This document shows positions 1-45,385 of a stretch of 45,385 nt of DNA, piece by piece; position 1 is the first letter of the stretch, and each line of letters starts with the position of its first letter. This DNA is from Armatimonadota bacterium (GTDB lineage Bacteria; Armatimonadota; JAAZEB01), in NCBI GenBank assembly GCA_012512505.1, contig JAAZEB010000156.1, positions 1-45,385 on the forward strand, given 5' to 3'. A program made the translations under genes and the position numbers. Below the pieces are notes generated by a model that was given only the letters and a program-made list of their open reading frames with translations, ran no database searches and was not told the origin of the DNA.

Positions 1-154
1 CGGAGCGCCGCAGCAATGCGGCTTCCTAACCGTGTGAAACCCGATGGCTCGGGCACTCCGGCCAGTTGCCTGGAGGAGTAGCGGAGCGTCGCAGCAATGC
101 GGCCGTCCGGCAGAGGCCCGATTGCTCGGGCACTCCGGCCATCTCCTGGAGGAG
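1..154 (+). repeat. REP-like repeat, family A, two copies
   Basis: Two adjacent copies (about 1-80 and 81-154) share the same order of motifs: a GC hairpin of the form GCCGC-N6-GCGGC, a variable spacer, a second hairpin CCCGA-N4-TCGGG, then CACTCCGGCC and CTGGAGGAG. The same unit occurs inverted at 22601-22761. Two short palindromes per unit and the intergenic location are typical of REP/BIME-type or MITE-derived repeats; no transposase is nearby. The stretch 1-286 has no credible gene; the open frames through it are repeat-derived. Confidence 0.75.
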
Positions 155-187
155 AAACACCCCCTCGGCGTCGGAGTCGCTTCCCAC

Positions 188-246
188 GGGGACCGGCGAG
201 ACGCCGGCGATCCGACCGCGTACTTGGCGTAGGAGGCATCTCCGAC
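188..246 (+). repeat. Interspersed repeat, family B, copy 1 (rearranged)
   Basis: Begins with the palindrome CCGGCGAGACGCCGG followed by CGATCCGACCG, exactly as in the copy at 13375-13440. Its second half matches the other copies only as the reverse complement (GGAGGCATCTCCGACGCC), so this copy looks like a mosaic with an inverted half. A further piece resembling the second half lies just upstream at about 160-180. It lies beyond the stop codon of the sugar isomerase-like gene. Confidence 0.65.
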
Positions 247-286
247 GCCGAGGGTCTCCGCGCTGCCGCGGATGGGTGTGCGGGGG

Positions 287-1039
287 CTACTTGCCCATCT
301 TGCGGAGGTTCTGCAGGCAGCGCTCAACGCACTCCATCGGCGGGCAGGCGTAGCTTTCCTGCTCGACGATGTACCACTCGGTGCCGCCGATGCTCTCGCA
401 GGTGGCGAACACCTCGGCCCACGGCACGTCGCCCTCCCCGATCAGCGCCTTGTCGTTCGTCGCCGAGTGCTCCTTCAGGTGGACGGTGATGGCGCGGCCG
501 GGATAGCGCTTCAGGAAGTTGAGCGGCTCGGCGCCGCCCACCAGGGCGTTGCCGGTGTCGAACTGCATCACCACTTCCTGGCGCGTGTTGCTGAAGAAGA
601 TATCCCAGGGTAGCTCGCCCTCCATCGGGGTGAACTCGGTGTGGTGGTTGTGATAGCCGGTGAGCAGGCCGTGGGGCGCCAGGCGCGCGGCAATCTCGTT
701 GAACGTCTCGGCCGTGCGCAGCCAGGCGTCGCGCGAGTTGGTGTACTCCGCCGGCAGGCCAGGCACGATCAAGAAGCGGTTGCCGAGGATCAGGTTGAAC
801 TCGACGGTTCGCTCCAGCTCGTCGCCCAGCAGGGTGTCGATGCCGATGTGCGTGCCAGCCACCTTCAGCCCGAGATCATCGAGCATGCGGCGCAGCTCCG
901 CCGCCGACCGGCCGTGGTAGCCGGCGAAATCAACCCCCTCATAGCCCATGCGGGCCACCGCCGCAAGGCTGCCCGGAAGGTCTTGCGCGCACTCTTCCCG
1001 GATGGAGTAAAGCTGCAACGCGATCGGAACTCGTGCCAT
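287..1039 (-). CDS. Sugar phosphate isomerase/epimerase-like TIM-barrel protein
   Basis: This 250-residue protein belongs to the xylose isomerase-like TIM barrel superfamily (AP_endonuc_2 fold), cytosolic sugar or polyol isomerases and epimerases. It opens with the usual LQLYSIRE strand. Later segments carry the metal-site signatures of the family: YHNHHTEF, QFDTGNA and VHLKEH, supplying His, Asp and His ligands, with a late Glu in the VEQE segment. The length is normal for the family. The ATG is preceded by AAGGAGAG at good spacing. It is followed downstream only by repeats and preceded by the spermidine synthase-like gene on the same strand, 26 bp away, so the two may be cotranscribed. Substrate cannot be told from sequence; inositol or keto-sugar metabolism is common for relatives. 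Confidence 0.85.
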   Translation of the reverse strand: MARVPIALQLYSIREECAQDLPGSLAAVARMGYEGVDFAGYHGRSAAELRRMLDDLGLKVAGTHIGIDTLLGDELERTVEFNLILGNRFLIVPGLPAEYTNSRDAWLRTAETFNEIAARLAPHGLLTGYHNHHTEFTPMEGELPWDIFFSNTRQEVVMQFDTGNALVGGAEPLNFLKRYPGRAITVHLKEHSATNDKALIGEGDVPWAEVFATCESIGGTEWYIVEQESYACPPMECVERCLQNLRKMGK

Positions 1040-1065
1040 TACGTCTCTCCTTCGCCGCGGGGCGT

Positions 1066-3111
1066 TTACTTCAGGGTCTGGAACAGGTTGCTATAGGCGT
1101 CTGTCCAAAGCCGCCAGTCGCGGTCGGGGATCGGCTGGGCGACCGCCGCGATCTCGGGGTGGGTGAAGAAGTCGGCGCGGCCGCTGATCAGCACCCACCG
1201 CGCGCTGAGGATGCCGCGGTCAAGCTCATCATAGCTGTCGATCACCACCGCCCGCTTGCCGAACTCCGCCGCGGCACGTTTGACGACCGGGGCGATGTCC
1301 AGGTACATGTTGGTGACGTTCACCGCCACCACGCCGCTCTCCTTCAGGTGCCGGAAGTAGAGCGCGAACGCCTCCCGCGTCACCAGGTGGGTTGGGATCG
1401 AGTCGCCGGAGAAGGCGTCCATCACCAGGATATCAAAGCCCTGCGGCGGCTCGCGCTCCAGCGAGAGGCGGGCGTCGCCCAGCGCTACCTCGATCTTCGC
1501 CGGGGAGTTCCCCAGGTAGGAGAAGTAGTTGCGGGCAATCTCAATGACCAGCGGGTTGATCTCGTAGAACCGGTAGCGGTCGCCGGCCCGGCCGTAGGCG
1601 GCGATGGTGCCGATGCCGAGGCCCAGCACCCCCACCGTTTGGTTGGGGCGCCGCTGGCCCTCGCGGATCGCCCGCCCGAGCCCGGCGTGGGGCGCGAAGT
1701 AGGTGATCGGAAGGCCGCGCCGCTCGGGGCTTTGGAACTGCGCCCCGTGGTTGATCGTGCCGTGCGCCATGGCGCGGATCGACTCCGTCTGGTCTAGCCG
1801 GACCTCGTTCACCCGCAACCCCCCGTAGAAGTTGCGCACCATCAGCAGGCAGTTCTCGGTCGGCCGGCGCAGCAAGACGCCGAGGTAGACCACCAGCCCT
1901 ACGGTGAGGAGAGCGCCGGCTGCCCACGCTCCCCAGGCCGCTGCCCGCTGGGGCGTGAGGGCGCGCGGCCGCGCCACCAGCAGCACCAGCAGCGCGCACA
2001 AGAGGAGGCCGACCGGCAGTTCGTAGTAGGCCTTGAACAGGCGGGGCGCCAGCAGGCCGACGAACACCCCGCCTACCGCTCCGCCCACCGACAGCATCAG
2101 GTAGAAGGCGGTCAGGTAGCGCGGATGTGGCTTCAGCCGGGCCAACTCGCCGTGGCACACCATGCAGCAGACGAACAGCGCCACGTTGCAGAGGATCACC
2201 GGGTAGCGCACGTTCCAGCGGTTCTGCACGCCCTCGTGGAGCGTGGCGGCCAGCACGGCCAGCGCCACCACCAACAACGGCAGGAAGAGCGCCCGGCGGT
2301 ACCAGCCATCACGCTCGAAGCAGAAGACGAAGCTGAGCAGGTAGAGGCTGAGGGGCACCACCCACAAGAAGGGGATCGCGGCGATGTTCTGCGACAAGTG
2401 GTTGGTCACCGCCAGCAGCAGGATCGAGGCGCACGCCGGCAGCGCAATCCAGAGCAGGTACAGCGGCCACCCGGGCGGCGCCGGCGCCGCTTCCTCCACC
2501 GCCGCCGCTGCCCGCGCCGGGCGGGACCGGACGAACTGCAGCGCCGTGATGGCACAGCAGACGGCGAACCCCACGTACCCCCACGACCATCCCGATCCTT
2601 GCTGCTGCGTGGTGAACACCGGCTCGAATAGGAAGGGATAGCTCAACAGCGCCAGCATCGAGCCGATGTTGGAGAGGGAGTAGAGCCGGTAGGGCATTAC
2701 CGGCCGCTTGCCCGCGGCACTGGCGGCATACCATGCCTGCAGCAGCGGCCCAGTGGTGGACAGCACCAGGTAGGGAAGGCCGACGGTGACCGCCAGCAGC
2801 CCCAGGATGCGCAGCGTGGGATCCTCGGCGCCGGTCGGCTTCCAGTGCGCGTCGGGAACGATGGGGAGCAGCAGGAGGCTGATCGCCAGCAGCGCGACGT
2901 GCAGGCCAGCCTGGGCGGCTGGCCGCAGGTGGCGCGTGGTCGCGTGTGCGTAGAGATAGCCCAACACCAGCACCGCCTGGAAGAAGAGCATGCAGGTGCT
3001 CCACACCGAGGCAGAGCCGCCGAACCAGGGCAGGATCATCCGGGCGATGACCGGCTGCACCTGGAAGAGCAGGAACGAGCTGATGAAGATCGTCAATGCG
3101 TAGAATAGCAT
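1066..3111 (-). CDS. Membrane-anchored spermidine synthase-like protein
   Basis: About 681 residues. The first roughly 420 form many hydrophobic segments, starting MLFYALTIFISSFLLFQVQP, typical of the fused membrane/spermidine-synthase family. The C-terminal third is a Rossmann methyltransferase-type domain: VLGLGIGTIAAYG is the nucleotide-binding loop, FYEINP the acidic strand end, and VMDAFSGDSIP the region where spermidine synthases hold a catalytic Asp. Aminopropyl transfer is therefore possible but unproven; many members of this fused family have unknown substrates. The ATG at 3111 starts the first membrane helix; a TTG eight codons upstream (3135) is an alternative, and neither has a strong ribosome site. 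Same strand as the isomerase-like gene downstream. Confidence 0.8.
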   Translation of the reverse strand: MLFYALTIFISSFLLFQVQPVIARMILPWFGGSASVWSTCMLFFQAVLVLGYLYAHATTRHLRPAAQAGLHVALLAISLLLLPIVPDAHWKPTGAEDPTLRILGLLAVTVGLPYLVLSTTGPLLQAWYAASAAGKRPVMPYRLYSLSNIGSMLALLSYPFLFEPVFTTQQQGSGWSWGYVGFAVCCAITALQFVRSRPARAAAAVEEAAPAPPGWPLYLLWIALPACASILLLAVTNHLSQNIAAIPFLWVVPLSLYLLSFVFCFERDGWYRRALFLPLLVVALAVLAATLHEGVQNRWNVRYPVILCNVALFVCCMVCHGELARLKPHPRYLTAFYLMLSVGGAVGGVFVGLLAPRLFKAYYELPVGLLLCALLVLLVARPRALTPQRAAAWGAWAAGALLTVGLVVYLGVLLRRPTENCLLMVRNFYGGLRVNEVRLDQTESIRAMAHGTINHGAQFQSPERRGLPITYFAPHAGLGRAIREGQRRPNQTVGVLGLGIGTIAAYGRAGDRYRFYEINPLVIEIARNYFSYLGNSPAKIEVALGDARLSLEREPPQGFDILVMDAFSGDSIPTHLVTREAFALYFRHLKESGVVAVNVTNMYLDIAPVVKRAAAEFGKRAVVIDSYDELDRGILSARWVLISGRADFFTHPEIAAVAQPIPDRDWRLWTDAYSNLFQTLK

Positions 3112-3270
3112 AGGGCCTGGTCTCAAGTGAGGCAAGGGTCAAGCGCTGGCTGAAGCGCCCGATCGGGCCGCCGCGCCGCGAGTGCCATGGCACCCGAGGA
3201 GACACCACGCGGTGCGTGACGGGCCGTGCCCGGGCGCCTCCGGGGGCGGGTGCATCTCGCGAACACCGTT

Positions 3271-4506
3271 CTATTCTGGGAAAGGCAGCAGGTCCCCTTC
3301 CGCGGAGAACGCCAACGGCAGGGGGCCGGCCGCCACGGCAAGCTGCTCGTTTTGACGCGCCTCTGCCGCCAGCGCCGCCGAGACGTGCAGCCGGGCCAGG
3401 TGGGCGGTATCCTCGATGATCACCAGGCGCACCCGCTCTGGATCGAACCCCTTCAGGGCGGCGGCGATGGCGGCGCGGTCGTGGGGCAGGGCGAGGGGGA
3501 GCTTGATGCCGGCGAAGAAGCCGGAGGTCAGGCCGTTGGCGGCGGTCGACTCCCAGTCGATCTTGGCGCGCAGGCGCTCGGTGATCAGGTCGGCCATCCC
3601 CACGCCGATGGCGTTCCCGTGGCTTTCCGGCGTCAGGTCCAGCGCCACGATCCGGTCGATGTGGCGCGTCGGGGTGCCGCCCAGGCGGCGGTGCAGGCCG
3701 ATCACGTTGGGATCCATCCCGGTGCCGGAGAGGTTCTTGCCGATGCGCCGGACGACGAGGAGGTCGATCGGATCGAACGGAATGCCGGGAAGCAGCGTGC
3801 GCGCCTGGGCGAGCAGGCGGGCATCGGCCGCCTCGATGGCCGCGGGCGGCAGCGCCTCGAGGGTGCAGATGCGGTCAAAGGCGTTCTCCACCACGGCGAC
3901 GCCGCAGAGGATCGGCAGTTGCTGCAGCACGACGCGGGCGCTGGGCAGCAGGGTGGCGGCCAGCCCGTGCGCGTGGATCAGGTTGGCCCCGGCTGGCCCT
4001 CCCAGGCCGATGGCGGCCATCTTCATCAGTCCGCTGCCCTGGCTGCCGGTGAGGATTGTGTGCGGCTTCACGCGGTTGACGAGAATGATGCCATCCGCCT
4101 CGCAGGCCGGCCGGCTGCACATCACCGGCACGCCTTCCGGGGTGCACCCGATCTCCCGCGCCTCGGTGGCGGCCTCCACCGGGCAGCCAACTACCTCCGG
4201 GGTGAGTGCATAGCCGGCCAACACCGCGCGCTGGCCGGCCGCGGTACCGCCACCGTGGCTGCCCATCGCCGCCAGCAGGAACGGCTCGGCGCCGCACGCG
4301 CGCACGTGATCTGCCACCGCCCGCAGGAGCACGGCGATGCGGTCGATACCGCGGCTGCCGGCAGTGATCGCAACGCGGTCGCCCGGCCGGGGCCGGCACG
4401 TCGCGTCCAGCGCGGCCAGCGCCGCGCGGGCGGTGGCGGCGACATCCTCCACCGCCACCATCGCGAACTGCTGCCGCACCTCCCATACCGGGGGCCATGC
4501 CTCCAT
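3271..4506 (-). CDS. LarA/DUF2088-domain protein (lactate racemase-like)
   Basis: A 411-residue protein close to the length of nickel-pincer lactate racemase LarA (about 424). Motifs seen: GSHGGG around residues 82-87, NRVKPHT at 144-150 and GLMKMAAIGLGG at 159-170; the last two match the region that in LarA carries ligands for the nickel-pincer cofactor, including a Lys. The C-terminal half (from FDPIDLLVV) fits the second LarA domain. Many relatives are not lactate racemases and act on other 2-hydroxy acids, and no larB, larC or larE is in this window, so the substrate is open. The start at 4506 is chosen because the ATG has AAGGAGG four to five bases upstream; the reading frame stays open 20 codons further without a site. 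Confidence 0.75.
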   Translation of the reverse strand: MEAWPPVWEVRQQFAMVAVEDVAATARAALAALDATCRPRPGDRVAITAGSRGIDRIAVLLRAVADHVRACGAEPFLLAAMGSHGGGTAAGQRAVLAGYALTPEVVGCPVEAATEAREIGCTPEGVPVMCSRPACEADGIILVNRVKPHTILTGSQGSGLMKMAAIGLGGPAGANLIHAHGLAATLLPSARVVLQQLPILCGVAVVENAFDRICTLEALPPAAIEAADARLLAQARTLLPGIPFDPIDLLVVRRIGKNLSGTGMDPNVIGLHRRLGGTPTRHIDRIVALDLTPESHGNAIGVGMADLITERLRAKIDWESTAANGLTSGFFAGIKLPLALPHDRAAIAAALKGFDPERVRLVIIEDTAHLARLHVSAALAAEARQNEQLAVAAGPLPLAFSAEGDLLPFPE

Positions 4507-4865
4507 CACGCCTCCTTCGCCACCGGGGATGCTGTTCGGGGGCGGGGCGGCCGTCCCCTGTTCCACCGGGAGGCGTCAGCCGTGGCGGCAGTGGGAAGGA
4601 TTCGGCAGCCCGACGCCGAATCAGGTGGTACCGAACGTGCCTGGCAAAGCTCTAATGCAGTGCGGGAGCGAAGCGTTCGCACTCGGTACCCGCGCACCCG
4701 ATGGCGACGCCTCGCGGCAACTCCGTGCTGCTGCCGGTATGTCCAGGCGCCATCGGCGTGGCCGTGTCTCGTAGCGATGGGTACAACATGGATACCGTCG
4801 CGGCGCCCGCGGACGCCGCGCACTCGCGAAGCCCAGCGCGGATCGGGCAAGATACGCAGTCATCT
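4507..4865. promoter_or_regulatory. Divergent intergenic region with nested inverted repeats
   Basis: 359 bp between the LarA-like gene (minus) and the GH130-like gene (plus). I see no convincing sigma-70 box pair. It holds a perfect 8-bp inverted repeat, GGTACCGA at 4627-4634 and TCGGTACC at 4683-4690, enclosing a second inverted repeat AGTGCG/CGCACT at 4659-4664 and 4678-4683. This could be an operator or an RNA hairpin for the GH130-like gene; the role is inference. An upstream ATG (4788) could extend the GH130-like frame but shows no homology-like sequence. Confidence 0.4.
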
Positions 4866-5876
4866 ATGAGTATCATGTTGCAGACGCAGCGCCAGGCGCC
4901 CTCCATCCTGGAGCAGCCGGACCTTCTCGCGCTCACTGAGGAGCCGGTGCTTCAGCCGGCGACTTTTGGCAAACCGTATGTGCTGAACGCGGGCGTGACC
5001 GAGTTCAACGGGAACATCATCGCGTTGTCGCGCGCCCAGGCGGCAGACGAGCCCTCTGCCATCTGGATGGCGGTGCTGGAGCCCGATGGGGTCACTGTGC
5101 GTGAGGTAAGGCGGCGCCCCGTGCTCGGCCCGGGCGCGGAGCTGGTGGTCTCGCCGCACGGCGTCGAGGACGTGCGCATCACCCGCATGCGCGACGGACG
5201 CTACATCATCACCGCCAACTCGCTGTGGCCGGACGAGATCCACGAGGGCTGGTGGATGCCGCAGATCGCCATCGTGGAGACCTGGGATTTCGAGCACTTC
5301 GAGCTGGTGGGCTTCCCCTTCCCGGGCCTGGCGACGAAGAACTCCACCCTCTTCCCTGACACCGACCGGCCGGAGCGTTATCTGCTGCACCGCGTGCAGC
5401 CGGACATCTGGCTTGCCAGCACCACCGATGCTTCCCTGCGCCATTGGCCCGATCCCGGGCGGGTGGTGATGACGCCTCCCCAGGAGCTGATCGACGCCGG
5501 GCTGCTGCGCTGGATCGGGGCTGGCTCGCAGCCGATCCTCATCGAGGAAGGCTGGCTGATGGTCTACCACTCCGGGATGTGGATCAGCGAGGACCACGGC
5601 CAGAAGCTGTACCTGCTGTGGCTGGCGCTGCTCGACCGGGAAGACCCCGCGAAGGTGCTTTGCCAGTCGCGCAACCCGATCTCCTGGCCGTTGCTCGGCC
5701 AGAACCCACGCGAGGAAGACTGGTACTCCGGGGTCTCCTTCACCTGCGGAGCCCTCCTGCGCGAGGAGGAGCTGTGGGTCTACGTCACGCTCAACGATAG
5801 CCGCATTCACCTGGGAAAGATGCCGATGACCACGGTGCGGCGCCTCCTAAATATCAACCCCGCCGAGCGCAAATAG
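4866..5876 (+). CDS. GH130-type glycosidase/phosphorylase family protein
   Basis: A 336-residue protein with the five-bladed beta-propeller look of GH130 (mannosyl-oligosaccharide phosphorylases and related enzymes). Visible signatures are NAGVTEF at 41-47, the SRAQ strand, and GVEDVRITRMRDGRY from residue 99, which corresponds to the GVEDPRI motif carrying the family's proton-donor Asp; the Pro is replaced by Val here. Later KNSTLFP and GAGSQPI match the conserved substrate and phosphate region. No signal peptide, so probably cytosolic, acting on imported oligosaccharides. The ATG at 4866 is chosen because homology begins soon after; no strong ribosome site is seen, and an in-frame ATG at 4788 is possible. 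Substrate unknown; likely a beta-mannoside. Confidence 0.78.
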   Translation: MSIMLQTQRQAPSILEQPDLLALTEEPVLQPATFGKPYVLNAGVTEFNGNIIALSRAQAADEPSAIWMAVLEPDGVTVREVRRRPVLGPGAELVVSPHGVEDVRITRMRDGRYIITANSLWPDEIHEGWWMPQIAIVETWDFEHFELVGFPFPGLATKNSTLFPDTDRPERYLLHRVQPDIWLASTTDASLRHWPDPGRVVMTPPQELIDAGLLRWIGAGSQPILIEEGWLMVYHSGMWISEDHGQKLYLLWLALLDREDPAKVLCQSRNPISWPLLGQNPREEDWYSGVSFTCGALLREEELWVYVTLNDSRIHLGKMPMTTVRRLLNINPAERK

Positions 5877-5896
5877 ATCGCGCCCGTCGAAGCCCC

Positions 5897-6137
5897 TCGA
5901 AGCCCCCCTGGCCCCCCGAAACCGGGGGGAACTGGTGGTTGGCCCCTGGCCCCCGAGATCGACTTGCTCCCGGCTCCCCCCCAGCATTAGGGGGTTGGGG
6001 GCGTTGCTCTTGGTTCCCCCCCAGCATTGGGGGGCTAGGGGGCGCCGCTTCCGGTTCCCCCCAGCGTTGGGGGGGTAGGGGGGCGCTGCTCTTGGTTCCC
6101 CCCCAGCATTGGGGGGCCAGGGGGGCGGTTTACTCCC
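5897..6137. repeat. Tandem GC-palindrome array (family D), array 1
   Basis: After the GH130-like stop codon comes a C6/G6 palindrome, then four tandem units of about 41-42 bp (from about 5974), each built as C-run, AGCATT or AGCGTT, G-run, and a short tail such as GCTCTTGGTT. Each unit can fold into a strong GC hairpin. The reading frames through it are low-complexity Gly/Pro strings and not genes. Related arrays lie after recA and after the aldolase gene. The stretch 5877-6186 holds nothing else apart from the ribosome site of the next gene. Confidence 0.8.
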
Positions 6138-6186
6138 GGTTCTGTGCCAGGCCTTAACCTAATGGCAATTGCTGCCGAAGAGGGAG

Positions 6187-6639
6187 ATGGAGGGTTGGCA
6201 GAGAGCCATGGCAGCCACACACGGCAAACGATGGCGGCGGCAGCGCCGGAGGGGCGGATACACGCTGATTGAGGTCCTCATGGCGATCAGTGTGATCGCC
6301 GTTGGGCTGCTGGGCATCTTCCAGGTACTGAGTACCACCCTCGGCACCAACATCGACGCGCGCAACCGGACGTGCGCCACGCGCTTTGCCCAGCAGGAGC
6401 TGGAAGCGGTGCGCAACACTCCCTTCAGTGCCCTCAGCAGTCAGGCTGCGCGCAAGAGCTCGGAACTCACCGCGGGGCTGGGAGGCAGCGCCGAGTGGGA
6501 TCTGCAGGTAACTCCCCTAAGCGACACGCTGAAGGGCGTCACCGTGGTGGTGCGCTGGATGCACCAGGGCCAGCCGCAGCAGGTCGCGCTCAGCACTCTC
6601 GCCCACAGCGCCGGTATTGCCAGCATCCGGAACCAATGA
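6187..6639 (+). CDS. Type IV pilus modification protein PilV-like pseudopilin
   Basis: A 151-residue minor pseudopilin. A basic leader ends in Gly24, followed by YTLIE; cleavage by prepilin peptidase after that Gly would expose Tyr, with the conserved Glu at position +5, and the hydrophobic helix VLMAISVIAVGLLGIFQVL follows. The rest has the short beta-rich layout of PilV/GspI proteins, including a QQELEAVRNTPF segment typical of the first helix. The ATG at 6187 has AGAGGGAG just upstream; ATG 6208 is a shorter alternative and a TTG lies upstream. It is first of three same-strand pseudopilin genes, with 54 bp to the next. The protein would sit in the inner membrane and then in a pilus or pseudopilus tip complex. 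Confidence 0.82.
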   Translation: MEGWQRAMAATHGKRWRRQRRRGGYTLIEVLMAISVIAVGLLGIFQVLSTTLGTNIDARNRTCATRFAQQELEAVRNTPFSALSSQAARKSSELTAGLGGSAEWDLQVTPLSDTLKGVTVVVRWMHQGQPQQVALSTLAHSAGIASIRNQ

Positions 6640-6693
6640 GGATGCGCCGGCCCCGGCTTTATCGGGCGGGCCTGGCCGGCAGGGAGACACACG

Positions 6694-7599
6694 ATGGCAC
6701 CCAGACCGCGCCTCGCCTCGCGCGGCTACACGTTGACCGAACTCACCGTGGCCGTGGCGCTCTCCATCGCGGCCGCGGCCATCATCACCGAGGTGCTGAT
6801 CGTCACCACCCGCACCTCGCAGCAGGCCTCCGCCCAGGCAGACACCCAGGGCCGCGCGCGCATGGCGCTGATGGCCTGGGAACAGCAGTTGCGCGACGGC
6901 TGGGCCGTGCTCACCCACTACACCCTCCAGGGATCGCCCTACACCACCTACACCACCCAGGTGACCGCGAACGAGCAGACGATCGTCGCTGCCCTCCCCG
7001 CGGTGGACAGCAACGGGGTGCCCTGTGCCTGGCGCGGCACCAACGTGGTGTACGACTGCGTGATCTGGCAGGCACTGCGCGACGCGGATGGACTCTGGAA
7101 TGTCTCCCGGCTCACCCTGACCAACGCGTTTCAGATGCCGGACAAATACTTCTCTCGCGCGCGGCCCCGCCACCCCGAGGTGTGCATCAACCTCGACGCC
7201 GTGCCGCCGGAACGCTTCTTCAGCCTTCTGTGGGGCGCGCCCTACACCGTGCCGACCATGGGGCGCACCCAGGAGTCGACGCCAGTACCGATCATCAGCG
7301 GTGCCTCGCTGTTCGCCGTGGAGCTGCATGACGACAACCACCTCCTGGCACCCGACCACTCGCTTTCGCCGCCGGTGCTCTCGCCACCGGCAGTGAACCC
7401 ACCCGGCGACCTGCCGGTGTGGACCGACGCGGCCGGCCAACGGACAGCCACTTGCGTCACCGTCACCAACGTCTCCGTGGTCCGGGTTGCCCTGCAGTTC
7501 GTCGAAGGCGCGCCGGCACTGCGGCCCGGCCATGGCGAAGTGGCGCAATCGGACACCCAGTGGGCGACAATCCGGCTGAGGAATAAGCAAACCTGGTAA
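6694..7599 (+). CDS. PilW/GspJ-like prepilin-type protein
   Basis: A 301-residue prepilin-like protein. The leader MAPRPRLASRG is followed by YTLTELTVAVALSIAAAAII, giving a class III cleavage site after Gly11 and Glu at +5. The first helix continues with QADTQGRARMALMAWEQQLRDG, as in PilW/GspJ minor pilins. The remainder is a soluble domain with no motif I recognise and a Pro-rich stretch around residues 225-245. The ATG has GGGAG nine bases upstream. Second gene of the pseudopilin cluster, with a 28-bp gap to the next. Likely part of the tip or priming complex of a type IV pilus or type II secretion-like system; the assembly machinery is not in this window. Confidence 0.78.
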   Translation: MAPRPRLASRGYTLTELTVAVALSIAAAAIITEVLIVTTRTSQQASAQADTQGRARMALMAWEQQLRDGWAVLTHYTLQGSPYTTYTTQVTANEQTIVAALPAVDSNGVPCAWRGTNVVYDCVIWQALRDADGLWNVSRLTLTNAFQMPDKYFSRARPRHPEVCINLDAVPPERFFSLLWGAPYTVPTMGRTQESTPVPIISGASLFAVELHDDNHLLAPDHSLSPPVLSPPAVNPPGDLPVWTDAAGQRTATCVTVTNVSVVRVALQFVEGAPALRPGHGEVAQSDTQWATIRLRNKQTW

Positions 7600-7627
7600 T
7601 GCCCGGGCGATAGCGGGAGGGGGAGAG

Positions 7628-8950
7628 ATGCGACGGCCCGCCATCCGAAAAGGACGCGAGCGCGGCATGGCCCTGGTGATGGCCATCGTCATTGCTTTAG
7701 TTTGCCTGGTGATCGTTGCCGGCTTGATGCAATACGTGATCAGCGAGTACCGGGCCACCCACCTGGACTGGCGGCGTGTTCAGGCGCTCTACTGCGCCGA
7801 GGCTGGAGTTGAGGCCGCTGTCGAGGCCCTGAAAAGCAACCCGACGCTCACCACCATCAGCGAGACAACCCTGGAATCGAGCCTCCCGGGAGCAACCGGC
7901 AGCTACGAAGTGAGCGTCACGCCGGTGCAGAGCGCCGGGGTGGATGATCCGCTGGGGGCCAAACAGATCACCGCGACCGGCTATGTGCCCTCGAAGGCCG
8001 AAGTGGCGGCCGGGCGGGGAGTTGACCGACGGGTGGTGGTCATCTACGGGCGAAGTACCTGGGACTTCGGCTTCGACGCGGTGCGTGCCCGCCAGGGGGT
8101 GGAGTACGGCTCCAACGACAACCTGACCGTCGTGGTGGATAGCAACTACAACATCGTCAACGATCCCTCCGTGGATGCCAGCATCCGGGTGACGGGGGAG
8201 GGTGCCACCATCGGCTCGGTCTACAGTACCGCGGCCAACAAAGCGCACGTCGCTGGCACTGTCTCCGCTCCGGGCACCGTCGACGTAAACCCGTCGCGCA
8301 CCCAGGGGGTCTTCACCGGCCCCGACCAGCACGTGCCAAACGCCTTTCCCGACGCGGCAACGCTGGGCTACGATGCCGCGGGCAACCTGGTGTGGCCGCC
8401 GGTGGGCGATACCTGGGCCGCGAACTACTACCAGGAGGCGCTCGCCGGAGGCACCATCTACTCCGCCAGCGGCACGATCGTCGGGCCGAAGTACATCGAG
8501 TTAGGGGGGAGCGGCACCCTGAGCGGCGTCACCTTGCGCGGCCCCGGCACGATCTTCGTCCACGGCAACATGGGAGACAACGTCACCAACGGCGCTCCGC
8601 CCGCCACGCTAGTGGTCTCCGGCAACTTCACCACGACCGGCAACACCTTCTATCGCTACAACCCCGCCCCGGGCACCGAGGAGGCGGAGCCGGCGCTGAT
8701 CCTGTTTGGAGAGACGGCGGAGATCAAGGGCAACTCCACCTGGTACCTGAACGGCCCGCTGTACGCCCTCAACCCCAACGCCCAGGTGCTGATCAACGAC
8801 TCGGCCATCACCTGCTTCGGGGCGCTGGTCTCCAACGGCACGGTGAAGTTCAAGTCGAGCAAGGGGGCCCTAGGCTTCCCGCAGATGCTGAAGAGCAAGC
8901 GCTTCACCCTGCGCGGCCTACCGATGGTTCTCTCTTACGCCGCGCAGTGA
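7628..8950 (+). CDS. PilX-like pilus assembly protein with large C-terminal domain
   Basis: A 440-residue protein. A basic start is followed by RGMALVMAIVIALVCLVIVAG, a single membrane helix, then QALYCAEAGVEAAVEAL, the hallmark of PilX N-terminal regions in which an AEAG motif follows the helix. The remaining 350 residues are Gly/Asn/Thr-rich and repetitive in beta-strand character (for example GTLSGVTLRGPGTIFVHG), suggesting a right-handed beta-helix or similar extracellular domain, much larger than classical PilX. GGAGGGGGAG precedes the ATG. Last gene of the pilV-pilW-pilX-like trio, facing the TPR gene tail to tail with 30 bp between them. The large domain may be adhesive or may be the displayed tip; this is inference. 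Confidence 0.75.
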   Translation: MRRPAIRKGRERGMALVMAIVIALVCLVIVAGLMQYVISEYRATHLDWRRVQALYCAEAGVEAAVEALKSNPTLTTISETTLESSLPGATGSYEVSVTPVQSAGVDDPLGAKQITATGYVPSKAEVAAGRGVDRRVVVIYGRSTWDFGFDAVRARQGVEYGSNDNLTVVVDSNYNIVNDPSVDASIRVTGEGATIGSVYSTAANKAHVAGTVSAPGTVDVNPSRTQGVFTGPDQHVPNAFPDAATLGYDAAGNLVWPPVGDTWAANYYQEALAGGTIYSASGTIVGPKYIELGGSGTLSGVTLRGPGTIFVHGNMGDNVTNGAPPATLVVSGNFTTTGNTFYRYNPAPGTEEAEPALILFGETAEIKGNSTWYLNGPLYALNPNAQVLINDSAITCFGALVSNGTVKFKSSKGALGFPQMLKSKRFTLRGLPMVLSYAAQ

Positions 8951-8980
8951 TGCCGTGTGCCCGGTGTGGCCAGCGGGGGC

Positions 8981-9898
8981 CTACTCCTCGCGGATTTCGC
9001 CTTCCTGGTCGATGGCCCAGAGGGTGCCGTCGGGGAGGGTGGCGCGCACCGTGTAGCTCTCCGCCTCGGTGGCGCCCTCGCTGATCACGGCGTCGCGGCA
9101 ATCGGGCAGTGGCAGGCCAGAGGCGGCGCCCGCGTCGATCCACTGCAGCGCCTCTAGCTCCGCCAGCGTGGCGTAGCGGCCCTGCTCGGATCGGTAGCGC
9201 TGCTGGGCTGCGGCGACGCGGTGCAGGAAGGTGGCGACCTCGGGCGGGCACGGCTCTGCTGGCGGCTCTTGCGTCGTGGCGATCTCCGGCGGCGATGGTG
9301 CTGCCCCAGCTACCGCTGGCGCGGTCTCCGCGGGAGCGCGCGGGGCCACCCTCAGCGCGTGCAGTTGGCCAAACGCCAGCAGCAACAGTACCACCAGGAC
9401 CGTCCCCATGCTGCCCAACACGAAGAGCAGGCGCCGTGGCTCGTAGGCGGGGAGGCTGCCCGGGGCGGTGGACGGCGGCAGGTGGAGCGCCAGCACGGCA
9501 CGGTCTTCGGGGCGCGGCAGTAGCTCTAGCGTGGCCCGGGCCTCACTGCACTCGGGATCGCTCCGGAGGGCGGCCTCCAGCATCGCGCGCGCCTCGTCGT
9601 GTTGCTGCCGGCGGAACAGAAGTTGGCCCAGGGCGCAGAGCGCCGCCGGGTCTTCCGGCCGCAGCGCGAGCGCCTGCCGCAGGCTGGCCTCTGCCCGCTC
9701 AGGGTTGCCGCACGCCGCGTGGGCGCGCCCCAGGTGATAATGGGCCGCGAAGTTGTCCGGCTGCAGCGTCGCCGCCAGGCTCAACAGCGGGATCGCCTCC
9801 CCGGCACGCCCCTCTTCCAGTGCCTTCAGCGCCAGCGCCAGGCTGTTGCTGCCCCCGGATCCAGCGCGCTCTTCCACCCGTTCTCTCCACCCGATCAC
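8981..9898 (-). CDS. TPR membrane protein with pilin-like C-terminal domain
   Basis: A 305-residue protein starting at GTG. Residues about 20-135 are three to four tetratricopeptide repeats (LQPDNFAAHYHLGRAHAACG, LRPEDPAALCALGQLLF). A transmembrane helix follows near residues 150-175 (LLFVLGSMGTVLVVLLLLAF), then a Pro/Ala linker. The last 85 residues read like the soluble part of a type IV pilin or GspG: AAAQQRYRSEQGRYATLAEL, a YTVRATL strand and a terminal IDQEGEIRE. This places a cytosolic TPR module and a periplasmic pilin-like module on opposite membrane faces. The gene faces the pseudopilin cluster and lies 86 bp downstream of the MEMO-family gene, perhaps in one transcript. I know of no named family for the whole architecture. 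Confidence 0.65.
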   Translation of the reverse strand: MIGWRERVEERAGSGGSNSLALALKALEEGRAGEAIPLLSLAATLQPDNFAAHYHLGRAHAACGNPERAEASLRQALALRPEDPAALCALGQLLFRRQQHDEARAMLEAALRSDPECSEARATLELLPRPEDRAVLALHLPPSTAPGSLPAYEPRRLLFVLGSMGTVLVVLLLLAFGQLHALRVAPRAPAETAPAVAGAAPSPPEIATTQEPPAEPCPPEVATFLHRVAAAQQRYRSEQGRYATLAELEALQWIDAGAASGLPLPDCRDAVISEGATEAESYTVRATLPDGTLWAIDQEGEIREE

Positions 9899-9984
9899 TC
9901 GCCCGGAGGGGGGGCGAGCGCGGCCGCCACCCCTGATCTGCTATTCGGCAGGTCGGCTGCCGCCATTGAGTGGCCGCCTGCCGG

Positions 9985-10848
9985 CTACCGGCAGACCTTC
10001 ACGGCGGCATAGCCGACCACTCGGCTGTCGTCGCCGGTGATATCGCCGGACGTAGTGTAGAGCAGGGTCTCGCTGCGGCGGGCGCCCAGGCGCCGGGCGG
10101 CCGCCAGCATCGCCGCCACCGGTCCGTAACCGCAGGTGGTGATGCGGTGCTCGCGAACGACCTCGAAGAGCGCCTCGCCATCCAGCCGCGCGATGGCGTC
10201 CAACGCGTAGCGGTCTTGCGCCCGGGCCCGCGCGGCCGACTCGTAGTGGCTGAAGTCGCTGGAGGCGATGATGACGGCGCGGCGCTCGCGGCACGCCTCG
10301 GCGATCGCCTCACCCAGGGCCACGCAGTCGGGCAGCGAGTAGTGCTTCATGGCGATCGGGACGATGGCGAGGCTGGGGCCATAGAGTAACTGGAGGAAGG
10401 GAAGCTGCACCTCCACCGCGTGCTCGTTCAGGTGGGGCAGCACGTCTGGCGTCACCAGGCCACACGCTTCCTGGATGGCGGTGGCCAGTGCGGCATCCAC
10501 CGGTACCGGCCCGAGCGGCGTCTGCCAGGCGCCCTCGGGCCAGACGGCGTTGTCGGCCCCCATGCCGTGGTGGTTGGGGCAGAGAATCACCGCCACCTCC
10601 AACGGGCCATCCAGCGCCAGGGCGCGGTACGCGTGCGCGGCGGCATAGCCGGAGTAGATCAGGCCGGCGTGCGGGCAAACCAGGCCGAGTAGCTCCCGCG
10701 GCCCACTCTCCGCCACCGCCGGGATCTCGCCCGGCCCGGGCGGACGAGCGAAGCACTCGGATACCTGGGCGCGCAAGGCGTCCGGATCCGCCGGGTAGAA
10801 CATGCCCGCCACTGCCGGGCGGCGCAGCGCCGGGAATCGCGTTGACAT
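9985..10848 (-). CDS. MEMO1-family protein (AmmeMemoRadiSam system protein B)
   Basis: A 287-residue MEMO-family protein, the fold related to class III extradiol dioxygenases. Signatures: RRPAVAGMFYPADP at the start, CPHAGLIYSGYAAAHAY, CPNHHG and ASSDFSHYE, which hold the conserved His and Asp positions of the family. In bacteria and archaea MEMO often travels with an AMMECR1 domain protein and a radical SAM protein; neither is next to it here. The biochemical role is uncertain. The start is well supported: GGGGAGGAG lies just before the ATG. It lies between the M1 peptidase gene upstream (99 bp) and the TPR gene downstream on the same strand. Confidence 0.9.
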   Translation of the reverse strand: MSTRFPALRRPAVAGMFYPADPDALRAQVSECFARPPGPGEIPAVAESGPRELLGLVCPHAGLIYSGYAAAHAYRALALDGPLEVAVILCPNHHGMGADNAVWPEGAWQTPLGPVPVDAALATAIQEACGLVTPDVLPHLNEHAVEVQLPFLQLLYGPSLAIVPIAMKHYSLPDCVALGEAIAEACRERRAVIIASSDFSHYESAARARAQDRYALDAIARLDGEALFEVVREHRITTCGYGPVAAMLAAARRLGARRSETLLYTTSGDITGDDSRVVGYAAVKVCR

Positions 10849-10947
10849 GGTCTCCTCCCCTCGCCCGGCCGCACGCGCGCCAACGCGGGTCGCCGAGGAG
10901 GGCCGTGCCCCGCCGCGGGTCCATGGCGGCGATCCCTCGTTGTCGCC

Positions 10948-12912
10948 TCAGGGGCCGGTATCGCCCAGGCTCTCCACCCGGCGCGGGGCGTACTTCAGCC
11001 ACCAGCGCTCGGGGTCAAACTCGATGCTGGTCACCTCCCCGCGCCCCGGGAGGCGAAGTTGAGCCGTCGGGCCTTCCAGGTGCAGCGTGTGCCGCGACCT
11101 GCCGGCAGTGCCGGCCACCACGATCTCGAGGTTCCCCGTGTAGGGCGTGCCCTCCTGTTGGAGGGTCAGCAGGCGCTGCCCGTTCCGGGTGACCACGGCG
11201 TACTTCAGGCGCAGGGCACCCGGCCGGCGCAGCCACTGGTCGAAGAACCACCGCAGCGGCCGGCCATGTACCTCGGCGGCCAGCCGCTCGAAGTCGGTGA
11301 TGTCGGCGCGGCGCCCGCCATAGCGCTCGGCGAAGGTGCGCAGCAGGCGGCGGAACGGCGCCTCACCCAGCACCCCCCGCAGCGAGTGGAGCACGTAAGC
11401 GCCCTTGTAGTAGATGACTCCTTCATAGCTGCCGCCCTGCTGGTAGGGATCCGTCTCGGCAATCGGCGGTTCCATCCCACTGGTGATCGCCGCCTGGTAG
11501 CGCTGGCTCAGCTCCTTGAGGCCCGCCAGCAGTGCCGCGCGCCCGCCGACATGCTCCTGGTACAACAGGGAGGAGTACTCCGCGAACGCCTCGCTGAGCC
11601 AGCCGGCGCCCAGGCCCCGCGGCGCGATGTGATTGCCCCACCACTGGTGGGCGATCTCGTGGGCCAGGAAAGGAACGGGTAGCTCCGGCTGGGCGAAGCT
11701 CTGCTCCGTCAGCAGCAGCAGCGTCGTCGAGCCGTAGCCGCCGGGGAAGATCGGAATCTCGGCGATGGCCAGCTTTGGATAGGCGTAGGCGCCAAACCGC
11801 TCGGCGTAGAAGCGGAGGATCCGCTCGGTTGCCGCGCGGTAGGCCGGGCCTTTGGCGGCGTGGCGCGGGGTTAGGAACGACTCGACCACCACCGGCCCCC
11901 TGGCCGAGGCGCCATAAGCATAGCGCCCGGCCGCCAGGCAGATCATCTGCATCGGAGCGGCGCTCTCCCAATGGAAGGTGACCTCGCGCGGCCCCACCTC
12001 CTTGCGTGTCAGCCGGCCGGCGCAGACGGCGGTGTGACCCCGGGGCACGCGCACGGCGATCCGCAGCGGCGCGTGGAAGTCCAGTTCGCCAACGGAGGGA
12101 TACCAACGGCTCTCCGGGCGCAGGTAGACGCCGCGGGCATCGATCAGATCGCCCCCGGGAAGGAGCGGGGTGCGCGCCCGGCGGGCGTAGCGCACCACGA
12201 CGCGGGCGGTAGCGCCCCGGCGCATCGGGGCGGCGATGGTGAGGCGGTCGTGGGTGTGTGTGTAGCGGGCGGGCCGGCCGTTCACCCGCAGTGCCTCCAC
12301 GTCAAACTCGCGGTGCAGCGCCAGCGTGATTTCGCGGAGGTTCTGACGCGCTTGCAGCGTCAGCGTGGCGCGCGCGCGCAAAGTGTGCGCCGCGGGCATC
12401 AGGTGGACCTCCATCGCGTAGTCGGTGATGCCGGCGGCGCTCGGCTGGTGGAAAAGCCGGGTGAGGGGCGGTGCAGGGCGCACGCCTTTTCCGGCTTGTA
12501 GCGGGAGGCGCGCCTGGCGTTCGGTGACGGCGGCGGGGGGGCGAGTGAGGGCAGCCAGCTCGCGGCGGGCCTGAGGGTGGTCCGGGTCGAGGGTGAGCAC
12601 CTCGCGCATTGCCCGCCGGGCCTCTTGCAGGTTGCCGTGCCGCTTTTGGTCGAGCCCGGCGTGAAAGTGGCGCGTGGCCAGTTCGGCGCGGGCCGCGCGC
12701 CGATAGCCGGCCTGGGCCCACAGGAAGAGGGCGAGGCAGCAGAGGAAGAGCAGCGCCACGACGGGGCGTCGTTGGCTGCGGGGGCCCAGCACCGCCGCGA
12801 GGACGGCTCCGGCGACGGTCGCCGCCACCAACAGCGCCCAGTGTGTGCTGGAAAGGGCCATCGTCGCCATCGGAGGGAGCAGCCCCGCGCCCCGGCGCGC
12901 GCCGCGCGGCAC
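10948..12912 (-). CDS. Membrane-anchored M1-family metallopeptidase
   Basis: A 654-residue protein with one or two N-terminal membrane helices (residues about 20-70), a short TPR-like stretch, then an aminopeptidase N-type beta domain and thermolysin-like domain. The zinc site is complete: HEIAH at 418-422 followed by Glu441 in WLSEAF, 18 residues later, as in gluzincins. The exopeptidase motif GxMEN just upstream is replaced by FPGGYGSTTLLLLTE, so binding of the substrate amino terminus may differ from true aminopeptidases. The catalytic domain probably faces the periplasm. The annotated start is a GTG with AGGGG before it; ATG codons at 12870 and 12861 would shorten it by 14 or 17 residues and still precede the first helix. 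Confidence 0.85.
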   Translation of the reverse strand: MPRGARRGAGLLPPMATMALSSTHWALLVAATVAGAVLAAVLGPRSQRRPVVALLFLCCLALFLWAQAGYRRAARAELATRHFHAGLDQKRHGNLQEARRAMREVLTLDPDHPQARRELAALTRPPAAVTERQARLPLQAGKGVRPAPPLTRLFHQPSAAGITDYAMEVHLMPAAHTLRARATLTLQARQNLREITLALHREFDVEALRVNGRPARYTHTHDRLTIAAPMRRGATARVVVRYARRARTPLLPGGDLIDARGVYLRPESRWYPSVGELDFHAPLRIAVRVPRGHTAVCAGRLTRKEVGPREVTFHWESAAPMQMICLAAGRYAYGASARGPVVVESFLTPRHAAKGPAYRAATERILRFYAERFGAYAYPKLAIAEIPIFPGGYGSTTLLLLTEQSFAQPELPVPFLAHEIAHQWWGNHIAPRGLGAGWLSEAFAEYSSLLYQEHVGGRAALLAGLKELSQRYQAAITSGMEPPIAETDPYQQGGSYEGVIYYKGAYVLHSLRGVLGEAPFRRLLRTFAERYGGRRADITDFERLAAEVHGRPLRWFFDQWLRRPGALRLKYAVVTRNGQRLLTLQQEGTPYTGNLEIVVAGTAGRSRHTLHLEGPTAQLRLPGRGEVTSIEFDPERWWLKYAPRRVESLGDTGP

Positions 12913-12972
12913 CCTGCCCCTGGAAATCGCCCGCGCCGAAAGGGCCCCGCGCCGGTCGCCGGTCGCCAGGTG

Positions 12973-13278
12973 TTAGCGGCTGGCCAGGTAGAGGTGAATC
13001 CCCTTGCTGGAGAAGAGCGAGCCGGCCAACACCATCACGAACAGCGAGACTACTTTGACCCCCAGTGCGGCAAAGGTGCCCGCCAGCCCAGGGCCCTCCT
13101 TGGCCGCGTCCGCTCCCGGCGGCGTCGCCGCCATGGCCGTCAGGATCCCGGTATCGTTGAACAGGCGCATCGCCAGCATGAAGACGAACGCCAGCAGACA
13201 AACGCCTACCAGAAAGGTGATGAGGCCAACCGTGGTGCCAACCACGTCCTGGCGAGCCCGGACCTCCTCCTTGGCCAT
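12973..13278 (-). CDS. Small two-helix membrane protein, unknown function
   Basis: A 101-residue protein that I do not recognise. It has two clear hydrophobic helices: GLITFLVGVCLLAFVFMLAM near residues 20-40 and ALGVKVVSLFVMVLAGSLF near 70-90, separated by a 30-residue Gly/Ala/Pro loop. The N-terminus is charged (MAKEEVRARQD). The ATG at 13278 has AAGGAG six bases upstream, and its own promoter is visible at 13318-13346, so it is independently transcribed and may lead the downstream M1 peptidase gene 60 bp away. It could be an accessory subunit for that protein; only position supports this. Confidence 0.7.
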   Translation of the reverse strand: MAKEEVRARQDVVGTTVGLITFLVGVCLLAFVFMLAMRLFNDTGILTAMAATPPGADAAKEGPGLAGTFAALGVKVVSLFVMVLAGSLFSSKGIHLYLASR

Positions 13279-13317
13279 GGGGTTCTCCTTCGGAGCCAAA
13301 TCCTGCGTCATGGGCCT

Positions 13318-13346
13318 ATTCTACCATACGGCAGAGGGCCGGTCAA
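13318..13346 (-). promoter_or_regulatory. Sigma-70 promoter for the small membrane protein
   Basis: Read on the minus strand: TTGACC (13341-13346), 17 bp, TAGAAT (13318-13323). Transcription would start near 13311, giving a leader of about 33 nt to the ATG at 13278, which contains the AAGGAG ribosome site. Confidence 0.7.
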
Positions 13347-13374
13347 GGAAAGCGCGTCGCCCGAAAAGCCACGG

Positions 13375-13440
13375 TAACGGGGCCGGCGAGACGCCGGCGA
13401 TCCGACCGGTCGGCATCGGAGACGCCTCCTGCGCCCGCAT
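13375..13440 (+). repeat. Interspersed repeat, family B, copy 2
   Basis: Contains the palindrome CCGGCGAGACGCCGG, then CGATCCGACCG and the second half GTCGGCATCGGAGACGCCTC. It matches copies at 188-246 and 22823-22886. It sits between the promoter of the small membrane protein and the first recA promoter. Confidence 0.65.
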
Positions 13441-13457
13441 CCCAACCGCCAGGGGCA

Positions 13458-13485
13458 TTGACGCCTGCTTCTACCATGCTATAAT
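13458..13485 (+). promoter_or_regulatory. recA promoter P1
   Basis: TTGACG (13458-13463), 16 bp, TATAAT (13480-13485). Its predicted start near 13492 would transcribe the foldable leader at 13501-13564 and run through P2 into recA, leaving a leader of about 265 nt. Confidence 0.75.
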
Positions 13486-13500
13486 ACGGGCAACCCCACC

Positions 13501-13564
13501 GCTCTGGCCTCCAGCCCCAGAGCACCCGGGGGCGGTTGGGTGCCCTTCCGGGAGGCTGGAGGCC
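13501..13564 (+). promoter_or_regulatory. Foldable RNA leader element between the recA promoters
   Basis: Two mutually exclusive stems can form. Stem I pairs GCTCTGG (13501-13507) with CCAGAGC (13517-13523). Stem II pairs GGCCTCCAGCC (13506-13516) with GGCTGGAGGCC (13554-13564), 11 perfect pairs, and can enclose GCACCC (13522-13527) with GGGTGC (13538-13543). No U-run follows, so it is not a classical terminator. It matches no riboswitch or small RNA class that I recognise. Function is unknown; it lies only on the P1 transcript. Confidence 0.45.
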
Positions 13565-13586
13565 GACCGGACGCGCGCCCCGCAGG

Positions 13587-13600
13587 AGAACTGATGTTTG
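13587..13600 (+). promoter_or_regulatory. Candidate LexA (SOS) box
   Basis: AGAACTGATGTTTG matches the GAAC-N4-GTTY core of the Gram-positive-type LexA operator, with mismatches at the two outer bases and at one inner purine position. It overlaps the -35 box of recA promoter P2 (13598-13603), the place expected for an SOS repressor site. No lexA gene lies in the window. Confidence 0.45.
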
Positions 13601-13627
13601 ACGCCCGTGCCGCCGATATGCTATAAT
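13598..13627 (+). promoter_or_regulatory. recA promoter P2
   Basis: TTGACG (13598-13603), 18 bp, TATAAT (13622-13627). P1 and P2 share TTGACGCC at the -35 side and ATGCTATAAT at the -10 side, as if one arose by duplication. Predicted start near 13634, giving a 125-nt leader that ends in AGGAGGCAGGAGA before the recA ATG. Confidence 0.8.
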
Positions 13628-13758
13628 CAGTCCGGCAAAGCGCGCGCATCGCGGCCGCGCACCCGATGGGGAATGGCATCCGTTCTGGCTGCAGCTCCCG
13701 CCTGCGGTGCCCCGTCGGCTTGCAGCGATTGTGGATCGCAAATCTAGGAGGCAGGAGA

Positions 13759-14811
13759 ATGGCCGTTCAGGCGAACCAGCGAGAGGATGCCCTCAATCGG
13801 GCACTGCTGCAGATCGAGAAGCAGTTTGGCAAGGGGTCGGTGATGCGCCTGGGCGAGCGCCCCCGCCAGCACGTCGAGGTGATCCCGACCGGTTGTATGC
13901 CGCTAGATCTGGCGCTCGGCGTTGGCGGGCTGCCGCGTGGTCGTATCGTCGAGATCTACGGGCCAGAGTCGAGCGGCAAGACGACGGTGGCGCTGCAGGT
14001 GATCGCCGAGGCGCAGCGCGCCGGCGGGATTGCCGCCTTCGTCGATGCCGAGCACGCCCTCGACCCGGTCTACGCCGCCAACCTAGGGGTGGACGTGGAC
14101 AACCTCCTCATCTGCCAGCCGGACTGGGGCGAGCAGGCGATGGAGATCACCGACGTTCTGGTGCGCAGTGGCACGGTGGACCTGGTGGCGGTCGACTCGG
14201 TGGCGGCGCTGGTGCCCAAGGCCGAGATCGACGGCGAGATGGGCGACTCCTTCGTGGGCATCCAAGCGCGCCTGATGAGCCAGGCGATGCGCAAGTTGAG
14301 CGGCAGCCTCAGCCGGGCCAACACCACCTGCTTGTTCATCAACCAGATCCGCGAGAAGATCGGCGTCATGTTCGGCAACCCCGAGGTGACCCCGGGCGGG
14401 CGGGCGCTGAAGTTCTACGCAAGCGTGCGCATCGAGGTGCGCCGCATCGAGTCGCTGAAGCAGGGCACCGAGGTAATTGGCAACCGCGTGCGCGCCAAGA
14501 TCGTGAAGAACAAGGTGGCGCCCCCCTTCCGCGAGGCGGAGTTCGACATCATCTTCGGCAAAGGGATCAGCCGCGCCGGTGGCCTCCTCGACGTGGCCGA
14601 GAAGCTGGGGATCATCTCTAAGTCCGGCACCTGGTGGAGCTACGGCGACGAGCGCATCGGCCAGGGACGCGACAACGCCCGCAACTACCTGGACGAGCAT
14701 CCCGACGTGGCCCGCGAGATCGAGGGCCGCGTCCGCGCCTCCTTCCAACAGGCGCCTGGCGACGAGGTGGCCGCCACTGCCAGCGACGACGAGGAAGCGC
14801 TGGACGAGTAG
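13759..14811 (+). CDS. Recombinase RecA
   Basis: A 350-residue RecA, normal length. It binds single-stranded DNA, drives strand exchange in homologous repair and triggers LexA self-cleavage in the SOS response. The Walker A motif GPESSGKT is at residues 68-75, the Walker B-type strand [12 protein letters not shown] follows, and the loop sequences [19 protein letters not shown] and [20 protein letters not shown] are intact. The C-terminus is acidic (DDEEALDE), as usual. The ATG at 13759 is preceded by AGGAGGCAGGAG; the frame is open 31 codons upstream, but that part lies in the leader. No recX follows directly: the DNA after the stop is the second GC-palindrome array. Two promoters and a candidate LexA box lie upstream. 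Confidence 0.98.
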
Positions 14812-14819
14812 CCAGCCAC

Positions 14820-15000
14820 CAGAGCCCCCCCGGCCCCCCGAGATCGGGGGGAGCTCTGTTTCTTGGCCCCCCCAGCCCCCCAAGTATGGGGGGAGCTCTG
14901 TTTCTTGGCCCCCCGGGCCCCAAAGCCCCCCCGGCTTCGGGGGGGATGGGGGGGCCAACCTCGGCCATAGCCCCCGATCTTGGGGGGATGGGGGGCCTTC
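14820..15000. repeat. Tandem GC-palindrome array (family D), array 2
   Basis: Starts 9 bp after the recA stop. Two near-identical units of about 42 bp are visible (about 14826-14867 and 14868-14909), each with a perfect or near-perfect C6-N6-G6 hairpin (one is CCCCCCGAGATCGGGGGG) followed by AGCTCTGTTTCTTGG. Degenerate units continue to about 15000. It lies between the convergent ends of recA and the DJ-1-like gene and could stop transcription from both sides. Confidence 0.8.
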
Positions 15001-15008
15001 CCATTGGC

Positions 15009-15581
15009 TTAGCGGCCGGCTAGCAGCGGCTGCCGGGTGCTCGCGGCCTGGGTGAACAGGGCAATCATCGCCCGGTTGAACGCCGGCAGGTCGCCCGGAT
15101 TACGGCTCGACACCCAGTTGCCATCAGTGACCACCTCTTGGTCGAGCCAGGTGCCGCCAGCGTTGCGGATGTCGTCCTGCAGCGTGTAGTAGCTGGTGAG
15201 CGTGCGCCCGCGCACCAGGCCGGCGGAGATGAGCAGCCAGGGCGCGTGGCAGATGACCGCAATCGGCTTGCCGGCGGCGTCCATCGCCCGCACGAACGCC
15301 TGCGCTGCCCAGTTCATCCGCAGCGCGTCGGCGTTGATCACTCCCCCGGGGAGCATCAGCGCGTCGTACTCCTCAGCCTCAATGTCATCCAGGTTGTGAT
15401 CCACGTCTACCTGGATGCTCTTCTCATCGTGGCGCATCGCCTGGATTCGGCCCGGCTTCGGGGCCACCACCTCCACGCGGGCGCCGGCGTCGCGCAGCGC
15501 CTCCAGCGGCGAGGTCAGCTCCACCTCCTCGAAGCCATCAGTGGCGAGGATCGCCACGCGCATCCCGGATAGCTCAGGCAT
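15009..15581 (-). CDS. DJ-1/PfpI family protein (type 1 amidotransferase-like)
   Basis: A 190-residue DJ-1/PfpI protein. The nucleophile elbow AVICHAPWLL places Cys111 followed by His112, and the acidic residue that tunes the Cys is in DGFEEVEL near residue 18-19. LMLPGGVINADALR is the typical preceding strand and loop. Relatives act as stress proteins, glyoxalase III or deglycase-type enzymes, or intracellular peptidases; the C-terminal YYTLQDDIRNAGG and DGNWVSSRNPGDLPAF segments match the PfpI/YhbO branch. The ATG at 15581 has AAAGGGG eight bases upstream; the frame extends 29 codons further without support. It follows the MttB-like gene by 128 bp on the same strand. Confidence 0.88.
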   Translation of the reverse strand: MPELSGMRVAILATDGFEEVELTSPLEALRDAGARVEVVAPKPGRIQAMRHDEKSIQVDVDHNLDDIEAEEYDALMLPGGVINADALRMNWAAQAFVRAMDAAGKPIAVICHAPWLLISAGLVRGRTLTSYYTLQDDIRNAGGTWLDQEVVTDGNWVSSRNPGDLPAFNRAMIALFTQAASTRQPLLAGR

Positions 15582-15709
15582 TGGGGTACCCCTTTCGCGT
15601 GCCGGATTCGGTGCCGCGAGCGGCACCAGACCGCCGGGGCGTACCTCCCCGGCAGCCGGCCGCGCCAAACCCCACGCCGATCCGGTGTCTCCCCGTGGCG
15701 CCCGCTCGC

Positions 15710-17140
15710 TTACGGCACGGCCTGGAGGTTGCGTTTGGCCTGATCGATGACGGCGCGGATCGCCTTCAGCTTTTCGGGGTCCGGCTGAGGGGGCTGGTAG
15801 GCCGCCAGCAGCTCCTGGAACTGCTGGTGCGCGCGCTCCACCAGCTTCGTCTCACCCTGCGCCTCGGCGGCGAACTCGTGCCAGACGGTGCGGTCCAGCA
15901 GCCGCGGGTGCCACAGCGCCTCACGGAAATGCCGCAGGGTGTGCTCGCAGTTGAGGTAGGTGGTTTGCGCGCCGAAGCCAACCTCCTCAATCGCCTCCAA
16001 CGCCAGCGTCTCGGGCGAGACGGAGAGCGGCTGCGCCAGCCGGCGCACGTGCTCGGTGACCTCCCGCTCGATCAGGAGCTGCTCCGGCGACAGCGTTTTG
16101 CCCGACTCGAGCATCCCTTCCCCGACGCCCGGCTGTATCCCGGTGTAGGCGGCGATCGTCATCGCCTTCAGCGCCTTTTCCATGGCGGCGGCAAGCCCGG
16201 GGAACTTGGCGTCGCAGTAGTCGTCGGCGCCGGAGATGCCGGCCGTCACGCCGCTGACGCGCTGCAGGAACTCGCGCGTGCCAAAGTTGAGCAGCATCGC
16301 CTCCGGCGAGCAGTAGGAGGCGTTGCCGCTGCGCATATCGACGCTGCCGCAGGCTAGGCCGACGCCGACCGGAGTCTCCGGGCGCAGCGCCTTCATCGCC
16401 ACCCAGGTGCCGATCACCTCCGCCGCGGTCACGGTGATCGCCCCCGCCAGCGTCACCGGCACGCTGGCGCCGACACAGGCCATGGTGCCCAGACCGCACT
16501 CCATTCCCCGGGAGACGCGCCAGGCGAGGAAATCAGCCGCCCGCCGGCAGAGCCGCAGCGGCGAAGTGAGGAAGACGCCCCCGATGAGGAAGCGGTCACG
16601 GCGCCCCTCCCAGATCTCGCCAATCTCCGCGAGGTACTCGAACTGCTCGACGTGGTGGGGATAGGTGTAGCCGGGCCGGCGGGCGTGCTCGCAGAGGAGG
16701 GCCACGGCTTCCAGCGGCTCCAGCAGCGGTGGCACGTCGGTCATTAGCAGCGCGTGGCCGACATCGCCGGCGGCGATCACGTCGCCCAGGCGGATCATCG
16801 TCAGGAAGTCCTGACGATTGCCGGGACGGCGCTCGCGCTTCGCCCAGTCGAGGTAGAACTGCGCCACCTGCACCCCCAGCGTCGGCAGCCCCGGCGCGAC
16901 GCGGCGTGGTGCCTCCGCTGGCGCCGGATGGGCGGCACGCAGCGCCTCCAGCACCCCCGTCACCAAGGCCGGAGGAAACCAGGCACGCTCGGCCGCGTGG
17001 TCCACCCGGGCGCCGGCCCGCTCCAGAGCCTCCCGGAGCTGTGCGTTCTGGATCATCATGCCGACGCGCTCCAGGGTGCGCAGCACGGCGTCGCGGATCT
17101 GCTCGCAGTCGGAATCGGTCAGAAGTGTCTGCTGCAACAT
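15710..17140 (-). CDS. MttB (trimethylamine methyltransferase)-family protein, non-pyrrolysine
   Basis: A 476-residue member of the MttB superfamily, full length with no in-frame TAG, so it belongs to the large non-pyrrolysine branch that includes glycine betaine and related quaternary-amine methyltransferases. These move a methyl group from a quaternary amine to a corrinoid protein. Visible family features are the N-terminal VLRTLERVGMMI helix, the central GLGTMACVGASVPVTLAG and PVGVGLACG strands, and the C-terminal TYLNCEHTLRHFREALWHPRLLDR region that ends most members. No corrinoid protein gene is adjacent. GGAGGGAG precedes the ATG. The FAD oxidoreductase lies upstream on the same strand (215 bp). 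Substrate unknown. Confidence 0.85.
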   Translation of the reverse strand: MLQQTLLTDSDCEQIRDAVLRTLERVGMMIQNAQLREALERAGARVDHAAERAWFPPALVTGVLEALRAAHPAPAEAPRRVAPGLPTLGVQVAQFYLDWAKRERRPGNRQDFLTMIRLGDVIAAGDVGHALLMTDVPPLLEPLEAVALLCEHARRPGYTYPHHVEQFEYLAEIGEIWEGRRDRFLIGGVFLTSPLRLCRRAADFLAWRVSRGMECGLGTMACVGASVPVTLAGAITVTAAEVIGTWVAMKALRPETPVGVGLACGSVDMRSGNASYCSPEAMLLNFGTREFLQRVSGVTAGISGADDYCDAKFPGLAAAMEKALKAMTIAAYTGIQPGVGEGMLESGKTLSPEQLLIEREVTEHVRRLAQPLSVSPETLALEAIEEVGFGAQTTYLNCEHTLRHFREALWHPRLLDRTVWHEFAAEAQGETKLVERAHQQFQELLAAYQPPQPDPEKLKAIRAVIDQAKRNLQAVP

Positions 17141-17355
17141 GGCCTCTCCCTCCGCTCGGATTGGTTACGGCCCGCAACGAACAACCAGAGTACTTCGCGG
17201 GATGCACCGCTGGCGGTGCCGTGCGGTGCGAGGCAGCCTGTCGCAGGTAGTTCGCCGGGCAGTGGCGACAGCCCTTGCGCCTCTTGCGGCGATTCGCGGG
17301 GGTGGGTTTGTGTGCGGAAGCCCTGGCGGGCGGCGCCGCCCGCCAGGAAGCTCCC

Positions 17356-18555
17356 TTAGAGGTCGCGCAGGTGGTAGGGGATCCCTCGCGCCTGCAGTGC
17401 CGCCTGGATCACCTCCGCCGGCACCTGACGGGGGGTGGTGCCAGCGCGCACCGCCAGGGTGGCGGCCAGTCCGGCGACCTGACCAGTGAGCGCGGCGGCC
17501 GGGATCACCCGCGTCACCTCCCAGGCGTCGTCGGCCGACGAGATGCAGCGCCCGGCAGCCAGGAGACCGTCGCAGCCGCGCGGCACCAGCGTGCCGTAGG
17601 GAATCTCCCACACCGGTCCTGGCCGCCGCCAGTCGGCCACCAGGCCGATGGAGTCCTCGAAGCGCTGCCCGTCCTGACCATCGCGGAGGGTGGCCTGGCC
17701 GACGATGCGCCAGGTTTTGCGGAACTGCGCCATGGAGGGGAGCTGCAGCGGGTACAGGCGGTCGCGGCCGGCTTCGCCCTCCTCGGCCTGCGCGCGCCGG
17801 TAGTACTCGCGCACGAGCCGGTGCGTCTCGAGCACGAAGTGCGAGACCTCCTTGCCGTCGGCGGCATCCCAGCGCCGGCGTTCGGGCGCGGTGTCGAACC
17901 ACTCCCCGTTGTAGGCCAGGCGAATGGCATCCATCAGCTCAATACCCTGGCCGCTCTCGGCCACCCGCTGTGCCTGGGCCACCGCGGCCTGGAAGGCCCA
18001 AATGCTGGTGAAGCTCTCGCCTGGGGCGCACTCGGCGCCAGCGCGACGGGCGAGGTCGGCGTCGCCAGTGGCATCCACGAAGCAGGCGGCGCGCAGCAGG
18101 CCGCGGCCGCTCTTGTTCTCCACCGCCAGGCCCACCATGCGCTCGCCCTCCAGCAGCGGCAGGCAGGCGAGGGTGTCCAGCCACAGGGCAACGCCCGCCT
18201 CCTCCAGCAGTTCGTCCAGCGCAAGGGTGAACGCGGCGGGGGAGAAGGTGAGCTGGTAGCGGCTGGTGCGCCCGTCCACCGGGGAGCGGCGCCAATCTTC
18301 CGGCACCGTGCCTGGTCCGTAGCGCGTGCTGGCGTGCAGCAGCTCCTCGGCAATGCCAAAGGTTACCTGCCGGCCGCGGCCATCGCACAGCGGCAGGTAG
18401 ATGTTCACCAGGCCGGCGGTGGCCAGCCCGCCGGTGAGGATCATCTTCTCGACCAGCGCCACGCGCAAGCCGGCCCGCCCCGCCTCCAGGGCGGCTGCCA
18501 CCCCGGCCACGCCCGCGCCCACGACCACCACGTCGTACTGCTTCTCGAACTGCAT
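17356..18555 (-). CDS. FAD-dependent oxidoreductase (FAD_oxidored family)
   Basis: A 399-residue flavoprotein. The dinucleotide-binding loop VVVGAGVAGVAAALEAGRAG is near the start, followed by GLRVALVEKMILTGGLATAG, typical of FAD-dependent oxidoreductases related to fumarate reductase and thiazole-synthesis-type enzymes. The FAD-binding tail RGCDGLLAAGRCISSADDAWE near residues 325-350 is clear, as is FVDATGDADLARRAG in the middle. No signal peptide. Many family members sit beside sugar or amine catabolic genes. The ATG has GGGGAGAGGG upstream. It may be cotranscribed with the MttB-family gene downstream, which would fit oxidation of a demethylation product, but no direct evidence supports that. 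Confidence 0.85.
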   Translation of the reverse strand: MQFEKQYDVVVVGAGVAGVAAALEAGRAGLRVALVEKMILTGGLATAGLVNIYLPLCDGRGRQVTFGIAEELLHASTRYGPGTVPEDWRRSPVDGRTSRYQLTFSPAAFTLALDELLEEAGVALWLDTLACLPLLEGERMVGLAVENKSGRGLLRAACFVDATGDADLARRAGAECAPGESFTSIWAFQAAVAQAQRVAESGQGIELMDAIRLAYNGEWFDTAPERRRWDAADGKEVSHFVLETHRLVREYYRRAQAEEGEAGRDRLYPLQLPSMAQFRKTWRIVGQATLRDGQDGQRFEDSIGLVADWRRPGPVWEIPYGTLVPRGCDGLLAAGRCISSADDAWEVTRVIPAAALTGQVAGLAATLAVRAGTTPRQVPAEVIQAALQARGIPYHLRDL

Positions 18556-18713
18556 GGATTCCCTCTCCCCGGGTTACTGACTCCTTTGCCCCGGCTTTCG
18601 GCAGGCGCGCGGGGGATCCCTGTCCGCTGCTCCCCGGCCGGGTGCCGAGCTTTGGCGGCGTTGGCGCGAAGGAGGCGCCTGGCCGCTGGCGAACTGAGAG
18701 AGGGGAGGCAACT

Positions 18714-19472
18714 GTGGCACGTATTACCCTTGAGATTTGCGCTGGCTCCATCGATGACGCGATTGCCGCGGAGGCAGGCGGTGCCGACCGCGTTGAACTG
18801 AACTCTAGCCTTATGCTGGGGGGGCTCACCCCTTCTCTTGGCACGCTGGTGGAAGCCCGCCGGGCGCTGCGAATCCCGATCTGCTGCATGGTGCGGCCCC
18901 GCGGCGGCGGCTTCTGCTATACGGCGGCCGAGATGAAGACGATGGAGCGCGACGTGGAGCTGGCGGTTGCCCACGGTGCCGATGGGGTGGTGTTCGGGAT
19001 CCTCACCGGCGACGGCCGGATCGATGCGCCCCGAACGCGCCGGCTGATCGCCCTGGCTGGCGGTCGGGAAGTGGTCTTCCACCGCGCGTTTGACGTGGTG
19101 CCGGATCCGTTCGCCGCCCTGGAGCAGTTGATTGACTTGGGAGTCACCCGCATCCTCACCTCTGGCCAGGAAGCTACGCCCTACAACGGGGCGGCGCTCA
19201 TCCGCCGCCTGATCGAGCGCGCCGCGGGGCGCATCGAGATCCTGCCCGGAGGAGGGATCGACCGCTTCAACCTGGCGGATGTGATCGCGCGCACCGGCTG
19301 CACCCAGATCCACATGGCGCTGCACCGGAGCCGAACCGATACCTCGGCCGCCGCCAGGCCGCATGTTTACTTCGGTGGCGAGCTGCGCCCGCCCGAGACG
19401 GAGTACGCGGTGATCGACACCGAGGCGGTGCGCTGCGTGGCCGACGAGTTGGGCCGCCTGCCGGCCCCTTGA
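18714..19472 (+). CDS. cutC: CutC family protein
   Basis: A 252-residue CutC TIM-barrel protein. It begins ITLEICAGSIDDAIAAEAGG and DRVELNSSLMLGGLTPS, the family signature; MVRPRGGGFCY, FHRAFDVVPDP, ILTSGQEATPYNGAALI and EILPGGGI follow in the usual order. CutC was named for copper homeostasis in E. coli, but a direct copper role is disputed and the enzyme activity is not settled. The start is GTG with GGGAGG seven bases before it; the frame is open 24 codons upstream without any ribosome site. Divergent from the FAD oxidoreductase gene (158 bp between) and upstream of the creatininase-family gene on the same strand. Confidence 0.92.
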   Translation: MARITLEICAGSIDDAIAAEAGGADRVELNSSLMLGGLTPSLGTLVEARRALRIPICCMVRPRGGGFCYTAAEMKTMERDVELAVAHGADGVVFGILTGDGRIDAPRTRRLIALAGGREVVFHRAFDVVPDPFAALEQLIDLGVTRILTSGQEATPYNGAALIRRLIERAAGRIEILPGGGIDRFNLADVIARTGCTQIHMALHRSRTDTSAAARPHVYFGGELRPPETEYAVIDTEAVRCVADELGRLPAP

Positions 19473-19583
19473 GCACGCCCCGCGGGTTTACGTGGTTGGG
19501 GCCGTCTCCCGCTGGCGGTGGCCTCGCGCCCGGCCGGCGCGAGGTCCAGGCCGTGCCCCGCGCGCGGCGGAACGGAGCAACCG

Positions 19584-20354
19584 ATGGGGCAGTGGAACCT
19601 GGCGGAGACAACCTGGGGGTTGGCCGCGGAGCAGTACGCGGTGGCGGTGCTGCCGGTGGGCGCCACCGAGGCCCATGGCCCCCACCTCCCCTACGCGACC
19701 GACACCCTCCAGTGTGAGGCCCTGGCTCGGCGGGCCTGCCAGCTTGCCGATTCCCGCGGCGCGCGCGTCCTCTGCCTGCCGGCGCTTCCCTACAGCGTGT
19801 GCGAGAACGGCCTCGGCTTCCGCTGGACCATGAGCCTGCGCCCGAGCACCCTCTTCCGGGTGGTGACCGACCTGGTCGCCTCCTGCGAGGCGCACGGGAT
19901 CCCCAAGCTGCTGCTGTTGAACGGGCACGGTGGCAACGAGTTCCAGCCGCACTTGCGTGAGCTGTGCCGGCAAACCAGCGTGCAACTGATGCTGGTGAAC
20001 TGGTGGCAGGTGGACCGCGAAGCGCACGCCCGCCTCTTCGTGGCGCCGGGCGAGCACGCCGACGAGATGGAAACCTCGCTGATGCTGGCCCTGCACCCGG
20101 ATCTGGTTCACCTGGACCGCGCCGGCAATGGCGCAACCCGCGCCCCACGCTTCACGGCGATGCAGGAGGGCTGGGCCTGGGTTGCCCGCCCCTGGGAGCG
20201 CTTGACCATTGACGGCACCGTGGGCGACCCCACCCACGCCACGGCGGCCAAGGGCGCTGCCTTCCTGGAGGCGCTGACGGAAAAGCTCGCCAACCTGCTG
20301 GTGGAACTCGCGAACAGCCTGGTAGATGACTGGTATCCGTACCAGGGCCGGTGA
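19584..20354 (+). CDS. Creatininase-family amidohydrolase
   Basis: A 256-residue creatininase-family protein. VLPVGATEAHGPHLPYATD at residues 22-40 supplies the Glu, His and Asp metal ligands of the family, and LLLNGHGGNE later supplies the conserved GHGGN loop with another His. The HADEMETSLML segment gives the final metal-binding Glu. Family members hydrolyse cyclic or linear amides (creatinine, formamidopyrimidines, mycofactocin precursor peptide). No mycofactocin genes are present, so the substrate is unknown. The ATG at 19584 follows CGGAGC; an upstream in-frame ATG at 19518 lacks a site. It is 32 bp from the patatin gene and probably cotranscribed with it. Confidence 0.85.
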   Translation: MGQWNLAETTWGLAAEQYAVAVLPVGATEAHGPHLPYATDTLQCEALARRACQLADSRGARVLCLPALPYSVCENGLGFRWTMSLRPSTLFRVVTDLVASCEAHGIPKLLLLNGHGGNEFQPHLRELCRQTSVQLMLVNWWQVDREAHARLFVAPGEHADEMETSLMLALHPDLVHLDRAGNGATRAPRFTAMQEGWAWVARPWERLTIDGTVGDPTHATAAKGAAFLEALTEKLANLLVELANSLVDDWYPYQGR

Positions 20355-20386
20355 CGCGACACCCGGATCGGCCCGGCGGGGGATGA

Positions 20387-22585
20387 ATGACAACGGTTCG
20401 CTGGCGCATCGCCTGGGTGACGGTGGCCCTGCTGCTGCTTGGCCGGCCGCTGCTGGCCGGTGAGGGCGAGCGCCCCCGCGTCGGCCTGGTGCTCAGCGGC
20501 GGCGGGGCGCTGGGAATGGCCCACGTCGGCGTCCTCGAGTGGCTGGAGGCCCACCGCGTTCCGGTGGACTACATCGCCGGCACTAGCATGGGCGGGGTGA
20601 TCGGGGGCGCCTACGCCACCGGCATGACGCCCGCGGAGCTGCGCCGCCTGCTGACCCACATCCGCTGGGAAGAGGCGTTTCGCCGCGACCCACCCTATTC
20701 CCAACTCACCTTTCGGCGCAAAGAAGACGCGATCGCCTTCCCCGGCGGGTTCGTCTTCGGCTGGCGAGAGGGGTTGAAGTGGCCGCGCGGCCTCATTCCG
20801 GCCCACCCGGTCGGCCTGCTCCTGAGCCGGATCAGCCTTCCCCACACCAGCGACGACTCGTTTGATACCCTGCCGATCCCGTTCCGCACCGTGGCGGTGG
20901 ACCTGGAGTCGGGCGAGGAAGTGGTGATCGGCGACGGGTCGCTGCCGCTCGCCCTGCGGGCAACGATGGCGATCCCCGGCGTGTTCACCCCGGTGGAGTG
21001 GCAGGGGCGGCTGTTGGCCGATGGCGGCATGTTGAACAACCTTCCCACGGATGTCGCCGTGCGCCTGGGCGCCGAGCGCGTCATCGCCGTCTACGTTGGC
21101 GGGCGGTTGGATCGCGGCACGCTGGAGTCGCCACTCGACCTGCTATCACGCTCGGTGAACATCATCACCCGCCAAAGCGTGCGCCGCAACCGACTGCTGG
21201 CCGATGTCTTCCTCACCCCTGACCTGGAGGGGTTCGGTACCAGCGACTACGACCGCGCCGAGGCGTTGATGGACGCCGGCTACCAGGCGGCCAACACCTA
21301 CGCTGAGCCGTTGCGGGCGATGGCGCTCGGGGAGGCCGAGTGGGCGGCCTACCTGGCGGCCCGGCAGGCACGCGAGCGCGGCCGGATCTTCACGCCCGCC
21401 TTTGTTCGGGTTGCCGGCGTTGACGGGCGCCAGGCGGCGGCGATCGCCCGATCCCTGCGGCACCACGTCGGCCGGCCGCTCTCGCCGCGGGCGCTCGATG
21501 CGGAGCTGACCGCCATCGCCGGCTGCGGCCGCTTTGAGAGCCTCACCTACGAGCGCGCGCGCCTGGACGGCAGCGAGGGCATCCTGGTGCGGGTGCAAGA
21601 GAAGCCGTACGGCCCGCCGTTCGTGAACGCCCTGCTGGAGATCGACGGCACCCGCGTTGGGGAGACCCGCTTCAGCGTGCCCGGTCGCCTTACCCTGTTT
21701 GGGCTGGGGTGCCCCAGCGCCGAGCTCCGCGCCGACGTGAGCTTTGGCTCTCGCACCCTCCTCGCCGCCGAGTACTATCGACCCTGGGGCCGCCACGGCT
21801 GGTTCGCCGCGCCGCGCCTCTTCACCGACCGCGACCGCCTCGATGTCGACCAGGGCGCCGCTGGCCTGGCCGAGTACTCCACCCGGCGTACCGGGCTGGC
21901 CCTGGCACTGGGCCGCTACCCTAACCGTGATACCGAGCTGCGCGCCGGCCTGTTCCTCGGCCACCTCAGCACCTCGGTGCGCCGCGGCGACCCAACACTG
22001 CCCGCCGCGTCTGGCGCCGACCATGCCCTCTTCGCCTCCTGGGTGACCGACGGACAGGATAGTGCCGTGGTGCCCACACGCGGGCTGCGCCTGGAGGCCA
22101 ACGCGCAGTGGCGACTGCGAACGCCGGGGGTGCCGCATGACTTCCTGCAGGTTTCCGCGGAGGCCTCCACCTTCCGTCCCCTTAGCCCCCGCGCGTCGCT
22201 GTTTGCCTTCGCCTCAGCCGGCACCACCCTTGGGGAAGATGCCCCTCTGGTCTACCAGTTCCCACTCTCCGGGCCGCTGCTCCTGACGACCTGCGGGCGG
22301 GCCGAGCCGCGCGGCAGCCACCTGGCCCTGGCCGGCATCGGCGCCCTGCACCGCGTCTCGCAACTACCGGCGCCGGTTGGCGGCCGCATTCACCTCGCCG
22401 CCTGGTACCAGTACGGCAGCGTCTTCAGCGACAACCAGCCGGATGCCTCTGCTGGCTGTCTCGGCGGCGGCCTCCTGGCGGAGACGCTGGCCGGCCCGCT
22501 CTTCCTTGGCGCCAGCCTGGGCGGAGGCTCCGGGGTGCGCCTCCATTTTGCCCTCGGCCACTTCTTCAAGGCCACTGGCTTTTGA
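20387..22585 (+). CDS. Patatin-like phospholipase with POTRA-like and outer-membrane barrel regions
   Basis: A 732-residue secreted protein. A signal peptide (RIAWVTVALLLLGRPLLAG) leads into a patatin domain with SGGGALG at 37-43, nucleophile Ser67 in GTSMGG and the dyad Asp at 212 in ADGG, so a serine-aspartate lipase is intact. Residues about 335-410 look like one POTRA domain, and residues 410-732 are alternating aromatic/polar beta strands ending in Phe, as in Omp85-type barrels. This matches the type Vd autotransporter layout known from PlpD, in which the barrel carries the lipase to the cell surface. It is the strongest sign in the window of an outer membrane. Preceded by GGCGGGGG. Confidence 0.85.
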   Translation: MTTVRWRIAWVTVALLLLGRPLLAGEGERPRVGLVLSGGGALGMAHVGVLEWLEAHRVPVDYIAGTSMGGVIGGAYATGMTPAELRRLLTHIRWEEAFRRDPPYSQLTFRRKEDAIAFPGGFVFGWREGLKWPRGLIPAHPVGLLLSRISLPHTSDDSFDTLPIPFRTVAVDLESGEEVVIGDGSLPLALRATMAIPGVFTPVEWQGRLLADGGMLNNLPTDVAVRLGAERVIAVYVGGRLDRGTLESPLDLLSRSVNIITRQSVRRNRLLADVFLTPDLEGFGTSDYDRAEALMDAGYQAANTYAEPLRAMALGEAEWAAYLAARQARERGRIFTPAFVRVAGVDGRQAAAIARSLRHHVGRPLSPRALDAELTAIAGCGRFESLTYERARLDGSEGILVRVQEKPYGPPFVNALLEIDGTRVGETRFSVPGRLTLFGLGCPSAELRADVSFGSRTLLAAEYYRPWGRHGWFAAPRLFTDRDRLDVDQGAAGLAEYSTRRTGLALALGRYPNRDTELRAGLFLGHLSTSVRRGDPTLPAASGADHALFASWVTDGQDSAVVPTRGLRLEANAQWRLRTPGVPHDFLQVSAEASTFRPLSPRASLFAFASAGTTLGEDAPLVYQFPLSGPLLLTTCGRAEPRGSHLALAGIGALHRVSQLPAPVGGRIHLAAWYQYGSVFSDNQPDASAGCLGGGLLAETLAGPLFLGASLGGGSGVRLHFALGHFFKATGF

Positions 22586-22600
22586 ACGGGTGTTCCGACC

Positions 22601-22761
22601 GCAGGAGATGGCTGGAATGCCCGAGCAATCGGGCTTCGGGGGTTGAGAAGCCGCATCGCTGCGGCGCTCCGCTACTTTACCCAGGCAACTGACCGGAGTG
22701 CCCGAGCAATCGGGCTGCGGGGGTTGAGAAGCCGCATTGCTGCGGCGCTCCGCTGCTCTAC
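22601..22761 (-). repeat. REP-like repeat, family A, two inverted copies
   Basis: Two copies (22601-22674 and 22675-22761) of the unit found at 1-154, in opposite orientation. Both show CCGAGCAATCGGG and CCGCA-N4-TGCGGC hairpins joined by a GGGGTTGAGAAG-type spacer. They separate the patatin gene from the persulfide dioxygenase gene. Along with the family B copy at 22823-22886 they fill most of 22586-23020, where I see no gene. Confidence 0.75.
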
Positions 22762-22822
22762 CTGGGAAATGGTCTCTTGCCATCTTGGGTGGCCGCCCGC
22801 CGGGTATGGGGATCTCCTGCGG

Positions 22823-22886
22823 CGGCCGGCGGGACGCCGGCGATCCGGACGGTCGGCGTTGGTGACGCCTCCTACGGCGTGGGGAT
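22823..22886 (+). repeat. Interspersed repeat, family B, copy 3
   Basis: Shows the palindrome CCGGCGGGACGCCGG, CGATCCGGACGG and a second half GTCGGCGTTGGTGACGCCTC followed by CTACGG. A short GTGGCCGCCCGCCGGGTA motif 35 bp upstream resembles one at about 9968-9985. No gene is seen in the rest of this gap. Confidence 0.65.
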
Positions 22887-23020
22887 GCCGCGCTGCCGGG
22901 GTGCTCCGACTGGCTCCCGGTTTCGGGCGAGGAGCCCTGCCCGTGGGGGCAGGTTTCGGGCTGGGCTGCCGCGGGAACGCTGCCCCTCGCGGGCCGCGCC
23001 GGCTCGCGAGGGAGTGCGCA

Positions 23021-24409
23021 ATGGTTCTGGAAACGGTGGTCGCGGAGGGGTTGGCACACCTCTCTTACCTGCTGGGCGACGAGGATGCCGGCATCGCCGC
23101 CGTCATCGACCCGCGCCGCGACGTGGAGGTCTACCTGGAGCTGGCGCGGCGGCATCACCTGCGGATCACCTGCGCCGTGGAGACGCACATCCACGCCGAC
23201 TTCGTCTCTGGAACCCGCGAGCTGGCGGCGGCCACCGGCGCCGAGATCTGCACGCCGGAAAGCGACGCCTACCGCTTCGCCCGCCGGTCGCTGCGAGAGG
23301 GGGATACCCTCGCGCTGGGAGATCTCTGCTTGCGGGTGCTCCATACCCCGGGCCACACCCCGGAGCACCTCTCGCTGGTGGTTAGCGGCGGCGATGAGGG
23401 CGAACCGTGGGCGGTCTTCACCGGCGACACCCTCTTCGCCAACGAGGTGGGTCGGCCGGACTTGCTGGGCGGCGGCACCGAGGAACCGCTGGCGCGCCAG
23501 CTCTACCACTCGCTGCACGACAAGCTCCTGCCGTTGGGCGACGGCGTGTTGGTCTACCCGGCGCATGGGGAGGGCTCGCCGTGCGGCGCGCGGATCGGGG
23601 CCCGCCGCGTGACGACCCTCGGCTACGAGCGCCGACACAACCCGCGCCTGCAGGCCGGAAGCGAGGAGGCGTTCGTTCACGACCTGCTGGCGTCGCTGCC
23701 GGAGCCGCCGGCCTACTACCCGCGGGTGAAACAGGTGAACGCCGAGGGGCCACGGGTGCTGGGAAGTCTCCCTTACCTGCCGCTGCTGGATACGGAGGAG
23801 TTCCGCGCGCGGATGGCAGCCCCCGACGCGGTCGTCCTCGACACGCGGGAGGTGCTCGCCTTTGGCGGTGGACACATTCCTGGCGCCACCAGCATCGCCC
23901 TGCGGGAGGCGTTCCCGATCTGGGCCGGTCGCCTGTTGGCACCCGAGCAGCCCCTGCTGCTGGTGCTGGAAACGAACGCCGATGCCGACCGCGTGCAGCG
24001 GCACCTGCTGCGCGTTGGGCTGGAGCAGATCGACGGCATCCTGCGCCGCGGGATGCGCGGCTGGGCGGAGGCCGGCCTCCAGTTCGAGCGGATCCGGCAG
24101 GTGAGCATCCACGAGCTTCGGGAGTGGCTGAACAACGGCCACGCCGATGACTTGCAGATTGTGGACGTGCGCAGCGACGCGGAGTGGCGCCAGGGCCACA
24201 TCCCCGGGGCGATTCACTTGCACGCGGCCCACCTCACGGAGCGGATGGACGAGTTGGACCGTGCCCGACCGGTGGTCGTCTACTGCGGCAGTGGCTACCG
24301 GGCGACGACCGCCGCCAGCATCCTGCAGCGGAGCGGCTTTCGCGATGTCTCCAGCGTGCCCGGCAGCATCCACGCCTGGCGCGCCGCCGGCTACCCGCTG
24401 GTGCAGTGA
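23021..24409 (+). CDS. Persulfide dioxygenase-like metallo-beta-lactamase fused to two rhodanese domains
   Basis: A 462-residue protein. Residues 1-230 are an ETHE1-type metallo-beta-lactamase: THIHADFVSG at 55-64, HTPGHTPEHLSL and FTGDTLFANEVGRPDL carry the iron ligands; the first motif has Phe where many hydrolases have His, as in persulfide dioxygenases. Two rhodanese domains follow. The first (LDTREVLAFGGGHIPGATSI) has no active Cys: its equivalent loop reads LLVLETNADADR. The second is intact, with Cys422 in VVYCGSGYRA. The protein likely oxidises glutathione- or other persulfide sulfur to sulfite in the cytosol and hands sulfur to the rhodanese. The ATG at 23021 follows GAGGGAG. It precedes an MFS gene by 41 bp. 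Confidence 0.88.
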   Translation: MVLETVVAEGLAHLSYLLGDEDAGIAAVIDPRRDVEVYLELARRHHLRITCAVETHIHADFVSGTRELAAATGAEICTPESDAYRFARRSLREGDTLALGDLCLRVLHTPGHTPEHLSLVVSGGDEGEPWAVFTGDTLFANEVGRPDLLGGGTEEPLARQLYHSLHDKLLPLGDGVLVYPAHGEGSPCGARIGARRVTTLGYERRHNPRLQAGSEEAFVHDLLASLPEPPAYYPRVKQVNAEGPRVLGSLPYLPLLDTEEFRARMAAPDAVVLDTREVLAFGGGHIPGATSIALREAFPIWAGRLLAPEQPLLLVLETNADADRVQRHLLRVGLEQIDGILRRGMRGWAEAGLQFERIRQVSIHELREWLNNGHADDLQIVDVRSDAEWRQGHIPGAIHLHAAHLTERMDELDRARPVVVYCGSGYRATTAASILQRSGFRDVSSVPGSIHAWRAAGYPLVQ

Positions 24410-24450
24410 AGGGAAGTGGCCGTCGGGGGCGAAACTACCCCGAGGGTCTC

Positions 24451-25647
24451 GTGGTGACAGATTCGCGGAAGGCAGGGAGGCGACAGCAGGTCCTTCTCGT
24501 TCTGGGTTCGGCAGTTTTCCTGAGCCTGGCGGCCAGCATCGCCGACACGTCGTTCAACAACTTCGTCAACGACACGTTCCACATCTCAGCCGGGGCGCGG
24601 GGGCATCTGGAGTTCCCGCGCGAGTTGCCCGGTTTCCTCACCGCGCTGCTCTCCGGCGCGCTTTTCTTCATGGTGGAAACGCGCACCGCGGCGCTGGCTG
24701 CCCTGGGGGTGGCCGCCGGCCTCTTTGGCCTGGCCGCGCGCGGCGACCACTACCTGAGCATGGTCGCCTTCATGGTCCTCTGGAGTGCCGGCACGCACCT
24801 GATGATGCCGCTGCAGGGATCGATCATCCTCGGCCTGGCGGAGGAGGGGAAGCAGGCCACGCTGCTGGGGCGCCTCGGCAGCGCCGGCACCGCCGCGACG
24901 ATCATCGGCTGCGGGTTCCTCTGGTTCAGCATTCAGCGCCTGCACCTCGACTACTCGGTGCTCTTCGCGATCAGCGGGGTGGCGGCGGTCGGGGCGGCGC
25001 TCTTCCTGCTGGCCATGCGCAGCCCCACCGCCAGCGCCCGCCGCAAGCCGTTCCTGGTGCGCCGCCGCTACACCCTCTTCTATATCCTCAGCATCCTCTT
25101 CGGCGCCCGCAAGCAGATCTTCATCACCTTTGGGCCCTGGGTGCTGATCAAGGTGTTCCACCAGCCGGCCTCCACCTTCGCCCAGCTTCTGATCCTCAGC
25201 TCGATCCTCGGCGTCTTCCTCAAGCCGGTGCTGGGCCAGTGGATTGACCGCTATGGCGAGCGGCCGATCCTCATCGCAGACGCCGTCTTGCTAACCGGCG
25301 TCTGCCTCGGCTACGGCTTCGCCGAGCAGCTTGGTTTGGGCCGCCATGCGATCACCCTGATCTACGTCTGCTATATGCTCGACCAGGTGCTCTTCGCCAC
25401 CGGCATGGCCCGCACCACCTACCTCGACAAGATCGCCGTGGAGAAGTCGGACCTCGCCCCGACGCTGTCACTCGGCGTCAGCCTCGATCACCTCGTCTCG
25501 ATGACAGTGCCAACGCTCGGGGGCTTGCTGTGGGACCGCAGTGGCTACGCCTACGTCTTCCTGGCGGCGGCGGTGTTGGCGGTGCTGAACGGGGTGGCCG
25601 CAAGCTGCATCCGCACCCCGAAGGGGGTCAGCGCCCCGGGTCAGTGA
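24451..25647 (+). CDS. MFS-type membrane transporter
   Basis: About 398 residues, with roughly 12 hydrophobic segments and an MFS-like layout in two halves joined by a basic loop near the middle (SARRKPFLVRRRYTL). The first helix begins VLLVLGSAVFLSLAASIADT. The loop QWIDRYGERP between helices resembles the GxxxDRxGRR motif of MFS proteins. The start is one of two adjacent GTG codons (24451 or 24454) after CGAGGG; longer readings run back into the rhodanese gene. It is 41 bp from that gene, so they may share a transcript and it could move a sulfur compound or other anion, but the substrate is not readable. Its 3' end overlaps the convergent coiled-coil gene by 20 bp. Confidence 0.8.
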   Translation: MVTDSRKAGRRQQVLLVLGSAVFLSLAASIADTSFNNFVNDTFHISAGARGHLEFPRELPGFLTALLSGALFFMVETRTAALAALGVAAGLFGLAARGDHYLSMVAFMVLWSAGTHLMMPLQGSIILGLAEEGKQATLLGRLGSAGTAATIIGCGFLWFSIQRLHLDYSVLFAISGVAAVGAALFLLAMRSPTASARRKPFLVRRRYTLFYILSILFGARKQIFITFGPWVLIKVFHQPASTFAQLLILSSILGVFLKPVLGQWIDRYGERPILIADAVLLTGVCLGYGFAEQLGLGRHAITLIYVCYMLDQVLFATGMARTTYLDKIAVEKSDLAPTLSLGVSLDHLVSMTVPTLGGLLWDRSGYAYVFLAAAVLAVLNGVAASCIRTPKGVSAPGQ

Positions 25648-26083
25648 TGCCGAGGTCCACGCCGTTCGCTTTGAGGTCGCGCACGAGGCGGTTCAGGCGC
25701 TCGGTGAGGCGGGTATGGCGCGCGTCGAGGAGGGCGACGCGGGCACGCAGTTGCTGGGTGTCCGGCTCGGGGATCGCCGCGCCCTGCGCGTCGGTCACCT
25801 CCACCTCGGGGCGCTCTGTCTCCTGAACAGGCGGCGCCGGCCGGCGGGCCGTCTGCAGCTCTTCGCGCGCTTCCGCCAGATCACGGCGCAGGGCGGTCAC
25901 CTCCTGCCGCAGCTCCGCCAGCTCGGCGCGCACCTGGCTTTGCGCCCGCTCGGTGCCGCGAAGCCGCGGCCCCAGGGCCAGCGAGAAGATCACCGCCATG
26001 GCTGAGAGGACCAGGGCGGCCACGGCGAATCGGTTGTCGGTGTGCGGGCGCGCGTCGGCGCCGCGGAAGCTCTTCTCTTGCAT
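25628..26083 (-). CDS. Single-helix membrane protein with coiled coil, unknown function
   Basis: A 151-residue protein that I do not recognise. A membrane helix (FAVAALVLSAMAVIFSLALG) lies near residues 18-37, followed by a strongly charged heptad region (RAELAELRQEVTALRRDLAE) to about residue 80, a Pro-rich break, and a second helical segment (QLRARVALLDARHTRLTERL) near 110-140. Topology would leave a long coiled coil on one side of the membrane, as in division or envelope scaffold proteins, though nothing identifies a role. The ATG at 26083 has GAGGAAGAG upstream; a GTG at 26101 is an alternative. The tail overlaps the MFS gene by 20 bp on the opposite strand. Confidence 0.65.
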   Translation of the reverse strand: MQEKSFRGADARPHTDNRFAVAALVLSAMAVIFSLALGPRLRGTERAQSQVRAELAELRQEVTALRRDLAEAREELQTARRPAPPVQETERPEVEVTDAQGAAIPEPDTQQLRARVALLDARHTRLTERLNRLVRDLKANGVDLGITDPGR

Positions 26084-26229
26084 CGCGCTCTTCCTCACCA
26101 CTTGATAGTTCAGTAGTTCGACCCTCAGCGCCGAATGCCCTGCCGTGGGAACGCGGCCGCGGGGTGGCAGGAGCCTTTCTGCCGCCCCGCGAAGGGATGC
26201 CCAGTTCCGGAACCAGAAGGGCGTCCCGC

Positions 26230-26523
26230 ATGGTCCGACGGCATCCGCGCATCTTGGGGAGGGGTCGACGCCACCTCGGCGGGGTGGTGGCGCTGCTAGC
26301 GGCGGTTGCGGCGCTGCCCGCGCGCGCCGGCGATGCCGCTACGCCGCGGGGAGAGCCGGTGCTGGAACCACCGACGCTGCACAGCCTGGGTGTCTACTGG
26401 GTGATCGGTGGCGATGACAACGGCCGGCGCGTTGAGCGCCCTCTTCGGCCGGAAAAAGAAACAGCACACGGAGTTGGCTCCGTGTGCTGTTCGCGCGAGA
26501 CGGTTCACAGGGATGAGGCGTGA
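26230..26523 (+). pseudogene. Truncated 5' fragment of a secreted protein gene
   Basis: The frame encodes a basic start, a signal-peptide-like helix (VVALLAAVAALPARAG) and then LEPPTLHSLGVYWVIGGDDN. That last segment is familiar from the start of large secreted proteins of planctomycete-like and related bacteria, where it is followed by a beta-sandwich domain. Here the similarity stops at GDDNGRRVE, and the frame runs into the cold-shock terminator and ends after 97 codons. It looks like the remnant of a gene whose body was lost, or a short secreted protein. No ribosome site stands out. Confidence 0.4.
26451..26491 (-). terminator. Rho-independent terminator of the cold-shock gene
   Basis: A perfect 14-bp stem, 26460-26473 pairing with 26478-26491, around a 4-base loop. 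Read on the minus strand the stem is followed by TCTTTTTCC. It lies 53 bp after the cold-shock stop codon and is the clearest intrinsic terminator in the window. Confidence 0.9.
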
Positions 26524-26544
26524 TCCTGGGACTCTCGCAGTGGA

Positions 26545-26748
26545 TTACGACGCGACGGTGACGTTGGCTGCCTGGGGCCCTTTGGGGCCATTGACGACCT
26601 CAAAGCTGACAACCTGTCCTTCATCGAGCGTCTTGTAGCCGGGGGCTTGAATGGCGGAGTAGTGCACGAAAACGTCTCGGCCTTCCTGAGTCTCGATGAA
26701 CCCATACCCCTTCGTCGCGTTGAACCACTTAACCCGTCCGGTTGCCAT
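26545..26748 (-). CDS. Cold-shock domain protein (CspA family)
   Basis: A 67-residue single cold-shock domain, standard length. It opens with [15 protein letters not shown] (RNP1) and has DVFVHYSAI (RNP2) and a C-terminal GPQAANVTV strand. These proteins bind single-stranded RNA and DNA and melt mRNA structure, often at low temperature. AGGAGG precedes the ATG by eight bases. The transcript has a leader of about 115 nt from the promoter at 26869-26898, as is common for csp genes whose long leaders act as temperature-sensitive switches, and ends at the strong hairpin at 26451-26491. It is a one-gene transcript. Confidence 0.96.
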
Positions 26749-26868
26749 ACCCGGAACCTCCTGCGTTGCTTTCCACCGCCACGAGCACCTGCTAAAGGAA
26801 AGCCGGCGTGCCGTACCAGGGCTGTACGACGGCGGCAGTGAAAGTGTGATGGGGTGAGTTGCACAAGA

Positions 26869-26898
26869 AGTATATCACGGCCCAGGCGTTTGTGTAAA
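26869..26898 (-). promoter_or_regulatory. Cold-shock gene promoter
   Basis: On the minus strand: TTTACA (26893-26898), 18 bp, TATACT (26869-26874). The start would be near 26862, leaving a leader of about 114 nt (26749-26862) that holds no open reading frame of note. Confidence 0.7.
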
Positions 26899-26955
26899 GA
26901 GCCTGCGCCACTCAGGCGCTGGCTACGGGGCGCCGCCGAACGGCGTTCCCGCGCC

Positions 26956-26984
26956 TTGACAGGCCCCTCCGATGGTTGTATACT
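26956..26984 (+). promoter_or_regulatory. Promoter of the RCK (TrkA) operon
   Basis: TTGACA (26956-26961), 17 bp, TATACT (26979-26984). Predicted start near 26991, one base before an in-frame ATG at 26992, so leaderless translation of the first gene is possible. The divergent cold-shock promoter lies 58 bp away. Confidence 0.8.
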
Positions 26985-27072
26985 GCCTGCGATGCGATCG
27001 ACGGGTCAAAGAGTAAGGAGAGGCCCCGCCCAGAGAGGCGCGCGCCCCCCACGAAGCCGCCGCGCTTCGTGG

Positions 27073-27297
27073 ATGAAGCCGCGCGTGCGAGCCTACTACA
27101 ACCTTATCCTCGCCGGAGTGGTGACGGTGTGCGGCTGCCTATTGGTGGCGGCACCCGCCCTCTTCGGCTTGTCGCCGGAAGCCCGGCCGCTGGGGGGTGT
27201 GCTGGCCGGCTATGGCCTGGTGCGCACCTACGGCTTCTACGTGCGTCTGCGCCGGCTGAACCAGTCCGGGCATCCGGAGGGGGGGAGAAGGCCATGA
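27073..27297 (+). CDS. Small membrane protein preceding the RCK genes
   Basis: A 74-residue protein with a membrane helix NLILAGVVTVCGCLLVAAPALFG and a second, weaker segment PLGGVLAGYGLVRTYGFYV, then a basic tail. I do not recognise a family. Its stop overlaps the next ATG (ATGA), indicating translational coupling to the RCK protein. The ATG at 27073 lacks a ribosome site and follows a hairpin (CCACGAAG/CTTCGTGG). The alternative ATG at 26992 sits at the predicted transcription start and would add 27 basic residues. A role as accessory subunit of a potassium channel or transporter is suggested only by position. Confidence 0.6.
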   Translation: MKPRVRAYYNLILAGVVTVCGCLLVAAPALFGLSPEARPLGGVLAGYGLVRTYGFYVRLRRLNQSGHPEGGRRP

Positions 27298-27728
27298 ACA
27301 TCGTCATCATCGGCTGTGGGCGCGTGGGCTCCAGCCTGGCGAATACCCTCTCACAAGAAGGGCACCACGTGACCGTGGTCGACCGCGAGGCGCGGGCGAT
27401 GCAGCGCCGCCTCGATCCCGATTTCGCCGGCACGAAGGTAGTCGGGAACGCCATGGACGAAGACGTCCTCGCCCGGGCCGGCTTGCGCGAGGCGGATGTG
27501 GTGGTAACCCTCACTGAGGGGGATAACCGCAACATCATGATCGCGCAGATCGCTCGCGAGAAGTACGGCGTGAAAAAGGTGCTGGCGCGGATCGTCGATC
27601 CGCTGCGGGCGCTGGCCTACCGCGAACTGGGCATCGAGTCGGTTGATCAGACCACGATCATGGGCGCTTACATGCGACGCGCGGTGTTGGGGGATCGCGC
27701 CTGCGAAACGGCCAATACCGGGGAATAG
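27294..27728 (+). CDS. TrkA-N (RCK) domain protein, regulatory subunit of K+ transport
   Basis: A 144-residue RCK N-terminal domain alone. The nucleotide-binding loop is IVIIGCGRVGSSLANTL, with VTVVDRE ending the second strand; this Asp normally contacts NAD(H) or ATP ribose. VVTLTEGDNRNIMIAQIAREKYG is the typical following segment. There is no RCK C-terminal domain, so it probably pairs with the adjacent two-domain protein. In Thermotoga and some Firmicutes similar short-plus-long RCK pairs gate a TrkH/KtrB-type potassium channel. No channel gene is in the window. GGAGGGGGGAGAAGG precedes the ATG, which overlaps the previous stop; five bases separate it from the next gene. Confidence 0.88.
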   Translation: MNIVIIGCGRVGSSLANTLSQEGHHVTVVDREARAMQRRLDPDFAGTKVVGNAMDEDVLARAGLREADVVVTLTEGDNRNIMIAQIAREKYGVKKVLARIVDPLRALAYRELGIESVDQTTIMGAYMRRAVLGDRACETANTGE

Positions 27729-27733
27729 ACCTC

Positions 27734-28402
27734 ATGTACATCATCGTGATGGGGGGCGGCCAGGTCGGTTACCACCTGACACGGACGCTGATGCAGAAGG
27801 GTCACGAGGTGCTGCTGGTGGAGAAGGACCACCGGCGCGCCCTGCTGATCAATGAGGAGCTTGGCCCCGTCGTATTCGAGGGGGATGGCTGCGAATTCCG
27901 CACCCTGCAGCAGATCGGCACCAGCCGGGCCGATGTGGTCGTTGCCGTCACCGGCGATGACGAAGACAACCTGGTGGCTTGCCAGATCTCCAAGCGCAAC
28001 TTCGGCGTGCGGCGGACCATCGCCCGGGTGAACGACCCGCGCAACGAGGACATCTTCCGCCGGCTGGGCATCGATGAGACCGTCTCCAGCACCAAGGTGA
28101 TTGATGACCTGATCGAGCAGGAGATCGCCACCGGCGACGTGGTGCCGCTGGCCGCCCTGCAGCGCGGCGACCTGGAGATCGTCGAGGCGAGCATTCGCGA
28201 AGGCTCGCCCGCGGCCCGCCGGGCCGTGCGCGACCTGGAGCTGCCCGCGGAGTCGCTCATCTCCTGCATCGTCCGCGGCGGCCGCGCGGTGGTGCCCCAG
28301 GGCGATACTATCCTCCAACCGGATGACCGGGTGATCGCCCTGGTACACCGCGACCAGGAGGCGGCGCTGCAAACGGTTCTGCGGGGCCCCACCCCCACCT
28401 GA
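27734..28402 (+). CDS. trkA: TrkA family potassium uptake protein (RCK N + C domains)
   Basis: A 222-residue protein with an RCK N domain (YIIVMGGGQVGYHLTRTL, VLLVEKD, VVAVTGDDEDNLVACQISK) at residues 1-135 and an RCK C domain from about 140 (DLEIVEASIREGSPAARRAV, then DTILQPDDRVIALVHRD). The C domain is the part that binds cyclic di-AMP in KtrA and related proteins. It regulates potassium uptake on the cytosolic face of a TrkH/KtrB channel together with the short RCK partner encoded five bases upstream. No channel gene is adjacent. Weak ribosome site, consistent with coupling to the upstream gene. A cyclic di-AMP synthase is encoded 7 kb away. Confidence 0.92.
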   Translation: MYIIVMGGGQVGYHLTRTLMQKGHEVLLVEKDHRRALLINEELGPVVFEGDGCEFRTLQQIGTSRADVVVAVTGDDEDNLVACQISKRNFGVRRTIARVNDPRNEDIFRRLGIDETVSSTKVIDDLIEQEIATGDVVPLAALQRGDLEIVEASIREGSPAARRAVRDLELPAESLISCIVRGGRAVVPQGDTILQPDDRVIALVHRDQEAALQTVLRGPTPT

Positions 28403-28553
28403 GCGCCGCCCCGGAAAACGCCGGGAACATCCTTCCGCGCCCCAGCGTCTCCAGCGTAGGCGGCGCGCGCTGGCGCTCACCAGCGGCGTGCGGCCGTCAG
28501 TGATTCTGGTGCGTCTCATGCAAGAGGGTGGGCGTGTTCCTCAGAGGTGAAGT

Positions 28554-29852
28554 ATGACTCGACGAGCAACTCCCTGGCTGCAAGGGATCGCGGGGCTGGC
28601 GGTCGCCGTCGGCCTTGCCTGGCTGGCCGGCTGCGGTGGCGCCGGCGGGCCAACGTGGTCCAATAGTGGGCCGACCTACGGTCCCGGCGGCAACCGGCAG
28701 ACGGTGGGGGGACGGGGGGCGGTGCCCCCGCCGGCCGGCAGCGTGCGCGGCCGGGTGGAGATCCCCGCTCGTCCCAATGGCCTGCGCCGGCCGGTGGCCT
28801 GGCATTCCTGGCTGCGCCTTGGCGCGCCGGCAGAGGCGGAGGCCCGCATCGCCCGGGTGCCGCTGGCCGACGCGCGCGTGCGCCTGATCGACCGCGCCAC
28901 CAAGGAGAACGTCTCCACCACCGTCACCACCGACGCTCGCGGCGAATTCCGCATCGACAATGTGGCTCCCAGCCCCCGCTTCTCGGCACTGGCAACCGAC
29001 GGCCAGGTGACGCTGGAGGCGGTGCTGCCAGAGGCCGCCGGGCGCTCGGAGGTGCAGGTCGTTCTCAACGAGGCCACCACCGTTGGCGCTGAGGCGGCGC
29101 GGTTGGCCGAGGAGGAGGGGCTCACCCCGGAGGCGGGCGCCCAGCTTGCCGCCTACGTGGCCGCGCTGCAGGAGGAGCGCCAGGCAGAGCACTCTGCCGA
29201 GGTGCCCAACCTCTCGCGCCCGGAGGAGATCCAGACGCGGGCGCGGCAGCACCTGCTGCGGGCCGCTGACGGGGCCCTCGACGCGGCGCTGGAAACCGGC
29301 GAGCGCGCGGAGGCCTGGCGAGCGGTGGCGGCGGCGCAGATCGTGGCGCGGCACCGCCTGAAGCTGGCCAAGAAGGTGCGCCTGACGCCGCTGCAGGGAG
29401 AGGCGATCGTGCGCGCCCTGGTTGGCAAGGAAACGCGCACCGTGGCGCCGGAGAAGCTGCTGGCCGCCCTGAAGAAGGCGGGGGTGAAGGACAAGGAAGG
29501 CAAGCCGGTCACCACGGCGCACCTCACCGACGCCCTTGCTTCGCTGCAAGCGGCGTTTCCCTCCCTCAAGGAGGTGAAGCTGGAGAAGACGCCGGTGCTG
29601 GTGGCGCTGCTGCTGGGCGAGCAGGGCGAGGGACCATTCCAGTTCACCACCCGTGAGCAGATGAAGGCGTTCCTCAAGGAGTTGGTGGGCGAGGTGGAGA
29701 CGCCGAACGGCCCCACCGGCGCCAAGCAAACCGTGGCCGCCGGCACCGCGAACAGCGCGGCCCCTGCCGCGAACGGCGCCCCCGCTGCCCAGAAGGAGAA
29801 GGAGGGCGCGGCTCCGCCCGCAGCAGAGAGTGGCGCCCCTAAGGCGGACTAA
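28554..29852 (+). CDS. Lipoprotein with carboxypeptidase-regulatory-like domain
   Basis: A 432-residue protein. The lipobox LAGC at 24-27 after a hydrophobic signal shows lipid attachment at Cys27. A Gly-rich linker follows, then a beta-sandwich of the carboxypeptidase-regulatory/CnaB type at about 60-165 (PLADARVRLIDRATKE, TTDARGEFRIDNV). The rest is helical, Glu/Ala/Lys-rich, and ends in a low-complexity Ala/Pro tail of about 50 residues. No enzyme motif is seen; an envelope-bound structural or binding role is likely. AGAGGTG precedes the ATG. The gene stands alone between the RCK operon and the convergent heparinase-like gene (48 bp). Confidence 0.75.
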   Translation: MTRRATPWLQGIAGLAVAVGLAWLAGCGGAGGPTWSNSGPTYGPGGNRQTVGGRGAVPPPAGSVRGRVEIPARPNGLRRPVAWHSWLRLGAPAEAEARIARVPLADARVRLIDRATKENVSTTVTTDARGEFRIDNVAPSPRFSALATDGQVTLEAVLPEAAGRSEVQVVLNEATTVGAEAARLAEEEGLTPEAGAQLAAYVAALQEERQAEHSAEVPNLSRPEEIQTRARQHLLRAADGALDAALETGERAEAWRAVAAAQIVARHRLKLAKKVRLTPLQGEAIVRALVGKETRTVAPEKLLAALKKAGVKDKEGKPVTTAHLTDALASLQAAFPSLKEVKLEKTPVLVALLLGEQGEGPFQFTTREQMKAFLKELVGEVETPNGPTGAKQTVAAGTANSAAPAANGAPAAQKEKEGAAPPAAESGAPKAD

Positions 29853-29900
29853 CGCCCCGGGTAGCGATTCAGAAACGGGTGTCCGGCCGGGCGGTGACGC

Positions 29901-32900
29901 TCATTCACGGCTTGCGGGCCGCTCCCCCGGCGCCGCGCGCAGCTCTGCCACCACCGCGGTGGAGCCGGTGACCAGCGTCGCCTCCCCACGGACCACCGAC
30001 ACCTCGACGAGGTCGGCCGGCTCCTTCAGCCGGAGGGCCAGCCCGCCGCAGGTCAGCTCCTTGCCGCGACAAAGAACCACCCGCTCGATGGCGCCGGCCT
30101 GGTTACGCCGCACCAGGCACAGCTCGGCATCGGTGCGCAGGCCCCACTCCCTCTGCACCAGAAGGCCCGCCTCCCTCAGGGCCGGGCGGAGGCCCAACGG
30201 GTTCTCCACGTCCGCGGCCACCAGCAGGTCGCGCCGGCCATCGACGAGGCGCACCTCCACGGCGGCGTGGTTGTCGGGGTAGGCGGCGCCGGCAGGGGTG
30301 TGCAGCGCCAGGCGGCGGGCACTCGCCACGGCCGGGCGCGTTCCGTACGGCTCCAGGATGCCAACGAACGCCGAGCGCAGCGGCGCCTGGGCCGCCTGGC
30401 GGCGCACCAGCAGGCGCGGGATCCAGGCCTCCTCGTTCGTCTGGAATCCACCCGGGCACACCCACGCCTCGGCGGTGTAAACCTGAGCGCCACGCGTCAG
30501 GCCGGTGTAGCGCAGGTGCGTTTCCTGCCCCGACGGCCCGTGGCCATCGCGGTCGTTCACCTTCCAGTCGGCCACCCAGCCGGGGGTCGCCTCAAAGTCA
30601 CCCCGGAAGTGGCGCATCTGCGTGTCGTGCCCATAGTCAGCGGCCGGCGCCAGGTTCAGGCCGGTGGTGGTAAGGTCGCCGAAGTGGCTGTGCAGGAACC
30701 AGGCGTGGTCGTTGCCGCCGACGACGCGGAACAGATCGAGCAGGTAGCACGCCTCTGGCGAGAGATCCACCAGCGCCACGGTGCGCTCGTACTGCGGCGC
30801 GGCGACCAGCGCCGGTGCCGAGGCCCGAATGGCGTGGAACTCCTTACCGTCGGCCCACAGCGTCGTCTCGCCGTTGCCAGCCACCTGGTCCTTGCCATCA
30901 ATGACCACCGTGTTGTGCCCGGCCGACCTGACGTACCAGGAGAACTTCGGCCCGCTCCAGCCCCCGAAGTGAACCGGGGGGTAGCCGAACTCGGGGAGTA
31001 GGTCCAGGCCGCGGGCGAAGAGGCCGAGGTTGAGGCCGTCGTGATGCCCGTGGGCACCGCCGGCGTCGTAGTCGAGCCAGGCAGCGCGGGCGTGAGCGCC
31101 GCTGCCGGAGCGCAGGATCGCCAGGCGCCACTGCTCCTTGTTGACGCTCCCCAGGCGCAGTTCCTCACCCTCGCGGTCGATGACGCGCTTCAGGTCGCGC
31201 TGCAGCGCGGCCGGGTCGGCGGCGAAAAGGTCGTAGGGGAGTCCCTCCGCGCGTCCCCCGTTGCTCTGGTAGAGGACCTGCGCGAAGGCGACATCGCCGG
31301 TCGCCTGGTAGAGTTGCCAGAGGAAGGCGTGCGGCGCGGGCCCCACGCTTGGAGGAAGCGGCATGACTGGCCTTTCCTGGCTCCCCGCGGTGTTGGCGAC
31401 CGCAGAGCGGGGGACCGACCCGAGGTTCAGGCCCAGGTAACGGCGCACCGGGGTGACGTAGGTGCCGGAGTCGCCCGTTTGCGGGTAGTAGGCGCCGAGG
31501 CACCAGGTGTCGATGTGGAAGCGGTAGGTCTGGTGCAGCCGCGGATGGCGCTTGAGGATGGCGGGGAGAAACTCCGGATCGACGCGGGCGTAGTAGCCGA
31601 GGAACTCCGCCAGGTTGTTGGGGCCGATGGTGGAGTAGCCCGCCAGGCCCTTCTCGCCAGTCATGCCGTCCACGGCGGTGCAGCGGGTGATGATCTCGTC
31701 GATCATCGCCTCGATGGCGGCGCGGTCGGCCGGCCAATCGAGGATCGTGCGGCAGAGGGCGACGGTGACGTCAGTCGTCGGGTAGTTAGAGGCGATCTTG
31801 TGGCGGTTGACCACGGCGTCGCGCAGGATCCGCTCCTCGATGTTGCGCTGGATCTGGGCAAAGGAGTCCTTGGGGTTCTCCAGTTGGTACTGCCGCGCCT
31901 TCCGCGAGAGGAACGCCACCAGCTCCGGGTCCTCGCGCAGCCCCTCGAACACCTGGTCGTAGGCGAAGGCGAGCGCGCGCGTTTCCTGACAGGCGTCGTG
32001 CCAGGTGGAGACGTAGCCGGCCGCGCCCGGCTGCTCGTAGACCTTTCCCTGCAGCTTGAAGTCGTGCGTCGGATAGAGGTCGGCCACCCGGTCGAGCAGC
32101 ACCCCCGCCTTGTGAGCATAGATCGGCTCGCCGGTGACGACGTAGGCGGCGGCCAGGTGGGTGATCCCGGCGACGATTGCCTGCTTCCACTGTCCGTAGA
32201 TCAGGTAGCAGCCGATGAAGCGCCAGCGCTTGTCGCCATCGACATACCCTTCGCCGTCATCCACCCCGAACTGGCGCAGCGGGTCGTCCGCCGCCGGGTG
32301 CTCCTCGTTGAAAAGGAGGGAGCGGTCGGCCCGCCGCGGGTCGAAGACGCCGTGCTCGTCGAGGCCGGAGCGGTAGAAGCGGGCGAAGTCGTTCTTCGGG
32401 AAGGCCACCTGGCAGTGCGGGCAGACCACCTTCCAGGGGCGCTGCAGGGCATCGATCTGCCAGGTGTACATCGGCACGCCCTCTTTACAGGCAGGGCAGT
32501 GCCCGTTCGACCACACCATCCACGAGCGGGTGATGGTGCTGCCGAACATCAGGTCCCACAGTTCCTCGTCGGAACGTTGCGTCCACCACTGGGCTCGCGC
32601 GACGATCTGTCGCTGCATCTCGGCCGCCCAGGGGTAGCGCGCGATGTTCGCCTGCGCTTTCTCCACCAGGTGGCGCGGGTAGAAGATGCTGCTCTCTTTC
32701 ATGGCAGGCGCTCCTTCCGCTCGGCTGGGCACGGTGACCCCCACCAGGCCGGCGGTCACCGCGGCCGCCAGCAGGCCGGCCAGGCGGAGCGGCCAGGCCG
32801 GGTGTCGGGCGTGCGTGCGTCGCTTCAATGGGGTCGCGGGGAAAAGGTCGGTCGCGCCGCGGGCATGGTTCTGGCGCCCCACGGCTCGGCCCGCCCACCG

Positions 32901-32936
32901 GGCGCCGTGGCGATGGTGGAAGAGGCAGATACGCAT
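29901..32936 (-). CDS. Heparinase II/III-like polysaccharide lyase family protein
   Basis: A 1011-residue protein. A signal or anchor helix (LRLAGLLAAAVTAGLVGVTV) lies at about 50-70, after an unusually long basic N-terminus. Residues 147-175 hold CPAC and CPHC, a four-Cys zinc-ribbon-like site seen in some lyases of this superfamily. An alpha/alpha-toroid region follows (to about 550), then the heparinase II/III beta domain with HGHHDGLNLGLFARG and GHNTVVIDGKDQ, which hold conserved His and Asn positions. Substrate could be a uronic-acid polysaccharide such as alginate or a glycosaminoglycan. The ATG has GGGAGGA five bases before it. It lies 122 bp downstream of glmM on the same strand and may be its own unit. 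Confidence 0.82.
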   Translation of the reverse strand: MRICLFHHRHGARWAGRAVGRQNHARGATDLFPATPLKRRTHARHPAWPLRLAGLLAAAVTAGLVGVTVPSRAEGAPAMKESSIFYPRHLVEKAQANIARYPWAAEMQRQIVARAQWWTQRSDEELWDLMFGSTITRSWMVWSNGHCPACKEGVPMYTWQIDALQRPWKVVCPHCQVAFPKNDFARFYRSGLDEHGVFDPRRADRSLLFNEEHPAADDPLRQFGVDDGEGYVDGDKRWRFIGCYLIYGQWKQAIVAGITHLAAAYVVTGEPIYAHKAGVLLDRVADLYPTHDFKLQGKVYEQPGAAGYVSTWHDACQETRALAFAYDQVFEGLREDPELVAFLSRKARQYQLENPKDSFAQIQRNIEERILRDAVVNRHKIASNYPTTDVTVALCRTILDWPADRAAIEAMIDEIITRCTAVDGMTGEKGLAGYSTIGPNNLAEFLGYYARVDPEFLPAILKRHPRLHQTYRFHIDTWCLGAYYPQTGDSGTYVTPVRRYLGLNLGSVPRSAVANTAGSQERPVMPLPPSVGPAPHAFLWQLYQATGDVAFAQVLYQSNGGRAEGLPYDLFAADPAALQRDLKRVIDREGEELRLGSVNKEQWRLAILRSGSGAHARAAWLDYDAGGAHGHHDGLNLGLFARGLDLLPEFGYPPVHFGGWSGPKFSWYVRSAGHNTVVIDGKDQVAGNGETTLWADGKEFHAIRASAPALVAAPQYERTVALVDLSPEACYLLDLFRVVGGNDHAWFLHSHFGDLTTTGLNLAPAADYGHDTQMRHFRGDFEATPGWVADWKVNDRDGHGPSGQETHLRYTGLTRGAQVYTAEAWVCPGGFQTNEEAWIPRLLVRRQAAQAPLRSAFVGILEPYGTRPAVASARRLALHTPAGAAYPDNHAAVEVRLVDGRRDLLVAADVENPLGLRPALREAGLLVQREWGLRTDAELCLVRRNQAGAIERVVLCRGKELTCGGLALRLKEPADLVEVSVVRGEATLVTGSTAVVAELRAAPGERPASRE

Positions 32937-33058
32937 CGGGTCCTCCCGCTGCCCGTCGCCGGCCGCAACCGGGCGCGCCAGCCGCCGGCAAGGGCGAAGG
33001 CTTCAGGTTCGGCGGTTGGGCGGCGATTCCCGCCACACCGTTTTGGCGCCTGCTGCCC

Positions 33059-34429
33059 TCAGGAGTGCGGGTTTTCCTCGGCGGAGAGGAAGGTGGCTTT
33101 CAGGCCGGGGAACTCGCCGGACGACCGAACTCGCTGCGCGGCCTGTTGCAGCGCCTCGGCGCGCGGCGACTCGAGCATCACCCGCAGCAGCGGCTCGGTG
33201 CCCGAGGGCCGAACTAACACCCGGCCCTCGCCCAGCAGCAGCGCCTCGGCATCCCGGAGCGCCTGGCCGAGCGGCGTCGAGTCGTGCCAATCGAGGCCCG
33301 GCAAGAGCGGGATGTTGATGAGGATCTGGGGGAACATCACCACCGGGGCGCACAGCACCGAGAGGGGCTTGCCCGCGCGCCGCATGGCGGCGAAAAGCTG
33401 GATGGCGGTGAGCATGCCATCACCGGTATTCAGGTGATCCAGGAAGATGATGTGCCCGGATTGCTCTCCGCCAAGCAGGATGCCTGCCTGGCGCATCTGG
33501 GCGTAGACCTCGCGGTCGCCCACGCGGGCGCGCTCCAGGCGGATGCCCGCCTCGGCCAGCGCCCGTTCGGTTCCCAGGTTGGTCATCACCGTGCCGACGA
33601 TCGCCTCCCCGGGAAGTTGGCCATCCGCCAGGCGCTGGGTGGCGAGGACGTAGAGGACGTGGTCGCCATTGCGCACTAGGCCGCGTTCGTCCACGAAGAT
33701 CGCCCGGTCGGCATCGCCATCAAACGCCACGCCGGCATCGGCCCCGGCACGGCGCACCGCCTCCGCCAGCAGACCGGGGTGGGTAGCCCCGCAGCGGTCG
33801 TTGATGTTGCGGCCGTCGGGGTGGTGGCACAGCGCCCGCACTTCGGCGCCGAGCGCACGGAAGAGGGTGGGGGCCAGCGCTGAGGCGGCGCCGTTGGCGC
33901 AATCGACCACCAGGCGCAGGCCATCGAGGCGGGTGGTGGTGGTCGCGGCCAGGAAGTGGCGATAGGCCGCCGCCGCCCCGCGCCAGGGGCGGAGGAGACC
34001 GGGGCGCGGGCGTTCGGCGGTTTCGGCGGCATCCGCGTCCAGAAGCGCCTCGATGCGCGCCTCGGTAGCCGGGGACAGCTTGGCTCCCTCACGGGTAAAG
34101 AACTTGATGCCGTTGTCGGGGGCCGGGTTGTGCGAGGCGGAGATGACGCAGCCGGCATCGGCGCCCGCCAGCACGGTGAGACAGGCCACCCCCGGAGAAG
34201 TCATCACCCCAACCGGGCGAACTTGCCAGCCGGCGCTTGCCAGGCCGGCGGCCACCGCCGCTTCGAGCATCGGGCCGGACTCGCGCGTGTCCCGCCCCAG
34301 GATGATTACCCCCGGCCGCCCGTCGGCCAGCACCTGCCCGGCGGCGAAGCCCACGCGCACGGCCAGTTCCGGCGTTAGCTCCCGATTGGCACGGCCCCGC
34401 AGGCCATCGGTGCCGAAACGTGGCCTCAT
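33059..34429 (-). CDS. glmM: Phosphoglucosamine mutase GlmM
   Basis: A 456-residue phosphohexomutase, normal GlmM length. It converts glucosamine-6-phosphate to glucosamine-1-phosphate for UDP-GlcNAc and peptidoglycan. FGTDGLRGRAN opens the protein; the active phosphoserine is Ser99 in ISASHNP, the metal loop is FDGDADRAIF, the sugar loop GGEQSGHIIF, and RPSGTEPLLRV binds the phosphate at the C-terminus. All are intact. The ATG overlaps the ybbR stop (ATGA), so translation is coupled. The order cdaA-ybbR-glmM is the well-known cyclic di-AMP operon, in which CdaA, CdaR and GlmM can form a complex and GlmM inhibits CdaA. Confidence 0.96.
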   Translation of the reverse strand: MRPRFGTDGLRGRANRELTPELAVRVGFAAGQVLADGRPGVIILGRDTRESGPMLEAAVAAGLASAGWQVRPVGVMTSPGVACLTVLAGADAGCVISASHNPAPDNGIKFFTREGAKLSPATEARIEALLDADAAETAERPRPGLLRPWRGAAAAYRHFLAATTTTRLDGLRLVVDCANGAASALAPTLFRALGAEVRALCHHPDGRNINDRCGATHPGLLAEAVRRAGADAGVAFDGDADRAIFVDERGLVRNGDHVLYVLATQRLADGQLPGEAIVGTVMTNLGTERALAEAGIRLERARVGDREVYAQMRQAGILLGGEQSGHIIFLDHLNTGDGMLTAIQLFAAMRRAGKPLSVLCAPVVMFPQILINIPLLPGLDWHDSTPLGQALRDAEALLLGEGRVLVRPSGTEPLLRVMLESPRAEALQQAAQRVRSSGEFPGLKATFLSAEENPHS

Positions 34430-35370
34430 GGAGTACCCAGGCTTTCGCGCGTGAGAAACACCTTCACGCGTGCCTTCTCGTCGGAAACCAACTTGATCCC
34501 CTCGGGAGGAAGCAACCGCACCTCCTGGATGATCGTTGACGTTGCCCCGCTGAGGTTAACCGGCTCGGTGGCCACTGCCTGCACGTTCCCCAGCGCCCGG
34601 TCACTTCCCGACACCGTTACTGCCACGGGGTCCAGGATCACTGAGGCCACCATGAAACCGGGAGCGGGCCGTCCCGCCCAGCGCAGCACGATCGGTGCCA
34701 CCTTATACTGCGGCACCCGGGCGATCCGAACGTGGACGACGACCTGCGAGGGGATGATCGCCACTCGCGGCACCGGTTCGTCGCGGCTGTCGAGGGCCTG
34801 GATCACCGCGTCGCGCTCGACATCGCCGGCCGCCCCGCGCACCGGCACCCGCGCCTCCAGCCGCGTCACCTGCTCGACCAGGCTGCCGGCGCCCCTCACC
34901 AGGGCCGTGTTCGGCGTCACGTCGGTCGATTCCCACCGGTAGCCCGGGGCGACGCTGCCTTGCGGGGCCACCTCCACCGGAAGGCGCCGCTCGCGCACCG
35001 CCTCCAGGGTGACCGTGGCAAACGGCGGCGCGCCGCTGACGGCGTTGAGCGGTTTCTTCACCACCGCGCTCACCGGGAGGGTGTGCGAGCCCGGGCCGCG
35101 GCCGCTGAGATCGACGGTGGCGTCCAGCTCTGCCGCCCCCTTGTCCGGGCGCCGGAGGATCTCGTCGATCGCGCTTTTCGGGCCCTGAACAGTGACGACC
35201 ACCGCGGGCAGGCTGCTGACTTCCAGGCCCCTGGGCACGTTGATCGGGCGGACGGGGGCGCTCAAGGAGGCGTAGGTCATCGGCGCCTCCACTGTTCGCC
35301 CATACATCAAGTAGAGCGAGATGGCGCAGGCCACTGCCAACAGCTTATAGCGCAGGTTATCGCCCCTCAA
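34426..35370 (-). CDS. YbbR-domain protein (CdaR-like regulator)
   Basis: A 314-residue protein with an N-terminal membrane helix (YKLLAVACAISLYLMYG) and an extracytoplasmic part made of about three YbbR repeats; each contains a segment such as VTVQGPKSAIDEI or VTVSGSDRALGNV. In Firmicutes the equivalent protein (YbbR/CdaR) binds and tunes the cyclase CdaA. The start is TTG at 35370, overlapping the cdaA stop (TTGA) with AGGGAGAG nine bases upstream. The frame is open 47 codons further into cdaA, but that region is clearly coding for CdaA. Second gene of the three-gene operon; its stop overlaps the glmM start. Confidence 0.85.
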   Translation of the reverse strand: MRGDNLRYKLLAVACAISLYLMYGRTVEAPMTYASLSAPVRPINVPRGLEVSSLPAVVVTVQGPKSAIDEILRRPDKGAAELDATVDLSGRGPGSHTLPVSAVVKKPLNAVSGAPPFATVTLEAVRERRLPVEVAPQGSVAPGYRWESTDVTPNTALVRGAGSLVEQVTRLEARVPVRGAAGDVERDAVIQALDSRDEPVPRVAIIPSQVVVHVRIARVPQYKVAPIVLRWAGRPAPGFMVASVILDPVAVTVSGSDRALGNVQAVATEPVNLSGATSTIIQEVRLLPPEGIKLVSDEKARVKVFLTRESLGTP

Positions 35371-36377
35371 TCTTGAGACTCTCCCTGAACCTGTTCTCCT
35401 ACTCCGGCCACCCGGCGCCCGAGGGCGAGCAGCGCCCGGGGCGCGCCCAGGCAGGCCCGCCATCCCCACTGCCACAGCCGCGTGGGGCGCAGTTCCCCGT
35501 TGGCGGCCCACCCGGCCCGCCAGAAGCTGGTCGCCGTCTTTCCCTTTGCTTGCTCTGCCGGCTCGCCCTTGTGGCGGGCCCGCAGCGAGCCTTCGTCGCG
35601 CTGCAGCAGCCCCAGCAGCTTGTCGCGCACCACCTCCGGGCGCAGCGCCGTCAGCAGCCGTCCGTCGTAAGCCAGCGAGATGTTGCCGGTCTCCTCCGAG
35701 ACCACCAGCACCGCCGCGTCGGTGCGCTCGGCCAGGCCCAACGCGGCGCGGTGGCGGGTGTGCAGCGAGGAGCTGATCCGGGTGTTGTCGGAGAGCGGCA
35801 GCACGCAGGCCGCCGCGGTCACCTCGTTGCCGCGGATGACGACGGCGCCATCGTGCAGCGGCGTTCCCGGGTAGAAGATCGAGATCAACAGCCGGGGAGA
35901 GATGGTGGCGTTGATCGGCGTGCCGGTGCTGGTAATGTCTTCCAGACCGTCATCACGCTCCAGCACCATGAGGGCGCCGATCCGGTTCTGCGAGAGCTGC
36001 GTCGCCGTATCCACCAGATCGTCTACCACTTCGCCGACGTCCTCGCGGCGCAGCAGCCCGCGTACCGCCAAAAATCGGCCCCGGCCCACTTCCTCCAAGG
36101 CGTGGCGCAGCTCGGGCAGGAAGAGGATGACGATGGCGACGGCGGCGCCGGGGCTAGTGACGGCTCCCAGCAGCAGCCCCAGCGTGCGGAACTGCACCAC
36201 ATCCGCCAGTCGGGCGGCCAGCGAGAGCACCACCAGGCCCCAGGCAAGCTGCACGGCCCGCGTTCCCCGCAGCAGCTTGATCACGTAGTAAATGATCGCC
36301 GACGACAAGAGGATGTCGAACAACGCCCGCCACTGCAGTGTGGCCAGGATGTGGATCGCTTCGCCCAGTATCCGCAT
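35367..36377 (-). CDS. cdaA: Diadenylate cyclase CdaA
   Basis: A 336-residue membrane diadenylate cyclase, making cyclic di-AMP from two ATP. About three membrane helices fill residues 10-90, then the DAC domain shows TPLHDGAVVI (DGA motif at 176-178) and SSLHTRHRAALG (RHR motif at 208-210), both intact. The tail after about residue 265 is about 60 residues longer than usual and basic/Trp-rich, without a known domain. The gene has its own promoter at 36430-36458 and is first in the cdaA-ybbR-glmM operon. Products likely control potassium and osmolyte transport and cell-wall balance. Confidence 0.96.
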   Translation of the reverse strand: MRILGEAIHILATLQWRALFDILLSSAIIYYVIKLLRGTRAVQLAWGLVVLSLAARLADVVQFRTLGLLLGAVTSPGAAVAIVILFLPELRHALEEVGRGRFLAVRGLLRREDVGEVVDDLVDTATQLSQNRIGALMVLERDDGLEDITSTGTPINATISPRLLISIFYPGTPLHDGAVVIRGNEVTAAACVLPLSDNTRISSSLHTRHRAALGLAERTDAAVLVVSEETGNISLAYDGRLLTALRPEVVRDKLLGLLQRDEGSLRARHKGEPAEQAKGKTATSFWRAGWAANGELRPTRLWQWGWRACLGAPRALLALGRRVAGVGEQVQGESQD

Positions 36378-36429
36378 CGCCGGTGTGCGCCCCTGCCCGC
36401 CTTTACGCCCAGCCCAAGATTCTTAGGGT

Positions 36430-36458
36430 ATGTTACCATATCCCCGGGATCGGGTCAA
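36430..36458 (-). promoter_or_regulatory. Promoter of the cdaA-ybbR-glmM operon
   Basis: On the minus strand: TTGACC (36453-36458), 17 bp, TAACAT (36430-36435). Predicted start near 36423, leader about 46 nt. The -10 region is part of a small palindrome, TATGGTAACATA. Confidence 0.6.
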
Positions 36459-36540
36459 TGCGCAGTTCGGCCGGCAACACCGAGCTGTGGGGAGGAGGCC
36501 GACCTTTCAGCGTTTGGGGTGCCTCCCGCCGAAGGGGGGG

Positions 36541-36590
36541 CTGGCGACCCTCGGCATTGGGAGACGCCTCCTACGGGCGGCTGGTTGCCA
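36541..36590 (+). repeat. Partial copy of repeat family B
   Basis: Carries TCGGCATTGGGAGACGCCTC followed by CTACGGGCGG, matching the second half of the family B copies at 13375-13440 and 22823-22886. The first half with the CCGGCG palindrome is missing. It lies in the 365-bp gap 36378-36742 along with the cdaA promoter and the rpiA leader hairpin; I see no gene there. Confidence 0.5.
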
Positions 36591-36623
36591 TACCAGGAGT
36601 TTGCTGCCCTGCCGCGAACGTGA

Positions 36624-36679
36624 GGGGTGAGGCCCCCGGCGCGACCGTCACCTGACGGCCCGGGGGAACGCCACTCCCC
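36624..36679 (+). promoter_or_regulatory. Long hairpin upstream of rpiA
   Basis: A 56-nt foldable element. Outer pairs: GGGG (36624-36627) with CCCC (36676-36679), then interrupted pairs, then CCCCCGG (36633-36639) with CCGGGGG (36660-36666). Inner stem: CCGTCA (36645-36650) with TGACGG (36653-36658), two-base loop. No U-run follows. It ends 63 bp before the rpiA ATG, so it may lie in its leader RNA. It matches no riboswitch class that I recognise; a DNA-level role is also possible. Confidence 0.4.
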
Positions 36680-36742
36680 GCCGCCGTGCGGTGGTGCCGC
36701 GCGCGGCGTGCAGCTTCAACGCTGGGAGAACCGGACAAGCAG

Positions 36743-37447
36743 ATGGCAACTGAGAACGCAGCTAAGCGTGCCGCCGGCGAGAAGGCGGTCGAATACGTAA
36801 CCGACGACATGGTGGTGGGCCTGGGAACGGGTTCCACGGTCTACTACTTCCTGGTGAAGCTGGGCGAGCGCTGTCGCGCCGGCCTGAAGATCCTCGGGGT
36901 GCCCACTTCCCTGGCCACGGAGCGGATCGCCCGGGAACAGGGGATTCCCCTGGCCGACTCCTGGGCCGCGGTGGATGTCGTCGTCGATGGCGCCGATGAG
37001 ATTGATCCCCACCTGGACTTGATCAAGGGAATGGGAGGGGCGCTGCTGCGCGAGAAGATCGTGGCGCAGGCGGCCGGCCGGATGGTGGTGATCGGCGACG
37101 AAGGCAAGCTGGTGAAGCGGCTGGGCACCCAAACGCCCCTCCCGGTGGAGGTGCTTCCGTTCGGGTGGGAGGCTACCGCCTTGCGCTTGCGTCAGCTCGG
37201 GCTGGCGCCGGTGCTGCGTCGCCAGGGCAGCGAGCCGGTACTCACCGACAACGGCAACTACCTCCTGGAGTGCCATGCCGGGGTCATCGACCAGCCGCGC
37301 GACCTGGCCGCGGCGCTCGAGGAGATCGCCGGCGTCGTCGGGCACGGCCTCTTCCTCGGGCTGGCGACCACGGCGGTGATCGGCTCCGAGAGCGGCGTCC
37401 GAATCATCCAGCGCCCTCCCTCGCTGAACCGCGGCACCAATCCCTAA
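36743..37447 (+). CDS. rpiA: Ribose-5-phosphate isomerase A
   Basis: A 234-residue RpiA of normal length, interconverting ribose-5-phosphate and ribulose-5-phosphate in the pentose phosphate pathway. Signatures in order: VVGLGTGSTVYYFL (phosphate loop), VPTSLATERIA, VDVVVDGADEIDPHLDLIKG (catalytic Asp region), GMGGALLREKIVA with the catalytic Glu, and VVIGDEGKLVKRLG. The C-terminal DNGNYLLEC matches the substrate-binding end. The ATG at 36743 follows CTGGGAGAACCGG, a rather distant site. Its stop codon overlaps that of the convergent DUF2752 gene (TAA and TAG sharing 37445-37446). Cytosolic. Confidence 0.96.
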   Translation: MATENAAKRAAGEKAVEYVTDDMVVGLGTGSTVYYFLVKLGERCRAGLKILGVPTSLATERIAREQGIPLADSWAAVDVVVDGADEIDPHLDLIKGMGGALLREKIVAQAAGRMVVIGDEGKLVKRLGTQTPLPVEVLPFGWEATALRLRQLGLAPVLRRQGSEPVLTDNGNYLLECHAGVIDQPRDLAAALEEIAGVVGHGLFLGLATTAVIGSESGVRIIQRPPSLNRGTNP

Positions 37448-37890
37448 GCCCCACCCCGGGTTACCCAAACCAGATAGCCCCAGTTTGCCAGGGCGAGGGC
37501 AAGCGCGACGGCCAGCAGCAGCCGTCGGTGGCGGGGCGCCGGCCGGGGCAGCGGCTGCCCCCCGGCGCGTTCCACGATCCCGAGCAGGCCGGCCGCCATC
37601 AGGGCGAAGGCACCGATGGTAACGAGCGGGTTGAGCCAGAATGCCTCGGCGGGCCGCCCCGAGGCAAGCGCCAGCAGGCAGCGCGTGCCGCCGCAGGTCA
37701 GGCAAGGCCACCCGGTGAGGGTGCGGAAGAGGCACGGCGGCAGCGTCAGGTACGGCGAGAGGAGCCGCAGAGCAGCCGCGCCGATCCCCAGGGTGGCCGC
37801 CAGGGGTGGCGCCCAACGCCAGCCAGGCGCCGGCCGGCTAGGGGCGAAAAGCGGGGCGTCGGCCTGCCCGTGGCCCAGACCGGTGGTCAC
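37444..37890 (-). CDS. DUF2752 membrane protein
   Basis: A 148-residue membrane protein. The DUF2752 signature is present: PPCLFRTLTGWPCLTCGGTR near residues 50-70, with three Cys in a Pro/Gly-rich loop at the start of a helix. Two or three other helices follow (PLVTIGAFALMAAGLLGIV, LLLAVALALALANWGYLVWV). Function of the family is unknown; genes often lie beside other small membrane proteins. The start is GTG at 37890, overlapping the stop of the upstream zinc-ribbon/Yip1 gene (GTGA), so the two are coupled. Its stop overlaps the rpiA stop on the other strand. Confidence 0.8.
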   Translation of the reverse strand: MTTGLGHGQADAPLFAPSRPAPGWRWAPPLAATLGIGAAALRLLSPYLTLPPCLFRTLTGWPCLTCGGTRCLLALASGRPAEAFWLNPLVTIGAFALMAAGLLGIVERAGGQPLPRPAPRHRRLLLAVALALALANWGYLVWVTRGGA

Positions 37891-38603
37891 CCGGTGCCCC
37901 GCAGCAGCACTGCCGCCGCCCAAAACAGCAGCGCCGCCAGGCCCAGCGCGCTGGCCACCAGCGGCGTCAGCACCGCGAAGGCACTGCGCCACGGCTCGGT
38001 CTGGTGCGCCCGGGCCAGGCCGATCACCAGCAGCACGCCTCCCCATCCGGCCGCCAGCAGCGGCCCCACCACCGGCACCAGCCAGAGCGCCGTGCTTCCC
38101 GCCGCGTAGCACAGGACGCGCAGCGTCACCGCGTAGCCGCCGGCCGCTCCCCCCACCAACGCCAGCAGCACGTGCAGCAGCCCCGCCCAAAGGCAGAGCA
38201 GCGGCGCCAGCAGCACCGGCAGCACCAGGAACGAGACGGTGATCGCCTCCGGTGATGTGCGGGCAAACCCTATCACCACCCGGCCCTGGTAGCTGAGCTG
38301 AGGCTCGATCCGCGCCAGCAGCGGCTGCTGGATCAGCGCGTTGGCCGCGGCCAGCAACAGCCAGCAGACGACCGCGTACAGCAGCGGCCAGCCAAGAGAG
38401 CGGGTGCCGACAACCGCCGCGAAGAAGGCGCGCGGCGTCAGGGTGGCCTGGCGCCACGTCTGCCATAGCGCCTGGGGCAGGGGATCCGCGCGCGGCGGCT
38501 CCAGGGGCACCCGCCGCGCCGCCGGTTTGCCGGGTGTTGCCCCGCACTTGGGGCAGGGTTGAGCGGCGCTTGCGGCGCCGCACGCCGGGCATCGTTCCTC
38601 CAT
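37887..38603 (-). CDS. Zinc-ribbon and Yip1-like membrane protein
   Basis: A 238-residue protein. The N-terminus is a four-Cys zinc ribbon: CPAC at 5-8 and CPKC at 17-20. After a Pro/Arg-rich linker, LPQALWQTWRQATLTPRAFF opens a Yip1-like membrane domain with about five helices, whose segments include LLYAVVCWLLLAAANALI and VLPVLLAPLLCLWAGLLHVL. Proteins of this type are common in deltaproteobacteria and related phyla and have no known activity. The ATG at 38603 has AAGGGGG upstream and its own promoter at 38634-38662; the frame is open further upstream across that promoter, so the longer reading is rejected. Coupled to the DUF2752 gene. Confidence 0.8.
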   Translation of the reverse strand: MEERCPACGAASAAQPCPKCGATPGKPAARRVPLEPPRADPLPQALWQTWRQATLTPRAFFAAVVGTRSLGWPLLYAVVCWLLLAAANALIQQPLLARIEPQLSYQGRVVIGFARTSPEAITVSFLVLPVLLAPLLCLWAGLLHVLLALVGGAAGGYAVTLRVLCYAAGSTALWLVPVVGPLLAAGWGGVLLVIGLARAHQTEPWRSAFAVLTPLVASALGLAALLFWAAAVLLRGTG

Positions 38604-38633
38604 CAGCACCCCCTTCGCCTGGCTGGCGCCTCC

Positions 38634-38662
38634 ATTATACCCCGGAACCCCCGGCCTGCCAA
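38634..38662 (-). promoter_or_regulatory. Promoter of the Yip1-like/DUF2752 pair
   Basis: On the minus strand: TTGGCA (38657-38662), 17 bp, TATAAT (38634-38639). Predicted start near 38627, leader about 24 nt. Its -35 box is 19 bp from the -35 box of the divergent promoter at 38682-38710. Confidence 0.75.
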
Positions 38663-38681
38663 CCGGCGCCGCGCGTTGTGC

Positions 38682-38710
38682 TTGACATCCCCCGGGGGCG
38701 CGTCTATAAT
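38682..38710 (+). promoter_or_regulatory. Promoter of the phosphoribosyltransferase gene
   Basis: TTGACA (38682-38687), 17 bp, TATAAT (38705-38710), a perfect consensus pair. Predicted start near 38717, leader of about 18 nt containing AGGTGA. A CCCCCGGGGG palindrome fills most of the spacer and may bind a regulator. Confidence 0.85.
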
Positions 38711-38734
38711 GGGCCTCCAGTAGGTGACGATACG

Positions 38735-40087
38735 ATGAGCATCTTCGATGGCAAGCGGCTCTCACCAGAGACGTTCAAGCTCGACGTGGAGCGGATGCGG
38801 CGCGGCTGGTACTCTGACAAGTACTTCCTCAACATCGTCCGCTTGCTCGAGCAGTTGGCGCAGCGCGGCTACCGGTTCGACGGCTACTCCCCCAGGCTCA
38901 ACTCGCTCGGCCTCGACCTGTCCGGAGTGGATGTCGGCAACCTCGAAGTGGAGATGCAGTGGTTCCCCCGCCGGCAGCCCTACACCGTCGTCGTGGGCAT
39001 CGACAAGGCGTTGGCCATTCTCAAGGAGTGTTGCGGCTACTTCGACGAGCAGGAACGCTTCGTCAACACCTATGACCAACTGGAAGTGCTCGCGGTGCAC
39101 GATGGGTGGGTGGCGCCGTATGGCGGCGACCCGGCTCAGGTGACGCCGGTGCTGAAGGTGCGCGGCCGCTATCGCGACTTTGCCCTCCTGGAAACGCCCA
39201 CCCTGGGCGCGCTCACCCGGGGCAGCCGCATCGCCACCAACGTCTACCGGGTGCTGGAGGCCGCGCGCGGGAAGGCCGTGATGTTCTTCCCCGCCCGCTT
39301 CGACGCGCACGAGGTGCAGGCCGCCGATGGCTACGCCTACCGCATCGCCCTGGAACTGTACAACCGCTCCAGCGGCCACCAACTCACCGCCTTCGTCTCC
39401 ACCGACGCCCAGGGCGACTGGTGGGAAGGGGCCGGCGGCGGTACCGTCGCCCACGCGGCCGTTGCCTGCTTCCTCGGCGACACGGCCGAGACGATGATGG
39501 CGTTTGCCGCCTTGATGCCGCCGGAGATCCCCCGCATTGCCCTCGTGGACTTCAACAACGACTGCGTGGGCGACTCGCTGCGGGTGATGTCGGCCATGTT
39601 CTCCCGCTGGATGCAGCTCACCGACGCCGGCCGGCATGAAGAGGCCCAGCGCTTCAAGCTGGCGGCCGTGCGGCCCGACACCGGCAGCTCCATGCGCGAC
39701 GTCAGCGTGCCCCCCCTGGGGGATCCGGAGTTGGATTGCGGGGTGAACGCCCGCCTGGTATTCGCCCTGCGGGAGGCGCTCGACAACGCCTGGCAAGGGT
39801 GGAACCTGCCGCGCACCTGGCAGCCGATCGCCCAGCGCTGGTGCCGCGAGGTGCGCATCGTCGTCACCGGCGGCTTCAAGCCGGAGAAGATCCGCCAGTT
39901 CGAGGAGTTGGGCGTGCCGGCCGACATCTACGGCGTTGGCTCCTACCTCCTCTCCTCCTGTGACGCCCACGGCACCAACAACGACTACACCGCCGACGTG
40001 GTGCGCGTGAAGATCGACGGCACCTGGTACGACATGGCCAAGGCTGGCCGCGCTCCCTGCGAGAACCCCGCCCTCGAACCGGTGTGA
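38735..40087 (+). CDS. Nicotinate phosphoribosyltransferase-like protein
   Basis: A 450-residue protein with the NAPRTase layout. It begins YSDKYFLNIVRLLEQ, has LLETPTLGALTRGSRIATNV, then FFPARFDAHEVQAADGYAYRIAL, GGGTVAHAAVACF (the GTxAH-type loop), PRIALVDFNNDCVGDSL and IVVTGGFKPEKIRQFEELGV with DIYGVGSYL at the end. These match the order of motifs in enzymes that join nicotinate and PRPP to form nicotinate mononucleotide for NAD. Sequence spacing differs from classical PncB, so it belongs to a divergent branch; substrate specificity is inferred. The ATG at 38735 lies 18 nt after the predicted start site. It is 117 bp before the glycosidase-like gene. Confidence 0.82.
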   Translation: MSIFDGKRLSPETFKLDVERMRRGWYSDKYFLNIVRLLEQLAQRGYRFDGYSPRLNSLGLDLSGVDVGNLEVEMQWFPRRQPYTVVVGIDKALAILKECCGYFDEQERFVNTYDQLEVLAVHDGWVAPYGGDPAQVTPVLKVRGRYRDFALLETPTLGALTRGSRIATNVYRVLEAARGKAVMFFPARFDAHEVQAADGYAYRIALELYNRSSGHQLTAFVSTDAQGDWWEGAGGGTVAHAAVACFLGDTAETMMAFAALMPPEIPRIALVDFNNDCVGDSLRVMSAMFSRWMQLTDAGRHEEAQRFKLAAVRPDTGSSMRDVSVPPLGDPELDCGVNARLVFALREALDNAWQGWNLPRTWQPIAQRWCREVRIVVTGGFKPEKIRQFEELGVPADIYGVGSYLLSSCDAHGTNNDYTADVVRVKIDGTWYDMAKAGRAPCENPALEPV

Positions 40088-40204
40088 TCTACCGCTGGCT
40101 TGCCGTGCGCCGCCAGGCAGCGCTTCACCCGGCACGCGCGGGGCGGGGCGAGGAACCGTTGGCGTCATGTCGAAACCTCCCACGCGACGAGAGGGATGCT
40201 TGCG

Positions 40205-41272
40205 ATGTTGCTGCTCACCAGTTTGGCGGCCGGCCTGGCGCTGGCGGGAGAGCCGGCGGCGGAGCCGATTGACCGGGCGACGCTCGACCGGTGGTCGGCC
40301 CCGTACCGCGGCTGGCACTACTGGCCGCAGCACGTGATCCCGGCGGCGCCGCAGATTCCGGGCTACGAGGCGTTCGGCAGCACCGACTGCCCCACGGTCT
40401 ACCAGCTTCCGGGCGAGCGGATCTGGCGCCTGAGCTTCATCGGCTTCAACGGCCAGGGCTACCACTCGTTCGTGGCCGAGAGCGACGACCTGCTCCACTG
40501 GCGCAACCCCCGGCTGGCGATGGGCTTCGGGCCGGAGGGCGAGTTTGACCACGGCGGCTGCGTGGTGGGGGCCTACCTCTACGAGTCTTACGACATCAAG
40601 GCGCCCCGCGTGCTGAAGAAGCGCGATGGCCGCTACTGGACGCTCTACGGCTGCTATCCGCGCCAGGGAGGCTACGAGCTGCGCCCGGGCTATGAGGGCG
40701 TGGCCTGCAGCGAGGATGGTCTCACCTGGCGGCGGGCGAAGGAGAGCTACATCCTCTCGGTCCACGAGCCGGACGTGGGCGCCTGGGAGAAGGACTGCAT
40801 TTACCAACCGTGGCTGGTGGAGCACCAGGGGCGGTTCTTCAACTTCTACAACGCGGCCAATGGCGGCATCGAGCAGACCGGTTTGGCCACCTCCACCGAC
40901 CTGCTGCACTGGACGCGCCACCCGGGAAACCCGGTGGTGCGCAACCGGATCGGCGGCTACGACGAGCAGTTTGCCTCCGACCCCAAGGTGTTCCGCGACG
41001 GCGATCACTGGACGATGCTCTACTTTGGCGTCGGCCGCGGCGGCGCGCACATCATGGTCGCGTTCTCGCGCGACCTGCTTCATTGGACGGCCCATCCGGA
41101 GCCGCTCTACAAGGCCGGCGGCCACCCCGACGGCCTGGATGAGCAGTACGCCCACAAGATCTCACTGGTCTACAACCCGGCCAACGAGACCTTCTACCTC
41201 TTCTACTGCGCGTGCGGCCGCCAGGGGCGCGGCATCGGGCTGCTCACCAGCAAGCCGTTGCCTGCCCCATGA
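40205..41272 (+). CDS. Secreted beta-propeller glycosidase-like protein
   Basis: About 355 residues. A short hydrophobic start (MLLLTSLAAGLALAGEPA) suggests export. The body has repeated blades typical of the GH32/GH43/GH117-type five-bladed propellers: AESDDLLHWRNPR, SEDGLTWRRAKE, TSTDLLHWTRHPGNPVV, FSRDLLHWTAHPEP, with acidic residues in strands such as DCIYQPWLVE and FASDPKVFRDGD. The catalytic set cannot be assigned with confidence. The start at 40205 is preceded by GAGAGGG at nine bases; ATG 40196 adds three residues. Perhaps it trims plant or algal oligosaccharides in the periplasm. An aldolase gene follows 153 bp downstream. Confidence 0.72.
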   Translation: MLLLTSLAAGLALAGEPAAEPIDRATLDRWSAPYRGWHYWPQHVIPAAPQIPGYEAFGSTDCPTVYQLPGERIWRLSFIGFNGQGYHSFVAESDDLLHWRNPRLAMGFGPEGEFDHGGCVVGAYLYESYDIKAPRVLKKRDGRYWTLYGCYPRQGGYELRPGYEGVACSEDGLTWRRAKESYILSVHEPDVGAWEKDCIYQPWLVEHQGRFFNFYNAANGGIEQTGLATSTDLLHWTRHPGNPVVRNRIGGYDEQFASDPKVFRDGDHWTMLYFGVGRGGAHIMVAFSRDLLHWTAHPEPLYKAGGHPDGLDEQYAHKISLVYNPANETFYLFYCACGRQGRGIGLLTSKPLPAP

Positions 41273-41425
41273 GGGGGCCGATGCCGCTTTGCCGAGGGCG
41301 CGGGCACGCCCGGTCGGTTCCCCCGGGGGCGGGCGGCGCGGGCCGCCGCGCGGCAACCCAACGAGGGGCATTCGTCGGGGCAGAACACACGCGCCTGCGG
41401 ATAGGCGCGGGGGAGAATCCACACC

Positions 41426-42418
41426 ATGGCGGCTGAGGCGCAACCGATTGGCAGCAAAGGATGGCTTTCCTACCGGCCGGAGCTGAAGGTGCTCGACTGC
41501 ACCATCCGCGACGGCGGGTTGATGAACAACCACCAGTTCGACCGCGACTTGGTCCGCGCGGTGATCGAGGCGTGCGCCGCCGCCGGGGTGGACTACGTGG
41601 AGTTGGGTTACAAGACCTCCCGGGCGTTGGCCTCACCCGCGGAGTACGGACCGTGGAAGTTCTGCGACGAAGCGGTGCTCCGCGAGGTGGTGGGCGATAA
41701 GCCCGCGGGCCTCAAGCTCTCGGTGATGGCTGATGCCGACCGGACGGACTACAAGACGGACATTGTGCCGCGCGAGCAAAGCGTGCTCGACATGGTGCGC
41801 GTGGCGGCTTACATCCACCAGATCCCGACCGCCATCGAGATGATCCAGGACGCCCACGACAAGGGCTACGAGACCACGGTGAACCTGATGGCCGTCTCCA
41901 CGATCCGCGACTGGGAGCTGGACGAAGCGCTGGCGGCGCTGGCGCAGTCGCCGGTGGATGTCCTTTACCTGGTGGATAGCTTCGGCACGCTCTATCGCGA
42001 GCAGGTCGAGGCGCTGATGGCGAAGTACCACACCTTCGGGGATCCGGCGGGCAAGGAGTTCGGCATTCACGCCCACAACAACTGCCAGCTTGCCTATGCC
42101 AACAGCATCGAGGCGATCATTCAGGGAGCCAACTACATTGATGCCAGCATCGCCGGCCTGGGGCGCGGCGCCGGCAACTGCCAGATGGAGCTGCTGCTCG
42201 GCTTCCTGCACAACCCGAAGTTCCGCCTGCGGCCGATTCTCCAGTGCATCCGCGACTACATCGAGCCGCTGCGCGGGAAGCTCCGCTGGGGCTTCAGCGT
42301 GCCCTACATGATCAGCGGGCAGCTCAACCAGCACCCCCGCGAGGCGATCCGCTTCATGGAAAGCGGCGACAGCAGCGATATCGTCCGCTTCTACGACTCG
42401 ATGGTCGAAGAGGAGTAG
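41426..42418 (+). CDS. DRE-TIM aldolase (HMG-CoA lyase/4-hydroxy-2-oxovalerate aldolase-like)
   Basis: A 330-residue DRE-TIM metallolyase-superfamily protein. LDCTIRDGG at residues 23-31 corresponds to the D-R-E type motif at the first strand, and FGIHAHNNCQLAYANSIEAI supplies two metal-binding His. LYLVDSFGTLYREQV and IDASIAGLGRGAGNCQMELL match the later strands. It resembles 4-hydroxy-2-oxovalerate aldolase-like proteins often annotated 'aldolase catalytic domain-containing'. A cytosolic lyase or synthase using pyruvate or an acyl-CoA is likely, but the exact reaction is open. GGGGGAG precedes the ATG. After its stop lies GC-palindrome array 3 and then the convergent DUF4838 gene. Confidence 0.82.
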   Translation: MAAEAQPIGSKGWLSYRPELKVLDCTIRDGGLMNNHQFDRDLVRAVIEACAAAGVDYVELGYKTSRALASPAEYGPWKFCDEAVLREVVGDKPAGLKLSVMADADRTDYKTDIVPREQSVLDMVRVAAYIHQIPTAIEMIQDAHDKGYETTVNLMAVSTIRDWELDEALAALAQSPVDVLYLVDSFGTLYREQVEALMAKYHTFGDPAGKEFGIHAHNNCQLAYANSIEAIIQGANYIDASIAGLGRGAGNCQMELLLGFLHNPKFRLRPILQCIRDYIEPLRGKLRWGFSVPYMISGQLNQHPREAIRFMESGDSSDIVRFYDSMVEEE

Positions 42419-42420
42419 CC

Positions 42421-42545
42421 TCCTGGCTGGCCCCCCTAACCCCCCGAAGCCGGGGGGAACAGGATGGGATGGCCCCCAGGATTGGGCGCCTGGGGGCCAA
42501 CGAGCACAGCTCCCCCCGATCTCGGGGGGCTGGGGGGCTTCGCAG
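42421..42545. repeat. Tandem GC-palindrome array (family D), array 3
   Basis: Begins two bases after the aldolase stop. It holds CCCCCCGAAGCCGGGGGG, a GCCCCCAGG/CCTGGGGGC hairpin, and CCCCCCGATCTCGGGGGG. It lies between two convergent genes and, like array 2, may stop transcription in both directions. Confidence 0.75.
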
Positions 42546-42556
42546 GATGCTAACCT

Positions 42557-44803
42557 CTACTCGGCGGCGATGAGGAAGACGCGGTCGATCCAGGTCGCCT
42601 CCACCTCGCCGAAGGAGCCGGCGCCGGAGGGCTGCACCCAGATCTTCGCCCCCGGCGTCAGGCGGCGCACCCCCAGGTCGAAGGTGCGGTAGTGGCCCGC
42701 TTCGGCCGGGCTGAACTCGCCGATCAGGCGGCACAGCTCCCTCGGGTTGTAGATCCCCAGGGCGATGCCGGCCGGCTGCTCGCCCTTCGGCTGGGCACGC
42801 GCCACCACGTAAACGCGCCAGCGCCCCTCCAGGTGTGCCGGCAGCTCCAGACGCGCCTCCAACTCCTGGCCGCCGCCTACCAACTTCAGCGCCTTGCCGT
42901 TGGAAGCCGCCGGGTCGTCCACCACGCTGCCGTGGTCGCGGTTCGGGCTCACGACCAGTGCTGTCTCCTGGAGGTCTTCCCACTCGTACGGCTTCAGGCG
43001 GTCGCACTCGGGGGGCGTGCTGCCCTCCCGCGGCGGCAGGGAGGTGCGCAGGCGGGCCACGTACTCACTGAACGGACCCCACTCGCGGAAGGTGTCCGTC
43101 TTGAACTCGTTGGCGGCGATGCGCTCCAGCGCCGCGTAGGGATCCTCCGGCCCGAGGAAGGTGCGCCCCTCGGCGCGCGCCGTACGCCGCAGTTCGCGGT
43201 AGCGCTGCACCCACACGGTGTCGATGCCGAAGCGTGCGCGCCGTACCCGATAGGTGAGCGTGTCGTTACCGGCAACTGCCGCCTCGGCCTTCTCGAAGAG
43301 GCGGGTGGCCGCGTTCAGATCCTCTAGCGTTAGCCAGTGGCTCGTCTCGCCGTCGTAGACACCCAGCCAGGTGGTGGGCTGGCGGTTCACGGCGTTGCTG
43401 ATCAGATCCAGGTAGGCCAGCAGGTGCGGGCCGGCGGCGCCGTAGTAGCCGTTGAGGAACTCGGTCATCAACGCCCGCTCGTCCTGATCGGGGTTCCACA
43501 TCAACTGGGCGGACAGCCAGGCACGCAGGTGCATGAACTCGCCCGTCTCGCCCCAACTCCCCTGCACGAAGACGCCGGACACCTTCTGGTCGCGGTAGAA
43601 GCGCAGGCTCTTCGCCAGCACGGTGTGGTTGGGGTGCGGCTGGATGAAGTTGCCGAAGTGTGCATCGTAATCCCAGATGTAGACGTGCGGGGTCAGCTCG
43701 CCCCAACGCTTCAGGTAGCGGCTGAAGTGGGGCACGTCTGGGATGGCGTGCTTGTGGTTGCGGTCCAGCACGCCGAGGTGGATCAGCACGTTGCGGCGGG
43801 GCTTCAAGGTGGCCGGCGGCCGGTCGGTGTGCCAGTAGGCGAGGGTGCTGATCAGCACGTCGGGGTGTTCCTTCTCGACGCGCTCGGCCACGGCGTTCAC
43901 CAGCATCAGCAGCGGCCCGGACTCGCTCCCCTCGCGCTGGCGCACCGTCACGCAGCGTTCGCACTGGCAGGCGGCGTTGGTGTCGTCACAGCTTACGGAG
44001 AGGATCCGCGTGTCTGGGTGCCGTTTCAGATAGGCCAGCACCTCCTGGGTCACCTGGGCGTGCGCCCCTGGCTCGGTGAGGCAGACGGCCTTTGGGGTGC
44101 GCTCCTTCTTCTCCTTGTCGTAGGCGTACCACTCCGGGTGCGCCTGGAAGTGATCGTCCGCCTTCAGGAACTGGCGCAGCAGGGTGTGGGCGCTGCCAAA
44201 GCGCACGTCACCGCCGTACGCCTCCGGGATCGCCTCCATGAACTCGCGCCCGTTCTGCCGCAGCTTCACGCAGAAGCGCGGGTCGGTGAGCGCGGCGGTA
44301 TAGTGGTGGCGGTAGTCGAAGGGTGGGCGGTAGACCACCTCCTGCCGAGGCACAACCAGCGTTGGCTGGTTAGGGATCACCTCTTCCGCGTCGCTGGCAT
44401 ACCAGCGGCAGCCGACCACGTCCTGCAGGAAAGTGTAGACCGCGTAGAGCGTGCCGCGCGGGCGACCGCCGGACAGCACCAGGTCATCCCCGACGGTCCG
44501 GATCACGATCCCATCGCTGCCCAGTGCCCGCCAATCGAGGCGCGGCAGGCGGCGCTCCACCTCGCGCGAGCGCCCCAAGAGGATGTTGGTGCCCGGGCCC
44601 GGCCGCCCCTGGATCGTAAACTCGGCGCCGGTGACCTTCTTGAGGTAGGCCGCCAACTCCGTAGCGGCGGTCTTCTCCGCGGCGATCGCCTCTTCCGCCA
44701 CCACCAGAGTGGCTCTCGCCTTGCCGTCGCGCGCCAACTCCACCGATTTGTCGGCGGGAGCGGCCGCAAGTAGCACCAACGCCGTGGCCATCAGAGGATC
44801 CAT
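42557..44803 (-). CDS. DUF4838-domain protein (alpha-glucuronidase-like)
   Basis: A 748-residue protein. A short signal-like start (MDPLMATALVLLAAAPA) is followed by a glycoside-hydrolase N-terminal-like domain to about 130 (TELAAYLKKVTGAEF, NILLGRSREV, YAVYTFLQDVVGCRWY), the layout also found in GH67 alpha-glucuronidases and GH20 enzymes. The DUF4838 TIM-barrel region follows, with SVSCDDTNAACQCERCVTV, ISTLAYWHTDRPP and YIWDYDAHFGNFIQPHPN. A C-terminal beta domain of about 150 residues (RDHGSVVDDPAASNG onward) looks like a sugar-binding module. DUF4838 activity is unknown, probably polysaccharide hydrolysis. The ATG at 44803 has AAAGGTGA five bases upstream. Confidence 0.82.
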   Translation of the reverse strand: MDPLMATALVLLAAAPADKSVELARDGKARATLVVAEEAIAAEKTAATELAAYLKKVTGAEFTIQGRPGPGTNILLGRSREVERRLPRLDWRALGSDGIVIRTVGDDLVLSGGRPRGTLYAVYTFLQDVVGCRWYASDAEEVIPNQPTLVVPRQEVVYRPPFDYRHHYTAALTDPRFCVKLRQNGREFMEAIPEAYGGDVRFGSAHTLLRQFLKADDHFQAHPEWYAYDKEKKERTPKAVCLTEPGAHAQVTQEVLAYLKRHPDTRILSVSCDDTNAACQCERCVTVRQREGSESGPLLMLVNAVAERVEKEHPDVLISTLAYWHTDRPPATLKPRRNVLIHLGVLDRNHKHAIPDVPHFSRYLKRWGELTPHVYIWDYDAHFGNFIQPHPNHTVLAKSLRFYRDQKVSGVFVQGSWGETGEFMHLRAWLSAQLMWNPDQDERALMTEFLNGYYGAAGPHLLAYLDLISNAVNRQPTTWLGVYDGETSHWLTLEDLNAATRLFEKAEAAVAGNDTLTYRVRRARFGIDTVWVQRYRELRRTARAEGRTFLGPEDPYAALERIAANEFKTDTFREWGPFSEYVARLRTSLPPREGSTPPECDRLKPYEWEDLQETALVVSPNRDHGSVVDDPAASNGKALKLVGGGQELEARLELPAHLEGRWRVYVVARAQPKGEQPAGIALGIYNPRELCRLIGEFSPAEAGHYRTFDLGVRRLTPGAKIWVQPSGAGSFGEVEATWIDRVFLIAAE

Positions 44804-44818
44804 CGCGTCACCTTTCCA

Positions 44819-44935
44819 GTAGCCCAACGGACGGGTAGCCCCGGGCAGGTGGTCCCGGTAGCCTCAGGCGGGTAGCCCGTTGGCAGGGTAGCCCCGGTAG
44901 CCTCAGGGTGCTTGTCCCTTGGGGCAGGGGTGTCG
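44819..44935. repeat. Short GGTAGCC-type repeats
   Basis: The motif GGTAGCCC or GGTAGCCT recurs at least five times in about 80 bp, twice within the longer CCCGGTAGCCTCAGG. It fills the DNA between the DUF4838 gene and the heptamer repeat. I see no gene or promoter. Confidence 0.5.
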
Positions 44936-44958
44936 TTTACGGCGCCCCATATCGGCAC

Positions 44959-45010
44959 CCTGCCACCTGCCACCTGCCACCTGCCACCTGCCACCTGCCA
45001 CCTGCCACCT
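44959..45010. repeat. Heptamer tandem repeat CCTGCCA, seven copies
   Basis: Seven perfect copies of the 7-bp unit (44959-45007) and a 3-bp partial. On the other strand it reads as repeated TGGCAGG. Slippage-prone heptamers of this kind occur between genes in several GC-rich bacteria. It lies in the 342-bp gap 44804-45145 between the DUF4838 gene and hisF. Confidence 0.95.
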
Positions 45011-45145
45011 ATCACTTACCGCCCCGTTGGTTCGCCGTGCCGGCACGGTCTTCCTGGGCGCCGAACCGGGGAGGATCCGGCGGCGGCGGCGCGGAACTCC
45101 ATTAGGCGCGACGGCCCGGGCCGGGCGCATTCGAGGAAAACCACT

Positions 45146-45385
45146 ATGGACAAACGGATAAAGATCATGCCCTGCCTGGATATGCGGGATGGGCGAGTGG
45201 TGAAGGGCGTGCATTTCGTCGATATTCGGGACGCGGGCGACCCGGTCGCCTGCGCGCGGGCCTACTGCGCCGCCGGCGCCGATGAGCTGGCGCTGCTCGA
45301 TATCACCGCCACCATCGAGGGGCGCCGCACTCTGCTCGATGTCGTGAAGCGCGTGGCCGACGCAACCACCGTGCCGTTCACCGTA
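45146..45385 (+). CDS. hisF: Imidazole glycerol phosphate synthase subunit HisF (5' part)
   Basis: The first 80 codons of hisF; the gene runs off the window end (family length about 250). [17 protein letters not shown] holds the catalytic Asp at residue 12 (Asp11 in the usual numbering), and [20 protein letters not shown] with [11 protein letters not shown] completes the first barrel strands. HisF is the cyclase that makes imidazole glycerol phosphate and AICAR from PRFAR and ammonia delivered by HisH. GAGGAAAA precedes the ATG. No other his gene lies upstream, so it is either alone or starts a group that continues beyond the window. Confidence 0.95.

Follow-up and report, generated by a model that had tools for sequence, protein, structure and literature searches.

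Organization of the locus

The window studied here is a stretch of 45,385 nucleotides from an Armatimonadota bacterium. One gene on its minus strand encodes a protein in which a TPR region, a single membrane helix, a Pro/Ala-rich linker and a pilin-like head follow one another (Table 1), hereafter the TPR-head protein. Residues about 18-127 match several Pfam TPR models, and TPR is the sole Pfam family above its cut-off. The hydropathy peak of 2.7 at residues 157-175 corresponds to one membrane helix, and the AlphaFold2 model, built from a three-sequence alignment, consists of a confident TPR superhelix, a helix at residues 154-183, disorder at residues 184-212 and a confident C-terminal domain. 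Among the three orthologues the TPR region is the best conserved part (55-61% identity), the head shares 31-38% identity and the linker 13-35% with gaps. By inspection, there is no N-terminal signal sequence before the TPR region, and the charges flanking the membrane helix are near balance with a slight N-in bias. The missing signal peptide and the kinship of the head suggest that the N-terminus is likely inside and the head in the periplasm. An ORF on the opposite strand, at 9109-9936(+), was rejected as a high-GC artefact because the conserved homologues and the families belong to the minus-strand product.

The matches of the TPR-head protein to "TPR pilotin" and "MamA" were dismissed as generic TPR similarity, being far under the cut-offs (TIGR02521, 42 bits vs a cut-off of 154; Tgl, 37 vs 225). 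The protein has neither the lipobox signal peptide nor the full-length match that define the PilF/PilW/Tgl TPR pilotin lipoproteins, and no PilO (PF04350) match was found in it by Pfam.

The gene lies tail to tail with a cassette of pilV/pilW/pilX-like genes at 6169-8950(+), 30 bp apart. In the PilX/GspK-like protein, a short N-terminal match is followed by a long Gly/Thr/Val-rich, repeat-like C-terminal region, which could be a beta-solenoid passenger. It was also observed that the G000 genome (5.7 Mb) contains 52 prepilin N_methyl motif matches and hence unusually many prepilin-like proteins.

Table 1. Coordinates of the TPR-head gene, its domains, the neighboring cassette and the PilO-head genes of the same family
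Feature	Position	Strand	Evidence or context
TPR - membrane helix - pilin-head gene	8981..9898	(-)	ORF, 305 aa, GTG start; full-length orthologues G001:C158, G002:C446
TPR region, residues 18-135	9494..9847	(-)	Pfam TPR models; predicted helical repeats, pLDDT 94-98
Single membrane helix, residues 154-180	9359..9439	(-)	hydropathy; predicted helix 154-183
Pro/Ala-rich linker, residues 181-214	9257..9358	(-)	pLDDT <50 at 184-212; poorly conserved
Detached pilin head, residues 215-305, alpha1C and four-stranded sheet	8984..9256	(-)	fold and profile evidence
Prepilin, PilV/GspI-like	6169..6639	(+)	N_methyl above cut-off; TIGR02523 E 7.6e-10 and GspI E 7e-7, both under curated cut-offs
Prepilin, PilW/GspJ position	6694..7599	(+)	motif GYTLTE; N_methyl under cut-off; weak family matches
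PilX/GspK-like protein, 440 aa	7628..8950	(+)	GspK E 1.4e-6 and PilX_N E 0.005, both under cut-off
PilO with C-terminal pilin head	L074:13475-14416 (G000:C45)		type IV pilus operon
PilO with C-terminal pilin head	L075:10334-11212 (G001:C199)		type IV pilus operon
PilO with C-terminal pilin head	L111:11986-12960 (G002:C235)	(-)	type IV pilus operon

The C-terminal domain is a type IV pilin head

Foldseek with the full-length model gave, among the matches listed, TPR-type proteins only, and the head was therefore modelled and searched separately. On its own (residues about 213-305) it was modelled at pLDDT 92.3 and pTM 0.82; an alpha1C helix (219-239) precedes a short helix, which is followed by four strands. 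Searched against the PDB, the head alone has three confident matches, all of which are pilins, namely Neisseria meningitidis PilV (5v23), Pseudomonas aeruginosa PilE (4noa) and Thermus thermophilus PilA4 (6xxd), at probability 1.00, TM-score 0.63-0.69 and E 0.005-0.007; all further matches have a probability of at most 0.47. At the sequence level, Pfam ComP_DUS (PF16732) is the sole recurrent match of the head, under its cut-off. When the heads of the three orthologues are combined into a profile, true pilins of the same genome are matched (E 3e-6 and 1e-4). Compared at the profile level with five prepilins from its Armatimonadota family, the head scores 49.4; shuffling the columns 100 times yields 10.9 +/- 2.4, and reversing the profile yields 12.4. 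The head aligns in register with the family pilins from about mature pilin residue 35, past the membrane part of alpha1. Against the PDB, sequence profile A2 returned noise only, and with profile A10 the major pilin PilA (8tj2) ranks first and in register at a non-significant E of 0.46. By fold and by profile, this domain is a genuine type IV pilin head.

The N-terminal features of a prepilin are missing. The prepilin motif (G-F/Y-T-x-x-E) is absent from the TPR-head protein (P0001) and from P0005, its single regex match in P0006 is located near the C-terminus, and Pfam found no N_methyl match in the TPR-head protein. A hydrophobic alpha1-N continuous with alpha1-C is absent as well, as helices 154-183 and 219-239 of the model are split by the disordered linker. 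Lacking both the motif and alpha1-N, the TPR-head protein should be unable to enter a filament. With the motif absent and the alignment starting at residue 35, the protein has kept the head and is missing the requirements for processing and polymerization.

These results agree well with the first-pass annotation, which had described TPR repeats, one membrane helix and a domain reading like the soluble half of a type IV pilin, with no prepilin signal, tail to tail with pilV/pilW/pilX-like genes: Pfam, hydropathy, AlphaFold2 and Foldseek all support the architecture, the motif and N_methyl searches support the missing signal, and the structure comparison that it proposed for residues 215-305 returned a pilin head. 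Its description of the orientation as unlike a pilin does not hold, since unassembled pilins share the likely topology, N-in and head-out. The TPR-head protein is thus alike to type IV pilins and minor pilins (PilA4, PilV, PilE; ComP_DUS PF16732) in head fold, in-register homology and probable topology. What sets it apart is the missing prepilin leader, in place of which there is a TPR region of 150 residues, and the linker between membrane helix and alpha1C; unlike the pilins, it is expected to be neither cleaved nor polymerized.

Distribution of the gene and of the pseudopilin cassette

Full-length relatives of the TPR-head protein are found in only two other genomes, each from a further genus of this Armatimonadota family (G001, 44% identity; G002, 43% identity), and the gene has been retained vertically in these three genera. 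It is absent in full length from the 58 other Armatimonadota genomes searched; the scan of the genome collection used two short peptide patterns, which distant relatives could escape. Full-length relatives of the PilX-like protein are likewise confined to the same family among 41 Armatimonadota genomes (38 outside the family).

G001 conserves the whole neighborhood, including a GH130-like gene, the three pseudopilins, the TPR-head gene, Memo, an M1 peptidase and recA. In G002, the TPR-head gene is located on a contig of 11.5 kb with no pilus genes within 4-6 kb, and the pilV/W/X-like cassette is at the end of another contig. Thus, the expectation that homologues co-occur with the three pseudopilin genes is borne out, as gene and cassette are both found in 3 of 3 family genomes; linkage is limited to two of these. 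Each of the three assemblies is a fragmented MAG (G002 is 80% complete), and the head alignments are shallow. The three genomes are a single clade, so that their co-occurrence is without independent replicates, and in view of this and of the separate contig in G002, contact with the cassette's own pseudopilins is no more than a possibility.

A pilin head fused to PilO

Among the new findings, the most telling is a PilO that ends in a pilin head, present in each of the three family genomes. The head profile matched PilO in two of them, and a PilO-head profile recovered the third (Table 1). In the two proteins tested (L074 and L075), PF04350 is above its cut-off (E 1e-7 and 5e-7) and is followed by the head. 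The G001 operon reads pilT-like, pilM region, pilO, GspC/PilP-like, secretin and pilB, with a prepilin downstream. A PilO-head search of 101 Armatimonadota genomes gave matches in 53, and PilO and head were both covered in the three family genomes only. The head is absent from 26 PilO proteins of other Armatimonadota families, which have short or disordered tails.

The contact between PilMNO and pilins is known (PMC6325625). The PilO-head fusion joins two partners that are thought to touch, and it is therefore the strongest hint that these heads serve the pilus platform of the family. Given this fusion in close relatives, the detached pilin heads of the family are probably docking or sensing parts for pili.

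Detached pilin heads in other architectures

A 14-sequence head profile searched against 291 Armatimonadota genomes detects essentially this family only; outside it, a single CBM9-like protein and the prepilins of a second family are matched. Among the matches of this profile, L123 and L127 carry prepilin motifs. Beside true pilins, four architectures are found in the three family genomes, TPR-TM-head (3/3), PilO-head (3/3), TM-head-TPR (2/3) and short TM-head (1/3). The order is reversed in L076:8415-9437 (G000:C175) and L112:2109-3119 (G002:C32), where TPR repeats come after the head; their membrane helix runs directly into a pilin-like alpha1 and head, and the prepilin motif is absent. In a tree each architecture forms its own clade (ultrafast bootstrap 95% for TPR-TM, 99% for PilO and 85% for head-TPR), and the branching among the clades is poorly resolved. 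The tree is compatible with capture before the genera split, and equally with one or several captures.

The head profile had no match in five non-Armatimonadota genomes. Among 99 genomes of Acidobacteriota, the phylum of a Terriglobia MAG, it matches true pilins and many non-pilins. One of them, L140 (G361:C30), is a Ser/Thr kinase followed by a Pro-rich segment, a single membrane helix, a Pro-rich linker and a pilin head, an arrangement resembling that of a receptor kinase. Other carriers are TPR (L142), HEAT (L146), DUF3352-like (L158) and CBM9-like (L164) proteins, and short lipoprotein-like proteins (L141, L147 and L161). In L152/L163 (G332:C64), one ORF of ~630 aa has two profile matches and apparently three successive head units. 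CBM9-like proteins of Armatimonadota (L061, L063, L064, L065 and L124) and Acidobacteriota (L164) have a C-terminal domain related to the pilin head; it matches the 14-head profile at a profile-profile probability of 95% and has no match to a pilin-only profile. L060, L059 and L062 have a GspG-like tail. On inspection of their sequences, L156 and L066 were set aside as false or irrelevant matches.

Detached pilin heads are a recurrent module. In the open-licence literature we found no paper on a pilin-like domain with TPR, on DUF2950 with a pilin, or on a pilin domain with a kinase or sensor, and nothing relevant on PilO domain fusions.

Possible roles of the TPR-head protein

We give about even chances to the explanation that the TPR-head protein is an inner-membrane adaptor or sensor whose captured pilin head would contact pilins or the PilNO platform. 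As a single-pass inner-membrane protein, it would keep its TPR in the cytosol and, by way of a flexible tether, expose the head to the periplasm. Most likely, the head would mimic an unassembled pilin subunit and dock reversibly on pilin-binding surfaces, either the periplasmic platform of PilN/PilO or a membrane-resident pilin or pseudopilin. The TPR may hold or recruit a cytosolic partner, e.g., the motor, PilM or a regulator. Such a protein would escape processing by the prepilin peptidase and packing into the filament, and might work alongside the type IV pilus or pseudopilus machine as its accessory, as an adaptor or as a sensor of occupancy, in whichever direction its presumed effect runs. 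The pilin fold, the in-register homology with pilins, the adjacency to the cassette in two genomes and the PilO-head fusion all argue for this explanation. The location of the G002 gene away from pilus genes, the co-occurrence within one clade and the Acidobacteriota heads with no evident link to pili argue against it. Furthermore, the TPR region is more conserved than the head, which suggests that the partner of the head may be variable or unimportant.

The recurrence of detached heads makes the domain itself less novel and strengthens the main rival, in which the head is a module of general use for extracytoplasmic sensing or binding, on a receptor-like scaffold unrelated to pili that lies next to the cassette by coincidence. 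The first-pass proposal of an assembly or sensor protein that imitates a pilin is affected in the same way: the PilO-head fusion in the same three genomes speaks for it, and the Acidobacteriota heads on the Ser/Thr kinase L140 and on HEAT, CBM9-like and lipoprotein-like proteins speak against it. These heads, together with those on Acidobacteriota TPR proteins, the related domain on Armatimonadota CBM9-like proteins and the unlinked gene in G002, are what a general module would predict. However, PilO itself bears the same kind of head in the pilus operon of this family, and the TPR-head gene adjoins the pseudopilin cassette in two genera. We consider the general module rather unlikely. A pilin fold with no N-terminal polymerization helix, in the topology of an unassembled pilin, would also suit a decoy or brake that competes with pilins for the platform or caps the base of the pseudopilus, limiting assembly on a TPR-bound signal, and the known PilMNO-pilin contact (PMC6325625) is in line with this. 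Yet so long a flexible linker would be needless for a brake, and the sequence offers no distinction between inhibition and help; we regard this role as quite improbable. Slighter still is the chance that the head is a duplicated pilin tail which was joined by accident to a membrane protein with TPR repeats and contributes little function of its own. The lower identity of the head (31-38%) than of the TPR (55-61%) could be explained in this way, but the core fold elements are all kept in three genera next to a linker of only 13-35% identity with gaps, and such heads have been retained in several separate architectures.

It is a doubtful but broader suggestion that detached heads are pilin-mimic receptor domains, placed on PilO and on proteins with cytosolic outputs (TPR; the Ser/Thr kinase in Acidobacteriota), where they would read or template the state of membrane pilins, so that pilus assembly would be tied directly to signalling in the cytosol. 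Should the kinase and TPR versions be pilin readers, they would represent a new coupling of pilus state to signalling; if they are not, the pilin head has escaped into general extracytoplasmic use. To our knowledge, how PilN/PilO hold pilin subunits and hand them over is still poorly defined, and the lineage with PilO-head and TPR-head proteins offers a natural covalent model of pilin contact with PilN/PilO. More than the single gene, the PilO-head fusion merits attention, as do the receptors of the kinase-head and TPR-head types.

Comparison with proteins of similar plan

The polar organizers FimV/HubP have a periplasmic LysM, one membrane region and a cytoplasmic TPR and are linked to pilus function (PMC12918733). 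They resemble the TPR-head protein in that a single membrane region separates a binding domain in the periplasm from a TPR in the cytoplasm, and differ from it in having LysM instead of the pilin head and a C-terminal rather than N-terminal TPR. Pfam found no LysM match in the TPR-head protein, the one point at which homology was compared, and the FimV-type proteins are an analogue in plan rather than a relative. The PilO-head protein of the same three genomes likewise has a single membrane helix and a periplasmic C-terminal pilin head; unlike the TPR-head protein, it has the PilO domain between helix and head and no TPR. The kinase L140 shares the plan of a cytosolic module, Pro-rich segment, membrane helix, Pro-rich linker and pilin head, and differs in its kinase in place of the TPR and in its origin from Acidobacteriota.
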